The notes beneath the pieces were generated by a model. It saw only the letters and a program-made list of their open reading frames with translations. It was not told where the DNA came from and did no database searches. The position numbers were made by a program, and so were the translations under genes. A DNA stretch of 46,462 nt from a virus. Shown here piece after piece: positions 1 through 46,462 of the stretch. The stretch's first letter is position 1. Each line of letters starts with the position of its first letter. The stretch is from the IMG/VR virus record IMGVR_UViG_3300035698_001141, positions 1 to 46,462 of that record. One strand, given 5' to 3'.

Positions 1-156
1 GCCTCTGAGGCATGGGTATTTACAATTACATCCGCACAATCTGGGGCTTTGCCAGTAGGCGCCTATATCTTGGACGCTAAAATAGTGGCGGCAAACGGCT
101 CGGTTGACTACCCTGATCCGCTTCTTATCGACCTGGTAGAACGGGTGACGGTATGA
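1..156 (+). CDS. C-terminal end of a small tail-associated beta-domain protein (partial)
   Basis: The frame is open from base 1 to a TGA at 154-156, giving the last 51 residues of a protein whose start lies outside the window. The segment reads FTITSAQSG..LPVGAY..D..I...NGSVDY and ends in LVERVTV. This is the C-terminal pattern I associate with BppU-like or baseplate/fibre N-terminal domains found just upstream of phage tail fibres. The stop overlaps the ATG of the next fibre gene (ATGA), so the two are translationally coupled in the late operon. If the window is circular, this frame is in phase with the partial fibre at the right edge and could be its C-terminus. The abrupt change from Ala/Ser/Thr repeats to beta-type sequence leaves that open. 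Family assignment is from memory and tentative. Confidence 0.6.
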   Translation, partial: ASEAWVFTITSAQSGALPVGAYILDAKIVAANGSVDYPDPLLIDLVERVTV

Positions 157-1766
157 CCAGCGTAATCGAATGGGTAATTCCGGCGCGCGCTGAACTTGAA
201 TGGTTCGGCCAAACGTTGGGCATTATTGCGACGATTCAGCGTGACGGGACAAGCGCAGTAGCGTCGGTTGTCGGCGTTCAAGGTGATAGCGCGTATGTGG
301 TTTGGTTGGCCGAAGGGAACTCGGGCACGGTCGATGATTTCCTTGACGATATTGCTGCCGGTGCAATTACTGCCAGCGCCGCGTCTGCATCCGCCGCAGC
401 AACATCCGAGACCAACGCAGCAACGTCAGAGACCAACGCATCAACGTCAGAGACCAATGCCGCGACATCCGCGACCAATGCCGCAACATCCGAGAATAAC
501 GCCGGAAATTCCGCGACCGCTGCCGCAACTTCCGAGTCCAACGCCGCGACTGATCTTGGATTAACCAATGCAGACGTGGTTTCGACTAATGCCGATGTGG
601 TTACGACAAACGCCGATGTGGTTTCCACTGGCAATGACGTCTCAGCGACTAACGCAGACGTTGTAAGTACAGGAAACGACGTAACCGCGACCAACGCTGA
701 TGTGGTTTCCACTGGGAACGACGTTGTGAGCACAGGCGATGACGTAACCGCCACCAACGCCGATGTGGTCTCCACTGGGAACGACGTCACTGCAACCAAT
801 GCAGACGTTGTAAGTACAGGTAATGACGTCACTGCAACCAACGCCGATGCAGTTTCCACTGGCAATGACCGTACTGCCGTTGCAAGCGACCTCGTCGCCA
901 CAAACCAAGATACGATTGATACCGCTGCCGATGTCGTGCTTACGAATGCAGACGTTTCCAGCACCAACGCTGATGTCCTTTCAACAAATGCAGATGCAGT
1001 TTCTACCGGTGGTGACGCGACTGCAACCGCAGCTGATGTTGTGTCCACGAATGCGGATGCGGCATCAACGGCTTCTGATCGCTCTGCGGCGGCGACCTCT
1101 GCAACAAACGCAGCCACGGCTGAGACCAATGCAGCCACGGCTGAAACCAACGCCGCAAATTCGGCAACCGCTGCAGCAACGTCCGAGACAAATGCCGGAA
1201 ACTCTGCAACGGCTGCGGAAACGGCTAAAACTAACGCTGAAACGGCTGAGACCGCTGCCGCGCAATCGGCAGCCGATGCTGCGAACAGCGCAGCATCGGC
1301 TGCTGGTGGCGGTCTTCAAATTAACCAAGATTTGGCTGACTTAAACAATGCAGGAACAGCTCGAACAAACATTGGTCTTGAAATTGGATCTGATGTTCAG
1401 GCGTATGACTCGGTGCTGGACGCGACAGAAGCATCATACACCACGGCAGAGGAAACAAAACTTTCTGACATTGAGGCGAGTGCGGACGTAACTGACACGG
1501 GAAATGTCACAGCGGCCGGTGCTTTGATGGAAAGTGAGGTTGCAAATTTAGCCGCTGTCAAAGCGTTTGATGTGGCTGATTATGCAACTGCCGCGCAAGG
1601 CTCAACAGCCGATAGCGCCCTCCAATCTTCTGACATCGGCACCGCTGCTGCTCTTGATGTTGCATCCACAGGTGACGCTGCTGCGGGGCAAGTCGTCAAA
1701 GGCAATGATAGCAGGCTCGTTGCGGGAATTTCCCCCATCGCCGATGCAATAATTTTCGGGACTTAA
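153..1766 (+). CDS. Tail fibre protein with long heptad-repeat shaft
   Basis: The 537-residue protein has the build of a trimeric tail fibre. Residues 1-75 hold a short globular N-terminus ending in the common phage-fibre motif SAYVVWLAEGNSGTVDDFL. Residues 80-137 are Ala/Ser/Thr/Asn-rich (TSETNAA type). Residues 138-310 are an almost uninterrupted seven-residue repeat (TNADVVS / TGNDVTA). A second TSETNAA-type stretch follows to about residue 380, and then a distal part containing LADLNNAGTARTNIGL and KGNDSRL, which are typical of phage fibres. It probably forms part of the host-recognition apparatus of the tail tip. The ATG overlaps the upstream stop. The same N-terminal motif occurs in the partial fibre at the right edge, so the two are paralogous. 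Fibre is a confident call; the receptor is unknown. Confidence 0.85.
   Translation: MTSVIEWVIPARAELEWFGQTLGIIATIQRDGTSAVASVVGVQGDSAYVVWLAEGNSGTVDDFLDDIAAGAITASAASASAAATSETNAATSETNASTSETNAATSATNAATSENNAGNSATAAATSESNAATDLGLTNADVVSTNADVVTTNADVVSTGNDVSATNADVVSTGNDVTATNADVVSTGNDVVSTGDDVTATNADVVSTGNDVTATNADVVSTGNDVTATNADAVSTGNDRTAVASDLVATNQDTIDTAADVVLTNADVSSTNADVLSTNADAVSTGGDATATAADVVSTNADAASTASDRSAAATSATNAATAETNAATAETNAANSATAAATSETNAGNSATAAETAKTNAETAETAAAQSAADAANSAASAAGGGLQINQDLADLNNAGTARTNIGLEIGSDVQAYDSVLDATEASYTTAEETKLSDIEASADVTDTGNVTAAGALMESEVANLAAVKAFDVADYATAAQGSTADSALQSSDIGTAAALDVASTGDAAAGQVVKGNDSRLVAGISPIADAIIFGT
562..1085 (+). repeat. 21-bp coding repeat array (heptads of the fibre shaft)
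   Basis: About 25 consecutive degenerate 21-bp units encode the heptads TNADVVS, TGNDVTA and variants. Val and Ala fall at regular heptad positions, as expected for a long intertwined fibre shaft. Base-level identity between units is high in places, so unit number could change by slippage or recombination. Confidence 0.85.
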
Positions 1767-1769
1767 GCC

Positions 1770-2837
1770 ATGTCCTTCAAACAAGACTATCGCGTCATTT
1801 CAGCGGGTACTTCAGCAACCCTTTACACAGTGCCGACAGGTGCCGAGGCGTCAGCGCCCACACTGACTCTGACGGCGGTTGGAACTGCCACAGCCACTCT
1901 TACGATATTCGATAATGCGTCTAGTGCGGCAATAGCCGTCGCTGTGAACATCCCACTGACAGCAAACGTGCCGTGGGCATTGCCAAAGCCCTTGATGCTT
2001 AATGATGGTGATGAAATTCGCGTTGCTGTCGCTGGTGCGGATGTTGGGTCCATTCTCGGCATCTTCGAGGATACGCCCATTGGTCAGGCTGTGATTTTTA
2101 ACGTCCGTGGTCCATACGTCAATGCTGCCACCTACGACAAAGGCGACGTCGCTGAAGAAGCGGGTACATCCTATATTTGCCGGACTAATGGCACTACGGG
2201 CGACAGACCCCCGTCCGCAAACTGGATGATCAATGCTGAAAAAGGCAACACTGGTGAAATGGACCTTGCGACGTATGATCCACAGGGGATCGGATCGGAT
2301 GCTTTTGCACGCGCCAACCATACCGGCACGCAACTACTCGCAACGATCAGTGACGCAGCGGCGGCTCTTGCGCTGAAATCCAACCTAACAACTAACACTT
2401 TCACAGGTAAACAGACGCTTAACGGATCAGACTCAACTTTTGGATTGGAGTTACTTAACGCGGTAGAAAAAACAACTGTCATAGCTACGGTGCCCCCAAC
2501 AACAGTTAATTTTAATGTTAATGATCAGTCCGTTATTATTTACACAACAAACGCTACTGCGACATGGACAGTTAATCTGAGATTTAGTTCCGGGACATCA
2601 CTTAACAATGCCATGTCTGTTGGGCAATCAGTAACCGTAACTCTCATGGCATCTATGGGGGGGACTGCATACCTTGGCACTTCTTTTGAAATTGATGGTT
2701 CAACAATAACCCCTTTATGGCAAGGAGGTGAGCCCGATGATGCAGGAGCTTCTGGCACTGACGTTTACTCTTTCACAGCAACTAAAACTGCGGCGTCAAC
2801 TTACAAAGTTATCGCCTCAATGACTTCATTTAATTAA
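1770..2837 (+). CDS. Tail fibre / receptor-binding protein
   Basis: The 355-residue protein is translated three bases after the preceding fibre. Residues about 1-110 form a beta-rich domain (APTLTLTAVGTATATLTIF). Around residues 115-155 comes a carbohydrate-binding-module-like segment (YVNAATYDKGDVAEEAGTSY ... PPSANW), a pattern common in phage fibres and chitin-binding type 3-like modules. A short linker with NHTGTQ...I.D (a fibre collar motif) follows, and then a C-terminal beta domain. It is probably a distal fibre or tip subunit contacting surface polysaccharide. From about base 2440 the sequence becomes visibly more A/T-rich than the adjacent genes, which suggests the distal domain came by recombination. 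Exact role is inferred from position and motifs. Confidence 0.75.
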   Translation: MSFKQDYRVISAGTSATLYTVPTGAEASAPTLTLTAVGTATATLTIFDNASSAAIAVAVNIPLTANVPWALPKPLMLNDGDEIRVAVAGADVGSILGIFEDTPIGQAVIFNVRGPYVNAATYDKGDVAEEAGTSYICRTNGTTGDRPPSANWMINAEKGNTGEMDLATYDPQGIGSDAFARANHTGTQLLATISDAAAALALKSNLTTNTFTGKQTLNGSDSTFGLELLNAVEKTTVIATVPPTTVNFNVNDQSVIIYTTNATATWTVNLRFSSGTSLNNAMSVGQSVTVTLMASMGGTAYLGTSFEIDGSTITPLWQGGEPDDAGASGTDVYSFTATKTAASTYKVIASMTSFN

Positions 2838-2847
2838 GGGGACATAG

Positions 2848-3849
2848 ATGCCTATTTTAAGTTCAATTGGTAGTGGGTCTGCTAGGTCTTTGGGGCGCGG
2901 TTTTATCGGCGGTATGAAAGAAGTTTTCTTATCTACTGCAACCTTCAATAACGGGGGTACGGCAGTAATAGGGAATTTGATTAACGGACCTGACATTAAT
3001 GAATCTTTATCTGGGTTGAGTAATGCCGCCCGAACCGTAATTGAACCAAATTTCACCATGCCGGTTAATGGAGTCCAGTCTTGGCGTGTGTCATATAGCG
3101 GACTTTATAGGGTCATTGTTGCGGGTGCTAGAGGGGGTAGCTCAGGTGCTAATAATAATTATTTTGGCTCACCTATTGCTGGGGGTAGAGGTGCTATAGT
3201 ATTAGCTAATGTATATTTATCTTTCAAAGATACACTTTACATAATTGCCGGTCATAGAGGTGGGTATTACAATGGTAGTCAAGATGGAGGCGGTGGCGGA
3301 GGCTCTTTTGTTTCCGTAAGTAGATATGCTAATGGGGGGTCTCCAAATTTTTTATCAAGTACCCTTCTGGTTGCGGCAGGGGGTGGTGGGGGCGGTGCAT
3401 CCAATACCAACGGAGGTATAGCATCAATGGACGGTGCATCCGGTCAGAGTGGAGGAGGGCTTACTCCGGGAACTGGTGGTTACGGAGGTCAGAACGGATC
3501 AGGTTCAGAACACGGTGCTGGCGGTGGTGGTTGGTTTGGACCCGGTACGGGAGCTAGTCAGACTCGTGGCAAGGCGGTCCGAAGCAATGATTTAGCTGGC
3601 GCAACGGGAGTATATGGGCTTTCTCAAAATGTTGGTGGTTTTGGCGGGGGTGCGGCAGGATGGGGGGCTGGGGGCGGTGGCGGAGGTTACTCAGGTGGCG
3701 GTCCAAAAACACACGCTTCTACCAGATCTGGAGGTGGAGGTGGCGGCTCATTTGTTTCGAGTGGTGCTAATAATATTTCTTATCTGACAGGCAACAATGG
3801 TAATTGGGGCGATCTTGGAAACGGTTATGTTACACTAACAGCATTGTGA
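2848..3849 (+). CDS. Glycine-rich adhesin-like tail tip protein
   Basis: The 333-residue protein is dominated by glycine from about residue 95 onward. Runs of five to six glycines (for example GGGGGGSFV and AAGGGGGG) alternate with short variable loops. The arrangement GGRGA...LSFKDTLYIIAG...GGGGGGSFV...LLVAAGGGGGG resembles the glycine-rich fold built of packed polyglycine helices, known from ALK-type domains and, in looser form, from phage adhesins such as T-even Gp38. The N-terminal 80 residues are not glycine-rich and probably attach it to the fibre. A ribosome binding site (AAGGGGA) precedes the ATG. Base composition is A/T-richer than the structural genes, as expected for a fast-evolving receptor-binding module. 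The function is inferred. Confidence 0.7.
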   Translation: MPILSSIGSGSARSLGRGFIGGMKEVFLSTATFNNGGTAVIGNLINGPDINESLSGLSNAARTVIEPNFTMPVNGVQSWRVSYSGLYRVIVAGARGGSSGANNNYFGSPIAGGRGAIVLANVYLSFKDTLYIIAGHRGGYYNGSQDGGGGGGSFVSVSRYANGGSPNFLSSTLLVAAGGGGGGASNTNGGIASMDGASGQSGGGLTPGTGGYGGQNGSGSEHGAGGGGWFGPGTGASQTRGKAVRSNDLAGATGVYGLSQNVGGFGGGAAGWGAGGGGGGYSGGGPKTHASTRSGGGGGGSFVSSGANNISYLTGNNGNWGDLGNGYVTLTAL

Positions 3850-3884
3850 AAAAAGATCACTTAATATGAAAAAAAGGTTAAGCT

Positions 3885-4454
3885 ATGACAAACTACGCAA
3901 GAACGAAAAATGGTGTTTTATTAGATTATCCTTATTCACACGAAACACTGTTATTAGATAACCCAAACACGAAATTTGACAAACGTCATGATCTAGTAGG
4001 TTGGTTCAATCAGACTGAGTCAGCCACGATCCACGGCAATAAGTTGGAGGAAGTGGTTGAAGGATTAATCCCTGAATATGATCCAAGGACTCATAAAATA
4101 TTCAAATCTGCACCTACTTTAGTTGAGGGTGCGTGGACCGAGCAATGGTCAATTGTTGAGCTGAGTGAGGGGGAACTTGAAGTCTTTTTACCCACTGTCT
4201 TGCAAATCAAAGAGGATGATGGTCGTCGCATTTTGGAAATCGCCCCTGAATGGATGCAGCGAAACCTAACTGCACAGGCTGCGGTTCTCGCAAAGATCGG
4301 CCAAGACAACTGGACGACTGATCAGGCGGATGAATGGGCTGCGGGCGAATTGATCTGGGCAAGTATCCAAGCAATTCGCACCGCTTCAAACATGATCGAA
4401 GCAATTGACCCAATTCCGTATGACGCCCTAACTAACGAGGATCGCTGGTCGTAA
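3885..4454 (+). CDS. Tail-fibre-associated protein of unknown function (assembly-like)
   Basis: This is a 189-residue soluble protein lying between the adhesin gene and a DUF1353 gene. It has an acidic centre with EDDGRRILEIAPEWMQRNLTAQ, followed by a helical C-terminal half containing WAAGELIWASIQAIR and ending DPIPYDALTNEDRWS. Similar helical tails occur in proteins placed next to phage fibres and annotated as fibre assembly proteins, for example the gene at 45076 in this same window. An A/T-rich leader with AAAGGTTAAG precedes the ATG. The stop codon overlaps the next ATG (TAATG). I do not recognise a specific family, and the fibre-assembly role rests on position only. Confidence 0.55.
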   Translation: MTNYARTKNGVLLDYPYSHETLLLDNPNTKFDKRHDLVGWFNQTESATIHGNKLEEVVEGLIPEYDPRTHKIFKSAPTLVEGAWTEQWSIVELSEGELEVFLPTVLQIKEDDGRRILEIAPEWMQRNLTAQAAVLAKIGQDNWTTDQADEWAAGELIWASIQAIRTASNMIEAIDPIPYDALTNEDRWS

Positions 4455-4789
4455 TGTTTAAGCGGGGCACCACACGACGCTGGCAGTCCACTGTGGATAT
4501 CCCTTGGGAAGTCGGCAGCAAGGGTAGTGGTCGTCATATTACGATACCGAGGGGCACTGAATTTGAAAGCAGTGTTCCCCTGTGGGCGCAGTGGTTCATA
4601 CCCCGCGACGATCAGCGTTTCCTATTAGCTGCGCTGGTTCACGACCACATGCTTGATGCTGGCATCTACGGACGTCCACAGGCGGCGGCTGAGTGGTACG
4701 ACGGGGCAATGGCAGGTGGCGCACCAGTGTTCCGATCCAAGGTCGCCTTCGTCGCGATAGCGGCATGGGCTGTGTTCAATCCGAGGTAA
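4454..4789 (+). CDS. DUF1353 family phage protein
   Basis: The 111-residue protein has the DUF1353 pattern: WEVGSKGSGRHITIPRGTEFESSVP in the first half, then LAALVHDHMLDAG with conserved His-Asp-His, and a C-terminal AAWAVFNPR. In the family these genes sit at the end of phage late operons or beside lysis genes. The conserved histidines and aspartate suggest a metal site, but no biochemical function is established that I know of. The start overlaps the preceding stop. Confidence 0.75.
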   Translation: MFKRGTTRRWQSTVDIPWEVGSKGSGRHITIPRGTEFESSVPLWAQWFIPRDDQRFLLAALVHDHMLDAGIYGRPQAAAEWYDGAMAGGAPVFRSKVAFVAIAAWAVFNPR

Positions 4790-4792
4790 CAA

Positions 4793-5980
4793 ATGACTGA
4801 TCAAGACAAGATAGCACACGCTAAGGCAATGGTCGCAAACGGCAGTAGTATCAACGCGGCGGCGATGGAGTCCGGTGTTCCCCGGTCCACATTACAGCGA
4901 TACATTAAAATTGACCCGGCCATTGCGACGGGCATGGCGGCAATCGGCACGAACATGGTGCCTAATCTAATGTGGACCAAGACCGACCCGGCAGGGAACG
5001 TCTCGCACTCAGTTATGCTCAAGCCGACATCGTTAGAGTTCCCGTCGTTCCTCGAACAGATCAAGGACACGATCAGCGACCTCAAGTCTGGCATGCCCCA
5101 GAACCTGACGCGCCGGTTCGTGGAACGTGACGGATCACTGTTGGTACTCGACCCGGCGGATGTTCACATCGGCAAGCTGTGTGTCGAGGACGAGACGGGC
5201 GTCAGGTATGACAGCGTCATTGCAGAACACCGAATGGTCGAGGGGTGCCGCATGCTAATTGAGCGTGGCGTCCACAACGGTGCCACACACGTCCTGCTGG
5301 TGATCGGCAATGACATCGCCCACATCGACAACGCAAGGAACACCACGACGTCTGGCACCCCGCAGGACGTCAGCGGGTCGATCTTCAGCATCCACAGGGC
5401 GGCACAGGGTGCGTACGTGCGTGTAATCGCCATGTGCCTTGAAATGGGTCTGGGCGTCAAGGTGATGTTCAACCCGTCCAACCACGATTGGGTTCTCGGC
5501 TTCACCATCGCACAGTTCGTGCGCGCGTGGTATCGTGACCACCCCAATGTGGATGTCAGCGAATACAGCGTCAGCGAGCGGCATCGCAAGTATTTGCGGT
5601 TCGGAACCAACCTACTTGGTTTAACGCACGGTGATGGTGCCAAAGAAGCCGAACTACCACAGATTATGATGGTCGAGGCGCGCAGTCACATCAGCACCGC
5701 ACCGCACCTATACTGGTACGTCCACCATTATCACCATAAGATACGCAAGGCGCTCGGAGTCCGGTCACAGGCGCGCGAGAAGGACCATGTGGCAATGACC
5801 ATCATGAAGTCGGCAGCGGGCGCTATGGAAGGTGACAACTGCATGGTCGAGTACGTCCGGTCGCCGTCACCCGCCGATGGGTGGCATGATCGCAAAGGGT
5901 ACATCGGCAGGCAAGCGGTCGAGGCATTCATGCACCACCCGCAAGACGGGCAGGACGGTCGGTTCACTGTGTGGTTCTAG
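4793..5980 (+). CDS. Metallophosphoesterase (calcineurin-like) with N-terminal helix-turn-helix
   Basis: The 395-residue protein starts with a helix-turn-helix (AKAMVANGSSINAAAMESGV, residues 9-28, then PRSTLQRYI). From residue about 118 it carries the metallophosphoesterase signature: DPADVHIGK (D123, H125), GND (N173, D174), NPSNHD (N230, H231, D232), THGDG (H279) and a His-rich HHYHHK (311-316). These are the two-metal ligands of calcineurin-like phosphodiesterases. The domain layout suggests a DNA-directed phosphodiesterase or nuclease. Phage homologues are often annotated as DNA repair exonuclease-like, but the substrate is not known. It is the last gene of the late operon. Its ATG follows GAGGTAACAA directly, a leader shared by other genes here. 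Its stop shares the four bases CTAG with the stop of the convergent kinase gene. Confidence 0.85.
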   Translation: MTDQDKIAHAKAMVANGSSINAAAMESGVPRSTLQRYIKIDPAIATGMAAIGTNMVPNLMWTKTDPAGNVSHSVMLKPTSLEFPSFLEQIKDTISDLKSGMPQNLTRRFVERDGSLLVLDPADVHIGKLCVEDETGVRYDSVIAEHRMVEGCRMLIERGVHNGATHVLLVIGNDIAHIDNARNTTTSGTPQDVSGSIFSIHRAAQGAYVRVIAMCLEMGLGVKVMFNPSNHDWVLGFTIAQFVRAWYRDHPNVDVSEYSVSERHRKYLRFGTNLLGLTHGDGAKEAELPQIMMVEARSHISTAPHLYWYVHHYHHKIRKALGVRSQAREKDHVAMTIMKSAAGAMEGDNCMVEYVRSPSPADGWHDRKGYIGRQAVEAFMHHPQDGQDGRFTVWF

Positions 5981-6501
5981 TTATTGACGGCGCGTAAGAT
6001 CAGGTCAACGATTTCGGTTGGTGTTCTATCATTTGTCACCTCAATCTCAGCCCACGGCAATTCCTCGGATTTGTGCGTGCCTTGACGTTCAACGCCGGGG
6101 CGTGTCAGTCGCACAACCTTACCACCCGCAGCGCGAACGGCGTCACTCTCGTTATCGAAACGTGTGTCATCAAACACCACGAACACGTGCTGTGCGACAC
6201 CGCGCATCGCAGCGTCGACCCACAAGTCCTCGTGGATTAGCGCGCGACCCCAATCGGTGCCGAGTGTTTGCATCGCGTAACGTGGGGTCGCGCCGTTCAG
6301 CAAGGGTGACTGCGTTTCCTTCAGTGATCCCTCGACCATTTCTTGAATGATGTAGTCGCTCGCGCCTTGCGCGGCCAGTAGTGCGCGCAGCATGTCTTTG
6401 AGCGGCGTGGCGAACTTACGCTGCAAAAAACCGCGCAGTAACAGTTCGTTGGCGATAGTGGTCTTGCCCGACCCTATGTATCCTGACAATCCGATAATCA
6501 T
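5977..6501 (-). CDS. Deoxynucleoside monophosphate kinase
   Basis: The 174-residue P-loop kinase has Walker A GYIGSGKTT at residues 7-15 and the family motif AMQTLGTDWGRALIHEDLWV in the middle, as in phage dNMP kinases. It phosphorylates dNMPs to dNDPs and so feeds dNTP synthesis during phage replication. I chose the ATG at 6501 because its upstream sequence carries a GGGGGG ribosome binding site and because it overlaps the stop of the upstream gene (ATGA). A longer frame reaches 6531. It is the last gene of the minus-strand replication operon. Confidence 0.88.
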   Translation of the reverse strand: MIIGLSGYIGSGKTTIANELLLRGFLQRKFATPLKDMLRALLAAQGASDYIIQEMVEGSLKETQSPLLNGATPRYAMQTLGTDWGRALIHEDLWVDAAMRGVAQHVFVVFDDTRFDNESDAVRAAGGKVVRLTRPGVERQGTHKSEELPWAEIEVTNDRTPTEIVDLILRAVNN

Positions 6502-6665
6502 GAGTAGAACCCCCCGCAGTACAATATCCACAGCAACAACACAGTGGCAGCGATTGCCGACATCACGTTACTCCAACTATCTTGTTTCTGGATGCTGTTG
6601 TGTGCGCCGAGTGCAATGAGTATCGCTATTACAACTTGCGGCCAGTAAAATAACATTTGTGACAT
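6498..6665 (-). CDS. Small two-helix membrane protein
   Basis: This is a 55-residue ORF (MSQMLFYWPQVVIAILIALG ... AATVLLLWILYCGGFYS) with two hydrophobic segments, at residues about 8-21 and 37-52. A short polar loop (AHNSIQKQDSWSN) separates them. Both ends overlap their neighbours by four bases (ATGA), so it is a genuine operon member between the MazG-like gene and the dNMP kinase. Similar tiny membrane genes next to MazG-like genes are common in phages, with no assigned role. A holin role is possible but there is no lysis gene nearby, and the likely holin is elsewhere at 30159. Confidence 0.7.
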   Translation of the reverse strand: MSQMLFYWPQVVIAILIALGAHNSIQKQDSWSNVMSAIAATVLLLWILYCGGFYS

Positions 6666-7249
6666 CAGAATTTCTTTCCGCCCACGGCGTTGCGGGCTGT
6701 GATCTTATGATCAGCCCTTGTTTTGTTGTATTCATGCTTGAGTTCGACCAGCTTCCACAGGTCAACGTCATTGATGTCGGCAATGGCACGCACGACATTG
6801 ACACTTCTTTCGATGACATTGAGTGGTGACGCACCTGTCATGACCCGCACGACTTCGTACAGTTGTTCCGGGACAGTCCGCTTGCGTAGCGGTGCTTCAC
6901 GGTGCCACCGCAGCGCCACAGGGTACTTGTTAGCTAGATCGTCTTCTAGGTGCACACCATACGCACCAGCGAGGTCCAACAAACGGATCATTGCATCGGC
7001 GAGTTCCACATCGAACATCTTGTATTCGGGCAGATGGTCGTCCATCAAATCCTTGCGGAAACCTTCCATAGCTTCAGCTATTTCGGACACGCACAACATC
7101 ATCGCTGTCTCGTAACGGTCGAGTTTATTGTCAAATTCATCCCACCAACCGGCTGCGACATTATGTCTATGTGTGTTTCTTGCGAGTGTGTTTATCAATT
7201 TGTCACGTCCGATCCAAGAGTAAGGCAAGCGGCCAGTGCATCGTGCCAT
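6665..7249 (-). CDS. MazG-like nucleotide pyrophosphohydrolase
   Basis: The 194-residue all-helical protein shows the MazG/dUTPase-like metal motif: SEIAEAMEG (E56, E59) followed by ELADAMIRLLD (E82, D85). A second pair of helices ends in HEYNKTRADHKI, the usual C-terminal signature of phage MazG-like proteins. These enzymes hydrolyse (d)NTPs to monophosphates and may also affect alarmone levels in infected marine bacteria. The ATG at 7249 overlaps the upstream gene by 55 bases. A TTG at 7198, which overlaps that gene's stop (TTGA) and precedes the conserved region, is an alternative start. Confidence 0.82.
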   Translation of the reverse strand: MARCTGRLPYSWIGRDKLINTLARNTHRHNVAAGWWDEFDNKLDRYETAMMLCVSEIAEAMEGFRKDLMDDHLPEYKMFDVELADAMIRLLDLAGAYGVHLEDDLANKYPVALRWHREAPLRKRTVPEQLYEVVRVMTGASPLNVIERSVNVVRAIADINDVDLWKLVELKHEYNKTRADHKITARNAVGGKKF

Positions 7250-7380
7250 GCAGTGCTTTGTCGGACATCTTCTTCCGCAATTGTTAGTGCCTCGCGCATT
7301 TCGTCTTGTGTCATTTTGTTCAATTCATCCTCGAACGCTGTGATGCTCATAACTTGATCCGGTGTTGGCTTCTGTGACAT
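7195..7380 (-). CDS. Small acidic hypothetical protein
   Basis: This is a 61-residue acidic, probably helical protein (SITAFEDELNKMTQDEMREA ... TIAEEDVRQ) ending LTLGSDVTN. It sits in the replication operon between a 73-residue unknown and the MazG-like gene. A GGATGACAAC leader precedes the ATG. I do not recognise a family. Its reading frame is supported by operon spacing and composition only. Confidence 0.6.
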   Translation of the reverse strand: MSQKPTPDQVMSITAFEDELNKMTQDEMREALTIAEEDVRQSTAWHDALAACLTLGSDVTN

Positions 7381-7391
7381 GTTGTCATCCT

Positions 7392-7613
7392 TTACATTCC
7401 CGGCATTTTGCGCGGAGTTTCTAGTGATAACGCGTCCTGCAACGCGTCTGCTATTGTCGAACCATTCCCCGTTGCAACTGCCTTACCCGCCGAGTCCCTG
7501 ATTACGACAAACCTTTGATTACCTGCAATCACAGATCGACCTATAAAAACACACGATATTGTCATCTGATCGAATCGCCGCTCTAAATCAGCTACATTGA
7601 CGCTATTTATCAT
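7392..7613 (-). CDS. Hypothetical protein
   Basis: This 73-residue protein begins MINSVNVADLERRFDQMTIS and has a predicted beta-rich core (CVFIGRSVIAGNQRFVVIRD ... SAGKAVATGNG) followed by a helix (TIADALQDALSL). The arrangement is reminiscent of small phage proteins that show a substrate loop plus one helix, but I recognise no family. The ATG at 7613 is preferred over an in-frame TTG at 7628 because a GTGGAA sequence precedes it. It follows the polymerase gene closely. Confidence 0.6.
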   Translation of the reverse strand: MINSVNVADLERRFDQMTISCVFIGRSVIAGNQRFVVIRDSAGKAVATGNGSTIADALQDALSLETPRKMPGM

Positions 7614-7628
7614 TATGTGATTCCACAA

Positions 7629-9599
7629 TTAAAAGTTTACTAATTTCTTAGCTTCTTCGATATAATACAACCAATTAAGGTCCGACGTGTTAAAATGACT
7701 TGCGTCGTTTACAACCTTCACGTTCCATCCTTTCTGTACGGCGAAGTTACGAGTCGCAGTCTTACCCTTCAGTGGCGGCATGGTTTTCGTTAGTGGTAAT
7801 CCGGTCGTTGATACATAGTATCGCGTATTATTCTGTACTTTGTCGTCGCCGTGTCGCAGCGATGAGGATCGCGGAACCTTGACCGACAACATAAAGTCAA
7901 ACGGGTCTTGATGACCCATGATGAACTCGGCGATGTTGGTGCCGTCACACAGGTGCGCTTCAGCGGCCTTACGCACCACCAATGCGCTGTGGTTCTGGTG
8001 CCACTGGCGCTCACGGGTGTATGGATCGTCATGTGGCGTCAGGTGGGCGTATGCACCGATGCGCTTGCGCTTACCCTTGGTCGTCACCGCGATGTACGAA
8101 TTGACGTCCCTGATGTGCATGGCGCTGTAATCGACGTGTTCAAGTTCAAGCCCCGTGTGCGTTTCCCATGCCTTGCATTTCGCGTCGAATATCCCACGGT
8201 CGCCTTTGGGCACCAGCATCGTGAGTCCATCGGTGTTGATCTGGACCATTGTGCCACCAGTCGCTTCAAGCAACCACTCAGCAAGCATGCACAGGTAAAG
8301 CTGACCATTGATGGTGATCGCCATTGTGTATTGCGGGTCATAGAACGGGCTGTGTTTGTTGTTGCTGTCGCCGTAGACACCGTTGAGTGCCAGCTTCAGC
8401 ATCGCGTTCTCTGCGGTGCCCTTAGCGTGCGACTTACGCATGTCGTAGACCTGTTGGTAGATGTCACAGAACGCAGACGACAGGTGTTGCGGGAACCATC
8501 CGTTACTGATCGCAAGGTTGGGGTAATAAGACGCCACATCGACGTCAATCAGGTCGTGAGTCTCGCTGGCACGTACCGTCTGCGACTTGACTGACCCGTG
8601 GATACCACCCGTGCCGAAATCGAACTTGAAGCCGTCTAGCGTCGCGCTCACGTCCTTCAGCACACCCTTGGTCTCGACAGGTCCGTCGTCATCAATGGAC
8701 GGCCCGCCGTTGTGACCGATCTGTGCCTTAATCTCGTCAACTTGCGCTTTGGTCAGAACCTTATTGTTCAACCAGTCAAGCACAGTCTGAAACTCTGGCC
8801 GTGTGAATATGATCTTTGGGCTGATCACTTCACTGAGTGCGATTGACTGGCGCTTGGTCTGACGTGGTGTGCGGCGGCGGTTGACGTATTCGTAGCAACT
8901 GCTCGGAACCTTGCGTTCTAGTTCGCGCTCAAAGAACTTTTTACCGATCTTTGTGTCGTTAAAATTAAGTACGTCACCCATATCCGGGTACTTGATTGCC
9001 AGCTCATCGCGGAACTTGATCTGATCAAGCGACCATCCGTAAAATGTCGTAGTTTCACGAACGTCGTGACACATGTATGCGATGACTTCATCCATTTGTG
9101 CTGGTGTCAGCGGATCATGTGGGCTGTACGGAAGGTCGACGACACGTTCCGAGCGCATGTTGATTTCCAGCTTCTTTAGCGACGTTGCACGCGCCATGTT
9201 GTCGAAGTGGTGAATTTTATACAGGTCGCCTTGAATGACCAGACGCTCGTTCGGCCAGACGTTGTGCCGGAAGCGGTCGTTACCTTGCGAGTCGATGATG
9301 CCTTGCGCCTTGTCGTAAGCGTCTCGCGCTGTAAACGACCCCCGCATCGCAAAGATGTCGGCAAGGTGCTGGCAGACAGGCCAGTCGAAACCCTCATTGT
9401 TGTATCCGAACATGCGCGCGCCGCGCTGGTTCAGCCAATAAAGCATTTCGTAAAAGTGCCGCGACTGATCGCGCCGATCCGAAACCTCGTAAATGAAACG
9501 AGTCCCTGACGCGACATGTACGACGCCGACCGAAAACATATTTACATAGGTTTCGATGTCGTAAATCCAATCTGTGTCAGGGACGTTTTTCATGTTCAC
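7629..9599 (-). CDS. Family B-type DNA polymerase with 3'-5' exonuclease
   Basis: The 656-residue replicative polymerase has an N-terminal exonuclease motif WIYDIETY (D14, E16) and, later, CHDVRETTTF. Polymerase motif A is DVASYYPN (354-361), motif B is KLALNGVYGDSNN (from K402), and motif C is INTDGLTM (N455, T456, D457, G458) in place of the usual DTD. NTDG at this place is, as I recall, usual in this phage subfamily. It copies phage DNA using the PrimPol and the SSB encoded here. No terminal protein or protein-priming insertion is evident. The GTG at 9599 overlaps the upstream stop (GTGA). An ATG two codons on, at 9593, is an alternative. Confidence 0.88.
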   Translation of the reverse strand: MNMKNVPDTDWIYDIETYVNMFSVGVVHVASGTRFIYEVSDRRDQSRHFYEMLYWLNQRGARMFGYNNEGFDWPVCQHLADIFAMRGSFTARDAYDKAQGIIDSQGNDRFRHNVWPNERLVIQGDLYKIHHFDNMARATSLKKLEINMRSERVVDLPYSPHDPLTPAQMDEVIAYMCHDVRETTTFYGWSLDQIKFRDELAIKYPDMGDVLNFNDTKIGKKFFERELERKVPSSCYEYVNRRRTPRQTKRQSIALSEVISPKIIFTRPEFQTVLDWLNNKVLTKAQVDEIKAQIGHNGGPSIDDDGPVETKGVLKDVSATLDGFKFDFGTGGIHGSVKSQTVRASETHDLIDVDVASYYPNLAISNGWFPQHLSSAFCDIYQQVYDMRKSHAKGTAENAMLKLALNGVYGDSNNKHSPFYDPQYTMAITINGQLYLCMLAEWLLEATGGTMVQINTDGLTMLVPKGDRGIFDAKCKAWETHTGLELEHVDYSAMHIRDVNSYIAVTTKGKRKRIGAYAHLTPHDDPYTRERQWHQNHSALVVRKAAEAHLCDGTNIAEFIMGHQDPFDFMLSVKVPRSSSLRHGDDKVQNNTRYYVSTTGLPLTKTMPPLKGKTATRNFAVQKGWNVKVVNDASHFNTSDLNWLYYIEEAKKLVNF

Positions 9600-9760
9600 A
9601 CAGCCCTGTATTCTGCTTTGCCGTTACCGTGATGTCCGGTGTTCAGTTTGATCGCCACACCTAAGTTGACAAGCGACTGACCCATCCTGACACCAAGCAC
9701 GACACCGTGTCCGTTCGCGTCCTGAAGTGACTGTAGTGCCTCACGTTGCTTAATCGTCAT
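9596..9760 (-). CDS. Small hypothetical protein upstream of the polymerase
   Basis: This 54-residue ORF (MTIKQREALQSLQDANGHGV ... GNGKAEYRAV) starts at an ATG at 9760. It is preceded by the AGAGGTAACAAA leader that recurs in this genome. It ends overlapping the GTG of the polymerase gene by four bases. It is basic and shows no transmembrane segment. Function unknown. The strong leader and coupling make it a likely real gene. The 118 bases upstream of it (9761-9878) hold no ORF, only an imperfect GC-rich inverted repeat around 9835-9865. Confidence 0.65.
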   Translation of the reverse strand: MTIKQREALQSLQDANGHGVVLGVRMGQSLVNLGVAIKLNTGHHGNGKAEYRAV

Positions 9761-9878
9761 TTTGTTACCTCTGATTGATATGATCGATGCGGGGTCACGT
9801 CGTGTGAAAGTAGTCTAAGCCACATCGCCCCCGCTGCGGGTGTTATTAGGGACACCGCCCGCTGGTCCGGTCGTTTCG

Positions 9879-10148
9879 TTACATGCCTAGTGCTTCTTTA
9901 TACATGTCCATTACCGCTTCTTCTTCGGCGATGTCGTCGCTGTCTCGTTTGCGTAGGGCAATGATCTTACGCATGACCGACGTGTCGTACCCGCGACCCT
10001 TGGCTTCAGCCATGACTTCCTTTTGCTGGATGACGAGGTCTTTCTTCTCGGCGTCCAGACGTTCGACACGTTCGATGAACTGGCGAAGTTCATCGGCGGT
10101 GACACGATATGACGTGTCACCGCTGTTATCGCCTATTTCAGCGGTCAC
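9879..10148 (-). CDS. gapR: GapR-like nucleoid-associated protein (DUF2312)
   Basis: The 89-residue protein matches the DUF2312/GapR family closely. It has a long N-terminal coiled-coil helix (VTADELRQFIERVERLDAEK, residues 16-35, then KDLVIQQKEVMAEAKGRGYD) followed by VMRKIIALRKRD and an acidic end. GapR is an alphaproteobacterial protein that clamps overtwisted DNA ahead of forks and stimulates topoisomerases. The phage copy probably helps fork progression or displaces the host protein. It starts with GTG at 10148, overlapping the stop of the SSB gene (GTGA). Length is normal for the family. It is a strong marker for an alphaproteobacterial host. Confidence 0.9.
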   Translation of the reverse strand: MTAEIGDNSGDTSYRVTADELRQFIERVERLDAEKKDLVIQQKEVMAEAKGRGYDTSVMRKIIALRKRDSDDIAEEEAVMDMYKEALGM

Positions 10149-10957
10149 GTTCCGGGCATTCCACCACTAGCGGGACCGTTAAGGATGCCCGTATGTGGTT
10201 GGGATGCAGTCTGGTTCGTCTGGTCCGCAGCGCCGCCCATGCCCGGCATTCCACCGGCAGCTTCCGTCGGCTGCTGGCCCGATGCACCGCCCGCGTTTCC
10301 CGGCATGCCGCCACCGCCGTTACCCGCAGCGAGTGGTGAGTCATGACCGACGCCGTCAGCGAGCGTGTGCTTGCGACCAGCGAACGCCGCCGCAGCATTG
10401 ACACCAGATGCGATAGCATCGCCGTAACGTACGCGACAGATCGCGACAGGGTTCAGGTAAATACCCGCCGTGTCGTCAAGTGCCCCATTGACGCTTGAGT
10501 TCAGCATGACGTCGACATAATCGCCCTTCTTAATGTCGCCGAGACCGATCTGGTTTCCTTGAACATCACATGCGTCGAAGTTGAACAACGTCGAGAACTT
10601 GAAGATGTAACAGCCCTTCATATAGTCGGGTGTCTCGCGCATCGCGCCTGTCTTCTTATCGGGCGTCGGGATGTCACCGTCTTGGATTTTCCAAGCGAAG
10701 TCTTTGGCGTTCAGACCCATGTTGATCTGTGCCATTACGAGCGGTGCCGATGCGTAATCTGTCGCGGCCATTTGCCAAAGCTGATTGACGAGTTCACCAG
10801 CACCCGGCGCGTCTTTCGGGACGGCGACACCAAAGAAGATGTTTTGCTTGTCAGGTGCGACGGGCTTGCCGTAGTAATCTTTGTCGTCGCGTTCTGTGAG
10901 ACTGCCCATTACGAGGCGTCCGGTCGGTAGATAAATTCCGTCGATTTTCGTACCCAT
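10145..10957 (-). CDS. Single-stranded DNA-binding protein (gp2.5 / DUF2815-like)
   Basis: This is a 270-residue protein. The N-terminal 200 residues look like a phage OB-fold ssDNA-binding protein, with YMKGCYIFKFSTLFNFDACD, GLGDIKKGDYVDVMLNSSVN and IYLNPVAICRVRYGD, the last being typical just before the C-terminal linker. The remaining 60-70 residues are a Gly/Met/Pro/Gln-rich disordered tail with three GMPG-type repeats. The usual acidic tip of SSB proteins is missing; it ends GGMPGT. It would coat ssDNA during replication. The gene sits between the nuclease and GapR genes. The ATG at 10957 follows AGAAGGAACTC. The SSB call comes from pattern and context, not from a catalytic motif. Confidence 0.75.
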   Translation of the reverse strand: MGTKIDGIYLPTGRLVMGSLTERDDKDYYGKPVAPDKQNIFFGVAVPKDAPGAGELVNQLWQMAATDYASAPLVMAQINMGLNAKDFAWKIQDGDIPTPDKKTGAMRETPDYMKGCYIFKFSTLFNFDACDVQGNQIGLGDIKKGDYVDVMLNSSVNGALDDTAGIYLNPVAICRVRYGDAIASGVNAAAAFAGRKHTLADGVGHDSPLAAGNGGGGMPGNAGGASGQQPTEAAGGMPGMGGAADQTNQTASQPHTGILNGPASGGMPGT

Positions 10958-10984
10958 GTTGTGAGTTCCTTCTGGTTTGGATTG

Positions 10985-11113
10985 TTAGCGTGCGTACCGC
11001 GAGTAGTGCGGACGTGGCGGGGTAGGGCGGTTGGCGTGCGGGGCTTTGTAGCTGCGAAGTTTATCGCAGTTTTCAAGCCACGTTTCGAGAAGCGTCTGTG
11101 CTGTATTTAGCAA
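10985..11113 (-). CDS. Short basic ORF with TTG start
   Basis: This 42-codon ORF (LLNTAQTLLETWLENCDKLR, then a Pro/Arg/His-rich basic end) fills the space between the nuclease and SSB genes. A TTG at 11113 is placed directly after CAGAGGTAACAAA, the same leader used by the 9760 gene, with AGAGG correctly spaced. The basic, proline-rich tail could bind nucleic acid. There is no ATG, so translation is inferred from the leader. Confidence 0.45.
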   Translation of the reverse strand: MLNTAQTLLETWLENCDKLRSYKAPHANRPTPPRPHYSRYAR

Positions 11114-11117
11114 TTTG

Positions 11118-12203
11118 TTACCTCTGTTTGAACAAGTTAGCATAATGTCCCGGCGCGACCTTCTTTAGTCGCGGTGCGGTACGGGGTGTTTCTGTGAGCG
11201 TCTTGATGATGTCAGCGTCAGCGCCACGACGTTCAAGTTCCAGCGGTGTGATCATCTTCATGTCATACGGCTTGACGCCTGTCTTTAGGGCGACGGTGAG
11301 CGGATCGACGTTGAAACGGCGCTGTCCGCCGCCCTGCTGCATATGCCATCCCGGTATCATTTCGGAACGCTTAATGCGCGCAGTTGCTTCAGCTTCGACC
11401 GCTGACTTGCGGCCCTTGAGCATATCTGATGCCATTTCCAGAAACGTCAGTTCCTTGGCAAGTTCCTCGGACGACATGTGGCGCTGTAAGGATGCGGCGA
11501 GGTGCTCATACACGCGGTAATTCTCAGCGCCGTTCGCAACACATGTCGCGGCGGCGGGACAGTATTCGCAGTGTCCACCCGGTGTCGCGGGTGCGTCAGG
11601 GTTCTGCGCGCGTTCGCCAGCTTTTTCGATGGTCTGTACGAATTTCATAAGTTCTTCAGGGAAGCACGACCATGTGCGGTGGATGCCCGCAGGGTGCCAT
11701 GCACGCGGCTGGTAAATGCCGATGACCACACGGGTGATGTTGACATTCTTGGCAATCAGCATGCGCAAAATAGCGCCCGCATAGATTGACACCTGATGGC
11801 ACTGATAGGGTTCCACGATACCAAACCCGTATTTCAGATCATCTACGATCAGCACACCGTCGTCGCCAAGAATAGCGAACGCATCGGGCGTACCGGCGAT
11901 GTACTTGTTCAGCCTGACCTTGCGCTCGGTGTGTATTTCACCACCATATGAGCGCACCAGATCGACGTATTTCTGGATCATCTGCGTCATGTCAGGTTCG
12001 ATCAACCAGCCATTCTCATGTGACTGCCCGATCATATCGTTGGCGGTAGAAAATGCGCCCGTCAGCACCATTTCGGCGACCCAAGCGGCACATGTGCCTT
12101 CACGTGCCGGGTCGGTAGGAACTTCCGGTGGCATGCGCGAAGCCATGAGTGGCATGATCGCGCATTCAGCCCAGATGTGTGATGATGACGGGCGCAGGTC
12201 CAT
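11118..12203 (-). CDS. Cas4-like PD-(D/E)XK nuclease (DUF2800)
   Basis: The 361-residue protein starts with WAECAIMP...EGTCAAWVAE, the entry helices of the DUF2800 family. It continues with IVDDLKYGFGIVEPYQCHQV (the D...DxK core and the Gln of RecB-type nucleases) and later HCEYCPAAATCVA, a Cys cluster of the kind found in Cas4-like FeS nucleases. It is expected to be a DNA exonuclease for recombination or end processing. The ATG at 12203 overlaps the stop of the preceding gene (TAATG). Family call is confident; the biochemical activity is inferred from Cas4/RecB relatives. Confidence 0.85.
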   Translation of the reverse strand: MDLRPSSSHIWAECAIMPLMASRMPPEVPTDPAREGTCAAWVAEMVLTGAFSTANDMIGQSHENGWLIEPDMTQMIQKYVDLVRSYGGEIHTERKVRLNKYIAGTPDAFAILGDDGVLIVDDLKYGFGIVEPYQCHQVSIYAGAILRMLIAKNVNITRVVIGIYQPRAWHPAGIHRTWSCFPEELMKFVQTIEKAGERAQNPDAPATPGGHCEYCPAAATCVANGAENYRVYEHLAASLQRHMSSEELAKELTFLEMASDMLKGRKSAVEAEATARIKRSEMIPGWHMQQGGGQRRFNVDPLTVALKTGVKPYDMKMITPLELERRGADADIIKTLTETPRTAPRLKKVAPGHYANLFKQR

Positions 12204-12793
12204 TACGCGGCGTCCGGTTCGATAGCGTCCAGTTCGGCGTAAAGAGCGGCACGCATCGTTTCGTTGGTTGTCAGCACGTGCGGGTCCGTCAGACCGATCT
12301 TGGCGTACAAAGCTGTCACACCGTCGGTGGTAATCTTCTCGCGTGTCATCATACCCATCGTCTTGTCGATCAGCGCGTCGTAAGTGACTGGTTCGTCAGA
12401 CCGCTTTGCGGCGGCTACTGGCATACCCGGCATGACAGACGTCGTGGCAGGTGCGGGTGGTGTAATGTCGCCACCGGCGGCTTTGAACGCTGCGCGCGCT
12501 TCGTTTGCTTCGGTAGATTTACCACGCGCTGAACGCCAATTGCCCGTTGCAGTGAACGACTTGGGGTCAGCGTGCATGCTGGAGTCATAGGGCATTCCGT
12601 CTTTGTCGACATCATCAGTGATCACATCGTCATTCCGTTCTTGTGATGGGGGTGTCGTCACTTCATCGACATCGACATCGACAACGACAGGCGTCAGTGT
12701 GGCAGTAGACGTCGATGCACGTGTTGCACCGTCGAGGTGTTCGCGCAGTGCTTCCTCGCTGTCAAAGGTGTATGTGAGGTTGATTTTTGTCAT
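12203..12793 (-). CDS. Hypothetical protein, first gene of the minus-strand replication operon
   Basis: The 196-residue protein starts MTKINLTYTFDSEEALREHL. An Asp/Val/Thr-rich low-complexity stretch (VVVDVDVDEV) follows, and then a segment DKDGMPYDSSMHADPKSFT with GNWRSARGKS. That segment resembles a pattern in phage proteins encoded beside DUF2800 nucleases. A helical C-terminus completes it (YDALIDKTMGMMTREKIT). Function unknown; association with the nuclease or SSB suggests replication or recombination. I chose the ATG at 12793 because GGAGA precedes it, although the frame extends to 12829. Confidence 0.7.
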   Translation of the reverse strand: MTKINLTYTFDSEEALREHLDGATRASTSTATLTPVVVDVDVDEVTTPPSQERNDDVITDDVDKDGMPYDSSMHADPKSFTATGNWRSARGKSTEANEARAAFKAAGGDITPPAPATTSVMPGMPVAAAKRSDEPVTYDALIDKTMGMMTREKITTDGVTALYAKIGLTDPHVLTTNETMRAALYAELDAIEPDAA

Positions 12794-12816
12794 CGTGTTC
12801 TCCGTTAATCTATAAT
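12787..12816 (+). promoter_or_regulatory. Sigma70-like promoter for the helicase-integrase operon
   Basis: TTGTCA at 12787-12792 and a perfect TATAAT at 12811-12816 are separated by 18 bp, in the short divergent gap between the two operons. Just downstream, at 12820-12834, lies the near-palindrome GTAGCTTGCAACTAC, which overlaps the expected transcription start and could be an operator. The -35 box lies over the first codons of the minus-strand gene. A matching minus-strand promoter is not obvious. Confidence 0.6.
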
Positions 12817-12857
12817 TTGTAGCTTGCAACTACGACTAATGACGGCTAATAAGGGGT

Positions 12858-14459
12858 ATGTCAAACACAAAGTTAACATTAAGGGCCGACCAGACGAAAT
12901 TGCTAGACGATAGCGATGGTGTTGCTGGCAACGTCATACTTGTCGCACCAACAGGTTTTGGTAAAACTGTTCTAATAGGTGAAAAGGCATTGCGTCAAAC
13001 CAGCCCATCCGTGGCAATTGCTCACAGACATGAACTTGTGTCACAAATCAGTCGCGCAATTGCACGGTTCGGTGTTCCCCACAACATCATCGCATCCGAG
13101 AACACCGTCAAATTCTGCATTCAGCAACACATCCGAATGTTTGGCAGATCGTTTTATGACGCGCGCGCACCTTTTACCGTGGCCGGTGTCGATACGATCA
13201 TCGCCCGTCAGGACAAGTTACGCCAATGGGCGAACACCATCGGGTTCTGGATGATTGACGAGTGCCACCATGTGTTGTCCGACAATAAGTGGGGGCGGGC
13301 GATCAGTCTATTCCCCAATGCAACGGGGTTCGGGTTCACGGCAACGCCTGTGCGGGCGGATCGCAAGTCACTGGCGTCATCACAGGGTGGTGTGTTCGAC
13401 ACGATGGTCATCGGCCCGTCAATGCGCGATCTGATCGACCGAGGCTCACTGTGTGAATATCGCATCTTCGCACCAACGATCTCAATTGACCGCACACAGA
13501 TTAAGGTCGGCGCAAGTGGTGATTTCAGCGGCCCGTCGATGCGTAAAGAAGCGCACAAATCACAGATCGTCGGCGACATCGTAAAGCACTATTTACGCAT
13601 CGCACCCGGCAAGTCCGGCATCACGTTTGTGGTCGATATTGAGCAAGCAAACGAGACAGCCAACGCGTTTAATGAGGCTGGTGTGCCCGCCGCATCCGTC
13701 AACGGCAAGACACCTGATGCTGTTCGTGACGCCGTGCTGCAAAAGTTTGCGAACGGTACTCTGAAGCAACTGGTCAACGTCGATCTGTTTGGCGAAGGCT
13801 TTGACGTTCCCGGCGTTGAAGTGGTCAGCGATGGCGCGCCAACCGAATCCTTTGGTCGCTATGTGCAACGGTTCGGTCGCATGATCCGTACCGCACCCGG
13901 CAAGACACACGGAATTTACATTGACCATGTGGGCAACGTCACGCGCCACGGACTTCCCGACGCCGAACGCCGCTGGTCGCTACTCAGTGAGGAACGCGGC
14001 AAGCGTGGTCAGCGCGACCCCAACGTCATGCCAGTCACCACATGCGTCGAGTGTTTCATGGCGTATGAGGCGATCACACCAACCTGCCCGTACTGTGGGC
14101 ATCGGCCAGAACCCGAAGGTCGCGGTCGTCCTGAATTTGTCGACGGTGATCTGATCGAACTGGACACCGAGACACTTCGCCTGATGCGCGGCGCTATCGA
14201 AGCTGTTGATGGTCCCGAACCGTCCGACGGTCGTGATGTGATCGGCGCGTCAATCAATAAGAACCACAGGCTGCGTCAGGCGTCACAGGTCGAATTACGC
14301 AGCGCCATTGCTGCGTGGGCTGGTGTCAACCGCGACAAGGGACAGTCAGACAGTGAAATTTACCGCCGGTTCTACCACACGTTCGGCACCGACATAATGA
14401 CCGCACAAACGCTGCGTCCACGTGACGCTGATAAACTAAGGGTACAAATCAATGAATAA
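12858..14459 (+). CDS. SF2 DNA helicase with zinc-finger C-terminus
   Basis: The 533-residue DEAD/DEAH-type helicase has Walker A APTGFGKT (30-37), motif II DECH (134-137), GFTATPVRAD as motif III, a RecA-like second domain with FGEGFDVPGVE, and motif VI QRFGRMIR (from Q337). After it comes a four-cysteine element CVECFMAYEA..TCPYC at about 395-413, typical of this phage helicase family. It should unwind or remodel DNA during replication or recombination. The ATG follows AAGGGG. It opens the plus-strand early operon behind the promoter at 12787. Confidence 0.9.
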   Translation: MSNTKLTLRADQTKLLDDSDGVAGNVILVAPTGFGKTVLIGEKALRQTSPSVAIAHRHELVSQISRAIARFGVPHNIIASENTVKFCIQQHIRMFGRSFYDARAPFTVAGVDTIIARQDKLRQWANTIGFWMIDECHHVLSDNKWGRAISLFPNATGFGFTATPVRADRKSLASSQGGVFDTMVIGPSMRDLIDRGSLCEYRIFAPTISIDRTQIKVGASGDFSGPSMRKEAHKSQIVGDIVKHYLRIAPGKSGITFVVDIEQANETANAFNEAGVPAASVNGKTPDAVRDAVLQKFANGTLKQLVNVDLFGEGFDVPGVEVVSDGAPTESFGRYVQRFGRMIRTAPGKTHGIYIDHVGNVTRHGLPDAERRWSLLSEERGKRGQRDPNVMPVTTCVECFMAYEAITPTCPYCGHRPEPEGRGRPEFVDGDLIELDTETLRLMRGAIEAVDGPEPSDGRDVIGASINKNHRLRQASQVELRSAIAAWAGVNRDKGQSDSEIYRRFYHTFGTDIMTAQTLRPRDADKLRVQINE

Positions 14460-14961
14460 CATCCTGAAGGCATGGAACGCAGGTTTCACGAAACGCTGGC
14501 ACACGCACCCCATCATGTGTGACACCCTCGATTACGACAGCGGCCACCAGCAACGCACCGCAATTCTGGCGCTACTGCTGTTCCCCGACGCCAGTCGCAA
14601 TTTGATTATCGCCAGTATCGTACACGATCAGGGCGAGTGCGACGTTGGTGACTTGGCGCACCCTGCAAAGACCAAACACCCTAAAATCCGCGAACTCGCG
14701 TGGGGTGTCGAAATGCAATCCATTGCCGAACAAGGCTTGGAGTACCCCGACATGTCACCACTCGACAAGGTCAAGTTACACATGTGTGATTGGTTGGACG
14801 CGTACCTGTTTGTGATGCGGACAAACGCGCACATCCTTAATCAGAGGGCATGGCGAGAACAACTGGCCGACGCGTACGATACGGCGCTTGTTCTCGGATG
14901 CAGCGCCAAGTTGATCGACCTGATCGAAAGCGCCGAGGGGTATTACCTTGACCGTGTTTGA
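14452..14961 (+). CDS. HD-domain hydrolase (5'-nucleotidase YfbR-like)
   Basis: The 169-residue protein has a compact HD domain: RWHTHP near the N-terminus, H32 in SGHQQRTAILALLL, the HD pair H58-D59 in IASIVHDQGECDVGD, and a later Asp in CDWLDAYLF. This is the layout of YfbR-like dNMP 5'-nucleotidases and of similar phage HD proteins. It probably dephosphorylates deoxynucleotides, complementing the dNMP kinase and MazG-like protein, although the substrate is uncertain. The start overlaps the helicase stop by eight bases and has AAGGG at good spacing. Confidence 0.82.
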   Translation: MNNILKAWNAGFTKRWHTHPIMCDTLDYDSGHQQRTAILALLLFPDASRNLIIASIVHDQGECDVGDLAHPAKTKHPKIRELAWGVEMQSIAEQGLEYPDMSPLDKVKLHMCDWLDAYLFVMRTNAHILNQRAWREQLADAYDTALVLGCSAKLIDLIESAEGYYLDRV

Positions 14962-15418
14962 GTGGGCCAACCGTCACGGTGTGTCACAGGCGGCGGTTGG
15001 CGAATTACTGTCGATCCTCGAACCTGATCGTCCGGTTGGTGCGGCTGGTTCCGAGGCGTCTGAGGCGGCTGTTCAGTCGGCAATCCAGATCGAAGCGGGA
15101 CGTCGCGGGGCGTCTCTGATGCGCAACAATAACGGCGCATGTCTGGACGACACCGGGCGCATGGTTCGCTACGGACTCGGCAACTCGTCTAGCAAGATCA
15201 ACCGTGTTTTCAAGTCCTCAGACCTGATCGGTATTACACCGCGCGCCATACCAGACGGCACGGTCATGGGGATATTCACAGCCGTCGAGGTCAAGACACC
15301 GGGCTGGACGAAACCTAAGAACGAACGGGAACGGGCGCAATCTTCGTTCCTGTCACACGTCCGCGCGCTCGGCGGCATCGGGCTATTTGCTCAATCAGTT
15401 AAGGACGTTTACCCATGA
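14948..15418 (+). CDS. VRR-NUC domain nuclease
   Basis: The 156-residue protein carries the PD-(D/E)XK core of the VRR-NUC family: an N-terminal Glu/Gln-containing helix (SEAAVQSAIQIEAGRRGA), SSDLIGITPRAI with the catalytic Asp, AVEVKTPG with the ExK pair, and QSSFLSHVRALGGIGLFAQS at the end. VRR-NUC enzymes cut branched or flapped DNA. The TTG at 14948 is preferred because GAGGGG lies seven bases upstream. A GTG at 14954 is possible. It overlaps both neighbours in the operon. Confidence 0.85.
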   Translation: MTVFEWANRHGVSQAAVGELLSILEPDRPVGAAGSEASEAAVQSAIQIEAGRRGASLMRNNNGACLDDTGRMVRYGLGNSSSKINRVFKSSDLIGITPRAIPDGTVMGIFTAVEVKTPGWTKPKNERERAQSSFLSHVRALGGIGLFAQSVKDVYP

Positions 15419-15648
15419 GACTAGAACCCAACCAACGACGGGCTGTGATCATCACCGCCGCTGTGCGTGTCGCGAGGGACGGATGTCTCGCTGACGTCAC
15501 ACACGGCGCGGTCGCCAAGCGATGCACCGTCCCGACCAGCACAAAGACTGTGAAGCATTACTTCGGGCAACGGGGTGATCTGTGGGTGGCGGTCGTAGAG
15601 GCTGACGCGTCGTTCGCTGATCAGGGCAAGGAACTTGGCGTATGCTGA
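15415..15648 (+). CDS. Small TetR-like helix-turn-helix protein
   Basis: The 77-residue protein corresponds to just the DNA-binding part of a TetR-type regulator: RRAVIITAAVRVARDGCLAD, then VTHGAVAKRCTVPTSTKTVK and HYFGQRGDLWVAVV. It has no ligand-binding domain. It may regulate the early operon or act in replication. It overlaps the VRR-NUC gene (ATGA) and the methyltransferase gene. It is one of the few candidate transcription regulators in the window. Confidence 0.65.
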   Translation: MRLEPNQRRAVIITAAVRVARDGCLADVTHGAVAKRCTVPTSTKTVKHYFGQRGDLWVAVVEADASFADQGKELGVC

Positions 15649-16322
15649 AGCTACACCTTGCCGACGCGCGCGACATACTGCGCCAATTGCCGTCGGAGTC
15701 CATCGACTGCATTGTCACCGACCCACCGTACAGGGTGATCAGTGGTGGCGCGGGCAAGATGGGTGACGGGAGTCCGTCAGGCGTGATCGGCCCGAACGAT
15801 GGTAAGGTGTTTGCGCACAACAGCGTCAAGTTCTCGGAATACCTACACGATCTATTCCGTGTGTTGCGCGACCCCGGCCACATTTACCTGATGGTCAACT
15901 TCATGAACCTTGAAACGGCGTTTGCGGAACTGCGACGCGCGGGGTTCGACATCCATAATCTGCTGATTGCCCGCAAGCAAAACGCCACACCGAACCGATG
16001 GTATATGCAGAACGCCGAGTACACGATCCTCGCCCGCAAAGGCAAAGCGTTCGCGATCAACGACTGCGGTTCGATGACCTGTCACGATTGGGTTAACCCT
16101 GTCGGTGACAAGTGCCACCCGACCGAGAAGTCCGTCGATCTGATGCGTCTGTATATCGAAAACAGCACGCAACCCGGCGATGTCGTCCTCGACCCATTCG
16201 CGGGCGCTGGTGCGACAGGAATAGCATGCCGCGACACAGGTCGTTCGTTCATCGGGGTTGAATTGGACGTAACATATTATACAATAGCAATGAGGCGAAT
16301 CGGAGTAATGCCATGTCTGTAG
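15642..16322 (+). CDS. DNA methyltransferase (DPPY type, beta class)
   Basis: The 226-residue amino-methyltransferase has catalytic motif IV TDPPY at 26-30 near the N-terminus. A recognition region follows, and S-adenosylmethionine-binding motif I DPFAGAGATG is at 184-193. The order IV - recognition - I is that of the beta group, which includes CcrM-type adenine methyltransferases. It probably methylates adenine (or N4-cytosine) in phage DNA to evade restriction or to mimic host cell-cycle methylation. No cognate restriction enzyme is present. It lacks the extra C-terminal domain of CcrM. An AAGGAA ribosome site precedes the ATG. Confidence 0.9.
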   Translation: MLKLHLADARDILRQLPSESIDCIVTDPPYRVISGGAGKMGDGSPSGVIGPNDGKVFAHNSVKFSEYLHDLFRVLRDPGHIYLMVNFMNLETAFAELRRAGFDIHNLLIARKQNATPNRWYMQNAEYTILARKGKAFAINDCGSMTCHDWVNPVGDKCHPTEKSVDLMRLYIENSTQPGDVVLDPFAGAGATGIACRDTGRSFIGVELDVTYYTIAMRRIGVMPCL

Positions 16323-16492
16323 ATAACAATCACTGGATTAACGGTTTAACGCCAGACGAAGAACGTCAGGCCGACACACTCGAACTGATCATAATGCACT
16401 TGAACGATCAGATCGCAATTGAGCGCAAAGAACACAATCGTCTGCGCCACCTCGGAACGGGGCGCATGCGTCGGCGGAAAAACAAATGCTGA
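16313..16492 (+). CDS. Small hypothetical protein
   Basis: This is a 59-residue ORF (MSVDNNHWINGLTPDEERQA ...) with a central helix LIIMHLNDQIAIERKEHNRL and a very basic end (GRMRRRKNKC). It overlaps the methyltransferase stop and the start of the Xis-like gene. The predicted long helix plus basic tail could bind DNA. I recognise no family. Confidence 0.6.
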   Translation: MSVDNNHWINGLTPDEERQADTLELIIMHLNDQIAIERKEHNRLRHLGTGRMRRRKNKC

Positions 16493-16833
16493 TCACAATA
16501 CCTGAAGCGGCGAGGCGTCTGAACAAGAGAGTGGGCGTAAAACCCCTCGCGGCCACTGCCTTAGCCCATGGATTCATCGTGCGAATCGGTTCATCATCCT
16601 ATCTTCGTGAAGACGAATTAGGGGAGTTGATTGAAAAATGCCGATGCCAGCCAAAGGACCAAGATTATTCGCACGTAAGCGATCCGGTCGAGACACTACA
16701 TGGGTTATTAAAGACACCGGTGGGATCGAGGTCAGCACACGCACAGTCGACCGCCGCGAAGCTGAAATCCAACTCGGCCAATACATCGCGCGCAAAAACC
16801 GCGCAAGTGGTCCTGCTGGACCGGAAGAAATAG
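16486..16833 (+). CDS. Xis-like helix-turn-helix protein upstream of integrase
   Basis: The first 60 residues (MLITIPEAARRLNKRVGVKP, then LAATALAHGFIVRIGSSSYLREDELGELIEKC) look like a winged-helix MerR/excisionase domain of the kind encoded just before tyrosine integrases. The open frame continues to 115 residues, but its last 65 codons overlap the integrase gene in another frame by 196 bases. The C-terminal half is low-complexity and may simply ride on integrase coding. It probably directs excision together with Int. Whether the protein really extends to 16833 cannot be told from sequence alone. Confidence 0.6.
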   Translation: MLITIPEAARRLNKRVGVKPLAATALAHGFIVRIGSSSYLREDELGELIEKCRCQPKDQDYSHVSDPVETLHGLLKTPVGSRSAHAQSTAAKLKSNSANTSRAKTAQVVLLDRKK

Positions 16834-17705
16834 CGGTGGCTGACGTACTCGCAATCTACGGTGAGGAACACGCACCGACGGTCGCATCACCGCAGACCCA
16901 AGGGTACGCGATTGATGCACTGTTACCGTATTGGGGTGAGTCGGCCCTCAGTTCAATCAAGGGCGAGACGTGCCGTCGGTACGCCAAGAGCCGCAAGCAT
17001 CGACTGACTGGCGCACCAATTGCCGCCGGAACTATTCGTAGGGAGCTGAATGTGTTACAGGCCGCGATCAATTACTGCTACCGTGAAGGATACACGACAG
17101 GCGCACCGCAGGTAACGCTTCCCAAGATGGAAGAAACCAACCAACGCGCGCTGACACGTGACGAGGTCGCTAAGTTACTGCGCGCCGCGCGGCGCACATA
17201 TCGCTGCGGACATGTCGTACGATTCATCCTTGTGTCCATATACACAGGGACCAGAAAGTCCGCTGCACTTAATCTGCGCTTGTCGGGACCGGCGACGACT
17301 GGTGGCTGGTTCGATCTGGACGACCGTATTCTCTACCGGATCGGTGAGGACGAGCGGTCAACCAAGAAACGACGCACACCAGCACGCATACCTCGTCAGC
17401 TAGTGGGGCACGCCCGTCGATGGGTCGCTAATGGTGACACGTGGGCTGTACAGTTCGAGGGTGGGCGCGTTGCCGACCTGAAGAACGCATGGGCGACGGT
17501 TGTTGCTGGTGCCAACCTCGGATGGCGTCCGACACCTCACACGCTCAAGCACACGGCGATCACGTGGGCAATCAGGGGCGGCGCGTCGATACCTGACGCG
17601 GCTGCGTTCTTCGCCACCAGCGTCAAGACAATTGAGGACACTTACTGGCACCTCTCGCCAGATTTTCAACAGGGCGCAATCAGCGCAATCGAAGGGAAGC
17701 GATAA
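16638..17705 (+). CDS. int: Tyrosine recombinase (phage integrase)
   Basis: The 355-residue site-specific recombinase has an N-terminal arm-binding segment (PRLFARKRSGRDTTWVIKDT), a core-binding domain (LPYWGESALSSIKGETCRRY) and a catalytic domain. The catalytic domain has TGTRKSAALNLR (first Arg), HTLKHT (His-Lys-His, where most relatives have HxLRHT) and DTYWHLSP with the nucleophilic Tyr. It would integrate the phage at a host tRNA-Thr gene through the attP at 18638. The start at 16638 has a rather distant GGGGAG; an ATG two codons later (16644) is possible. It belongs to the integrase group common in alphaproteobacterial prophages (GGWFDLD ... TKKRRTPARIP). Confidence 0.92.
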   Translation: MPMPAKGPRLFARKRSGRDTTWVIKDTGGIEVSTRTVDRREAEIQLGQYIARKNRASGPAGPEEIAVADVLAIYGEEHAPTVASPQTQGYAIDALLPYWGESALSSIKGETCRRYAKSRKHRLTGAPIAAGTIRRELNVLQAAINYCYREGYTTGAPQVTLPKMEETNQRALTRDEVAKLLRAARRTYRCGHVVRFILVSIYTGTRKSAALNLRLSGPATTGGWFDLDDRILYRIGEDERSTKKRRTPARIPRQLVGHARRWVANGDTWAVQFEGGRVADLKNAWATVVAGANLGWRPTPHTLKHTAITWAIRGGASIPDAAAFFATSVKTIEDTYWHLSPDFQQGAISAIEGKR

Positions 17706-17706
17706 G

Positions 17707-18024
17707 ATGACTGATATGCCACCACTCATGCGCGAAGCGATATTGCGACGCACGATTGACGATCTGCAACGACAACTAATTGCGATCAAACACGGCGTGA
17801 ACTGGCGTGACGTGTGGCTTGAGAACTGTGAGGCGATGCGCGCTGCTGGCGAAAGCAAAGAAATGGCAGGTCGTTGGTTCGGCGGTAAAGCACGTGACGC
17901 AATTGAAGCCGCATGTAATGAGGTCGTCACTATGACAAACGGACCTGAGTGTGTGGCGTCACTGTCACCTCAGTGTGATTGGCAGGACACCAATACATTC
18001 AAAGGGGCGCGACAAGATGAGTGA
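17707..18024 (+). CDS. Hypothetical protein downstream of integrase
   Basis: The 105-residue protein starts MTDMPPLMREAILRRTIDDL with an N-terminal coiled-coil-like helix. A central helical region (WLENCEAMRAAGESKEMAGR) and a polar tail follow. The leader GAAGGGAAGCGATAAG gives good ribosome binding one base before the ATG region. The stop overlaps the next start. No family recognised. It lies within the 500-bp segment bounded by direct repeats. Confidence 0.6.
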   Translation: MTDMPPLMREAILRRTIDDLQRQLIAIKHGVNWRDVWLENCEAMRAAGESKEMAGRWFGGKARDAIEAACNEVVTMTNGPECVASLSPQCDWQDTNTFKGARQDE

Positions 18025-18205
18025 ATGTGTCAATTGTGGTGGTGGTCGCCTGAAACTTTCGGGTAGTGGCGAAACCAAAAAATGCGGTGACTGCGGTTGC
18101 GCTAATCTTGTGGTTGGCTCTGAACACATTGCCGCCGCCGCAAAGTTCAAGAAGCTATTGGGCCAAGGCTTGCCACGACAAACACAACATGAAGGGAAGC
18201 GATAA
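18018..18205 (+). CDS. Small zinc-ribbon protein
   Basis: The 62-residue protein has a classic four-cysteine zinc ribbon, CVNCGGG...KKCGDCGCANLV, at residues 4-33, followed by a helix (SEHIAAAAKFKKLLGQGL). Such proteins often bind DNA, RNA polymerase or partner proteins. The ATG follows AAAGGGGCGCGACAAG. It overlaps the previous gene by seven bases. Function unknown. Confidence 0.65.
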
Positions 18206-18206
18206 G

Positions 18207-18716
18207 GTGGGTAACAAGACAAAACTGATCGCGCGGCTTGAAGCTAAGATTGACGATCTGCGTGTTAAAAACAAAATCCTTGAGTCGAATCGACCTCATT
18301 GGGCGCAGGGATATACGTCTGACGGCGTTGCGGCACAGTGTGCGACGACTGCACTTTCTGCGCTCTGGGAACTACTCGACGTCGAGTGCCAGACGCATGC
18401 GATGGATAAACTGCGGACGGTGGTGAGTGGGCGCGACGTCTCAAAACATGCCGTGGACAATGCGCTAGGTCTCGCTGCAAACGCCGTGAGTGGAACCGTC
18501 TGGGCACACACACATGACCACCGTGTCTGCTACGAGGTGATAGATGTGATCCTTAATATGCGGTCAGACTTTGCGTCAATCGAGGGCCAATCAGGGGCGG
18601 GGTCTGAGGTGGGGACCACTGAAACCCCTTATTCTTATGGTGCTGCTGGAGAGAATCGAACTCTCGACCTCTCCCTTACCAAGACAGTTCCAGCACCACC
18701 CATCCCTGATAAATAA
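18207..18716 (+). CDS. Hypothetical protein whose 3' end reads through attP
   Basis: The 169-residue protein starts with a coiled-coil helix (VGNKTKLIARLEAKIDDLRV) and continues with a helical region AAQCATTALSALWELLDVEC. The GTG at 18207 is chosen because the ribosome-binding leader GAAGGGAAGCGATAAG precedes it exactly as at 17707. An in-frame ATG at 18189 has no such site. The last 26 codons are read from the attP core (GAAGENRTLDLSLTKT is the antisense reading of a tRNA), so integration would replace or alter the C-terminus. No family recognised. Confidence 0.55.
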   Translation: MGNKTKLIARLEAKIDDLRVKNKILESNRPHWAQGYTSDGVAAQCATTALSALWELLDVECQTHAMDKLRTVVSGRDVSKHAVDNALGLAANAVSGTVWAHTHDHRVCYEVIDVILNMRSDFASIEGQSGAGSEVGTTETPYSYGAAGENRTLDLSLTKTVPAPPIPDK

Positions 18717-18786
18717 CAATAAATCCCAACCAATCACCCCAAATATTGACGGATTTTCCGCTCAATCGGGGGCCAATCAAGGGCGA
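18576..18786. other. attP: attP region: core plus paired direct repeats (arm-type site candidates)
   Basis: Two 25-bp sequences containing GGCCAATCA, identical at 22 of 25 positions and in the same orientation, lie at 18576-18600 and 18762-18786. They bracket the tRNA-derived core at 18638-18683. This is the geometry of arm-type integrase sites around a core. The flanks of the core are A/T-rich on the right (18710-18765), as is usual for attP. Confidence 0.65.
18638..18683 (-). other. attP core: 3' half of a tRNA-Thr(GGT) gene
   Basis: Read on the minus strand, the 46 bases give the second half of a tRNA. The anticodon loop TTGGTAA has anticodon GGT. It is followed by the anticodon-stem strand GGGAG, variable loop AGGTC, T-arm GAGAG-TTCGATT-CTCTC, acceptor strand CAGCAGC, discriminator A and CCA. 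The 5' half is absent: bases after 18683 do not continue the D-arm and acceptor. Tyrosine integrases commonly use tRNA 3' halves as att cores, and integration restores an intact tRNA in the host. The predicted attB is therefore the host tRNA-Thr(GGU) gene. Confidence 0.9.
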
Positions 18787-18792
18787 ACTATT

Positions 18793-18972
18793 ATGAACGA
18801 TCATACCAACCGTCTACCGATGACGTCCGCTGGCGTAGCTACAATGAGTGACGAACAACTCATTCAGCAACATCGGAACCTGACGGACGATCTGCGCAAT
18901 CGTGGTATAACCGTCACCGCAAACAGACCAGATTGCAGTAATCGGTTAGCCTACACCAAGGTGTTCAAATGA
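18793..18972 (+). CDS. Small hypothetical protein after attP
   Basis: This is a 59-residue polar protein (MNDHTNRLPMTSAGVATMSD ...). A probable helix EQLIQQHRNLTDDLRNRGIT is near its centre. It ends in an ATGA overlap with the winged-helix gene. The frame is open further upstream across attP, but that part is antisense-tRNA sequence and not protein. No family recognised. Confidence 0.55.
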   Translation: MNDHTNRLPMTSAGVATMSDEQLIQQHRNLTDDLRNRGITVTANRPDCSNRLAYTKVFK

Positions 18973-19187
18973 AGCCGCGCGCATATCAGACACGTCGCGC
19001 CAAGGTCGGGATGTTCGTCAAGAACCTTGGCAATGTGACCACCGCGCAGATCATGACCGAGTTCGGGATCACATGCCCGATGGCGAACCGCGACGTCACG
19101 GCATTGATGGAAGTCGGCGTGCTGTCGCGCTTGCCCGGTGCGGTACGCGGCGGCGGTCTTCAATTCTCATACAAGGTAACGTCATGA
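18969..19187 (+). CDS. Winged-helix DNA-binding protein
   Basis: The 72-residue protein reads as a minimal winged helix: KVGMFVKNLGNVTTAQIMTE, then FGITCPMANRDVTALMEVGV (recognition helix region) and LSRLPGAVRGGGLQFSY (wing). It resembles the ArsR/DeoR-type HTH cores that phages use as small regulators. It overlaps both neighbours (ATGA), placing it in one operon with the Acb2/Tad1-like gene. Being beside attP, it is a candidate for lysogeny or accessory-gene control, which is inference only. Confidence 0.65.
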   Translation: MKPRAYQTRRAKVGMFVKNLGNVTTAQIMTEFGITCPMANRDVTALMEVGVLSRLPGAVRGGGLQFSYKVTS

Positions 19188-19393
19188 TGGACCAACCACC
19201 TAGAAAGGACCACTTTGATATGACTGAATTTACAGCAGCAGACGCCACCGCAGAGAGCATTGCCGACGCGATGGAAACGCTCGATCAGATGCCGAAAAGT
19301 CGCGAGGCCAGCATTGTGAAAACCAAGCTGCAAGAGGCTATGATGTGGCTGAACAGTGCCGCGCCAACCCGTAACGAAACTCCTACACCGTAA
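19184..19393 (+). CDS. Putative Acb2/Tad1-family cyclic-nucleotide sponge (anti-defence)
   Basis: The 69-residue protein ends in MPKSREASIVKTKLQEAMMW followed by LNSA. This closely follows the hallmark P.SREASLA.TKLEEA.MW.N.A hairpin of phage Acb2/Tad1-type proteins. An upstream helix (ADATAESIADAMETLDQ) fits the two-helix hairpin. Known Acb2 and Tad1 proteins bind cyclic oligonucleotides or gcADPR and block CBASS or Thoeris signalling. I infer a similar role here; which signal it binds cannot be read from sequence. Starts: ATG 19184 with AAGG at good spacing, or ATG 19220 at the conserved part. It is translationally coupled to the winged-helix gene. Confidence 0.65.
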   Translation: MMDQPPRKDHFDMTEFTAADATAESIADAMETLDQMPKSREASIVKTKLQEAMMWLNSAAPTRNETPTP

Positions 19394-19405
19394 AGGACCG
19401 CGCTA

Positions 19406-19822
19406 ATGTATGAACGATCATGGAAAGATGCCAAAATACCCGCTTGGGTTTCAGAAAGCATTGATCGTGACCTCATGGCATTCAAGATCACCGCTGCATT
19501 GTCTTGGCCAACAGAATCGCGACCTGAGCCAATACCGTTCTTTTGGGGCGAGTATGACAGACTTTTAGGTGAGCCGATGGAAGGCACGTTCTGGGTGATG
19601 GGTCGCTATGTTGAACCTGTGGAAATTCGTATTCAAGACGGGAGCGTCGGTCAAAAATGGAAGTCTTGGGTTTTTCGTTCTGGGGGTGGGCAATGGACAA
19701 CATCCGTTCCGCGAGGACGCCTTTTTTCGTGCGAACGTGACGCAAGATTAGAACTCTTGTGGCGTGAGTGCGAAAGTAGCGCCAAAACCCTAAATTCGAT
19801 ACGCGAGAAACTTTACTCATAA
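19406..19822 (+). CDS. Hypothetical protein between Acb2-like and Fic genes
   Basis: The 138-residue soluble protein is rich in Trp and aromatic residues (for example PFFWGEYDRLLGEPMEGTFW and WKSWVFRSGGGQW). The centre is predicted to be beta-rich and a C-terminal helix is present (DARLELLWRECESSAKTLNS). No signal peptide, membrane segment or catalytic motif is visible. It sits 14 bases before the Fic gene and could be its partner or substrate, but I recognise no family. Confidence 0.6.
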   Translation: MYERSWKDAKIPAWVSESIDRDLMAFKITAALSWPTESRPEPIPFFWGEYDRLLGEPMEGTFWVMGRYVEPVEIRIQDGSVGQKWKSWVFRSGGGQWTTSVPRGRLFSCERDARLELLWRECESSAKTLNSIREKLYS

Positions 19823-19836
19823 AGCGAGCATATGAC

Positions 19837-20280
19837 ATGAACTTGATAGACTTCATACAGGAATCTAATCGCATTGAAGGTACCCTGACGTACCCATCTG
19901 ACACTGAAATAGAGGCGTACGTCACGTTCCTGTCGCTGAAGGATGTGCCGACCATCCAAGACCTGAGACGCTTCGTAGAGGTCATCCAACCCGATGCACA
20001 GTTCCGCAACATGGTGTCCGTGCCGAACGTACGTGTCGGACGTCACATTGCACCTACTAGCGGACCTGACATAAGAAGCGCGCTATTCAAGATATTGTGT
20101 TATGCTTCAGGATACGGACCTTATCGCACACATTGTGAATATCTGACGTTACATCCGTTCACTGACGGCAACGGAAGATCGGCACGCGTGCTATGGTTGT
20201 GGATGATGGGTGGGGCACCTCGCGGTTTCCTGCACCAATTCTACTACCAATCACTTGACGCATCGGACGGACGTAAATGA
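19837..20280 (+). CDS. Fic-domain AMP-transferase with N-terminal self-inhibitory motif
   Basis: The 147-residue protein contains the complete Fic active site HPFTDGNGRSAR at 106-117 and the flap VRVGRHIAP (65-73). The N-terminus has SNRIEG at residues 10-15, which matches the inhibitory [S/T]xxxE[G/N] helix of class II Fic proteins, with E14 as the gatekeeping Glu. Such enzymes transfer AMP (or other NMPs) to target proteins, and inhibition is relieved in certain conditions. In a phage it may modify a host factor, act as an addiction module, or defend the prophage. It is short for a Fic protein but keeps the core. Its stop overlaps the PrimPol ATG (ATGA). Confidence 0.88.
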   Translation: MNLIDFIQESNRIEGTLTYPSDTEIEAYVTFLSLKDVPTIQDLRRFVEVIQPDAQFRNMVSVPNVRVGRHIAPTSGPDIRSALFKILCYASGYGPYRTHCEYLTLHPFTDGNGRSARVLWLWMMGGAPRGFLHQFYYQSLDASDGRK

Positions 20281-22493
20281 ATCTGCCCCCACGCTTCCTG
20301 AACTGGCGACTGTCGGATGGCAAAAAGATGCCGTGCCGCGCCGATGGTACGATCTGTGACGCGCATGACCCGGCCAACCATACCGACTTTGCGACCGCGA
20401 CTGCGGCGGGTCTGGGCGTGGCGTTCGACATCCGTGCCGAAGACGGTCTGTTCTTCATGGACATGGATAAATGCCGAGACGACGCCGGTAATTGGTCGGC
20501 TGAAGCGCAAGCGATATTCACATCGTTCAGCGGTGCGTGGGGTGAGGTTTCACAGTCCGGTAAAGGACTTCACATAATTGGGCGCTGCGATCCGTCGCGT
20601 CTCAAGGACAGAAGGAACAAATGGGATGGATGGCTCGAATGCTACACAGATCAGCGTTTTGTTGCGTTCGGAGGGACCGGATGGGCACCCATTGGCGGCA
20701 CGTCGCGACCAGAACAAGATTGGACCGAGCAACTCTTACGCGTGGTCCCGGAGCGCCAGAACCTCGGTGAGTTACCTGAAGGCATTGATGATACATACAC
20801 TGGCGAATGGACCGACGACGAACTGATAGCGGCAATGCTGCGATCTAGCGGCGGCGCGGGATCAGCGTTCGGACTGAAGGCGTCCGTGGCGGACCTGTGG
20901 AACGCTGACGTCGCAAAGCTGTCCAAGATGTATCCATCGTACGACGGCAACGGTGACTTCGATCACTCGTCGGCTGACGCGGCGCTGCTGGCACACCTTG
21001 CGTTCTGGACGGGCAAAGACATGCCACGTATGGACCTGCTGTTCAGGCGCAGCGGCTTGATGCGTGAGAAGTACGAGAAGCGCGCAGACTACCGCCGCGA
21101 CACTGTGGGTAATGCTGCGCGGCTGTGTAACAAGGTGTACGACAAGCCACCTGTCGCCGCGTCAACACCGACCGGGCAGGGCGTTGCGGCACCTGAAGGT
21201 AGTGCGGCTGCGGATGTGTACATGACTGTTGCAGAAATGCAACAACACTTCAAAGGCTGCACGTACATCCGTGACGCACACCGCGTCATGATACCGGACG
21301 GCGCGATGCTCAAACCAGAACAATTCAACGCCACCTATGGAGGTTACATGTTTCAGATGATGCCCGACGGCACTAAGCCGAGCAACAAAGCGTTCGAGGC
21401 GCTGACCGAGAATAAAGCCGTACGGTTCCCACAAGCGATCCGCCCATGTTTCCGCCCGGACCTCGCGGCGGGTGTCATCCTCAATGACGGGTCGATCAAT
21501 ACCTACGTCGCGCCCAATGTGTGCATGAAGCAAGGCAATGTCGCGCCGTTCCTGAAGCACCTATCGAAGCTGCTACCCGACGAGGGCGACCGTGCGATAT
21601 TGCTCGCATGGATGGCGTCAGTGGTTCAGAATCCCGGTGTTAAGTTTCAGTGGGCACCCGTGCTTCAAGGCTGTGAAGGCAACGGCAAGACGTTCCTGTT
21701 TGACTTGGTCGCATACTCGGTCGGCAAGCACTATTCGTATCGCCCGAACGCGCGCCAGATCACCAACCAGTTCAACAGTTGGATTGAAGGCAAGGTGTTC
21801 GCGATATTCGAGGAAATACATATGGGCGGTAAGCGGGACATACTGGACGCCCTCAAGCCACTCGTTACGAACATCGACATGGAAGTCGAAGCCAAGGGTG
21901 TCGATAAGCGCATGGCCGAGAACCGCTGCAACATGGCGTTCTGTACGAACTACCAAGACGCCGTGCTGAAGTCTCGCGGCGACCGCCGCTATTCGATCAT
22001 GTACTGCGCGCAGCAAGACGTGACAGACCTGACGCGTGACGGCATGAACGGTTCATATTTCCCCGATCTGTATTCGTGGGCAAGATCAGCCGGTGGATAT
22101 TCACATGTCGCTGAATATCTCACGACATACGATATACCTGCTGCGCTTGACCCTGCTGGTGCCTGTCACCGCGCGCCTGAGACGACCAGCACAGCACTCG
22201 CGATCAGCAAGTCGATGGGTGGCATTGAGTCCGAGATACTTGAGGCGGCTGAAGACAACACCACCGGCTTCCGTGGCGGTTGGATTTCAGCATGGGCGCT
22301 TGATAAACTGATGCGCGAACGTGGGCTGCGAATTGGACGTAACAAATTAGCGGATATTGTGCGTGAGCTTGGATACGTTCAGTTCGGTCGGGCTTCGTCC
22401 CCGTTTATGCAGGAAGACGGCAAACGCCCGATGCTGTATAAGCTACCGGGCGTTGAAGGTGATTATGCGGTGGCACAAAGCTACCCGCAATGA
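20277..22493 (+). CDS. Primase-polymerase / SF3-like helicase fusion
   Basis: The 738-residue replication protein has an archaeo-eukaryotic-type primase domain at the N-terminus. The acidic pair is in FMDMDK (D62, D64) and SGKGLHIIG (S94-G102) carries the catalytic His99. The C-terminal half is a D5/DUF5906-type helicase with Walker A GCEGNGKT at 465-472, a Walker B-like IFEEIH, and the motif MAFCTNYQDAV. The linker holds a PriCT-like region. It can prime and unwind the phage origin and would supply primers to the family B polymerase. Its stop abuts the stop of the convergent gene (TGATCA) with no gap. Confidence 0.88.
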   Translation: MNLPPRFLNWRLSDGKKMPCRADGTICDAHDPANHTDFATATAAGLGVAFDIRAEDGLFFMDMDKCRDDAGNWSAEAQAIFTSFSGAWGEVSQSGKGLHIIGRCDPSRLKDRRNKWDGWLECYTDQRFVAFGGTGWAPIGGTSRPEQDWTEQLLRVVPERQNLGELPEGIDDTYTGEWTDDELIAAMLRSSGGAGSAFGLKASVADLWNADVAKLSKMYPSYDGNGDFDHSSADAALLAHLAFWTGKDMPRMDLLFRRSGLMREKYEKRADYRRDTVGNAARLCNKVYDKPPVAASTPTGQGVAAPEGSAAADVYMTVAEMQQHFKGCTYIRDAHRVMIPDGAMLKPEQFNATYGGYMFQMMPDGTKPSNKAFEALTENKAVRFPQAIRPCFRPDLAAGVILNDGSINTYVAPNVCMKQGNVAPFLKHLSKLLPDEGDRAILLAWMASVVQNPGVKFQWAPVLQGCEGNGKTFLFDLVAYSVGKHYSYRPNARQITNQFNSWIEGKVFAIFEEIHMGGKRDILDALKPLVTNIDMEVEAKGVDKRMAENRCNMAFCTNYQDAVLKSRGDRRYSIMYCAQQDVTDLTRDGMNGSYFPDLYSWARSAGGYSHVAEYLTTYDIPAALDPAGACHRAPETTSTALAISKSMGGIESEILEAAEDNTTGFRGGWISAWALDKLMRERGLRIGRNKLADIVRELGYVQFGRASSPFMQEDGKRPMLYKLPGVEGDYAVAQSYPQ

Positions 22494-22862
22494 TCAGAAC
22501 GTCTCGACAGTGTCGTCAGCGTAGGCGACCTGTCGGGTGCATACGAGAATGTGCCGAGTGCGTGTGAGGTCTTCTGGACTGAACGGTGCCCATCGCTGCG
22601 TGATCTGATCATTGGTCACGACAGGTGCGTCATCAATCCCGAACGGTAGAAGCAACCGATCTAAGACGTCATACACCCTGATGGAACCATCGACCGCGAC
22701 CGGGGGTGTCTCTAAATTGACGTCCAGCGTGACAGTGATCTTACCCTCATCATCAACGACCCATGACGACGCGGTGATCGCCGTGCTGGACCCTTGGTTG
22801 CAAAACGGCGCGGCGCTGGCAGTGCTTGCCGCGAGTATGAGTGCTGTTGCTAATTTAATCAT
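22494..22862 (-). CDS. Small exported protein
   Basis: The 122-residue protein starts MIKLATALILAASTASAAPF, a clear Sec signal peptide (Lys, hydrophobic core, AxA cleavage site near residues 16-18). The mature part of about 104 residues is predicted to be beta-rich (VVDDEGKITVTLDVNLETPP), with two cysteines (Cys20, and one near the end). The ATG at 22862 overlaps the stop of the gene before it (ATGA) and is preceded by GGAGACTGGA. In the phage it could be a periplasmic or superinfection factor, but no family is recognised. Confidence 0.7.
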   Translation of the reverse strand: MIKLATALILAASTASAAPFCNQGSSTAITASSWVVDDEGKITVTLDVNLETPPVAVDGSIRVYDVLDRLLLPFGIDDAPVVTNDQITQRWAPFSPEDLTRTRHILVCTRQVAYADDTVETF

Positions 22863-23104
22863 TCCAGTCTCCATATCTTGAGGGCGTCGTCGGGCTGACG
22901 TTTGGTTGTTATTTCCCATCCGTCAGGGATTACCTGCCGAACGAGTATTTGTAGCTGACGCACAGCGACGTCAGGTGCGCTAATTACCATATGTTTCCCT
23001 GCGGCGGTGAGGTCGGACCTGATTGCTGCGTCGAGTGCATTTCGCATGGTATGTTGCCGGTAATTACCGGGGGCGTCGTTAATTGTGTCTATAATTTTAA
23101 TCAT
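22859..23104 (-). CDS. Hypothetical protein, first gene of a minus-strand pair
   Basis: The 81-residue protein (MIKIIDTINDAPGNYRQHTM ...) has a helical first half (RNALDAAIRSDLTAAGKHMV), a short strand-helix middle (DVAVRQLQILVRQVI) and a C-terminus ending DDALKIWRLE. It is cytoplasmic in appearance. It is read from the A/T-rich divergent region and is coupled to the exported protein gene. The two-gene transcription unit is opposite to all its neighbours, so it may be under separate (for example prophage-stage) control. Confidence 0.6.
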   Translation of the reverse strand: MIKIIDTINDAPGNYRQHTMRNALDAAIRSDLTAAGKHMVISAPDVAVRQLQILVRQVIPDGWEITTKRQPDDALKIWRLE

Positions 23105-23384
23105 ATTAGCTGGCTAACGTAAACGGCCCGATCCGTCAAGTGGATTAAAAATGGCGAGGGTATGACATCGTTGATATCATTGACTAATCCGATTCTAGGT
23201 GACGGCTGTGTCCGCTGGTTGACGGCGTATTTGTCAATGTTCACAGTGGGTTGGGAGATATCGGACATTACTTTACTATTTTCTATACTCTATAGAGATA
23301 AAAGTGATAGTATGTATATATAGATACACCTGATTATATCTCCTACCGACTGAAATGGGTGTGTCCGACATGGAGTCGTGACCG
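23105..23384. promoter_or_regulatory. A/T-rich divergent intergenic region
   Basis: This 280-base region lies between two divergent transcription units. It contains a perfect 10-bp palindrome CTCTATAGAG at 23288-23297, and an inverted pair TCGGACA (23261-23267) and TGTCCGA (23362-23368). A run of T/A-rich sequence spans 23275-23340 (TATGTATATATAGATA). Promoters for both directions and operators are likely. The minus-strand pair begins right at its left edge. A 54-codon frame at 23162 exists but its ribosome site is too close to the ATG. Confidence 0.5.
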
Positions 23385-23852
23385 ATGATAAATTATGAAA
23401 CACTGTGTAAATTACCGACGTCGCTAATTAACGGACGACCCGCTATTTATAGACATCATATCGTATGGGCGATGAATAACGATTACATCCCTGATCGTAT
23501 CGGGCGTATTGATGGTGATCTGAATAACGACAAGATTGATAACCTGTACGACATGGCGTTCGGTCTGCCGATAATGTCGGCGCTCGCGGTACCCAAGTGT
23601 CGGTACTATAAATTACTGACAGACTACCCGAACATTAGCGACGCCGCAGTCGAGGTGATGCGCAAGCCGTTGCCCGATCATGTGCGCGATGACGTACTCG
23701 GTTTTTTCCGGTCGCATTCCATCTTCGTACCCATTGGCGATGTTGTCGTGGACAAAGCGACCGGGGTGGTCAAATTGCGGCGGTTCGTGATTGAACGGAT
23801 GGTGGAAGATGGTGATCTGTGCTATGACGGCTCATGCTTCAAATTGACTTAA
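23385..23852 (+). CDS. HNH-like protein with altered active-site motif
   Basis: The 155-residue protein has an HNH_3-type layout: IYRHHIVWAMNNDYIPDRIG followed by RIDGDLNNDKIDNLYDM. This parallels the phage homing-type signature ...DHIDGd..NN...NL. The expected first catalytic His of DHIDG is Arg here (GRIDG), so nuclease activity may be lost or may use another residue. The C-terminal 100 residues are not recognised. It could be a degraded endonuclease or a DNA-binding protein derived from one. It overlaps the next gene by 19 bases. Confidence 0.6.
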   Translation: MINYETLCKLPTSLINGRPAIYRHHIVWAMNNDYIPDRIGRIDGDLNNDKIDNLYDMAFGLPIMSALAVPKCRYYKLLTDYPNISDAAVEVMRKPLPDHVRDDVLGFFRSHSIFVPIGDVVVDKATGVVKLRRFVIERMVEDGDLCYDGSCFKLT

Positions 23853-24454
23853 CCAGTGATATTGATCGTGCCATGTCAGAAGTTGATAGCTTCTTTCGGA
23901 CACAGATTCCGTTCGGCACATCACGCGCACTGAACGACACGATCTTCGACGTGCGCAAGCGTATCGTTGGTTCGACCTATCCTGAAGCGTTCACCGTTCG
24001 TAACCGCGCGTTCCCCGGTCGGCTGTTCCGCGTCATACCTAAAGCCACCAAGACACGACTTGAGACGATCCTGACGACAACACTCGACCGCACGTTCATC
24101 GAGCGGCACGTCATGGGTGGCACCAAGCGCGGCAAGTCAGGTGGCCGTGTGGCGATCCCCACAAACCCTGAGAAGATGCGTTCAAGCAACGGTCGTATTC
24201 GTGCGCCAATGAAGCCCTTGCGGATCGGTACGCGCAAAGATGTGTTCACAATTGATCAAGGGAACCGTAAATTGATCTTGAAACGTGGGCGTAAGGGCGC
24301 AGATAACGAATTACTGTATGTTATCGTACCTGAAGCGAACATCAGAAAGCGGTTCAGGTTCTACGAGGACGCTGAAAAGACCGCACTCAGGGTTTTTTCT
24401 GGTCACTGGAACACAAACATGAATAAAGCGATCCGCACCTCAAGATTTAGTTGA
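23834..24454 (+). CDS. Virion-protein-like gene outside the structural operon
   Basis: The 206-residue protein begins LQIDLTSDIDRAMSEVDSFF and continues PFGTSRALNDTIFDVRK, FTVRNRAFPGRLFRVIPKAT and a GGTKRGKSGGRVAIP segment. I recall this arrangement (N-terminal helix, ALN.T..DVR, FT.RN, GGT...G..A.P, C-terminal R.RF...A) from phage proteins annotated as minor tail or virion proteins. It is very basic. Its place here, far from the tail operon and behind the HNH-like gene, is odd. A structural or ejected protein is likely, but the assignment is from pattern memory. Confidence 0.5.
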   Translation: MLQIDLTSDIDRAMSEVDSFFRTQIPFGTSRALNDTIFDVRKRIVGSTYPEAFTVRNRAFPGRLFRVIPKATKTRLETILTTTLDRTFIERHVMGGTKRGKSGGRVAIPTNPEKMRSSNGRIRAPMKPLRIGTRKDVFTIDQGNRKLILKRGRKGADNELLYVIVPEANIRKRFRFYEDAEKTALRVFSGHWNTNMNKAIRTSRFS

Positions 24455-24485
24455 CGTTTTGTAACGTCAATATATAATCGTAAAC

Positions 24486-24953
24486 ATGAACAATACAGAT
24501 GTACCGATTCTCTTTCTCGCGAGGCGTGTGCCAACAGGTAGTAACGGGCGGGGGAACCTAAGATTCCGCAATGGAATCCTCATTTCTTATGACGACGTGG
24601 TGGCATCATTTACGCCGACCGGGGAGTTATTGGTTTCCGCAGACACATTTACTGCGACCAGTTCCCGCCACCAGTCGGCAATTAAGCGCGCGGCTGAAAA
24701 CTATACTCTTGTACCTGACCTCACGACACTGGTCGAGATTGCCGAGCGTCGTGAGGCTGATGTGATCATGAAGTACCTGCTGCGTCGTAAAATGGCGATC
24801 AGTGAGTACGAGCGTAAGATGGAAGCGTCTCGCTCGCCCAACATGCGCGTTTACCACGTTGAACGGATCGCAATGGAATATGCTGCGGCAAGGCGCGCAA
24901 TCAAATTCCTGCCATTCGATCAAGCATTGGCGGTTTTTTCCGAATGGTCCTAA
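24486..24953 (+). CDS. Hypothetical phage protein (possible DUF8033-like)
   Basis: The 155-residue protein contains RFRNGILISYDDVVASFTPT and LLVSADTFTATSSRHQSAIK. The latter matches a short beta-type module with a TSRHQ signature that I associate with phage DUF8033-like proteins. The rest is helical (EADVIMKYLLRRKMAISEYE). The first 16 residues look like a beta start. The gene ends at the beginning of the 23-bp repeats. Function unknown. Confidence 0.55.
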   Translation: MNNTDVPILFLARRVPTGSNGRGNLRFRNGILISYDDVVASFTPTGELLVSADTFTATSSRHQSAIKRAAENYTLVPDLTTLVEIAERREADVIMKYLLRRKMAISEYERKMEASRSPNMRVYHVERIAMEYAAARRAIKFLPFDQALAVFSEWS

Positions 24954-24956
24954 CGT

Positions 24957-25024
24957 AATACGGATTTTTTCCGGTGGCTAATACGGATTTTTTCTGCACC
25001 CCTATACGGATTTTTTCCGGTGGG
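24957..25024 (+). repeat. Three iteron-like repeats with exact 23-bp period
   Basis: The sequence TACGGATTTTTTC recurs with CGGA at 24961, 24984 and 25007, spaced exactly 23 bp. Copies 1 and 3 share TACGGATTTTTTCCGGTGG fully; copy 2 diverges after TTTTTTC. CGGA and TCCG are complementary across the T-run, so each copy 1 and 3 is also a small hairpin. A looser copy (CGGTTTTTTCCG) lies in the preceding gene at 24931. Iterons of this kind typically bind replication initiators, but a regulatory role is equally possible. Confidence 0.6.
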
Positions 25025-25090
25025 GGTGTATGTGTTTGAAAATTTGAGTCTCGATTCCACTTTGAGTTTGAATGGCGTTCAAAAATTATA

Positions 25091-25141
25091 GTTGCATAAT
25101 TGCAACAGTTGCATAAATATCACATATTTTAAGGTGTTGCA
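25091..25141. promoter_or_regulatory. Palindrome and GTTGCA repeats upstream of the small-gene operon
   Basis: GTTGCATAATTGCAAC at 25091-25106 is a 6-bp inverted repeat with a 4-bp centre. Further GTTGCA copies are at 25108 and 25136. The surrounding 25080-25180 is A/T-rich, and TTGCAA at 25100 could serve as -35 for a weak -10 around 25123-25130. This looks like an operator/promoter region, or the A/T-rich part of an origin, next to the iteron-like repeats. Confidence 0.45.
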
Positions 25142-25209
25142 GTCAAACAAATTAGCGTACTAATTTAATCGCAGACGGAATCAGACGTAACAAAACAAGG
25201 ATTAAGTTT

Positions 25210-25821
25210 ATGCCACGCGACATCGCAACGACGCTCTACACCTATTCCGAATTAAGTGAGACCGCGCAAGAAAAGGCGCGCGACGGATACCGCGCCGGGG
25301 GGCTGGATTATGAATGGTGGGATGGAGTCTATTCTGATTTTGAAGCAATCGCCGCAATCTTGGGAATTGAGGTGTCCAATAAATACTTCAGCGGTTTTTG
25401 CTCGCAAGGCGATGGCGCGTCGTTTTTCGGTTCATATTCATATCGTAAGGGCGCATTGCGCGAATTGATCCAGTACGCACCAAAGGATGAAAAACTGCAT
25501 GCAATCGCGCGAACGATGCAGGACGCGCAAAAACGTGTTTTCTACAAGTTGACTGCTGAAATATCGCAAGGGCGCGGTGGCGGGTCTCATGTCCATGAGT
25601 GCACAATGTCCGTTGACGTCCAGCACTATGACGGGGTCGAATGGAGCCAAAACACTTACAACGAATTACAGGACGCCATTCAGGGCGCAATGCGCCACCT
25701 TGCGCAGTGGCACTATTCGCAACTCGAAAGGGAATTTGACTACCTGAGCAGTGACGACGCAATCACGGAGTCTATCGAGGCGAACGAATACGAATACACC
25801 GAATCCGGTTGCATGCAGTAA
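25210..25821 (+). CDS. Hypothetical protein of a phage/plasmid family sometimes called TA antitoxin
   Basis: The 203-residue acidic protein opens LYTYSELSETAQEKARDGYR, then GGLDYEWWDGVYSDFEAIAA and ILGIEVSN.YFSGFCSQGDGASF. This pattern is widespread in phages and is often labelled 'antitoxin of toxin-antitoxin stability system' without clear proof. No toxin gene is recognisable beside it. It opens the cluster of small genes and has a GACGTAACAAA leader. Function should be treated as unknown. Confidence 0.6.
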   Translation: MPRDIATTLYTYSELSETAQEKARDGYRAGGLDYEWWDGVYSDFEAIAAILGIEVSNKYFSGFCSQGDGASFFGSYSYRKGALRELIQYAPKDEKLHAIARTMQDAQKRVFYKLTAEISQGRGGGSHVHECTMSVDVQHYDGVEWSQNTYNELQDAIQGAMRHLAQWHYSQLEREFDYLSSDDAITESIEANEYEYTESGCMQ

Positions 25822-25866
25822 ATTAGCACGCTAATAATAGAGCATAACCTTAACAGGAGATTCGCT

Positions 25867-25959
25867 ATGTTCACCCTTGCAACTGTTCTACTCACTATCG
25901 CAACCGTCGCGACACTTTACGCGGTTTTGTCCACATTGCGCATATGTTTTGCGCGCTAA
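25867..25959 (+). CDS. 30-residue single-pass membrane peptide
   Basis: The ORF MFTLATVLLTIATVATLYAV LSTLRICFAR is one hydrophobic helix (residues 3-23) with a short basic end. It has a strong ribosome binding site (AGGAGA, well spaced). The leader AACAGGAGA-TTCGCT is repeated, with one change, before the next gene at 25982. The well-placed signal makes it a credible small gene. Role unknown. Confidence 0.55.
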   Translation: MFTLATVLLTIATVATLYAVLSTLRICFAR

Positions 25960-25981
25960 CAACCTCAACAGGAGACTCGCT

Positions 25982-26218
25982 ATGCTTTCAACTTATGAAA
26001 TCGGCAACACTTACAACGCTGTTCGCGCCATTGTCAGCCATTCGTGCCGCAACCGGGTAGAGGTCCGTTTTCCGGCTGGCGACACTTTCGCAATGGATAC
26101 CGCGAACGAACGCGGGCTTAATCCTGAACCGTCAAAAAACCTGAAGGGTTATCTTTTCGGGTATCGGTTTTGGTGTAACAGTAAGACGGCGCGCGCGTTC
26201 GTCGCGTTCTGTGAATAG
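25982..26218 (+). CDS. Small hypothetical protein
   Basis: The 78-residue protein (MLSTYEIGNTYNAVRAIVSH ...) has a small beta-rich body, RNRVEVRFPAGDTFAMDTAN, and a basic C-terminus with YLFGYRFWCNSKTARAF. The ATG at 25982 follows AGGAGACTCGCT, nearly identical to the leader of the preceding gene; the frame itself is open further upstream. No family recognised. Confidence 0.6.
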   Translation: MLSTYEIGNTYNAVRAIVSHSCRNRVEVRFPAGDTFAMDTANERGLNPEPSKNLKGYLFGYRFWCNSKTARAFVAFCE

Positions 26219-26248
26219 TTTAGACGTAACAAATTAGGGAATAAGATA

Positions 26249-26833
26249 ATGTTCAGTCCAGATAAAGACACGATTCAGGCATTCGGCGCACTACTTGCGG
26301 CACAATTCGGAACTGAATTACATAAAGATTGCCGCGAATTTCATTGGCGTTTTTGGTTTGATCTTAATTCCACTACGCGCATCAATTGCGATTGCAGCAA
26401 GCCCGTTGTGAATTATACCGTTCTGGTCCCCGGCCCCGTGGGGATTCAATCGTCAACCGAGGTTTACCGTGGCGCAAATATGTCGCGCGGCGTTCAAGTT
26501 GCTGCAAAGCTAATCAGCGAACGGTTATTACCAGACTCCGCGCAAGCTGTTTCTGATATACTTTTCAAGCGTGCTGAAAAGGTCGCGACGCTTGCGATGC
26601 TTGAAAAGAAACGGGATCAACTTCAGCGCAAATATGAATTCATGTACCCTTTCAGTATTGAAAGTGATCATAAGATAATATTGAAAAGCAAGTATGGGGC
26701 GAAAGTATCGTTCAGCGGGTATGTCTACGCAGGTGGCGACAAGTATCGGCTAACGTCTGAAGGGTCTGGCGTCAGATGTGACGACATCGACACTAAGGCC
26801 GGACGCGCTCTATTGAAGGCGTTAAGTCAATGA
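26249..26833 (+). CDS. Hypothetical protein
   Basis: The 194-residue protein (MFSPDKDTIQAFGALLAAQF ...) is a helix-rich soluble protein. A predicted coiled coil (MLEKKRDQLQRKYEFMYPFS) separates the first part from a C-terminal beta segment (KVSFSGYVYAGGDKYRLTSE). The leader GACGTAACAAATTAGGG resembles that of 25210. The stop overlaps the next ATG (ATGA). No family recognised. Confidence 0.6.
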   Translation: MFSPDKDTIQAFGALLAAQFGTELHKDCREFHWRFWFDLNSTTRINCDCSKPVVNYTVLVPGPVGIQSSTEVYRGANMSRGVQVAAKLISERLLPDSAQAVSDILFKRAEKVATLAMLEKKRDQLQRKYEFMYPFSIESDHKIILKSKYGAKVSFSGYVYAGGDKYRLTSEGSGVRCDDIDTKAGRALLKALSQ

Positions 26834-27012
26834 ATGAATACCACTTAGAGGTTCGTTGCCGCGACATTGGCGCGCAAGGTATCTTTGAATACCGCACATT
26901 TCGCGACGTTCCTATGACCGCTATGACGTCACAAGCCGCAATTGAAGCCCTTAGCGCATTTGTGGAAATTAACCATGTCCGCACGATATGGTCGAAACAG
27001 GGAGTTGAATAA
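26830..27012 (+). CDS. Small hypothetical protein
   Basis: The 60-residue protein (MNEYHLEVRCRDIGAQGIFE ...) has a strand-strand-helix look: YHLEVRCRD, YRTFRDVP, then AAIEALSAFVEINHVRTIW. It overlaps the upstream gene (ATGA), and the stop abuts the next ATG. No family recognised. Confidence 0.6.
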   Translation: MNEYHLEVRCRDIGAQGIFEYRTFRDVPMTAMTSQAAIEALSAFVEINHVRTIWSKQGVE

Positions 27013-27471
27013 ATGACTAAGTTCTTATCAACTAAGGCTAAACGCAAGGTCATGGCTAAATTCGTTAGTGACACCGCAACTGAAATAATGGGAATCCCTG
27101 TTATTCTGGAACCTTGCGCACACTACCCGGATGAATTTCAATTCCGCATGGAAAATTTCGAGACTGACAACGGCGAGGTTCATCATTGCGTTATCGACGT
27201 ATGTCCACGCGGTGTGAATGTGCACATTAAATTCCCGCGCGCCTTTGGTCATAAATGGAACCATTATATATGGCCCTATGCGGAAACAACCGACCCGTTC
27301 TTTTACGAAAGGCAGGTTGAGTCTGAATTATGGCGCATCTTGTCTAAGACAATCCCAAACGGCGCAACCCGACAAGACCGCCCAAGCATGTTTGATTATT
27401 GGGAGCATGAGCGCGCACTATTTGCGGCGGGTAAGTTTTCGAAAATATATAGTGTTGAGGTTGCCGCATGA
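27013..27471 (+). CDS. Hypothetical protein
   Basis: The 152-residue protein starts with a basic region (FLSTKAKRKVMAKFVSDTAT). A beta-rich core (GIPVILEPCAHYPDEFQFRM) and a C-terminal helical part with GATRQDRPSMFDYWEHERAL follow. It follows its upstream neighbour with no gap and overlaps the next ATG. No family recognised. Confidence 0.6.
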   Translation: MTKFLSTKAKRKVMAKFVSDTATEIMGIPVILEPCAHYPDEFQFRMENFETDNGEVHHCVIDVCPRGVNVHIKFPRAFGHKWNHYIWPYAETTDPFFYERQVESELWRILSKTIPNGATRQDRPSMFDYWEHERALFAAGKFSKIYSVEVAA

Positions 27472-27533
27472 TACGCGACGCAATCGGCTGCATTGCACTT
27501 TTCATCGTGGCGCTTGCGCCGCTGTTTTTGTGA
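27468..27533 (+). CDS. 21-residue membrane peptide
   Basis: The ORF MIRDAIGCIALFIVALAPLFL is a short N-terminal charged segment plus one hydrophobic helix. Its ATG overlaps the upstream stop (ATGA), giving coupling, and the next gene follows after 11 bases with a GAGGTAACAAA leader. It may be an authentic micro-protein like the 30-residue one at 25867. Confidence 0.45.
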   Translation: MIRDAIGCIALFIVALAPLFL

Positions 27534-27544
27534 GGTAACAAACT

Positions 27545-27799
27545 ATGGCATATTATACTGATACCTGTGACGGTAATTTGATCGAATACGACCCTTGCGA
27601 TTTATGGGATGCAAAGATCATTTGTGAGCATGCATTACAATCGGCGCGCGACTTTGAAACGCGCATGGGGTTCCGCCCGTTTTGGGCGGATGCTGTTGAG
27701 ATTAGGCGCGGTAAAGCCGGTTTGGGTAGTAATGCCGGGTCAGAGCGAAACGCTAAGATCGTAGCACAGACAACGTTGTTCAAGGGGTTCAAGGTATGA
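27545..27799 (+). CDS. Small hypothetical protein
   Basis: The 84-residue protein (MAYYTDTCDGNLIEYDPCDL ...) has an acidic N-terminal half and a basic end (GKAGLGSNAGSERNAKIVAQ). A conserved-looking region is FRPFWADAVEIRRG. The leader TGAGGTAACAAACT precedes the ATG. It overlaps the next start by four bases. No family recognised. Confidence 0.6.
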   Translation: MAYYTDTCDGNLIEYDPCDLWDAKIICEHALQSARDFETRMGFRPFWADAVEIRRGKAGLGSNAGSERNAKIVAQTTLFKGFKV

Positions 27800-27993
27800 C
27801 TCATCCAATTAAGTCAGACCAACGGTACACCGTGACAAGTGAGTTTTGCGGATATGAAAAGCCGCAATGGGTCATTCGTTTTTGTGGTGACTGGATCGAC
27901 AAGCGTTCAACCTATGGCGCGGCGGTATTGCGCGCAACGGGTCACAGAATGGAACGTCAGGGCGCGCTTGTAGTCGTAGGGGTGACATCATGA
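27796..27993 (+). CDS. Small hypothetical protein
   Basis: The 65-residue protein (MTHPIKSDQRYTVTSEFCGY ...) is basic, with a beta-turn-beta start (RYTVTSEFCG.EKPQWVIRF) and an LRATGHRMER helix. It has a good ribosome site (CAAGG). It is coupled at both ends by four-base overlaps. No family recognised. Confidence 0.6.
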   Translation: MTHPIKSDQRYTVTSEFCGYEKPQWVIRFCGDWIDKRSTYGAAVLRATGHRMERQGALVVVGVTS

Positions 27994-28253
27994 ATATTCA
28001 AGGCGCGCGCCGTGTAAAAGATATTGTGAGGGAGCCATTCGTATGGCCGGGTGGATACGAAAAGTTTGCAGTCACAAGCGACGGCGCTTGTATATGCCGC
28101 ACGTGCTGTAGAGATAATTTCAAACTGATATTACATTCAACCATGTTTGAATGTGCGGACGGATGGCAAGTTGATGCGGTGGACGCCACTTGCAACGTAG
28201 ACGGCCCGTTAAACTGTGACCATTGCGGTAATGACGTGGTGGACTCGCAATGA
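27990..28253 (+). CDS. Cysteine-rich, probably zinc-binding small protein
   Basis: The 87-residue protein has CICRTCC early, ECADG in the centre and CNVDGPLNCDHCG near the C-terminus. The pattern is typical of a zinc-ribbon or treble-clef fold. The N-terminal region (GARRVKDIVREPFVWPGGYE) resembles short phage proteins of unknown role. It overlaps both neighbours by four bases (ATGA). Function unknown; nucleic acid or protein binding is plausible. Confidence 0.65.
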   Translation: MNIQGARRVKDIVREPFVWPGGYEKFAVTSDGACICRTCCRDNFKLILHSTMFECADGWQVDAVDATCNVDGPLNCDHCGNDVVDSQ

Positions 28254-28354
28254 TGTACGCCATGATCACGGGTGGCGCGGCGTATCTGATACGCTACCCC
28301 ACATTTAGGGGGATGTTATTAGGCGCGGCGTTTACTACGTTCCTGATAATCTAA
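28250..28354 (+). CDS. 34-residue membrane peptide
   Basis: The ORF MMYAMITGGAAYLIRYPTFR GMLLGAAFTTFLII contains a glycine-rich start and a C-terminal hydrophobic helix. The ATG overlaps the preceding stop (ATGA). It is the last gene before the hairpin at 28382. Third tiny membrane peptide in this cluster. Confidence 0.45.
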   Translation: MMYAMITGGAAYLIRYPTFRGMLLGAAFTTFLII

Positions 28355-28381
28355 CAACACAACACGACAACACGACACGCA

Positions 28382-28407
28382 AGGCGCGCCCATAATACGG
28401 CGCGCCT
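28382..28407 (+). terminator. Hairpin after the small-gene operon (possible terminator)
   Basis: A 9-bp perfect stem AGGCGCGCC / GGCGCGCCT (28382-28390 and 28399-28407) with loop CATAATAC lies 28 bases after the last small gene. The following sequence ATTTGCG has only a weak T-run, so intrinsic termination is not certain. It could also be a processing site or an attenuator before the late genes. Confidence 0.5.
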
Positions 28408-28720
28408 ATTTGCGTTCGTCACGTGGCGAGGCGGTATCGTGTCGCGGTTGTCAATACGTCGCATGCCTTGCGCTATTTAACGCGCGACCGGGGCGAATCA
28501 ATTGGGGTTCATATTGTATTTACCCTCCAATTACAATGGGTTATGCAATTAAGGTACTGTGGCAGATATAACACACCGAGGGTAACGCGCGACCGCAGAT
28601 GATTTCTAGCCATAAAAAATTATAGCTGTTTTCATAAAATCTGGTAATTATTCTGTAATTATGGTATTTGTTACCTCAATCAACTGATTTATGTAACTAT
28701 GTTGCTGAGGGGCTTGCGAT
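28408..28720. promoter_or_regulatory. Non-coding region before the terminase genes
   Basis: This 313-base stretch holds no convincing gene. The sequence TAACGCGCGACCG occurs twice, at 28478-28490 and 28583-28595, 105 bp apart in the same orientation. A promoter-like TTCATA (28508) and TACAAT (28532) pair with 18-bp spacing is present. The right part (28600-28700) is A/T-rich with GTAATTAT repeated at 28646-28662. Being directly upstream of the small terminase of a lambda-type packaging system, it is the expected place for cos. Confidence 0.5.
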
Positions 28721-29260
28721 GTGAATGTCATGAGGGAAATGCCCGGATCGAAACGCCGCCTGAGTATTGAGATTACCGAAGGTGATTTCCTACTGAACCA
28801 AGAAGCGGTGGCGATTTTGGGCAACGTATCCGTACAGACCGTCAATAAATGGATGAAGGGCGAGAACCCACCACCACGGTTTAATGACGGAACTTTCTCA
28901 GCGCGATCCATCGGCGCGTGGCTATCAACACACCGTGCAAATAAGCGAGTGGGTGGGCCAACACAGACCGGATCGGCTGACCGTAATTTAGCTGAAGCGC
29001 GGCTTAAAGAAGCGCAAGCAATCAAGGCTGAACGTGAGAACGAAGTGGCTGATGGTGAACTCGTATTGATCGCCGAAGTCGAGGAAGGCTGGCAAGAAAT
29101 ACTGATGCGCGTTCGCAGCCGGTTGCTTCAGATACCCACATCGCTCGCAATGAATCTGATCGGTGACGACGATCCCGCATCGGTACAGACAAAACTAAAA
29201 AGTGCGATCCACGACGCGCTGACGGAACTGTCCAAAGAAGGTGAAGAACCCGATGAGTGA
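28721..29260 (+). CDS. terS: Terminase small subunit (Nu1-like)
   Basis: The 179-residue DNA-packaging protein has an N-terminal winged helix (LLNQEAVAILGNVSVQTVNK, then WMKGENPPPRF) that recognises phage DNA. A helical oligomerisation region with LAEARLKEAQAIKAERENEV and a C-terminal helix DALTELSKEG follow. This fits the Nu1 family. It pairs with the GpA-type large subunit at 30701. The GTG at 28721 is taken because GAGGGG lies eight bases upstream. An internal ATG at 28730 is possible. Confidence 0.85.
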   Translation: MNVMREMPGSKRRLSIEITEGDFLLNQEAVAILGNVSVQTVNKWMKGENPPPRFNDGTFSARSIGAWLSTHRANKRVGGPTQTGSADRNLAEARLKEAQAIKAERENEVADGELVLIAEVEEGWQEILMRVRSRLLQIPTSLAMNLIGDDDPASVQTKLKSAIHDALTELSKEGEEPDE

Positions 29261-29534
29261 TGACCAAACCGCCCGCCTCGCACGCATTGAGACCACATTG
29301 GACACGATGAGTGCTGCTATTATTACTCTGACACGAGTTGAAGAACGCGTGTTCGCGCAGTCAAGGCGGATGGACAGTTTCGTGGAAACGCAAAAGGAAC
29401 ACGGCAAACGCATCGCTACCATTGAACCATTGGTCGGATCAAACAAGCAATCACTGCATTTTGCTGAACGGCTATTCTGGATACTTGCAAGTGGCGCTAT
29501 CGCATTTGCGTTCGCCAAAATGAATGGAGCCTAA
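29253..29534 (+). CDS. Coiled-coil protein with C-terminal membrane helix (holin/XhlA-like)
   Basis: The 93-residue protein begins DDQTARLARIETTLDTMSAA and continues as a predicted coiled coil (FVETQKEHGKRIATIEPLVG). A single hydrophobic helix RLFWILASGAIAFAFAKMNG is at the end. This topology is that of haemolysin XhlA-like and related phage lysis accessory proteins. It precedes the muramidase with overlapping ends, so a lysis role is likely. ATG 29253 overlaps the terS stop. Confidence 0.65.
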   Translation: MSDDQTARLARIETTLDTMSAAIITLTRVEERVFAQSRRMDSFVETQKEHGKRIATIEPLVGSNKQSLHFAERLFWILASGAIAFAFAKMNGA

Positions 29535-29535
29535 T

Positions 29536-30162
29536 GTGAAGTACAACTCTGATGAGTCAATCCTATTGATCCTCAAACATGAAGGCGGTTTCGTAGATCA
29601 CCCGCGCGACCCCGGTGGCGCAACGAACCGTGGTGTTACGATTGGCACACTTCGCGGACTTGGTATGGACCTAGACGGTGATGGTGATGTCGACGTATCG
29701 GACCTCAAGCAACTGACCGAAGCGGACGCCGTGAAAGTTTACAAGCGTTTCTATTGGGATAAGGTCGAGGGCGACCTGCTGCCGAGCGGTATCGACTACA
29801 CTGTCGCCGACTTTGCTGTGAACAGTGGCCCCAAGCGAGCGGCGCAACACCTTCAGCGCGCACTTGGCGTGACGGATGACGGTGACATCGGCCCTGTGAC
29901 GATTGAGGCTGCGTTGAACGCAGACCATGTGACGGTAATTGACGCAGTCAATGACAGTCGGTTGCAATTTATGATGCGCTTAAAGATTTGGCCGACGTTC
30001 AAGAATGGATGGTCACGCCGAGTACGGGAAGTTCGCGCGCATTCAACCAGTATGGTGACTTCTGCACGGAAATTGGCACCGATCACCATCGTAAGGCCCA
30101 AACCCCAGCCTACACTGTGGTCATTGATCGTAAGCATGTTAATCCGAGGTAACAAACCATGA
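29536..30162 (+). CDS. Endolysin: N-acetylmuramidase (GH108-like)
   Basis: The roughly 208-residue endolysin has the family 108 signature KHEGGFVDHPRDPGGATNRG near the N-terminus, with the catalytic Glu in HEGG. The fold continues TEADAVKVYKRFYWDKVEGD and DFAVNSGPKRAAQHLQRALG, and the C-terminal part resembles the PG_binding_3 region (WSRRVREVR). It cleaves peptidoglycan glycan strands at lysis. The GTG at 29536 follows GGAG at close spacing; an in-frame ATG at 29524 lacks one. No signal peptide is seen, so export depends on a holin. Confidence 0.87.
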   Translation: MKYNSDESILLILKHEGGFVDHPRDPGGATNRGVTIGTLRGLGMDLDGDGDVDVSDLKQLTEADAVKVYKRFYWDKVEGDLLPSGIDYTVADFAVNSGPKRAAQHLQRALGVTDDGDIGPVTIEAALNADHVTVIDAVNDSRLQFMMRLKIWPTFKNGWSRRVREVRAHSTSMVTSARKLAPITIVRPKPQPTLWSLIVSMLIRGNKP

Positions 30163-30356
30163 AACTAATCCCTGATTGGCGTGACGCGTGGCGGTGGATA
30201 TCAACGTGGGCCTTCATCGCTGCGGGCGCGTTGCAGAGTGCGTGGGTGAGCGTGTCGCCAGACATGCGTGCGTCCATACCCGAAGGCTATGTGTCTTACG
30301 CAACAATGGTCATCGTTGTTGTCGGCGCTGTTGGGCGCATGGTGAACCAGAAATGA
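30159..30356 (+). CDS. Holin-like membrane protein
   Basis: The 65-residue protein (MKLIPDWRDAWRWISTWAFI ...) has two hydrophobic helices, residues about 14-32 and 45-60, and ends GRMVNQK. This is the form of a common phage protein placed between endolysin and spanin genes, known as DUF7940 if my memory is right. It should form the inner-membrane lesion that releases the muramidase. The leader is GAGGTAACAAACC. It overlaps the next start (ATGA). Confidence 0.75.
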   Translation: MKLIPDWRDAWRWISTWAFIAAGALQSAWVSVSPDMRASIPEGYVSYATMVIVVVGAVGRMVNQK

Positions 30357-30568
30357 TCCGCGCGTACTTCACCGCAGGGTTCGCAGCTTTAATCGTGGTG
30401 CTTGGCGCGCTGATCTACCGTCGCGGCGGTGCTGACCAGCGCGCCGATGACGCGTTTGAGGAAGCCGACGAATATCGCACAACACGAAAGGTGATAGACT
30501 ATGCGCTATCTGATGATCTGTCTGATGATGACGTTCTTGACAGCTTGCGGCGACACGCAAAAAAGTGA
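30353..30568 (+). CDS. Inner-membrane spanin (Rz-like)
   Basis: The 71-residue protein starts MIRAYFTAGFAALIVVLGAL, a single N-terminal membrane helix, and continues as a charged, probably helical periplasmic stretch (DQRADDAFEEADEYRTTRKV). It would bridge the periplasm with the lipoprotein encoded in an overlapping frame. The ATG overlaps the holin-like gene stop. It is short for Rz, so the call depends on context. Confidence 0.7.
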   Translation: MIRAYFTAGFAALIVVLGALIYRRGGADQRADDAFEEADEYRTTRKVIDYALSDDLSDDDVLDSLRRHAKK

Positions 30569-30713
30569 CGCCGTACGTGACGGTACAGTGTCCGTGCGAC
30601 AAGAGCATGCCGAAAGCCTGATCAGCGGCACCACAAACGATATGCGTCGGTCTGGTGATCGGTTGCTGACGGCGCTGGCGTGTGGCTGGAACGAACCCGC
30701 GTGCCCAATCTAG
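30501..30713 (+). CDS. Outer-membrane spanin lipoprotein (Rz1-like)
   Basis: The 70-residue protein starts MRYLMICLMMTFLTACGDTQ, a lipoprotein signal with lipobox LTAC (Cys16). The remaining mature part is polar. It starts inside the 30353 gene in a different frame, which is the Rz/Rz1 arrangement. Together the pair would fuse inner and outer membranes at lysis. The overlap and lipobox make the call good even though sequence similarity to lambda Rz1 is low. Confidence 0.75.
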   Translation: MRYLMICLMMTFLTACGDTQKSDAVRDGTVSVRQEHAESLISGTTNDMRRSGDRLLTALACGWNEPACPI

Positions 30714-32530
30714 TCAACGGGGCGATGGCCGTTCTCGCGCCACCGCCCGACATGTCCGTTTCGGAATGGTCCGACAAGCATAGACGCCTGTCGGCTGAAT
30801 CGTCTGCGATGCCCGGACGCTATCGCACCGAGCGCACGGAATACATGCGTGAGCCGATGGAAATGGTCAAAGACCCGCGTGTGAAGCGCGTGACACTGAT
30901 GACGTCAGCACAGGTCGCCAAGTCTACATTCATCGAAAACGTGCTTGGCTATTTCATGCACTCGGACCCATGCCCGATCCTCCATGTGTCACCCACAATT
31001 GAATCGTGCGAAATGTTCTCGAAGGAACGTCTTGCGCCGATGCTTCGCGATTCACCCGTGCTGCGTGGTCTGGTCAAAGATGCCCGCTCGCGCGACAGCG
31101 AGAACACGATACGGAACAAAAAGTTCCCCGGTGGCATGCTGGCGCTGGTCGGTGCTAACGCACCGGCTGGTCTCGCATCGCGCCCGATCCGTGTCGTGCT
31201 GTGTGATGAGGTGGACCGATTTGAGCGCAGCGCGGGCACCGAGGGCGACCCGATCAACCTCGCCGTCAAACGTACCACGACGTTCTGGAACCGTGTGCTT
31301 ATATTTGTCAGCACGCCGGGCAACGAGGGACGATCACGGATCAGTGAGGAATACCAGAAAGGCGACATGCGTCAGCGGCATTGTGCGTGCCCTGAGTGCG
31401 GTGTGTATCAGGTGTTGGTGTGGGCACAGGTCAAGTGGGTCAATGGTGACGCGCTGACAGCACGATACGAGTGCGAGCATTGCGAGGCGCATTGGGATGA
31501 CACGCAGCGCAACGTCGCTGTAAAAGAGGGGCATTGGGTCGCGCAGAAGCCGTTTAACGGCAACGTGTCATATCACCTGTCGCAGCTTTACAGCCCGTTC
31601 GCACCGCTCGCTGACGGTGTGCAAGATTTCCTTGAATCCAAGGGCAACCCCGAACTGATGAAGACGTGGGTCAACACGTTTCTTGGCGAGACGTGGAAAG
31701 AAGCTGGTAAGCGGCTTGAGTGGTCTGACGTTATGGCAAACCGTGATGAATATGTCACACCCATCCCAGAAGACGTGACACTGCTGACCGGATCGGTCGA
31801 CGTACAGGATGACCGCTTCGAGGTTGAGGTGGTTGGGTGGGGCGACGATTACCGTAGCTGGTCCATCGACTATCATGTCATTTATGGCGACCTGTCGGCA
31901 CCTCACGTGTGGCAAGAACTCAGGCAATATCTCAGTCAGGTGCGCGAACACCCGCTTTTTGGCGACATAGGTGTGCGGATGTGGTGCATGGACTCAGGTG
32001 GTCACTTTACGACGTCTGTTTACGACTTTTCGGTGACTGTGCCCAACCTCGTACCAATCAAGGGTGTGGGTGGTCCCGGTAAAGCGATGGTTGGTAAGCC
32101 GTCAAAGAACAACATACGCGGTATCTCTGTGTTCATGCTCGGCGTCGATACGATTAAGGACATCGTTACCGCGCGCATGAAAGCAAAGCGAGTTGACGGC
32201 GTCAGCGAAGCCGGGTTCTGTACGTTTCCCCTGAACGACAAATACAACGAAGATTATTTTCGTGGTCTGACTGCCGAGGAACTTCGAACACGTTTCGTCA
32301 AGGGGTACCGTAAGGAAGAATGGTTCAAGATACGACCTCGTAACGAACCGTTTGACTTGCGCGTATATGCTACGGCGGCACTCGAAATGCTGTCGGTAGA
32401 CCTGAACGCGCAACGTCGCGTTTCGTTGCGTGAAAAGGTAAAGCGTGATATAGAAAAGGTCATGCCGCGCAAGAAAACAACGAAGAAACGACCCGACACG
32501 AGTTGGGTGAATGGATGGCGAAATGATTGA
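30701..32530 (+). CDS. terL: Terminase large subunit (GpA family)
   Basis: The roughly 609-residue packaging motor starts its conserved part at VSEWSDKHRRLSAESSAMPG. The ATPase region has TSAQVAKSTF (a Walker A-like motif of the GpA group) and VVLCDEVDRF (Walker B with the catalytic Glu). It continues with NEGRSRISEEYQKGDMRQRH and CPECGVYQVL, a zinc-ribbon-like element common in GpA, and a nuclease domain with GSVDVQDDRFEVEVVGWG. GpA-type enzymes cut at cos sites. The start is uncertain: GTG 30680, GTG 30701 or ATG 30725 are in frame and none has a strong ribosome site. Confidence 0.92.
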   Translation: MPNLVNGAMAVLAPPPDMSVSEWSDKHRRLSAESSAMPGRYRTERTEYMREPMEMVKDPRVKRVTLMTSAQVAKSTFIENVLGYFMHSDPCPILHVSPTIESCEMFSKERLAPMLRDSPVLRGLVKDARSRDSENTIRNKKFPGGMLALVGANAPAGLASRPIRVVLCDEVDRFERSAGTEGDPINLAVKRTTTFWNRVLIFVSTPGNEGRSRISEEYQKGDMRQRHCACPECGVYQVLVWAQVKWVNGDALTARYECEHCEAHWDDTQRNVAVKEGHWVAQKPFNGNVSYHLSQLYSPFAPLADGVQDFLESKGNPELMKTWVNTFLGETWKEAGKRLEWSDVMANRDEYVTPIPEDVTLLTGSVDVQDDRFEVEVVGWGDDYRSWSIDYHVIYGDLSAPHVWQELRQYLSQVREHPLFGDIGVRMWCMDSGGHFTTSVYDFSVTVPNLVPIKGVGGPGKAMVGKPSKNNIRGISVFMLGVDTIKDIVTARMKAKRVDGVSEAGFCTFPLNDKYNEDYFRGLTAEELRTRFVKGYRKEEWFKIRPRNEPFDLRVYATAALEMLSVDLNAQRRVSLREKVKRDIEKVMPRKKTTKKRPDTSWVNGWRND

Positions 32531-33065
32531 TCCCTTTGCACCGACGTCGACCGAACCTGACACAGTTGTAGCGGGGTCTCACTTCGCATGGTGGCTGATT
32601 TTACCTTTCGATTCTGCTGCCGTTTTGGTCAAATACGCCTTTTTACAAGGCGATACGGCTGCTGAAGTCGTCGGTGTTCACTCAGACAACGCATGGACAT
32701 TCACGCTCGACGGCACATTCACGGCTGCGCTCGCGGCTGGCCGACACCGCTTAGACTTGGTGGTGGTACGCACGTCGGATTCCGCTGAGAAGATTGTGCC
32801 GACGTCAACCATAGTTTGTTTCGCGACGGCTGTTGAACGGACGTCACATTCGCAGATTATGGTCGACAAGATCGAAAGCATTTTGTCGGGTCGCGCGGAT
32901 GACGATGTGAACTCGTACACAATCAAGTCACGGTCGATCACAAAGATGGCCGTGGCTGAACTGATCGAGTGGCGCGAATACTACCTCGCCGAACTCGGTC
33001 GTGAGCCGAACGCAATTACGGGCAAGCGTCCGCAGAAAAATACTCTTAAAGTAGGATTCATTTAA
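32523..33065 (+). CDS. Head-tail connector-like protein (gpW position)
   Basis: The 180-residue protein begins with a beta-rich N-terminal domain (LPFDSAAVLVKYAFLQGDTA). The C-terminal part DDVNSYTIKSRSITKMAVAE, then LIEWREYYLAELGRE, has the pattern of gpW-type proteins or of their phage equivalents. It lies between terL and the portal gene, the position of lambda gpW. It probably completes head filling. The start ATG 32523 overlaps the terL stop. Role from position and pattern. Confidence 0.65.
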   Translation: MIDPFAPTSTEPDTVVAGSHFAWWLILPFDSAAVLVKYAFLQGDTAAEVVGVHSDNAWTFTLDGTFTAALAAGRHRLDLVVVRTSDSAEKIVPTSTIVCFATAVERTSHSQIMVDKIESILSGRADDDVNSYTIKSRSITKMAVAELIEWREYYLAELGREPNAITGKRPQKNTLKVGFI

Positions 33066-34498
33066 TGGCCCAACGCAATTACTCTGCGGCGCAGTCCGTG
33101 GCACGCTACGGTGACTTTGTACGGTCTTCGGGGTCCGCAGATTACGAACTGGTCAACAGCATCGCCGAGGTGCGTCAAAAGACACGCTTTCTAGCGCGTA
33201 ACAGCGGCACGGTAAAACGATATATCCAACTAATGCAGGACAATATCGTCGGCGAAAGCGGCTTCGCATTGCAGGTGCCGAATAACACCCGCGTGGAAAA
33301 TGCGTGGCGCACTTGGTGTGAACATCCGACCGTCGATGGGGTGCAAACGATTGTCGATTTTGAGCGTCAGGCGATTGCCACATGGTGTCGCGACGGTGAG
33401 GTTCTTTTCGAGATTGTCATCAACAGCGCGTTTCCTGACATGATTGCGTTGAACGCCCTAGAACCAGACATGTTGGACGAAACGCTGAACACGACAAACC
33501 CGACAACCAATAACCAGATCAAGATGGGTGTGGAAATCGACGTGCTTGGTCGACCCATTGCATACTGGTTGTTTACAGCTCACCCCGGCGACATGTTGTC
33601 AGGCACACCACGTCAGGCAGATCGCCACCGTCGAGTGCTTGCGCAGCGGATTGTTCATGTATTTGAGCGGCTTCGTCCGGGTCAGACACGCGGCGAACCG
33701 CCCGCCAGTGCTGTCGTCAACCCGATCAAGATGCTGGACGGATACCGCGAAGCTGAGACAATGAACCGTCGGATTGCTGCTGCGATGATGGGGTTCTTCA
33801 GTCGCGACATTCCAAAAACCGAAGGCATTACTGCACTCGCAACACACTCGTCTGGTAATGATGACGCTGACGATGATGAGGAACTTTTCACGATGTCGGT
33901 TGAACCCGGCACGTTAAAGCAACTGCCCGACGGCATGTCGTTCGACAAATTCGATCCGGGCGGCTCACAGACTGATTACGGGCAGTTCGAGGGACAGGTC
34001 AAGAAAGACATCGCGATGGGTCTCGGTATTTCTACATTTGCGCTCGGCATGGAAACTGCCGGTGTGTCGTACTCGACGGGGCGATCCGTGATCCAAGAGG
34101 ATCGCGACTTCTACAAGGGCAAGCAGGGGTTCTTCATTCGCTTGATGATGAAGCCTATTTTCGCACGCTGGTCACTGATGCACATGATGTCGAACGGGTC
34201 GAGTATCGCACCTACGCGGCTCAACGCTACGGTCGGTGATGCCAAGTTCCGTGGGCGCGGCTGGCAGTGGATCGACCCGGCCAAAGACATCAAGGCGAAC
34301 GCCGAGGCGCTTGAGACATACCAGACGTCTTACACACAGATTGCCGCCGCTCGCGGTATGGATGTGAGCGATCTTTTCGCTGAGATTGCTGCTGACCGAA
34401 AGCTGATGGTTAAGTTCGGGTTGAATATTGTTGCTGAAAGTGATATAAATACGCAACAATCTGAGGGTACGGATGACAAAGTCAACGACAACTCGTAG
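33065..34498 (+). CDS. Portal protein (lambda gpB family)
   Basis: The 477-residue protein has the lambda-type portal pattern: RFLARNSGTVKRYIQLMQDN near the N-terminus, NRRIAAAMMGFFSRDIPKTE with the clip region, and GISTFALGMETAGVSYSTGR, followed by VIQEDRDFYKG. It forms the dodecameric DNA channel of the capsid. The start ATG overlaps the upstream stop (TAATG), and the gene overlaps the protease-capsid gene by 26 bases. Confidence 0.9.
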   Translation: MAQRNYSAAQSVARYGDFVRSSGSADYELVNSIAEVRQKTRFLARNSGTVKRYIQLMQDNIVGESGFALQVPNNTRVENAWRTWCEHPTVDGVQTIVDFERQAIATWCRDGEVLFEIVINSAFPDMIALNALEPDMLDETLNTTNPTTNNQIKMGVEIDVLGRPIAYWLFTAHPGDMLSGTPRQADRHRRVLAQRIVHVFERLRPGQTRGEPPASAVVNPIKMLDGYREAETMNRRIAAAMMGFFSRDIPKTEGITALATHSSGNDDADDDEELFTMSVEPGTLKQLPDGMSFDKFDPGGSQTDYGQFEGQVKKDIAMGLGISTFALGMETAGVSYSTGRSVIQEDRDFYKGKQGFFIRLMMKPIFARWSLMHMMSNGSSIAPTRLNATVGDAKFRGRGWQWIDPAKDIKANAEALETYQTSYTQIAAARGMDVSDLFAEIAADRKLMVKFGLNIVAESDINTQQSEGTDDKVNDNS

Positions 34499-36305
34499 CG
34501 CACCACTCGACAAGGCGTCAGTTCGTACTGATTCCGATGGCGCAATTACGTTCCCTCTTTCGTCCACCCATCCGGTACGCACTTATTCTGGCATGGAAAT
34601 CCTCAAGCATTCCGCTGAATGTGTTGATCTGACGTGGCTAAATAGCGGTAACGCACCGCTGTTGGATAGCCACAATCGTCATTCTGTCGCAAACCAGCTT
34701 GGTGTGGTTGAATCGGCGTGGCTTCAGAACGAGCGCGTTTACGTCACCGTTCGGTTTAGTTCGCGCCCTGAAGCACAGTCGCTTCGGCAGGACATTATCG
34801 ACGGCATCGTTCGCAACGTGTCCGTTGGTTACGACATCATAACCGTCACCCGCACTGAGGGTGAGGATGAATATTACGTCACGAAATGGCGACCCACTGA
34901 GGCGTCTTTCACACCTGTCCCCGCTGACATGACTGTCGGCGTGGGGCGTTCTGCTAACCCAAACTGGGAGGCTCACATGCCGCTAGATAACGAACGTCAA
35001 ATGCCCGGTGTGATGACCGACGCAGAACGTGCGACTGCATTTGAAACATCACTGAACGAAATTCGCACACTCTCCGCCGAGCATAATCTGCGCGACGTAG
35101 GCGAAGCGTTTATTGAAGCGCAAATCCGATCTGGCGGCATGCCGTCGATTGAGGTTTTCCGTGGTATCGCCCGTGCACAAATCCCTGAAGAAAATTCGCT
35201 GCGTAACGAAGACATCGGCCTGAACGCCACTGAGACACGCCGGTTCTCTTTGCTCAATATTGCACGTGCAATGCGTGACGGTGCCAGTTCCGCCGACATC
35301 GAAAGCGCGCGGTTTGAGATCGAAGCATGCGATGCTGCTGCCGAGAAATCCGGTAAGGCGTCTAAGGGTAGCTATGTGCTTCCCGCCGAACTGATGCGTT
35401 CGTGGGGTGACTTCGAAATCGACGGTATTCGTTCCGGCGCGATCCGCGCACCGCTCGGTGTGACTGCTGGTGCTGGCGGTACAGCATTGCAAGCCAACCC
35501 GAACATTCAGGACACCTCGCACCTCGCGTCTCGCTTTATCGACAACTTGCGCAACGCGCTTGTGTTGGGTCAGCTTGGTGTGACCATGTTGCCGGGTCTT
35601 GATGGCGACATTGAACTGCCGGGTGGCGATCAGAACTCAGCCGCAGCATGGTTGGGTACTGAAGCCGCAGACGCAGCCGAGACCACACCAACGTTCCGCA
35701 AGATCACCATGACGGTACACGACATCGCTGCGTACACTGACATTACGCGTCGCATGTTGATGCAGTCTACTATCGGCATCGAACAGTATGCTCGTAACCA
35801 GTTGGTGACAGCAATGGCACAGGCGATTGATACCGCTGGTTGGTATGGCGCTGGTACGGGCGGTGTGCCTGAAGGTCTCGCCGAGACTACTGGTATCGGT
35901 TCCGTGACGTTCGCTGCTGCTGTTCCTACACGTGACGAGTTGATCGACATGGACACGCTGATCGGCAACACAAACCAGACAGGTGAACCGTCGTTCGTAT
36001 CCACCACTGCCATGGGCGGCGCGTTGCGCAAAGCCAAGGTAGACGATGGTTCTGGCGTGTTTCTGATGAACCGGTCGAACCAGTTGGAGATTGGTAATCC
36101 GTTCACACGAACCAACCAGATCACAGCCGGTGACGTGTTCGCTGGTGTCTTCGAAGACATGCTAATGGGCTTGTGGGGTGGCTTGGAACTTGACCGTTCG
36201 ACTGAAGCCAAGTTCCTGTCCGGTGGTCTGCGTTTGCGCGCAATCCAGTCGGTCGACTTCGCCGTCGCACGCGTCGGTTCCTTTGTCCTCGGCAACGACG
36301 GCTAA
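34473..36305 (+). CDS. Fused prohead protease and major capsid protein
   Basis: The 610-residue protein combines a HK97-type S78 prohead protease (residues about 25-170) with the capsid subunit (about 300-610). The protease has LLDSHNRHSVANQLG with catalytic His67, and RNVSVGY with Ser117. The capsid part contains ALQANPNIQDTSHLASRFID and QLGVTMLPGLDGDIELPGGD, the usual HK97-fold start. The linker 170-300 could be the scaffolding or delta domain. Self-cleavage would release mature capsid. There is no separate major capsid gene. GAGGGT precedes the ATG. Confidence 0.9.
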   Translation: MTKSTTTRSAPLDKASVRTDSDGAITFPLSSTHPVRTYSGMEILKHSAECVDLTWLNSGNAPLLDSHNRHSVANQLGVVESAWLQNERVYVTVRFSSRPEAQSLRQDIIDGIVRNVSVGYDIITVTRTEGEDEYYVTKWRPTEASFTPVPADMTVGVGRSANPNWEAHMPLDNERQMPGVMTDAERATAFETSLNEIRTLSAEHNLRDVGEAFIEAQIRSGGMPSIEVFRGIARAQIPEENSLRNEDIGLNATETRRFSLLNIARAMRDGASSADIESARFEIEACDAAAEKSGKASKGSYVLPAELMRSWGDFEIDGIRSGAIRAPLGVTAGAGGTALQANPNIQDTSHLASRFIDNLRNALVLGQLGVTMLPGLDGDIELPGGDQNSAAAWLGTEAADAAETTPTFRKITMTVHDIAAYTDITRRMLMQSTIGIEQYARNQLVTAMAQAIDTAGWYGAGTGGVPEGLAETTGIGSVTFAAAVPTRDELIDMDTLIGNTNQTGEPSFVSTTAMGGALRKAKVDDGSGVFLMNRSNQLEIGNPFTRTNQITAGDVFAGVFEDMLMGLWGGLELDRSTEAKFLSGGLRLRAIQSVDFAVARVGSFVLGNDG

Positions 36306-36363
36306 ACAGAAATACGGCGGGGCATGACTGTCCCGCCAATTCCCTTACATAATGGAGGCTCAA

Positions 36364-36606
36364 ATGGCCGCTGAAGATAAATCAATGAAGAACGTCGTGG
36401 CGCTGACTGAATTTCGCATGAGCGGCACCAAAGTCCCCAAGGGCGTGGTCGTCGCAAAGTCGGATTTCCGCAACAAAGGCGATTGGCAGAACCTTTTGCA
36501 CATGACGCCCCCACGTGTCGCGGAAACGTCTGATGCCGTCGGCGCACCGAAGGCTGACAAAGCTGACAAAGCTGACAAAGCTGTAATGCCGGGCGCGACC
36601 AAGTAA
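36364..36606 (+). CDS. Small head-associated protein with ADK repeat
   Basis: The 80-residue protein has a short ordered first part (VVALTEFRMSGTKVPKGVVV). A C-terminal linker with three exact 9-bp repeats GCTGACAAA at 36553-36579 (ADKADKADK) follows. The ATG at 36364 has a strong GGAGG; a longer frame starts at 36352 without one. It follows the capsid gene, so it could be a decoration or head-stabilising protein. No family recognised. Confidence 0.6.
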   Translation: MAAEDKSMKNVVALTEFRMSGTKVPKGVVVAKSDFRNKGDWQNLLHMTPPRVAETSDAVGAPKADKADKADKAVMPGATK

Positions 36607-36920
36607 TGCCTATGCGGTGTCTGGATACCGATCTGGACGCCGTGTTCACCTCGTCAGGTTTTGGCGAGGCGGATAGCACAGTCACGTGGAAAGGTGCGCC
36701 GTTGACCGGCTTCATCTTTGATGACGAGGACGTGCAAGTCGAACTCGGTGAGGGTGTCGGCGAAATCATGCACCAGTCCACTTTGACCGGTCCTTATTTG
36801 CAGGTTGTCGGCATAGCTAATGACGATGACGTGACGGTGGGTGCTGGCACGTTCAAGGTCAAGAACTGGTTGAACGACGGAACTGGTGTGATAGAAATCC
36901 ACATGGAAAAGCAACCATGA
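36606..36920 (+). CDS. Head-tail joining protein (gpFII-like)
   Basis: The 104-residue protein has the build of phage head-tail joining proteins: a start FTSSGFGEADSTVTWKGAPL, IFDDEDVQVELGEGVGEIMH in the middle, and a beta-rich end with GTFKVKNWLNDGTGVIEIHM. It occupies the position of FII in the lambda order. It overlaps both neighbours. Confidence 0.75.
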   Translation: MPMRCLDTDLDAVFTSSGFGEADSTVTWKGAPLTGFIFDDEDVQVELGEGVGEIMHQSTLTGPYLQVVGIANDDDVTVGAGTFKVKNWLNDGTGVIEIHMEKQP

Positions 36921-37366
36921 GTCACGTCCGCACACAGATACGCGAGGCGTTTCGCAATGCGTTCATCAATGGCTTAGACGCCGCTGATTACACGATTTAC
37001 GCGTCACGCAAGTACGCACGCAATCATACACCCGGCAAGGCGTTGGTCGACATACGCATACTCAATGTGAACATTGAGCAACAGACAATGGGTGACGACC
37101 GCTCACACACAGCGTCACTTTATGTCCGCGTACAGCGCAGTGAGACCGAACAAGACTTGGATGATGCGCTTGACGTAGACGAAGTGTTGTTGACGCAAAT
37201 TGTCGAGGCTACGGACTGGACGTCACTTTTAGAGGAAGACCCTGAACTAATGCAGGTAAATTTCTCAGATGACGCTGAAACTGGCGCAACTGTCGGCGCA
37301 ATAATCTTGCGTTTCGACGTCGAATATCGTATCAATAAAACAAATCCTGAAATAGTGAGGAACTAG
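36917..37366 (+). CDS. Tail terminator / minor tail protein (gpU-like)
   Basis: The 149-residue protein (HVRTQIREAFRNAFINGLDA ...) has a helix-strand arrangement with LVDIRILNVNIEQQTMGDDR and a conserved last strand (FDVEYRINKTNPE). This matches phage tail terminators of the gpU group by position and pattern. It lies before the major tail protein. Confidence 0.72.
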   Translation: MSHVRTQIREAFRNAFINGLDAADYTIYASRKYARNHTPGKALVDIRILNVNIEQQTMGDDRSHTASLYVRVQRSETEQDLDDALDVDEVLLTQIVEATDWTSLLEEDPELMQVNFSDDAETGATVGAIILRFDVEYRINKTNPEIVRN

Positions 37367-37368
37367 AC

Positions 37369-37758
37369 ATGTCTACACACAAGGGTAAAGAGGGTGTCGT
37401 CAAGATCGGTAGCGATGCGCTGATCGAACTTCGTTCATTTGAGGTAACAATTACCGCAAATGAGGTCGACACGTCTACAATGGGTTCGGACTGGACCGGT
37501 GTAGACTCCACGCAAAATTCTTGGTCAGTCAGCGCCAACGCGTTCTTTGATCCGGCAGACCCGGCAATCGTGGCGCTCGTTGCTGGCACTAAGGTCGCTG
37601 TCGAACTTTACCCCCTTGGCGACACGACAGGTGTCATTATCCAGTCGGGCAATGCTCTTGTGACGTCCGTTGGTCGCCCACAAGCGCACGACAACGTCAT
37701 CGAATATAACTTTGAGTTGACCGGCGACGGCACACTCACAACAGCCACGGTGTCTTAA
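37369..37758 (+). CDS. Major tail tube protein
   Basis: The 129-residue protein resembles TP901-1-like tail tube subunits. KGKEGVVKIGSDALIELRSF opens the fold, followed by EVTITANEVDTSTMGSDWTG and a beta C-terminus with NVIEYNFELTGDGTLTT. It polymerises into the siphovirus tail tube. It is 129 residues, close to the family norm. It precedes the chaperone genes, as expected. Confidence 0.85.
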   Translation: MSTHKGKEGVVKIGSDALIELRSFEVTITANEVDTSTMGSDWTGVDSTQNSWSVSANAFFDPADPAIVALVAGTKVAVELYPLGDTTGVIIQSGNALVTSVGRPQAHDNVIEYNFELTGDGTLTTATVS

Positions 37759-37759
37759 T

Positions 37760-38119
37760 ATGGGTAAGTTCAAAGACGCGCTTAAATCCGAGATTGCATC
37801 GTATGATGACACCGAATGGAAGGGTAAACTCGGCACACACGACGTCGTGCTTAGCTCCAAGCCACTCACGCCAATGGACATGACGCAAATCTCGCGTAAG
37901 CACCCCAACTTCGCGCAAGCACCGTCGCTTGAGGGCATGGTCGATCTGCTGATCCTAAAGTCGCGCGACGCCAATGACAGCACCGCGTTCGACAAGACTG
38001 ACAAGCCTTTGCTGATGCGATGCGGGACGTCAAAGATCGGCGACATCTTCAGTGGTTTGTTTGGTGATCAAATGGACGAGTACACCGAAGAAGACTTGGA
38101 TGACGCCGTAAAAAACTAG
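37760..38119 (+). CDS. Tail assembly chaperone (gpG-like)
   Basis: The 119-residue protein (GKFKDALKSEIASYDDTEWK, then LGTHDVVLSSKPLTPMDMTQ) ends EDLDDAVKN right at a slippery site. It starts two bases after the tail tube gene stop. In lambda this protein and a frameshift product bind the tape measure and direct tail assembly. It is the unshifted product. Confidence 0.85.
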   Translation: MGKFKDALKSEIASYDDTEWKGKLGTHDVVLSSKPLTPMDMTQISRKHPNFAQAPSLEGMVDLLILKSRDANDSTAFDKTDKPLLMRCGTSKIGDIFSGLFGDQMDEYTEEDLDDAVKN

Positions 38120-38262
38120 ACGAGGACGCGCTTGCAGTAATTTGTTTCTCACTCGCTGTGAAACTGAACAAGCGCGTTCGCGAAGTCCAAAGCTGGCCGA
38201 TCACTGAGATACGTGAGTGGACAGCATATTTCGTACTAATGGACAGGCGGAAAAGCAAATGA
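37760..38262 (+). CDS. Tail assembly chaperone frameshift product (gpGT-like)
   Basis: A -1 shift at A-AAA-AAC (38110-38116), one codon before the TAG stop, continues the protein for 48 residues, LDEDALAVICFSLAVKLNKR ... WPITEIREWTAYFVLMDRRK, to a TGA at 38260-38262. The total is 167 residues. The extension has the W..TEI.EW.AYF.L pattern of T-domain extensions. The ATG of the tape measure overlaps its stop (ATGA), as expected. The ratio of the two products would be set by the slippery site. Confidence 0.85.
38110..38116 (+). promoter_or_regulatory. Programmed -1 ribosomal frameshift site
   Basis: The heptamer A AAA AAC lies in phase with GTA AAA AAC TAG at the end of the gpG-like gene. It fits X XXY YYZ exactly. 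The shifted frame is open for 48 codons and reaches the tape measure start. A stimulatory structure could lie just downstream (ACGAGGACGCGC), but I cannot fold it here. Confidence 0.85.
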
Positions 38263-40532
38263 GTATAAAGGGCGTGAACTTCAAGCTGTCGGCGACGAAC
38301 GCGGCTGGTTCAGCATTTGCGTCCTTCAAGCGCGGCATGTCGACGGTCAAGCAGTCTGTGTCCAGTGCGCAATCTAGCATGTCTGTGTTTACGAAAGAGC
38401 AAGATCGTCTGCGTATGAAACTCATACCGGGCGCACAGGCTGCGTCGCGACTCGCTGATGAAATTCGTGATCTGGACCGCGCGCTGTCACTTGGCGTAAT
38501 CAACGGCAGACAGCACACGCAAATGTTGGCAGGATTACGCGCGGGCATGGCACAGGCGTCCGTTGCTACAAATGGTATGATCGTCAGCAACCAACGCATG
38601 AACGGCTCTATGGCGTCAGCACGACCACTCATGCGGTCGTGGAACGCCGGTCTGAACAGCAACCGTCGCGCCGTCCAACAGTTCGGCTTCCAAATGTCTG
38701 ACTTCGCGATCCAGATTGCAGGTGGTCAGTCTGCAATGCTTGCGTTCACGCAACAGGGTGGTCAAATGCTTCAGTTCTTCGGACCTGCTGGTGCGATCCT
38801 TGCGGCACTCGTTGCGGTGTTCGGTTCGCTGTACATCGGCATTACGCGCAGTGGCGTTGCGATGGATCAGCTATACCCATACCTCGGCGCGCTTGAAGAT
38901 GATTTCCGTATTCTCACGGACTCGGTCAAGTCGTTCATTGGTGTCTTTGGTGACATGGCACGATTCCTACTGGACAGCTTAGATGTGATCATCATTGCCA
39001 TGGCGATTGCTGTCGGGTGGTTTGCCGTCAAGTGGGTCGCCGGTGTCGTGCGCGCTACGATTGTCACAGGTGCGTTCTCAAACGTACTTCGCGCAACAGC
39101 GTTGGTTTATCACATGGCGGGTGCGGGCGCTGCTGCGGCCACCTTTGCCACGTCTGCATGGACAGGTGCGATTTATGTGCTGCGTACAGCCCTGATACGC
39201 TTAGGTATCCCGGCGTTGATTATCCTCATGGCGTATCTGGTTGAACGGTTCCTGACGTTGGTGCGTGGTGCCGGTAGCTTCGGTGAGGCACTTGGACTGC
39301 TCAAGGACGTTGCGGGTGATGTGTTTGAGCGCATTGCGTGGTTCATGCAGTCGTTATATTTCAGTTTCCGTGCGCAATGGCTTTTGGTTAAAGGGTCAGC
39401 AATCAATGCGCTTGCCGACGTCATCGAATGGGCTGGTTCTAACTTCTTTAACAAGATGATAGGTGCGGTTGTCGGAATGGTCGAGGCGATAAAGTCTGTC
39501 TGGTCCAACCTACCCGCGATATTTAGACACTTCGCATCCAAGGCTATTAACGGGTTCATTAGTATTATTGAACGTGGCATCAACGGCGTCATCGGCGCAC
39601 TCAGTTCGGTTGCTGAGTTTGTCGGCATGGACCCTATTGACTTGGTTGATCTGAACGCGTGGAAAGCCGTTGAAGGTGATCTGACAGACATAGCTGGTAG
39701 TATCGGTGGTGCGTTTGATGACGCACTGAGCACTGATTATACGGGTCCACTCGTCGACGGGCTGCGCGTGGCTGGCAACGAAGCCGCCATTGCTTCGAAT
39801 GAAGCCCGGATACTCGCCGACGGACTCGATGACATTGCACGCTCGGCGTCGCCCGCGATGCAGGCATTGCGTGACGCGATGGCCGCTGGTGAGACAAACA
39901 GCCCACTACCCACGTTTGGTGTCGTTCCCGCCGCTGGCGGTGTTGGTGGTGGTGCTTCGCCCGCAGACGACGTGCAGACCGAAGCTGACAGGATTCAAAC
40001 CATCTTTGACGATCTGCAAAAGGGCATTTCAGGCACGATGTTGTCTAGTTTCAAGGCAGTTATAAACGGTACAAAGTCGTTGGGCGACGCTGCCAAAGAC
40101 GTTCTGATGGACATTTCTGATCGCATCTTTGACATTCTAATGTCGCCGATCTTTGACGGTATTGCTGGCAGTATTGCGGGCAGTATCATGGGTGGTCTGA
40201 ACATCGGTGGTAAGACGGGCGGTGCCATGGGCGGCGCTAAGGTTAAATCGTTCGACGGTGGTGGTGACACGTGGTCTGGTCCGCGCGCGGGTGGACTCGA
40301 CGGCAAGGGTGGACGCCTTGCGATGCTGCACTCAAACGAAACGGTCCGAGACAACAAAAAGGGTAGCGGTGGTGGTTCCACTCACGTTACGTTCGGTGTC
40401 GATGTTGACGGCAGCGGCAATCTGATGCCGTTCGTCGCGAGCGTCGTACAAGCTGGAATGGCACAGCAAGATCAGGCGATGCACGGCAAAGTCAACGCAA
40501 TTTCTAGCGCCAATGATCCGAGGTTCCGCTAA
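38259..40532 (+). CDS. Tape measure protein
   Basis: The 757-residue protein starts MSIKGVNFKLSATNAAGSAF, followed by helical regions and several hydrophobic segments. RRAVQQFGFQMSDFAIQIAG and QSAMLAFTQQGGQMLQFFGP are typical of phage tape measures, followed by long hydrophobic helices (LDVIIIAMAIAVGWFAVKWV). The C-terminal part has SPADDVQTEADRIQTIFDDL and ends in a glycine-rich region. It sets tail length and is the main ejected/tip-adjacent protein. ATG 38259 overlaps the frameshift product stop. At about 1.5 Angstrom per residue it predicts a tail near 110 nm. Confidence 0.9.
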   Translation: MSIKGVNFKLSATNAAGSAFASFKRGMSTVKQSVSSAQSSMSVFTKEQDRLRMKLIPGAQAASRLADEIRDLDRALSLGVINGRQHTQMLAGLRAGMAQASVATNGMIVSNQRMNGSMASARPLMRSWNAGLNSNRRAVQQFGFQMSDFAIQIAGGQSAMLAFTQQGGQMLQFFGPAGAILAALVAVFGSLYIGITRSGVAMDQLYPYLGALEDDFRILTDSVKSFIGVFGDMARFLLDSLDVIIIAMAIAVGWFAVKWVAGVVRATIVTGAFSNVLRATALVYHMAGAGAAAATFATSAWTGAIYVLRTALIRLGIPALIILMAYLVERFLTLVRGAGSFGEALGLLKDVAGDVFERIAWFMQSLYFSFRAQWLLVKGSAINALADVIEWAGSNFFNKMIGAVVGMVEAIKSVWSNLPAIFRHFASKAINGFISIIERGINGVIGALSSVAEFVGMDPIDLVDLNAWKAVEGDLTDIAGSIGGAFDDALSTDYTGPLVDGLRVAGNEAAIASNEARILADGLDDIARSASPAMQALRDAMAAGETNSPLPTFGVVPAAGGVGGGASPADDVQTEADRIQTIFDDLQKGISGTMLSSFKAVINGTKSLGDAAKDVLMDISDRIFDILMSPIFDGIAGSIAGSIMGGLNIGGKTGGAMGGAKVKSFDGGGDTWSGPRAGGLDGKGGRLAMLHSNETVRDNKKGSGGGSTHVTFGVDVDGSGNLMPFVASVVQAGMAQQDQAMHGKVNAISSANDPRFR

Positions 40533-41101
40533 TGCCCAATGTAGCTTTAGATAAATTCTTCGACGGTCTGGCGATTGCCGAAGTCAGCGCACAATTGGAC
40601 ATCGACACGTCTGTTGATGAGACCGGCGGCGGCGTGTTGAACCGTGCGACTTACGGCACGCGGCTGTGGGGCGGAACTGTGGCTATTGTTCCGATGCGTC
40701 ACGCGGATGCGGATCGGGTGGCTGCTAAGATTCAGTACCTCGAAGAAGCTGACGTCACGTTCAACTTATTCATCAACCACCTTGCAGCCAACACGCCGAC
40801 CACGGGTAGTTTGACGATAAGCGCCAACGACCGACGTATTGTTACACTGTCCGAGGCACGTCCCGAAGGTGATATATTTGGCGTCGTGTTTGACGGCACC
40901 AAGCGATCAATGCACCGTGTCGCGTTCGTTGACGGTCTCGTTCATACGGTTGTGCCAGCGATGCCGTTTGGCGTGGCGGCATCGGACGTCGTGACGTTCG
41001 GTCGTCCGGTTATAGAAGCCGTGATGGTCGCTGGCAGTCTGCCCGCATACCGTGCGCGCATGACAGGCGCGACATCCTTTAGTTGGAGGCAGACCTACTA
41101 A
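40532..41101 (+). CDS. Distal tail protein (lambda M/L region, first gene)
   Basis: The 189-residue protein (NVALDKFFDGLAIAEVSAQL ...) is mostly beta in predicted structure. It contains TRLWGGTVAIVPMRHADADR and SEARPEGDIFGVVFDGTKRS. It follows the tape measure directly, the place of the distal tail or gpM-type proteins. It overlaps the next gene (TAATG). I cannot assign a family; the structural role is by position. Confidence 0.65.
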   Translation: MPNVALDKFFDGLAIAEVSAQLDIDTSVDETGGGVLNRATYGTRLWGGTVAIVPMRHADADRVAAKIQYLEEADVTFNLFINHLAANTPTTGSLTISANDRRIVTLSEARPEGDIFGVVFDGTKRSMHRVAFVDGLVHTVVPAMPFGVAASDVVTFGRPVIEAVMVAGSLPAYRARMTGATSFSWRQTY

Positions 41102-41685
41102 TGTGGCCCCAAGCTGTACAAGAATTTCTCGCCAACGGCGGCGCACCGAATTTCCACGTCGCTGTGGTTATCCGCCCTGTTAATTTGGCTTCTGGTCAGA
41201 CCGAAGAACTTAGCTTTTGGTCTGGTCATGAAGACATCGTACTCGACCTGAGTGGCAATAAGACTCTGATCGCGACTAAGGGCGCGCTCAAGGTCGATGC
41301 GCCGACGTATTCTGAGGGCACCAACATCCGACAGCACTCGACAAGCATGTTCGGATTGTCGTCGCACGCCGTCAGTCTGTTGCAGGCGTATAGTGTGCGG
41401 TTCAAGGACGTTCAGACGTGGCAGCTTTGTTACACACAGGGGTCGCGCTACATCGGCGCTCGGCGTCTCTTTAACGGTATCGTAGATGGCATGCCTCAAA
41501 CAATTGCAGTCAAGGGTGGTGGCACCACACTGACGATTCAGATGGTGTCTGAAATGCGCAAGGGGACTCGCACACTGGCATCTAAAAAGTCACACGAAAG
41601 CTATCAGTTGCGCAACGGCGACACGTCGATGCAATACGCATCATTAACCGCAGTCGACAGCGATTGGTGGGGGGCACGCGGATGA
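41101..41685 (+). CDS. Tail tip protein (lambda L-position)
   Basis: The 194-residue protein begins MWPQAVQEFLANGGAPNFHV and contains ELSFWSGHEDIVLDLSGNKT and SVRFKDVQTWQLCYTQGSRY. It is mostly beta. The ATG follows GGAGG and overlaps the previous stop. It lies between the first distal tail gene and the NlpC-like gene, the position of gpL or DUF2163-type hub proteins. Only the position supports the role. Confidence 0.65.
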   Translation: MWPQAVQEFLANGGAPNFHVAVVIRPVNLASGQTEELSFWSGHEDIVLDLSGNKTLIATKGALKVDAPTYSEGTNIRQHSTSMFGLSSHAVSLLQAYSVRFKDVQTWQLCYTQGSRYIGARRLFNGIVDGMPQTIAVKGGGTTLTIQMVSEMRKGTRTLASKKSHESYQLRNGDTSMQYASLTAVDSDWWGARG

Positions 41686-42080
41686 GTAGGCGTGACGATT
41701 GGCCGGTGCGACTTCAGGCATGTATCAATGAATGGTCTGCGGCACCGTTCGAGTTCGGCGTACGTGACTGTGCGTTGTTCGCGGCTGCTGCTGTCGAAGC
41801 GATGACGGGCGTCGATATTGCGGACGGGCTGCGCGGATACAGTAGCGAGGCTGAAGGTCTCGCAATCGTACGTGCCGCAGGGTTCCATGATTATACCGAC
41901 GTTTTTACAAAAATGTTCCCCGCTGCTGACCGCTTGAGAGTTGGCGACATAGCAATGGTTGAACGGCAAGATGTTGTCGCGATGGGTGTCGTACAGGTCC
42001 GTGGAATCTACGTCATGACGCCCGTGCGTGGTTTGGCGCTCGTACCGCGTTCGTGGGCAAAAAATGGAGTGACTATTTAA
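41682..42080 (+). CDS. DUF6950 / NlpC-P60-like tail protein
   Basis: The 132-residue protein has FGVRDCALFAAAAVEAMTGV with a conserved Cys at the head of a helix, a signature of the NlpC/P60-like DUF6950 phage proteins. It also has DIADGLRGYSSEAEGLAIVR. The position corresponds to lambda gpK, which carries a peptidase-like domain. It might aid cell-wall penetration. A His partner is not obvious, so activity is uncertain. The ATG overlaps the previous stop and the gene overlaps J. Confidence 0.75.
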   Translation: MSRRDDWPVRLQACINEWSAAPFEFGVRDCALFAAAAVEAMTGVDIADGLRGYSSEAEGLAIVRAAGFHDYTDVFTKMFPAADRLRVGDIAMVERQDVVAMGVVQVRGIYVMTPVRGLALVPRSWAKNGVTI

Positions 42081-45079
42081 TGCCGAATATTTTAGCAGGT
42101 GCCGTAGTTGCGGCACTCGGCGGCGCTGCGGTTGTCGGTGCTGTAGGTGTCACGATCATCACTGTCGTCAGCGGTTTGATTGTCTCTACGGCGATCAGTG
42201 CGCTCACAGCAAAGAAGCCGCGCGCGCGAGACGTGCCCGGCATCATGACGAAATTTACAGGACAAGGCGACGTCACGCCTCAGACGATCATCGTCGGTCG
42301 TTACGCAACAGCCGGTCACATGATCGCACCAGCTTATGCACACACGGGGGCCACATCGTCTGCATACAGTCTTGACGAGATACGCAACGCAGTTAACGCA
42401 ACGCGCATCAGTGGGCCGCACGGCGGCGCTGTTGCGGGCATGTCGGCACTTATCAGTTCTGGTGCCACTACAGGCTTCGGTGATGTTGGATATGGCGACT
42501 TCGCAACTTTCGTCATTAACCTCGCTGACGCGCCCGTCGAGGCATTGAACACGGTCTATGTGGACGGCATACAGTTCGACCTTGCCACGGAACTGACCGG
42601 ACCCGGACACGACGCGTACGGCGTGTCTGTCGCGTCAGGTCAGGGGCGCGATGATTGGGTCGGGCACCTGTGGGTCAAGTTCTACGACGGCACGCAGGTC
42701 GAACCGGACGGTTATTTGCTGGCGGCGTACGGACAGCACCCGACGCGCCCTTGGAACCCGCTGAGTGTACACAAAGGCGGTGCCTATGTGATCATAACCG
42801 TCAAGCGTAATGACACGCTGTTTCGCGGGGTTCCGACGTTCCGCTTCGACGTCAGCGGTGCCAAGCTGCATGACCCACGAACCGACACAACAGGCTTCAC
42901 GGTTAACCCGATTACGCACATTTACAATATCGTCAAAGGTATCACATTGCCTGATGGTCAGCGGTTTGGTCTCGGTGCCACAGACGTGCCCGACGATTGG
43001 TGGTTTGCCGCAATGGACAGTTGCGACGCACTCGTCAGCATAGATGGCGGTCTAACGGAAAGTCAGTACCGCGCAGGGTTGGAGATAGCACTTGCCACGC
43101 CCGATGCTGGTGGCATGGACCCACTTTCGGTCATTGATGAGTTGTTGCCGGCTGCGTCAGGTGCTTTTGCTGACTTGGGTGGTCAGTTGGTTATTCGTTC
43201 CGGTGGACCATCTACGTCGGTACTGTCGATCAGTGACGCGGACATTCTTAACAGTCGCGATCAATCGTACAAGCCGTTCGAGGGTCTGGCGCAGACACAT
43301 AACGCAATCGGCGCGACGTTCCCGAACCCGTATGCAAAATGGGAACCGACTGAGGCACCGTTGCGTGTTGACGATGCGACTGTTGCTGAAGATGGTGAGC
43401 GGTTGATTGCAGGACTGACGCTGAACAGTGTACCTTACCCGAACCAAGTACAGCGTTTACAGGTGGCGTGGCTGAAGGACGCTCGCCGTCGTCGCATGCA
43501 CGTCATCGTGCTACCGGCCAGCCTCGACCGTGTGACTATTTTTGATACTATCACATTGACGTCGCAACTACATAATTACACGGACAAGCTGTTCGAGGTA
43601 AAGGATTACACGCCCGACCTCAAGACGGGTGCATTCCAGATCGTTATCCGTGAAGTCGACCCGGCAGACTACATTCCGTCACTCAGCGACATACGACCGC
43701 AGGTCATTCTCGACGTCGTACGCACGCCCGCTGACGGACTCAGTCTTGAGTTGGTGAACGCGTTTCCGCACGCTGTGAGCGATACGGTCGCCGCGATCCG
43801 AATGGTCTGGTCGTCGCCGAGCGATAGTATTCTTGCGGTATCATGGACGATAAGTCGGACATCGAACGCCGAGGTTGTACTGCGCGGGTCGACGCTGGAA
43901 CCACTCAGCGGTGTCGCTATCGTGTCGGAGGGTATCTTACCGAACACGACATATACTGTCGTTCTACGACCAGTCACGGATGGTCAAAAAACGATTGCCA
44001 GCGACCCAATCATACTGACGACCTTTGATATTGGCGTCGGCAGTGATGTGTTCTGGGCCGATCTTGCCGAGCGATCACAGTTATCGTTTGACGCGTTTAG
44101 TGCAAGCTACGACTTCATTTTTGATGAGATAGCCGAACTAAATATTGAATCGCGCGTGTCGCAGTTCATGGAAGACGCGCGTGTCGAAGGTGTGGTCGAT
44201 GAACAGACGAACTCATTGAGCGCGCAAATCGGGGACGTACGTGCCGACCTGAGTAACAACTATTACACCATCACGACCGCCGACCAAGCAATTTCCGCAG
44301 TAGTTACAACGCTGAACGCTTCCATTGGCAGCGTCAGTTCAAATCTCACCACGAACTACTTGACTACCGCAGGTGTCAACTCGGCGATCTCGACACAGAC
44401 GGCTTCACTGACAACAACTATCAACAACAATACCAACAGTATTAGTAGCGTGATCAGTTCAGTGAACGGCGTGCGGGCACAGTATGGCGTCAGGATCAAT
44501 AACAATGGTGCGATGTCGGGTTTCGGGCTTATTTCCAACATGGTCGACGGCAACGCGGTATCCGATTTCATAGTAGACGCTGATACGTTTCGTGTCGGCA
44601 CTAGCACATCAACAGGGACTTATGTCAGCCCGTTTCAGGTTATCGGTGCAAACACGTTCATAAAAGACGCGTTCATTCAAAACGCCGCAGTAGGTACGTT
44701 AAAGTTAGGCGGTAACGCAGTGACCGTACCCACTTCATCGACAACCACGAACGTGCTGACTGGAAGTACATCATGGCAACTGGCTCAGGGCGTCGGTGTG
44801 GTCATGGATGCGGCGGGGGTTCTCGTAATTAACTGGACCGGGCAACACGCATACATCGGGGTTGATCTGGGCGTAGGGTACAGTCACGATCTAAGACTCG
44901 ACATCAATGGTTTCACAGTCTGGGCGCGTGGCGGGACCGCAGTCAACGATTACCCGACAATACTGTGGTCACAGTTCATCGGACCCGGCGTGCACATCAT
45001 TCAAGTGTACTGGAAGGCACAAGGTAGTTCCCTACGCCTTGGTGTGAGAACTATATTAGCATTGGGTGCAAAAAGATGA
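42080..45079 (+). CDS. Tail tip host-specificity protein (gpJ-like)
   Basis: The 999-residue tip protein starts with a membrane-active looking N-terminus (MPNILAGAVVAALGGAAVVG). A phage_tail_3/J-type core (VSIDGGLTESQYRAGLEIAL, then DPLSVIDELLPAASGAFADL), fibronectin-like segments (SWTISRTSNAEVVLRGSTLE) and a coiled coil (TTADQAISAVVTTLNASIGS) follow. The DUF1983-type end reads SDFIVDADTFRVG ... PFQVIGANTFIKDAFIQNA, AVGTLKLGG. It should be the central fibre that triggers DNA ejection. ATG 42080 is preferred to a GTG at 42053 because GGAG precedes it and it overlaps the previous stop. Confidence 0.88.
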   Translation: MPNILAGAVVAALGGAAVVGAVGVTIITVVSGLIVSTAISALTAKKPRARDVPGIMTKFTGQGDVTPQTIIVGRYATAGHMIAPAYAHTGATSSAYSLDEIRNAVNATRISGPHGGAVAGMSALISSGATTGFGDVGYGDFATFVINLADAPVEALNTVYVDGIQFDLATELTGPGHDAYGVSVASGQGRDDWVGHLWVKFYDGTQVEPDGYLLAAYGQHPTRPWNPLSVHKGGAYVIITVKRNDTLFRGVPTFRFDVSGAKLHDPRTDTTGFTVNPITHIYNIVKGITLPDGQRFGLGATDVPDDWWFAAMDSCDALVSIDGGLTESQYRAGLEIALATPDAGGMDPLSVIDELLPAASGAFADLGGQLVIRSGGPSTSVLSISDADILNSRDQSYKPFEGLAQTHNAIGATFPNPYAKWEPTEAPLRVDDATVAEDGERLIAGLTLNSVPYPNQVQRLQVAWLKDARRRRMHVIVLPASLDRVTIFDTITLTSQLHNYTDKLFEVKDYTPDLKTGAFQIVIREVDPADYIPSLSDIRPQVILDVVRTPADGLSLELVNAFPHAVSDTVAAIRMVWSSPSDSILAVSWTISRTSNAEVVLRGSTLEPLSGVAIVSEGILPNTTYTVVLRPVTDGQKTIASDPIILTTFDIGVGSDVFWADLAERSQLSFDAFSASYDFIFDEIAELNIESRVSQFMEDARVEGVVDEQTNSLSAQIGDVRADLSNNYYTITTADQAISAVVTTLNASIGSVSSNLTTNYLTTAGVNSAISTQTASLTTTINNNTNSISSVISSVNGVRAQYGVRINNNGAMSGFGLISNMVDGNAVSDFIVDADTFRVGTSTSTGTYVSPFQVIGANTFIKDAFIQNAAVGTLKLGGNAVTVPTSSTTTNVLTGSTSWQLAQGVGVVMDAAGVLVINWTGQHAYIGVDLGVGYSHDLRLDINGFTVWARGGTAVNDYPTILWSQFIGPGVHIIQVYWKAQGSSLRLGVRTILALGAKR

Positions 45080-45699
45080 TTCATTATCTCGTACACGATC
45101 ATACAGGGTTCATTTTGCAAGCAGGTACTTCAGTCGAAGTGCCAGAACTGGAAGACGGACAGACGTTACAAACACTAGAACAACCGTTGCCTAATCCGCA
45201 AGATTATTACTGGAAAGGTGAATTGTGTGATATACCTGAGAGACCGACACGCTTTAGTGTGTTCAACCCCTCGTCCGAAGTGTGGGTCAATGCTGATGAC
45301 GATGAAACTATTGCACGTGTCAGGATCACAGGGGCGTTTGAAGTGAACCGTGAAGTTGATCAGATCAGACAGTTATTCGTGACGCCTATAACAGGTCAGG
45401 ATGGCGTTTATCGTGAGAAACGAGACGAGGCAATCGCTTACCTCGCAGCCAATCCGCAACCGACTGACATGTCAGACTATCCGTTCATATCGAACGAGAC
45501 GGGTGTCACAGCACCGACAGCTTACGAATTGGCTCAACTATGGCTGAACCTAAATGCGATGTGGGTAAGCGCCGCTGCTGCGTTCGAGAACGTCAGAATG
45601 GTGGCTACTTTGGCAATAGGTGTCGCACTGTCAGTGAACGAAATTGAGACGATCATGACGACTGCGAAAGCTGATCTCAAGTCGTTGTTGGAGAATTAG
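45076..45699 (+). CDS. Tail-tip-associated protein of unknown function
   Basis: The 207-residue protein (IHYLVHDHTGFILQAGTSVE ...) has a short beta-type N-terminal part including DYYWKGELCDIPERPTRFS, then a helical C-terminal half (AYELAQLWLNLNAMWVSAAA). It is similar in build to the tail-fibre-associated gene at 3885. It overlaps the J stop (ATGA). It is probably a fibre assembly or attachment protein. No family is securely recognised. Confidence 0.55.
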   Translation: MIHYLVHDHTGFILQAGTSVEVPELEDGQTLQTLEQPLPNPQDYYWKGELCDIPERPTRFSVFNPSSEVWVNADDDETIARVRITGAFEVNREVDQIRQLFVTPITGQDGVYREKRDEAIAYLAANPQPTDMSDYPFISNETGVTAPTAYELAQLWLNLNAMWVSAAAAFENVRMVATLAIGVALSVNEIETIMTTAKADLKSLLEN

Positions 45700-45700
45700 A

Positions 45701-46462
45701 ATGTGGTACAGAACCGGCACGATCACACTCACGAACGGCAGCACGACAGTCACCGGCGTCAACACTAACTGGATTTCGCAACAGAAAGGTTGGATTCTAA
45801 TATCCGAGCAATCGGCGGTACTCTACGAAGTGGCGTCTGTCGTTTCATCCACCGAGGTCCAACTGACTGCGCCGTTCGATGGTAGTACGGCGTCAGCGTT
45901 GGAATATGCTATCATCCCAACTATGTCGTTGAATGTCGACCTTGCCGCACGGATCAGCACATTACTCACTTCGTTTACCACAAGTCGCGACTTGTGGGCG
46001 ACGCTGGTTGATACATTCAACGCGTCGACATATCAGCTTTGGTTGAGCGAGGGAAACACAGGCACGATTGATGACTTCCTCGCGTATCTTGTCGGTCCAG
46101 AAGGTGATCCCGGCATCAGCGCGTATGATGTTTGGTTGGCTCAAGGTAACACCGGAACTGTCGCTGACTTTCTTGACGATATTGCCGCTGGCGCAATCAC
46201 TACCAGTGCCGCCAGTGCTTCAGCGGCATCGACGTCTGCTGGTACAGCCTCGACAGCGGCAACAGCCGCCTCGACAGACGCCGGTACAGCCTCGACAGCG
46301 GCGACGGCGGCATCGACGTCTGCTGGTACAGCCTCGACAGCGGCAACCGCTGCTGCGACGTCTGCTGGCACAGCCTCAACAGCGGCAACAGCGGCATCGA
46401 CGTCTGCTGGTACAGCCTCGACAGCGGCGACGGCGGCATCTGATAGTGCTGCGACATCTGCC
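45701..46462 (+). CDS. Tail fibre protein, N-terminal part (runs off the window)
   Basis: The frame from ATG 45701 is open to the last base, 254 codons. The start MWYRTGTITLTNGSTTVTGV is a usual fibre N-terminus that binds the tail tip, followed by two phage-fibre units YQLWLSEGNTGTIDDFL and YDVWLAQGNTGTVADFLDDI. Then come five 14-residue Ala/Ser/Thr repeats. It parallels the first 80 residues of the fibre at 153. The continuation is not in the window unless the map is circular, in which case it joins, in frame, to base 1. Confidence 0.8.
   Translation, partial: MWYRTGTITLTNGSTTVTGVNTNWISQQKGWILISEQSAVLYEVASVVSSTEVQLTAPFDGSTASALEYAIIPTMSLNVDLAARISTLLTSFTTSRDLWATLVDTFNASTYQLWLSEGNTGTIDDFLAYLVGPEGDPGISAYDVWLAQGNTGTVADFLDDIAAGAITTSAASASAASTSAGTASTAATAASTDAGTASTAATAASTSAGTASTAATAAATSAGTASTAATAASTSAGTASTAATAASDSAATSA
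46229..46438 (+). repeat. Five 42-bp tandem repeats at the right edge
   Basis: Units start at 46229, 46271, 46313, 46355 and 46397, each encoding STSAGTASTAATAA or a close variant. High base identity between units (for example TCTGCTGGTACAGCCTCGAC) makes this a likely site of assembly collapse or natural copy-number change. Confidence 0.85.

Follow-up and report, generated by a model that had tools for sequence, protein, structure and literature searches.

A 57-residue member of the Acb2/Tad1 hairpin family encoded by a temperate phage

Known hairpin proteins and the protein of the window

Acb2—here Vs.4 of phage T4 (PF24729, phrog_717; structures 7uq2 and 8h2j)—and Tad1 (7uav, 8kbb) both bind trinucleotides at the ends of a trimer channel (reviewed in PMC12043709). 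In T4 Vs.4, cGAMP is contacted by Y8, H11, K23, R79 and F82, and changes at the hexamer interface, A77I among them, disrupt inhibition or abolish function (PMC10097602). In Tad1 the hairpin is C-terminal, and an N-terminal beta domain helps to form the gcADPR pocket. Short free-standing hairpins have also been described: CBASS antagonists were reported in cluster E mycobacteriophages, and the actinophage proteins named "cyclic nucleotide inhibitor" or CBASS antagonist belong to this type (phrog_1454; Xandras, BigBubba; PMC11953737), e.g. the 65-aa gp102 of Mycobacterium phage Balomoji, which is annotated "cyclic nucleotide inhibitor".

We analysed a stretch of viral DNA of 46,462 nucleotides, hereafter the window, in which one gene encodes a protein of 57 aa reduced to the hairpin core that Acb2 and Tad1 share. 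Its helix-2 core TKLxEAxMW aligns with T68–W76 of Vs.4, both proteins falling in the same Pfam family; T68, A73 and W76 are kept, whereas R79, F82 and A77 are replaced by S46, P49 and L44 respectively. Compared with Vs.4 the protein has a shorter first helix, no N-terminal KGY segment and no counterpart of the segment carrying Y8, H11 and K23, so that in the alignment none of the dinucleotide-pocket residues Y8, H11, K23, R79 and F82 is present. The match of Vs.4 to PF24729 starts at profile position 1, that of the window protein at position 17. The hairpin of Tad1, with its motif [SC]RExxxxxTKLQExxMWL, also resembles in sequence the window protein, which is hairpin only and lacks the beta domain, whereas the Tad1 relatives L009–L012 possess the N-terminal domain. 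As for the actinophage proteins, they retain an FxHHxP-like N-terminal segment and nearly the full PF24729 domain (positions 3–58 in Balomoji), unlike the window protein. The closest solved relative by sequence is "Acb2 homolog 43" (9ptq, 76 aa, six chains; E 4e-5, aligned segment METLDQMPKSREASIVKTKLQEAMMW), which differs by about 10 extra residues before the hairpin and by a longer C-terminus. Finally phrog_15810 (55 aa; E 3e-6), a PHROG without functional annotation, is of hairpin-only length, so that very short versions were on record before.

Short members of the family are thus already known, and the 57-aa protein is a new, reduced one. Because the cGAMP residues of T4 Acb2 and the N-terminal beta domain of Tad1 are both absent, neither the name "Acb2" nor the name "Tad1", with their respective specificities, can be assigned to it.

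The gene, its start and its surroundings

The features around the start of the gene are the following.

18969..19187, + strand: small winged-helix/HTH-like gene (72 aa), immediate upstream neighbour; weak HTH_DeoR match (E 0.006), below the cut-off
19184..19219, + strand: 12-codon upstream extension, which gives the 69-aa reading; absent as conserved sequence in the relatives L002, L003 and L005
19202..19209, + strand: Shine-Dalgarno sequence AGAAAGGA, 10 nt 5' of the ATG at 19220; present in L002 too
19220..19393, + strand: hairpin gene; PF24729 match, similarity to 9ptq, AlphaFold2 hairpin, and only synonymous differences from L002

A first-pass annotation had read the gene as 19184-19393, with 69 residues. 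The frame and the 3' end hold, but not the start: we rejected position 19184, as conservation in L002, L003 and L005 begins at 19220. Since the relatives share this boundary and both the upstream frame and the upstream gene are different in L002, we place the hairpin gene at 19220-19393, i.e. 57 aa (MTEFTAADATAESIADAMETLDQMPKSREASIVKTKLQEAMMWLNSAAPTRNETPTP) ended by a TAA stop. Among the IMG/VR relatives, L002 encodes an identical 57-aa protein starting at the ATG that corresponds to 19220, and the similarity with L003 and L005 has its left boundary at the same ATG. No in-frame ATG lies upstream of the start in L002, where the spacer between AGAAAGGA and the ATG is 2 nt shorter than in the window, so that the upstream frame differs. 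From these comparisons, the 12 additional codons are probably not translated within the hairpin protein.

The motif PKSREASIVKTKLQEAMMWL, on which the first reading was based, is indeed present, in frame and on the + strand; across all six frames, a pattern built from it has a single match in the window and none in any of 200 base-shuffled versions. By simple counting, the substitutions between the window and L002 amount to 11 over 37 synonymous sites and 0 over 134 non-synonymous sites (dN 0, dS 0.38), and those between the window and L003 to 26 over 34 and 8 over 128 respectively. The hairpin gene is under strong purifying selection. The DNA match between the window and L002 extends from 19196 to 19399 only, at 93%; such a short match is the pattern expected for a small gene transferred between phages.

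The winged-helix gene had been proposed to be coupled to the hairpin gene. This association is not conserved: the winged-helix protein was found in 0 of six relatives' records—a weak result, as this search had no positive control—and the gene upstream of the hairpin in L002 is unrelated to it, which leaves a functional coupling unsupported. The ATGA overlap of the winged-helix gene with position 19184 is, from the same comparisons, most likely coincidental.

On the other side of the winged-helix gene lie two features of interest for the phage itself.

16638..17705, + strand: tyrosine integrase (phrog_1 integrase, E 1e-34)
18639..18683, - strand: 3' end of a tRNA-Thr (anticodon GGT), 45 bp, read from the sequence; candidate attP core, also in L040

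Judging from its integrase the phage of the window is temperate. The tRNA-Thr fragment and the integrase gene are some 0.9 kb apart, and the 45 bp of the fragment recur in the virus record L040, where they also form a partial tRNA. Positions 18639-18683 are therefore a plausible attachment site; the previous description of the hairpin gene as lying beside attP is acceptable to that extent, the site being a candidate. The terminase is nearest to those of Roseobacter phages (48%), which makes marine Rhodobacterales the likely host. The hairpin gene stands among small genes, a short distance upstream of a primase gene; in L002 it stands a short distance upstream of a DNA polymerase-like gene.

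Two other small genes follow it in the window. The nearer (19406-19822) encodes a 138-aa protein matching nothing in Pfam, PHROGs, PADLOC and NCBIfam, and is a candidate for a further accessory gene. The next (19837-20280) encodes a 147-aa Fic protein, above the cut-off of PF02661 and with the motif HPFTDGNGR; its N-terminal ESNRIEG resembles the Fic inhibitory motif, and it weakly matches the PDC-S04/SoFic models of PADLOC.

Family membership, relatives and predicted structure

The hairpin protein reaches 39.4 bits (E 7e-10) against PF24729, the Acb2/Tad1 hairpin family, whose curated Pfam gathering cut-off is 27 bits; the 69-aa reading reaches 38.8 bits. It is the sole match to this family in the whole 46-kb window, and the same search gave 0 matches in 14 control genomes. 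The match covers positions 17-55 of the 58 of the profile, hence not the whole domain, while coverage starts at position 1 in Vs.4, in Jess A and in Gordonia phage Remus. Profile-profile comparisons between separately built alignments relate the close group of the hairpin protein to the actinophage Acb2-like proteins (97.6%, E 4e-12), to the Tad1 relatives (95.7%, E 8e-9) and to canonical Acb2 (87.5%, E 4e-6). The profile search of the PDB with alignment A2 is partly circular for Tad1, as A2 includes Tad1-type rows. Searches of PADLOC and NCBIfam with the hairpin protein gave no useful match.

Helix 2 carries the signature SRExSxxxTKLQEAMMW, of which RE...TKL.EAMMW is nearly invariant in the alignment; the invariant residues are R28, E29, T35, K36, L37, E39 and M42. 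In Acb2 an arginine at the SRE position takes part in trinucleotide binding, a point to which we give no weight as evidence.

AlphaFold2 (11 rows) predicts for the monomer an antiparallel hairpin, with helices at 6-23 and 28-47 and a pLDDT of about 92 in the helices. In Foldseek the top nine matches are all Tad1 chains, with weak E values (0.6-2), and the structure-match Z of 5-6 for Tad1 equals that of unrelated helical hairpins. Chains of Acb2 and of 9ptq were not among the structure matches listed, which is no evidence against the family. We discarded the structure search as a proof of family, since a helical hairpin of 57 residues scores a Z of 5-6 with many unrelated proteins; with a helical protein of this size, more weight goes to the evidence from sequence. 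Taken with the predicted hairpin, the curated HMM and the profile-profile matches indicate that the protein is a member of the Acb2/Tad1 hairpin family. The first-pass annotation, which had advanced this kinship and suggested a profile search as a check, is borne out as to the family.

The hairpin also exists as part of larger proteins. In L017 and L018 (2695-3177) a 160-aa protein combines an N-terminal phrog_11049 domain with a C-terminal hairpin like that of the window; and in JessAGP_016 of Caulobacter phage Jess A (L039) the phrog_11049 domain is fused to a canonical Acb2 hairpin. The occurrence of either hairpin after one and the same domain is the strongest indirect argument that both hairpins do similar work. 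The fusion itself might possibly be a Tad1-like sponge with two domains.

Two further situations were encountered among the relatives. In L007 (2857-3068; the same sequence opens L003) the frame is open 5' of the hairpin and includes a Cys-rich segment, CPDC...CWCEDGGC; here the hairpin may be fused to a zinc-ribbon-like domain. In L004, L005 and L006, three contigs identical over 6,189 bases, a TAG occupies the codon of Trp43 (TGG in the window), which leaves 42 residues, and the frame stays open beyond. This TAG could be a loss akin to that of Acb2 known to occur naturally in T4-like phages resisting Panoptes (PMC12657230), or the short form may be functional.

A single-sequence scan of genome contigs returned no relative and an alignment-based scan one Verrucomicrobiales MAG, in whose phylum 2 of 289 genomes exceed the PF24729 cut-off; a plasmid search gave one weak match, from Paenibacillus.

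A putative nucleotide sponge and its alternatives

We consider it fairly probable, by analogy with Acb2 and Tad1, that this minimal free-standing hairpin works as an oligomeric anti-defence sponge with a cyclic trinucleotide as its likeliest ligand. The 57-aa hairpins would probably assemble through their two helices into a trimer or a hexamer and act early in infection. The oligomer would capture and hold the nucleotide signal of a host defence, either CBASS or a comparable system that signals by cyclic oligonucleotides; with the signal sequestered, the defence effector would stay off. Since the protein retains the common hairpin, which forms the trimer axis in both families, but has neither the dinucleotide pocket of Acb2 nor the beta domain of Tad1, the ligand would most likely be a cyclic trinucleotide held at this axis. 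A stricter form of the proposal, which we advance more tentatively, is that, with its dinucleotide and gcADPR pockets gone, the sponge acts only through the common site of the trimer axis, being specific for cyclic trinucleotides. Certainly several points speak against a sponge: the contacts for cGAMP are absent, A77 is replaced by L44, the PF24729 match is partial, a TAG interrupts the gene in L004-L006, and the fold match to Tad1 is not distinctive.

One may ask whether dinucleotides or gcADPR could still be bound, in a rearranged pocket whose residues differ from the ones identified in Acb2 and Tad1. The range of ligands does vary among homologues of the family (PMC12043709), and the nearest Foldseek matches are the gcADPR-binding Tad1; on the other hand the protein has no N-terminal segment with the Y, H and K residues, no equivalents of R79 and F82, and no beta domain, and we regard this possibility as rather unlikely. 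Less likely still, the hairpin would be a mere oligomerisation module which partners another protein of the phage or of the host and binds no nucleotide. Its fusion elsewhere, to phrog_11049 in L017 and probably to the Cys-rich segment in L007/L003, is consistent with such a role, as is the loss of the known dinucleotide-pocket residues. However, among the invariant residues R28, E29, T35, K36, L37, E39 and M42 are polar and charged side chains where helix 2 begins, seemingly more than helix packing alone would call for; besides, the hairpin is free-standing in the window and in L002, and a canonical Acb2 hairpin also occurs behind the phrog_11049 domain.

The lack of profile positions 1-16 and the in-frame TAG of a related virus (L004-L006) might also suggest a decaying, non-functional remnant of a longer Acb2/Tad1 sponge gene. 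This idea is largely refuted by the substitutions, with 0 non-synonymous against 11 synonymous changes in L002 and strongly skewed counts in L003; moreover the Shine-Dalgarno sequence is intact, and the unit recurs in unrelated contexts with an identical left boundary. We hold a remnant to be very improbable.

Returning to the sponge, its binding of a signal would make the 57-aa protein the smallest working Acb2/Tad1 unit, and would permit a direct test of whether the site common to both is the trinucleotide site. Should it bind no signal, the hairpin would rather be a building block, and a match to PF24729 alone would be insufficient for an anti-CBASS annotation. Were the sponge of 57 residues to take trinucleotides only, it would be the superfamily's smallest functional core and reveal which part is the basic unit. 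A sponge here would also extend this anti-defence family to a phage with a terminase closest to those of Roseobacter phages.
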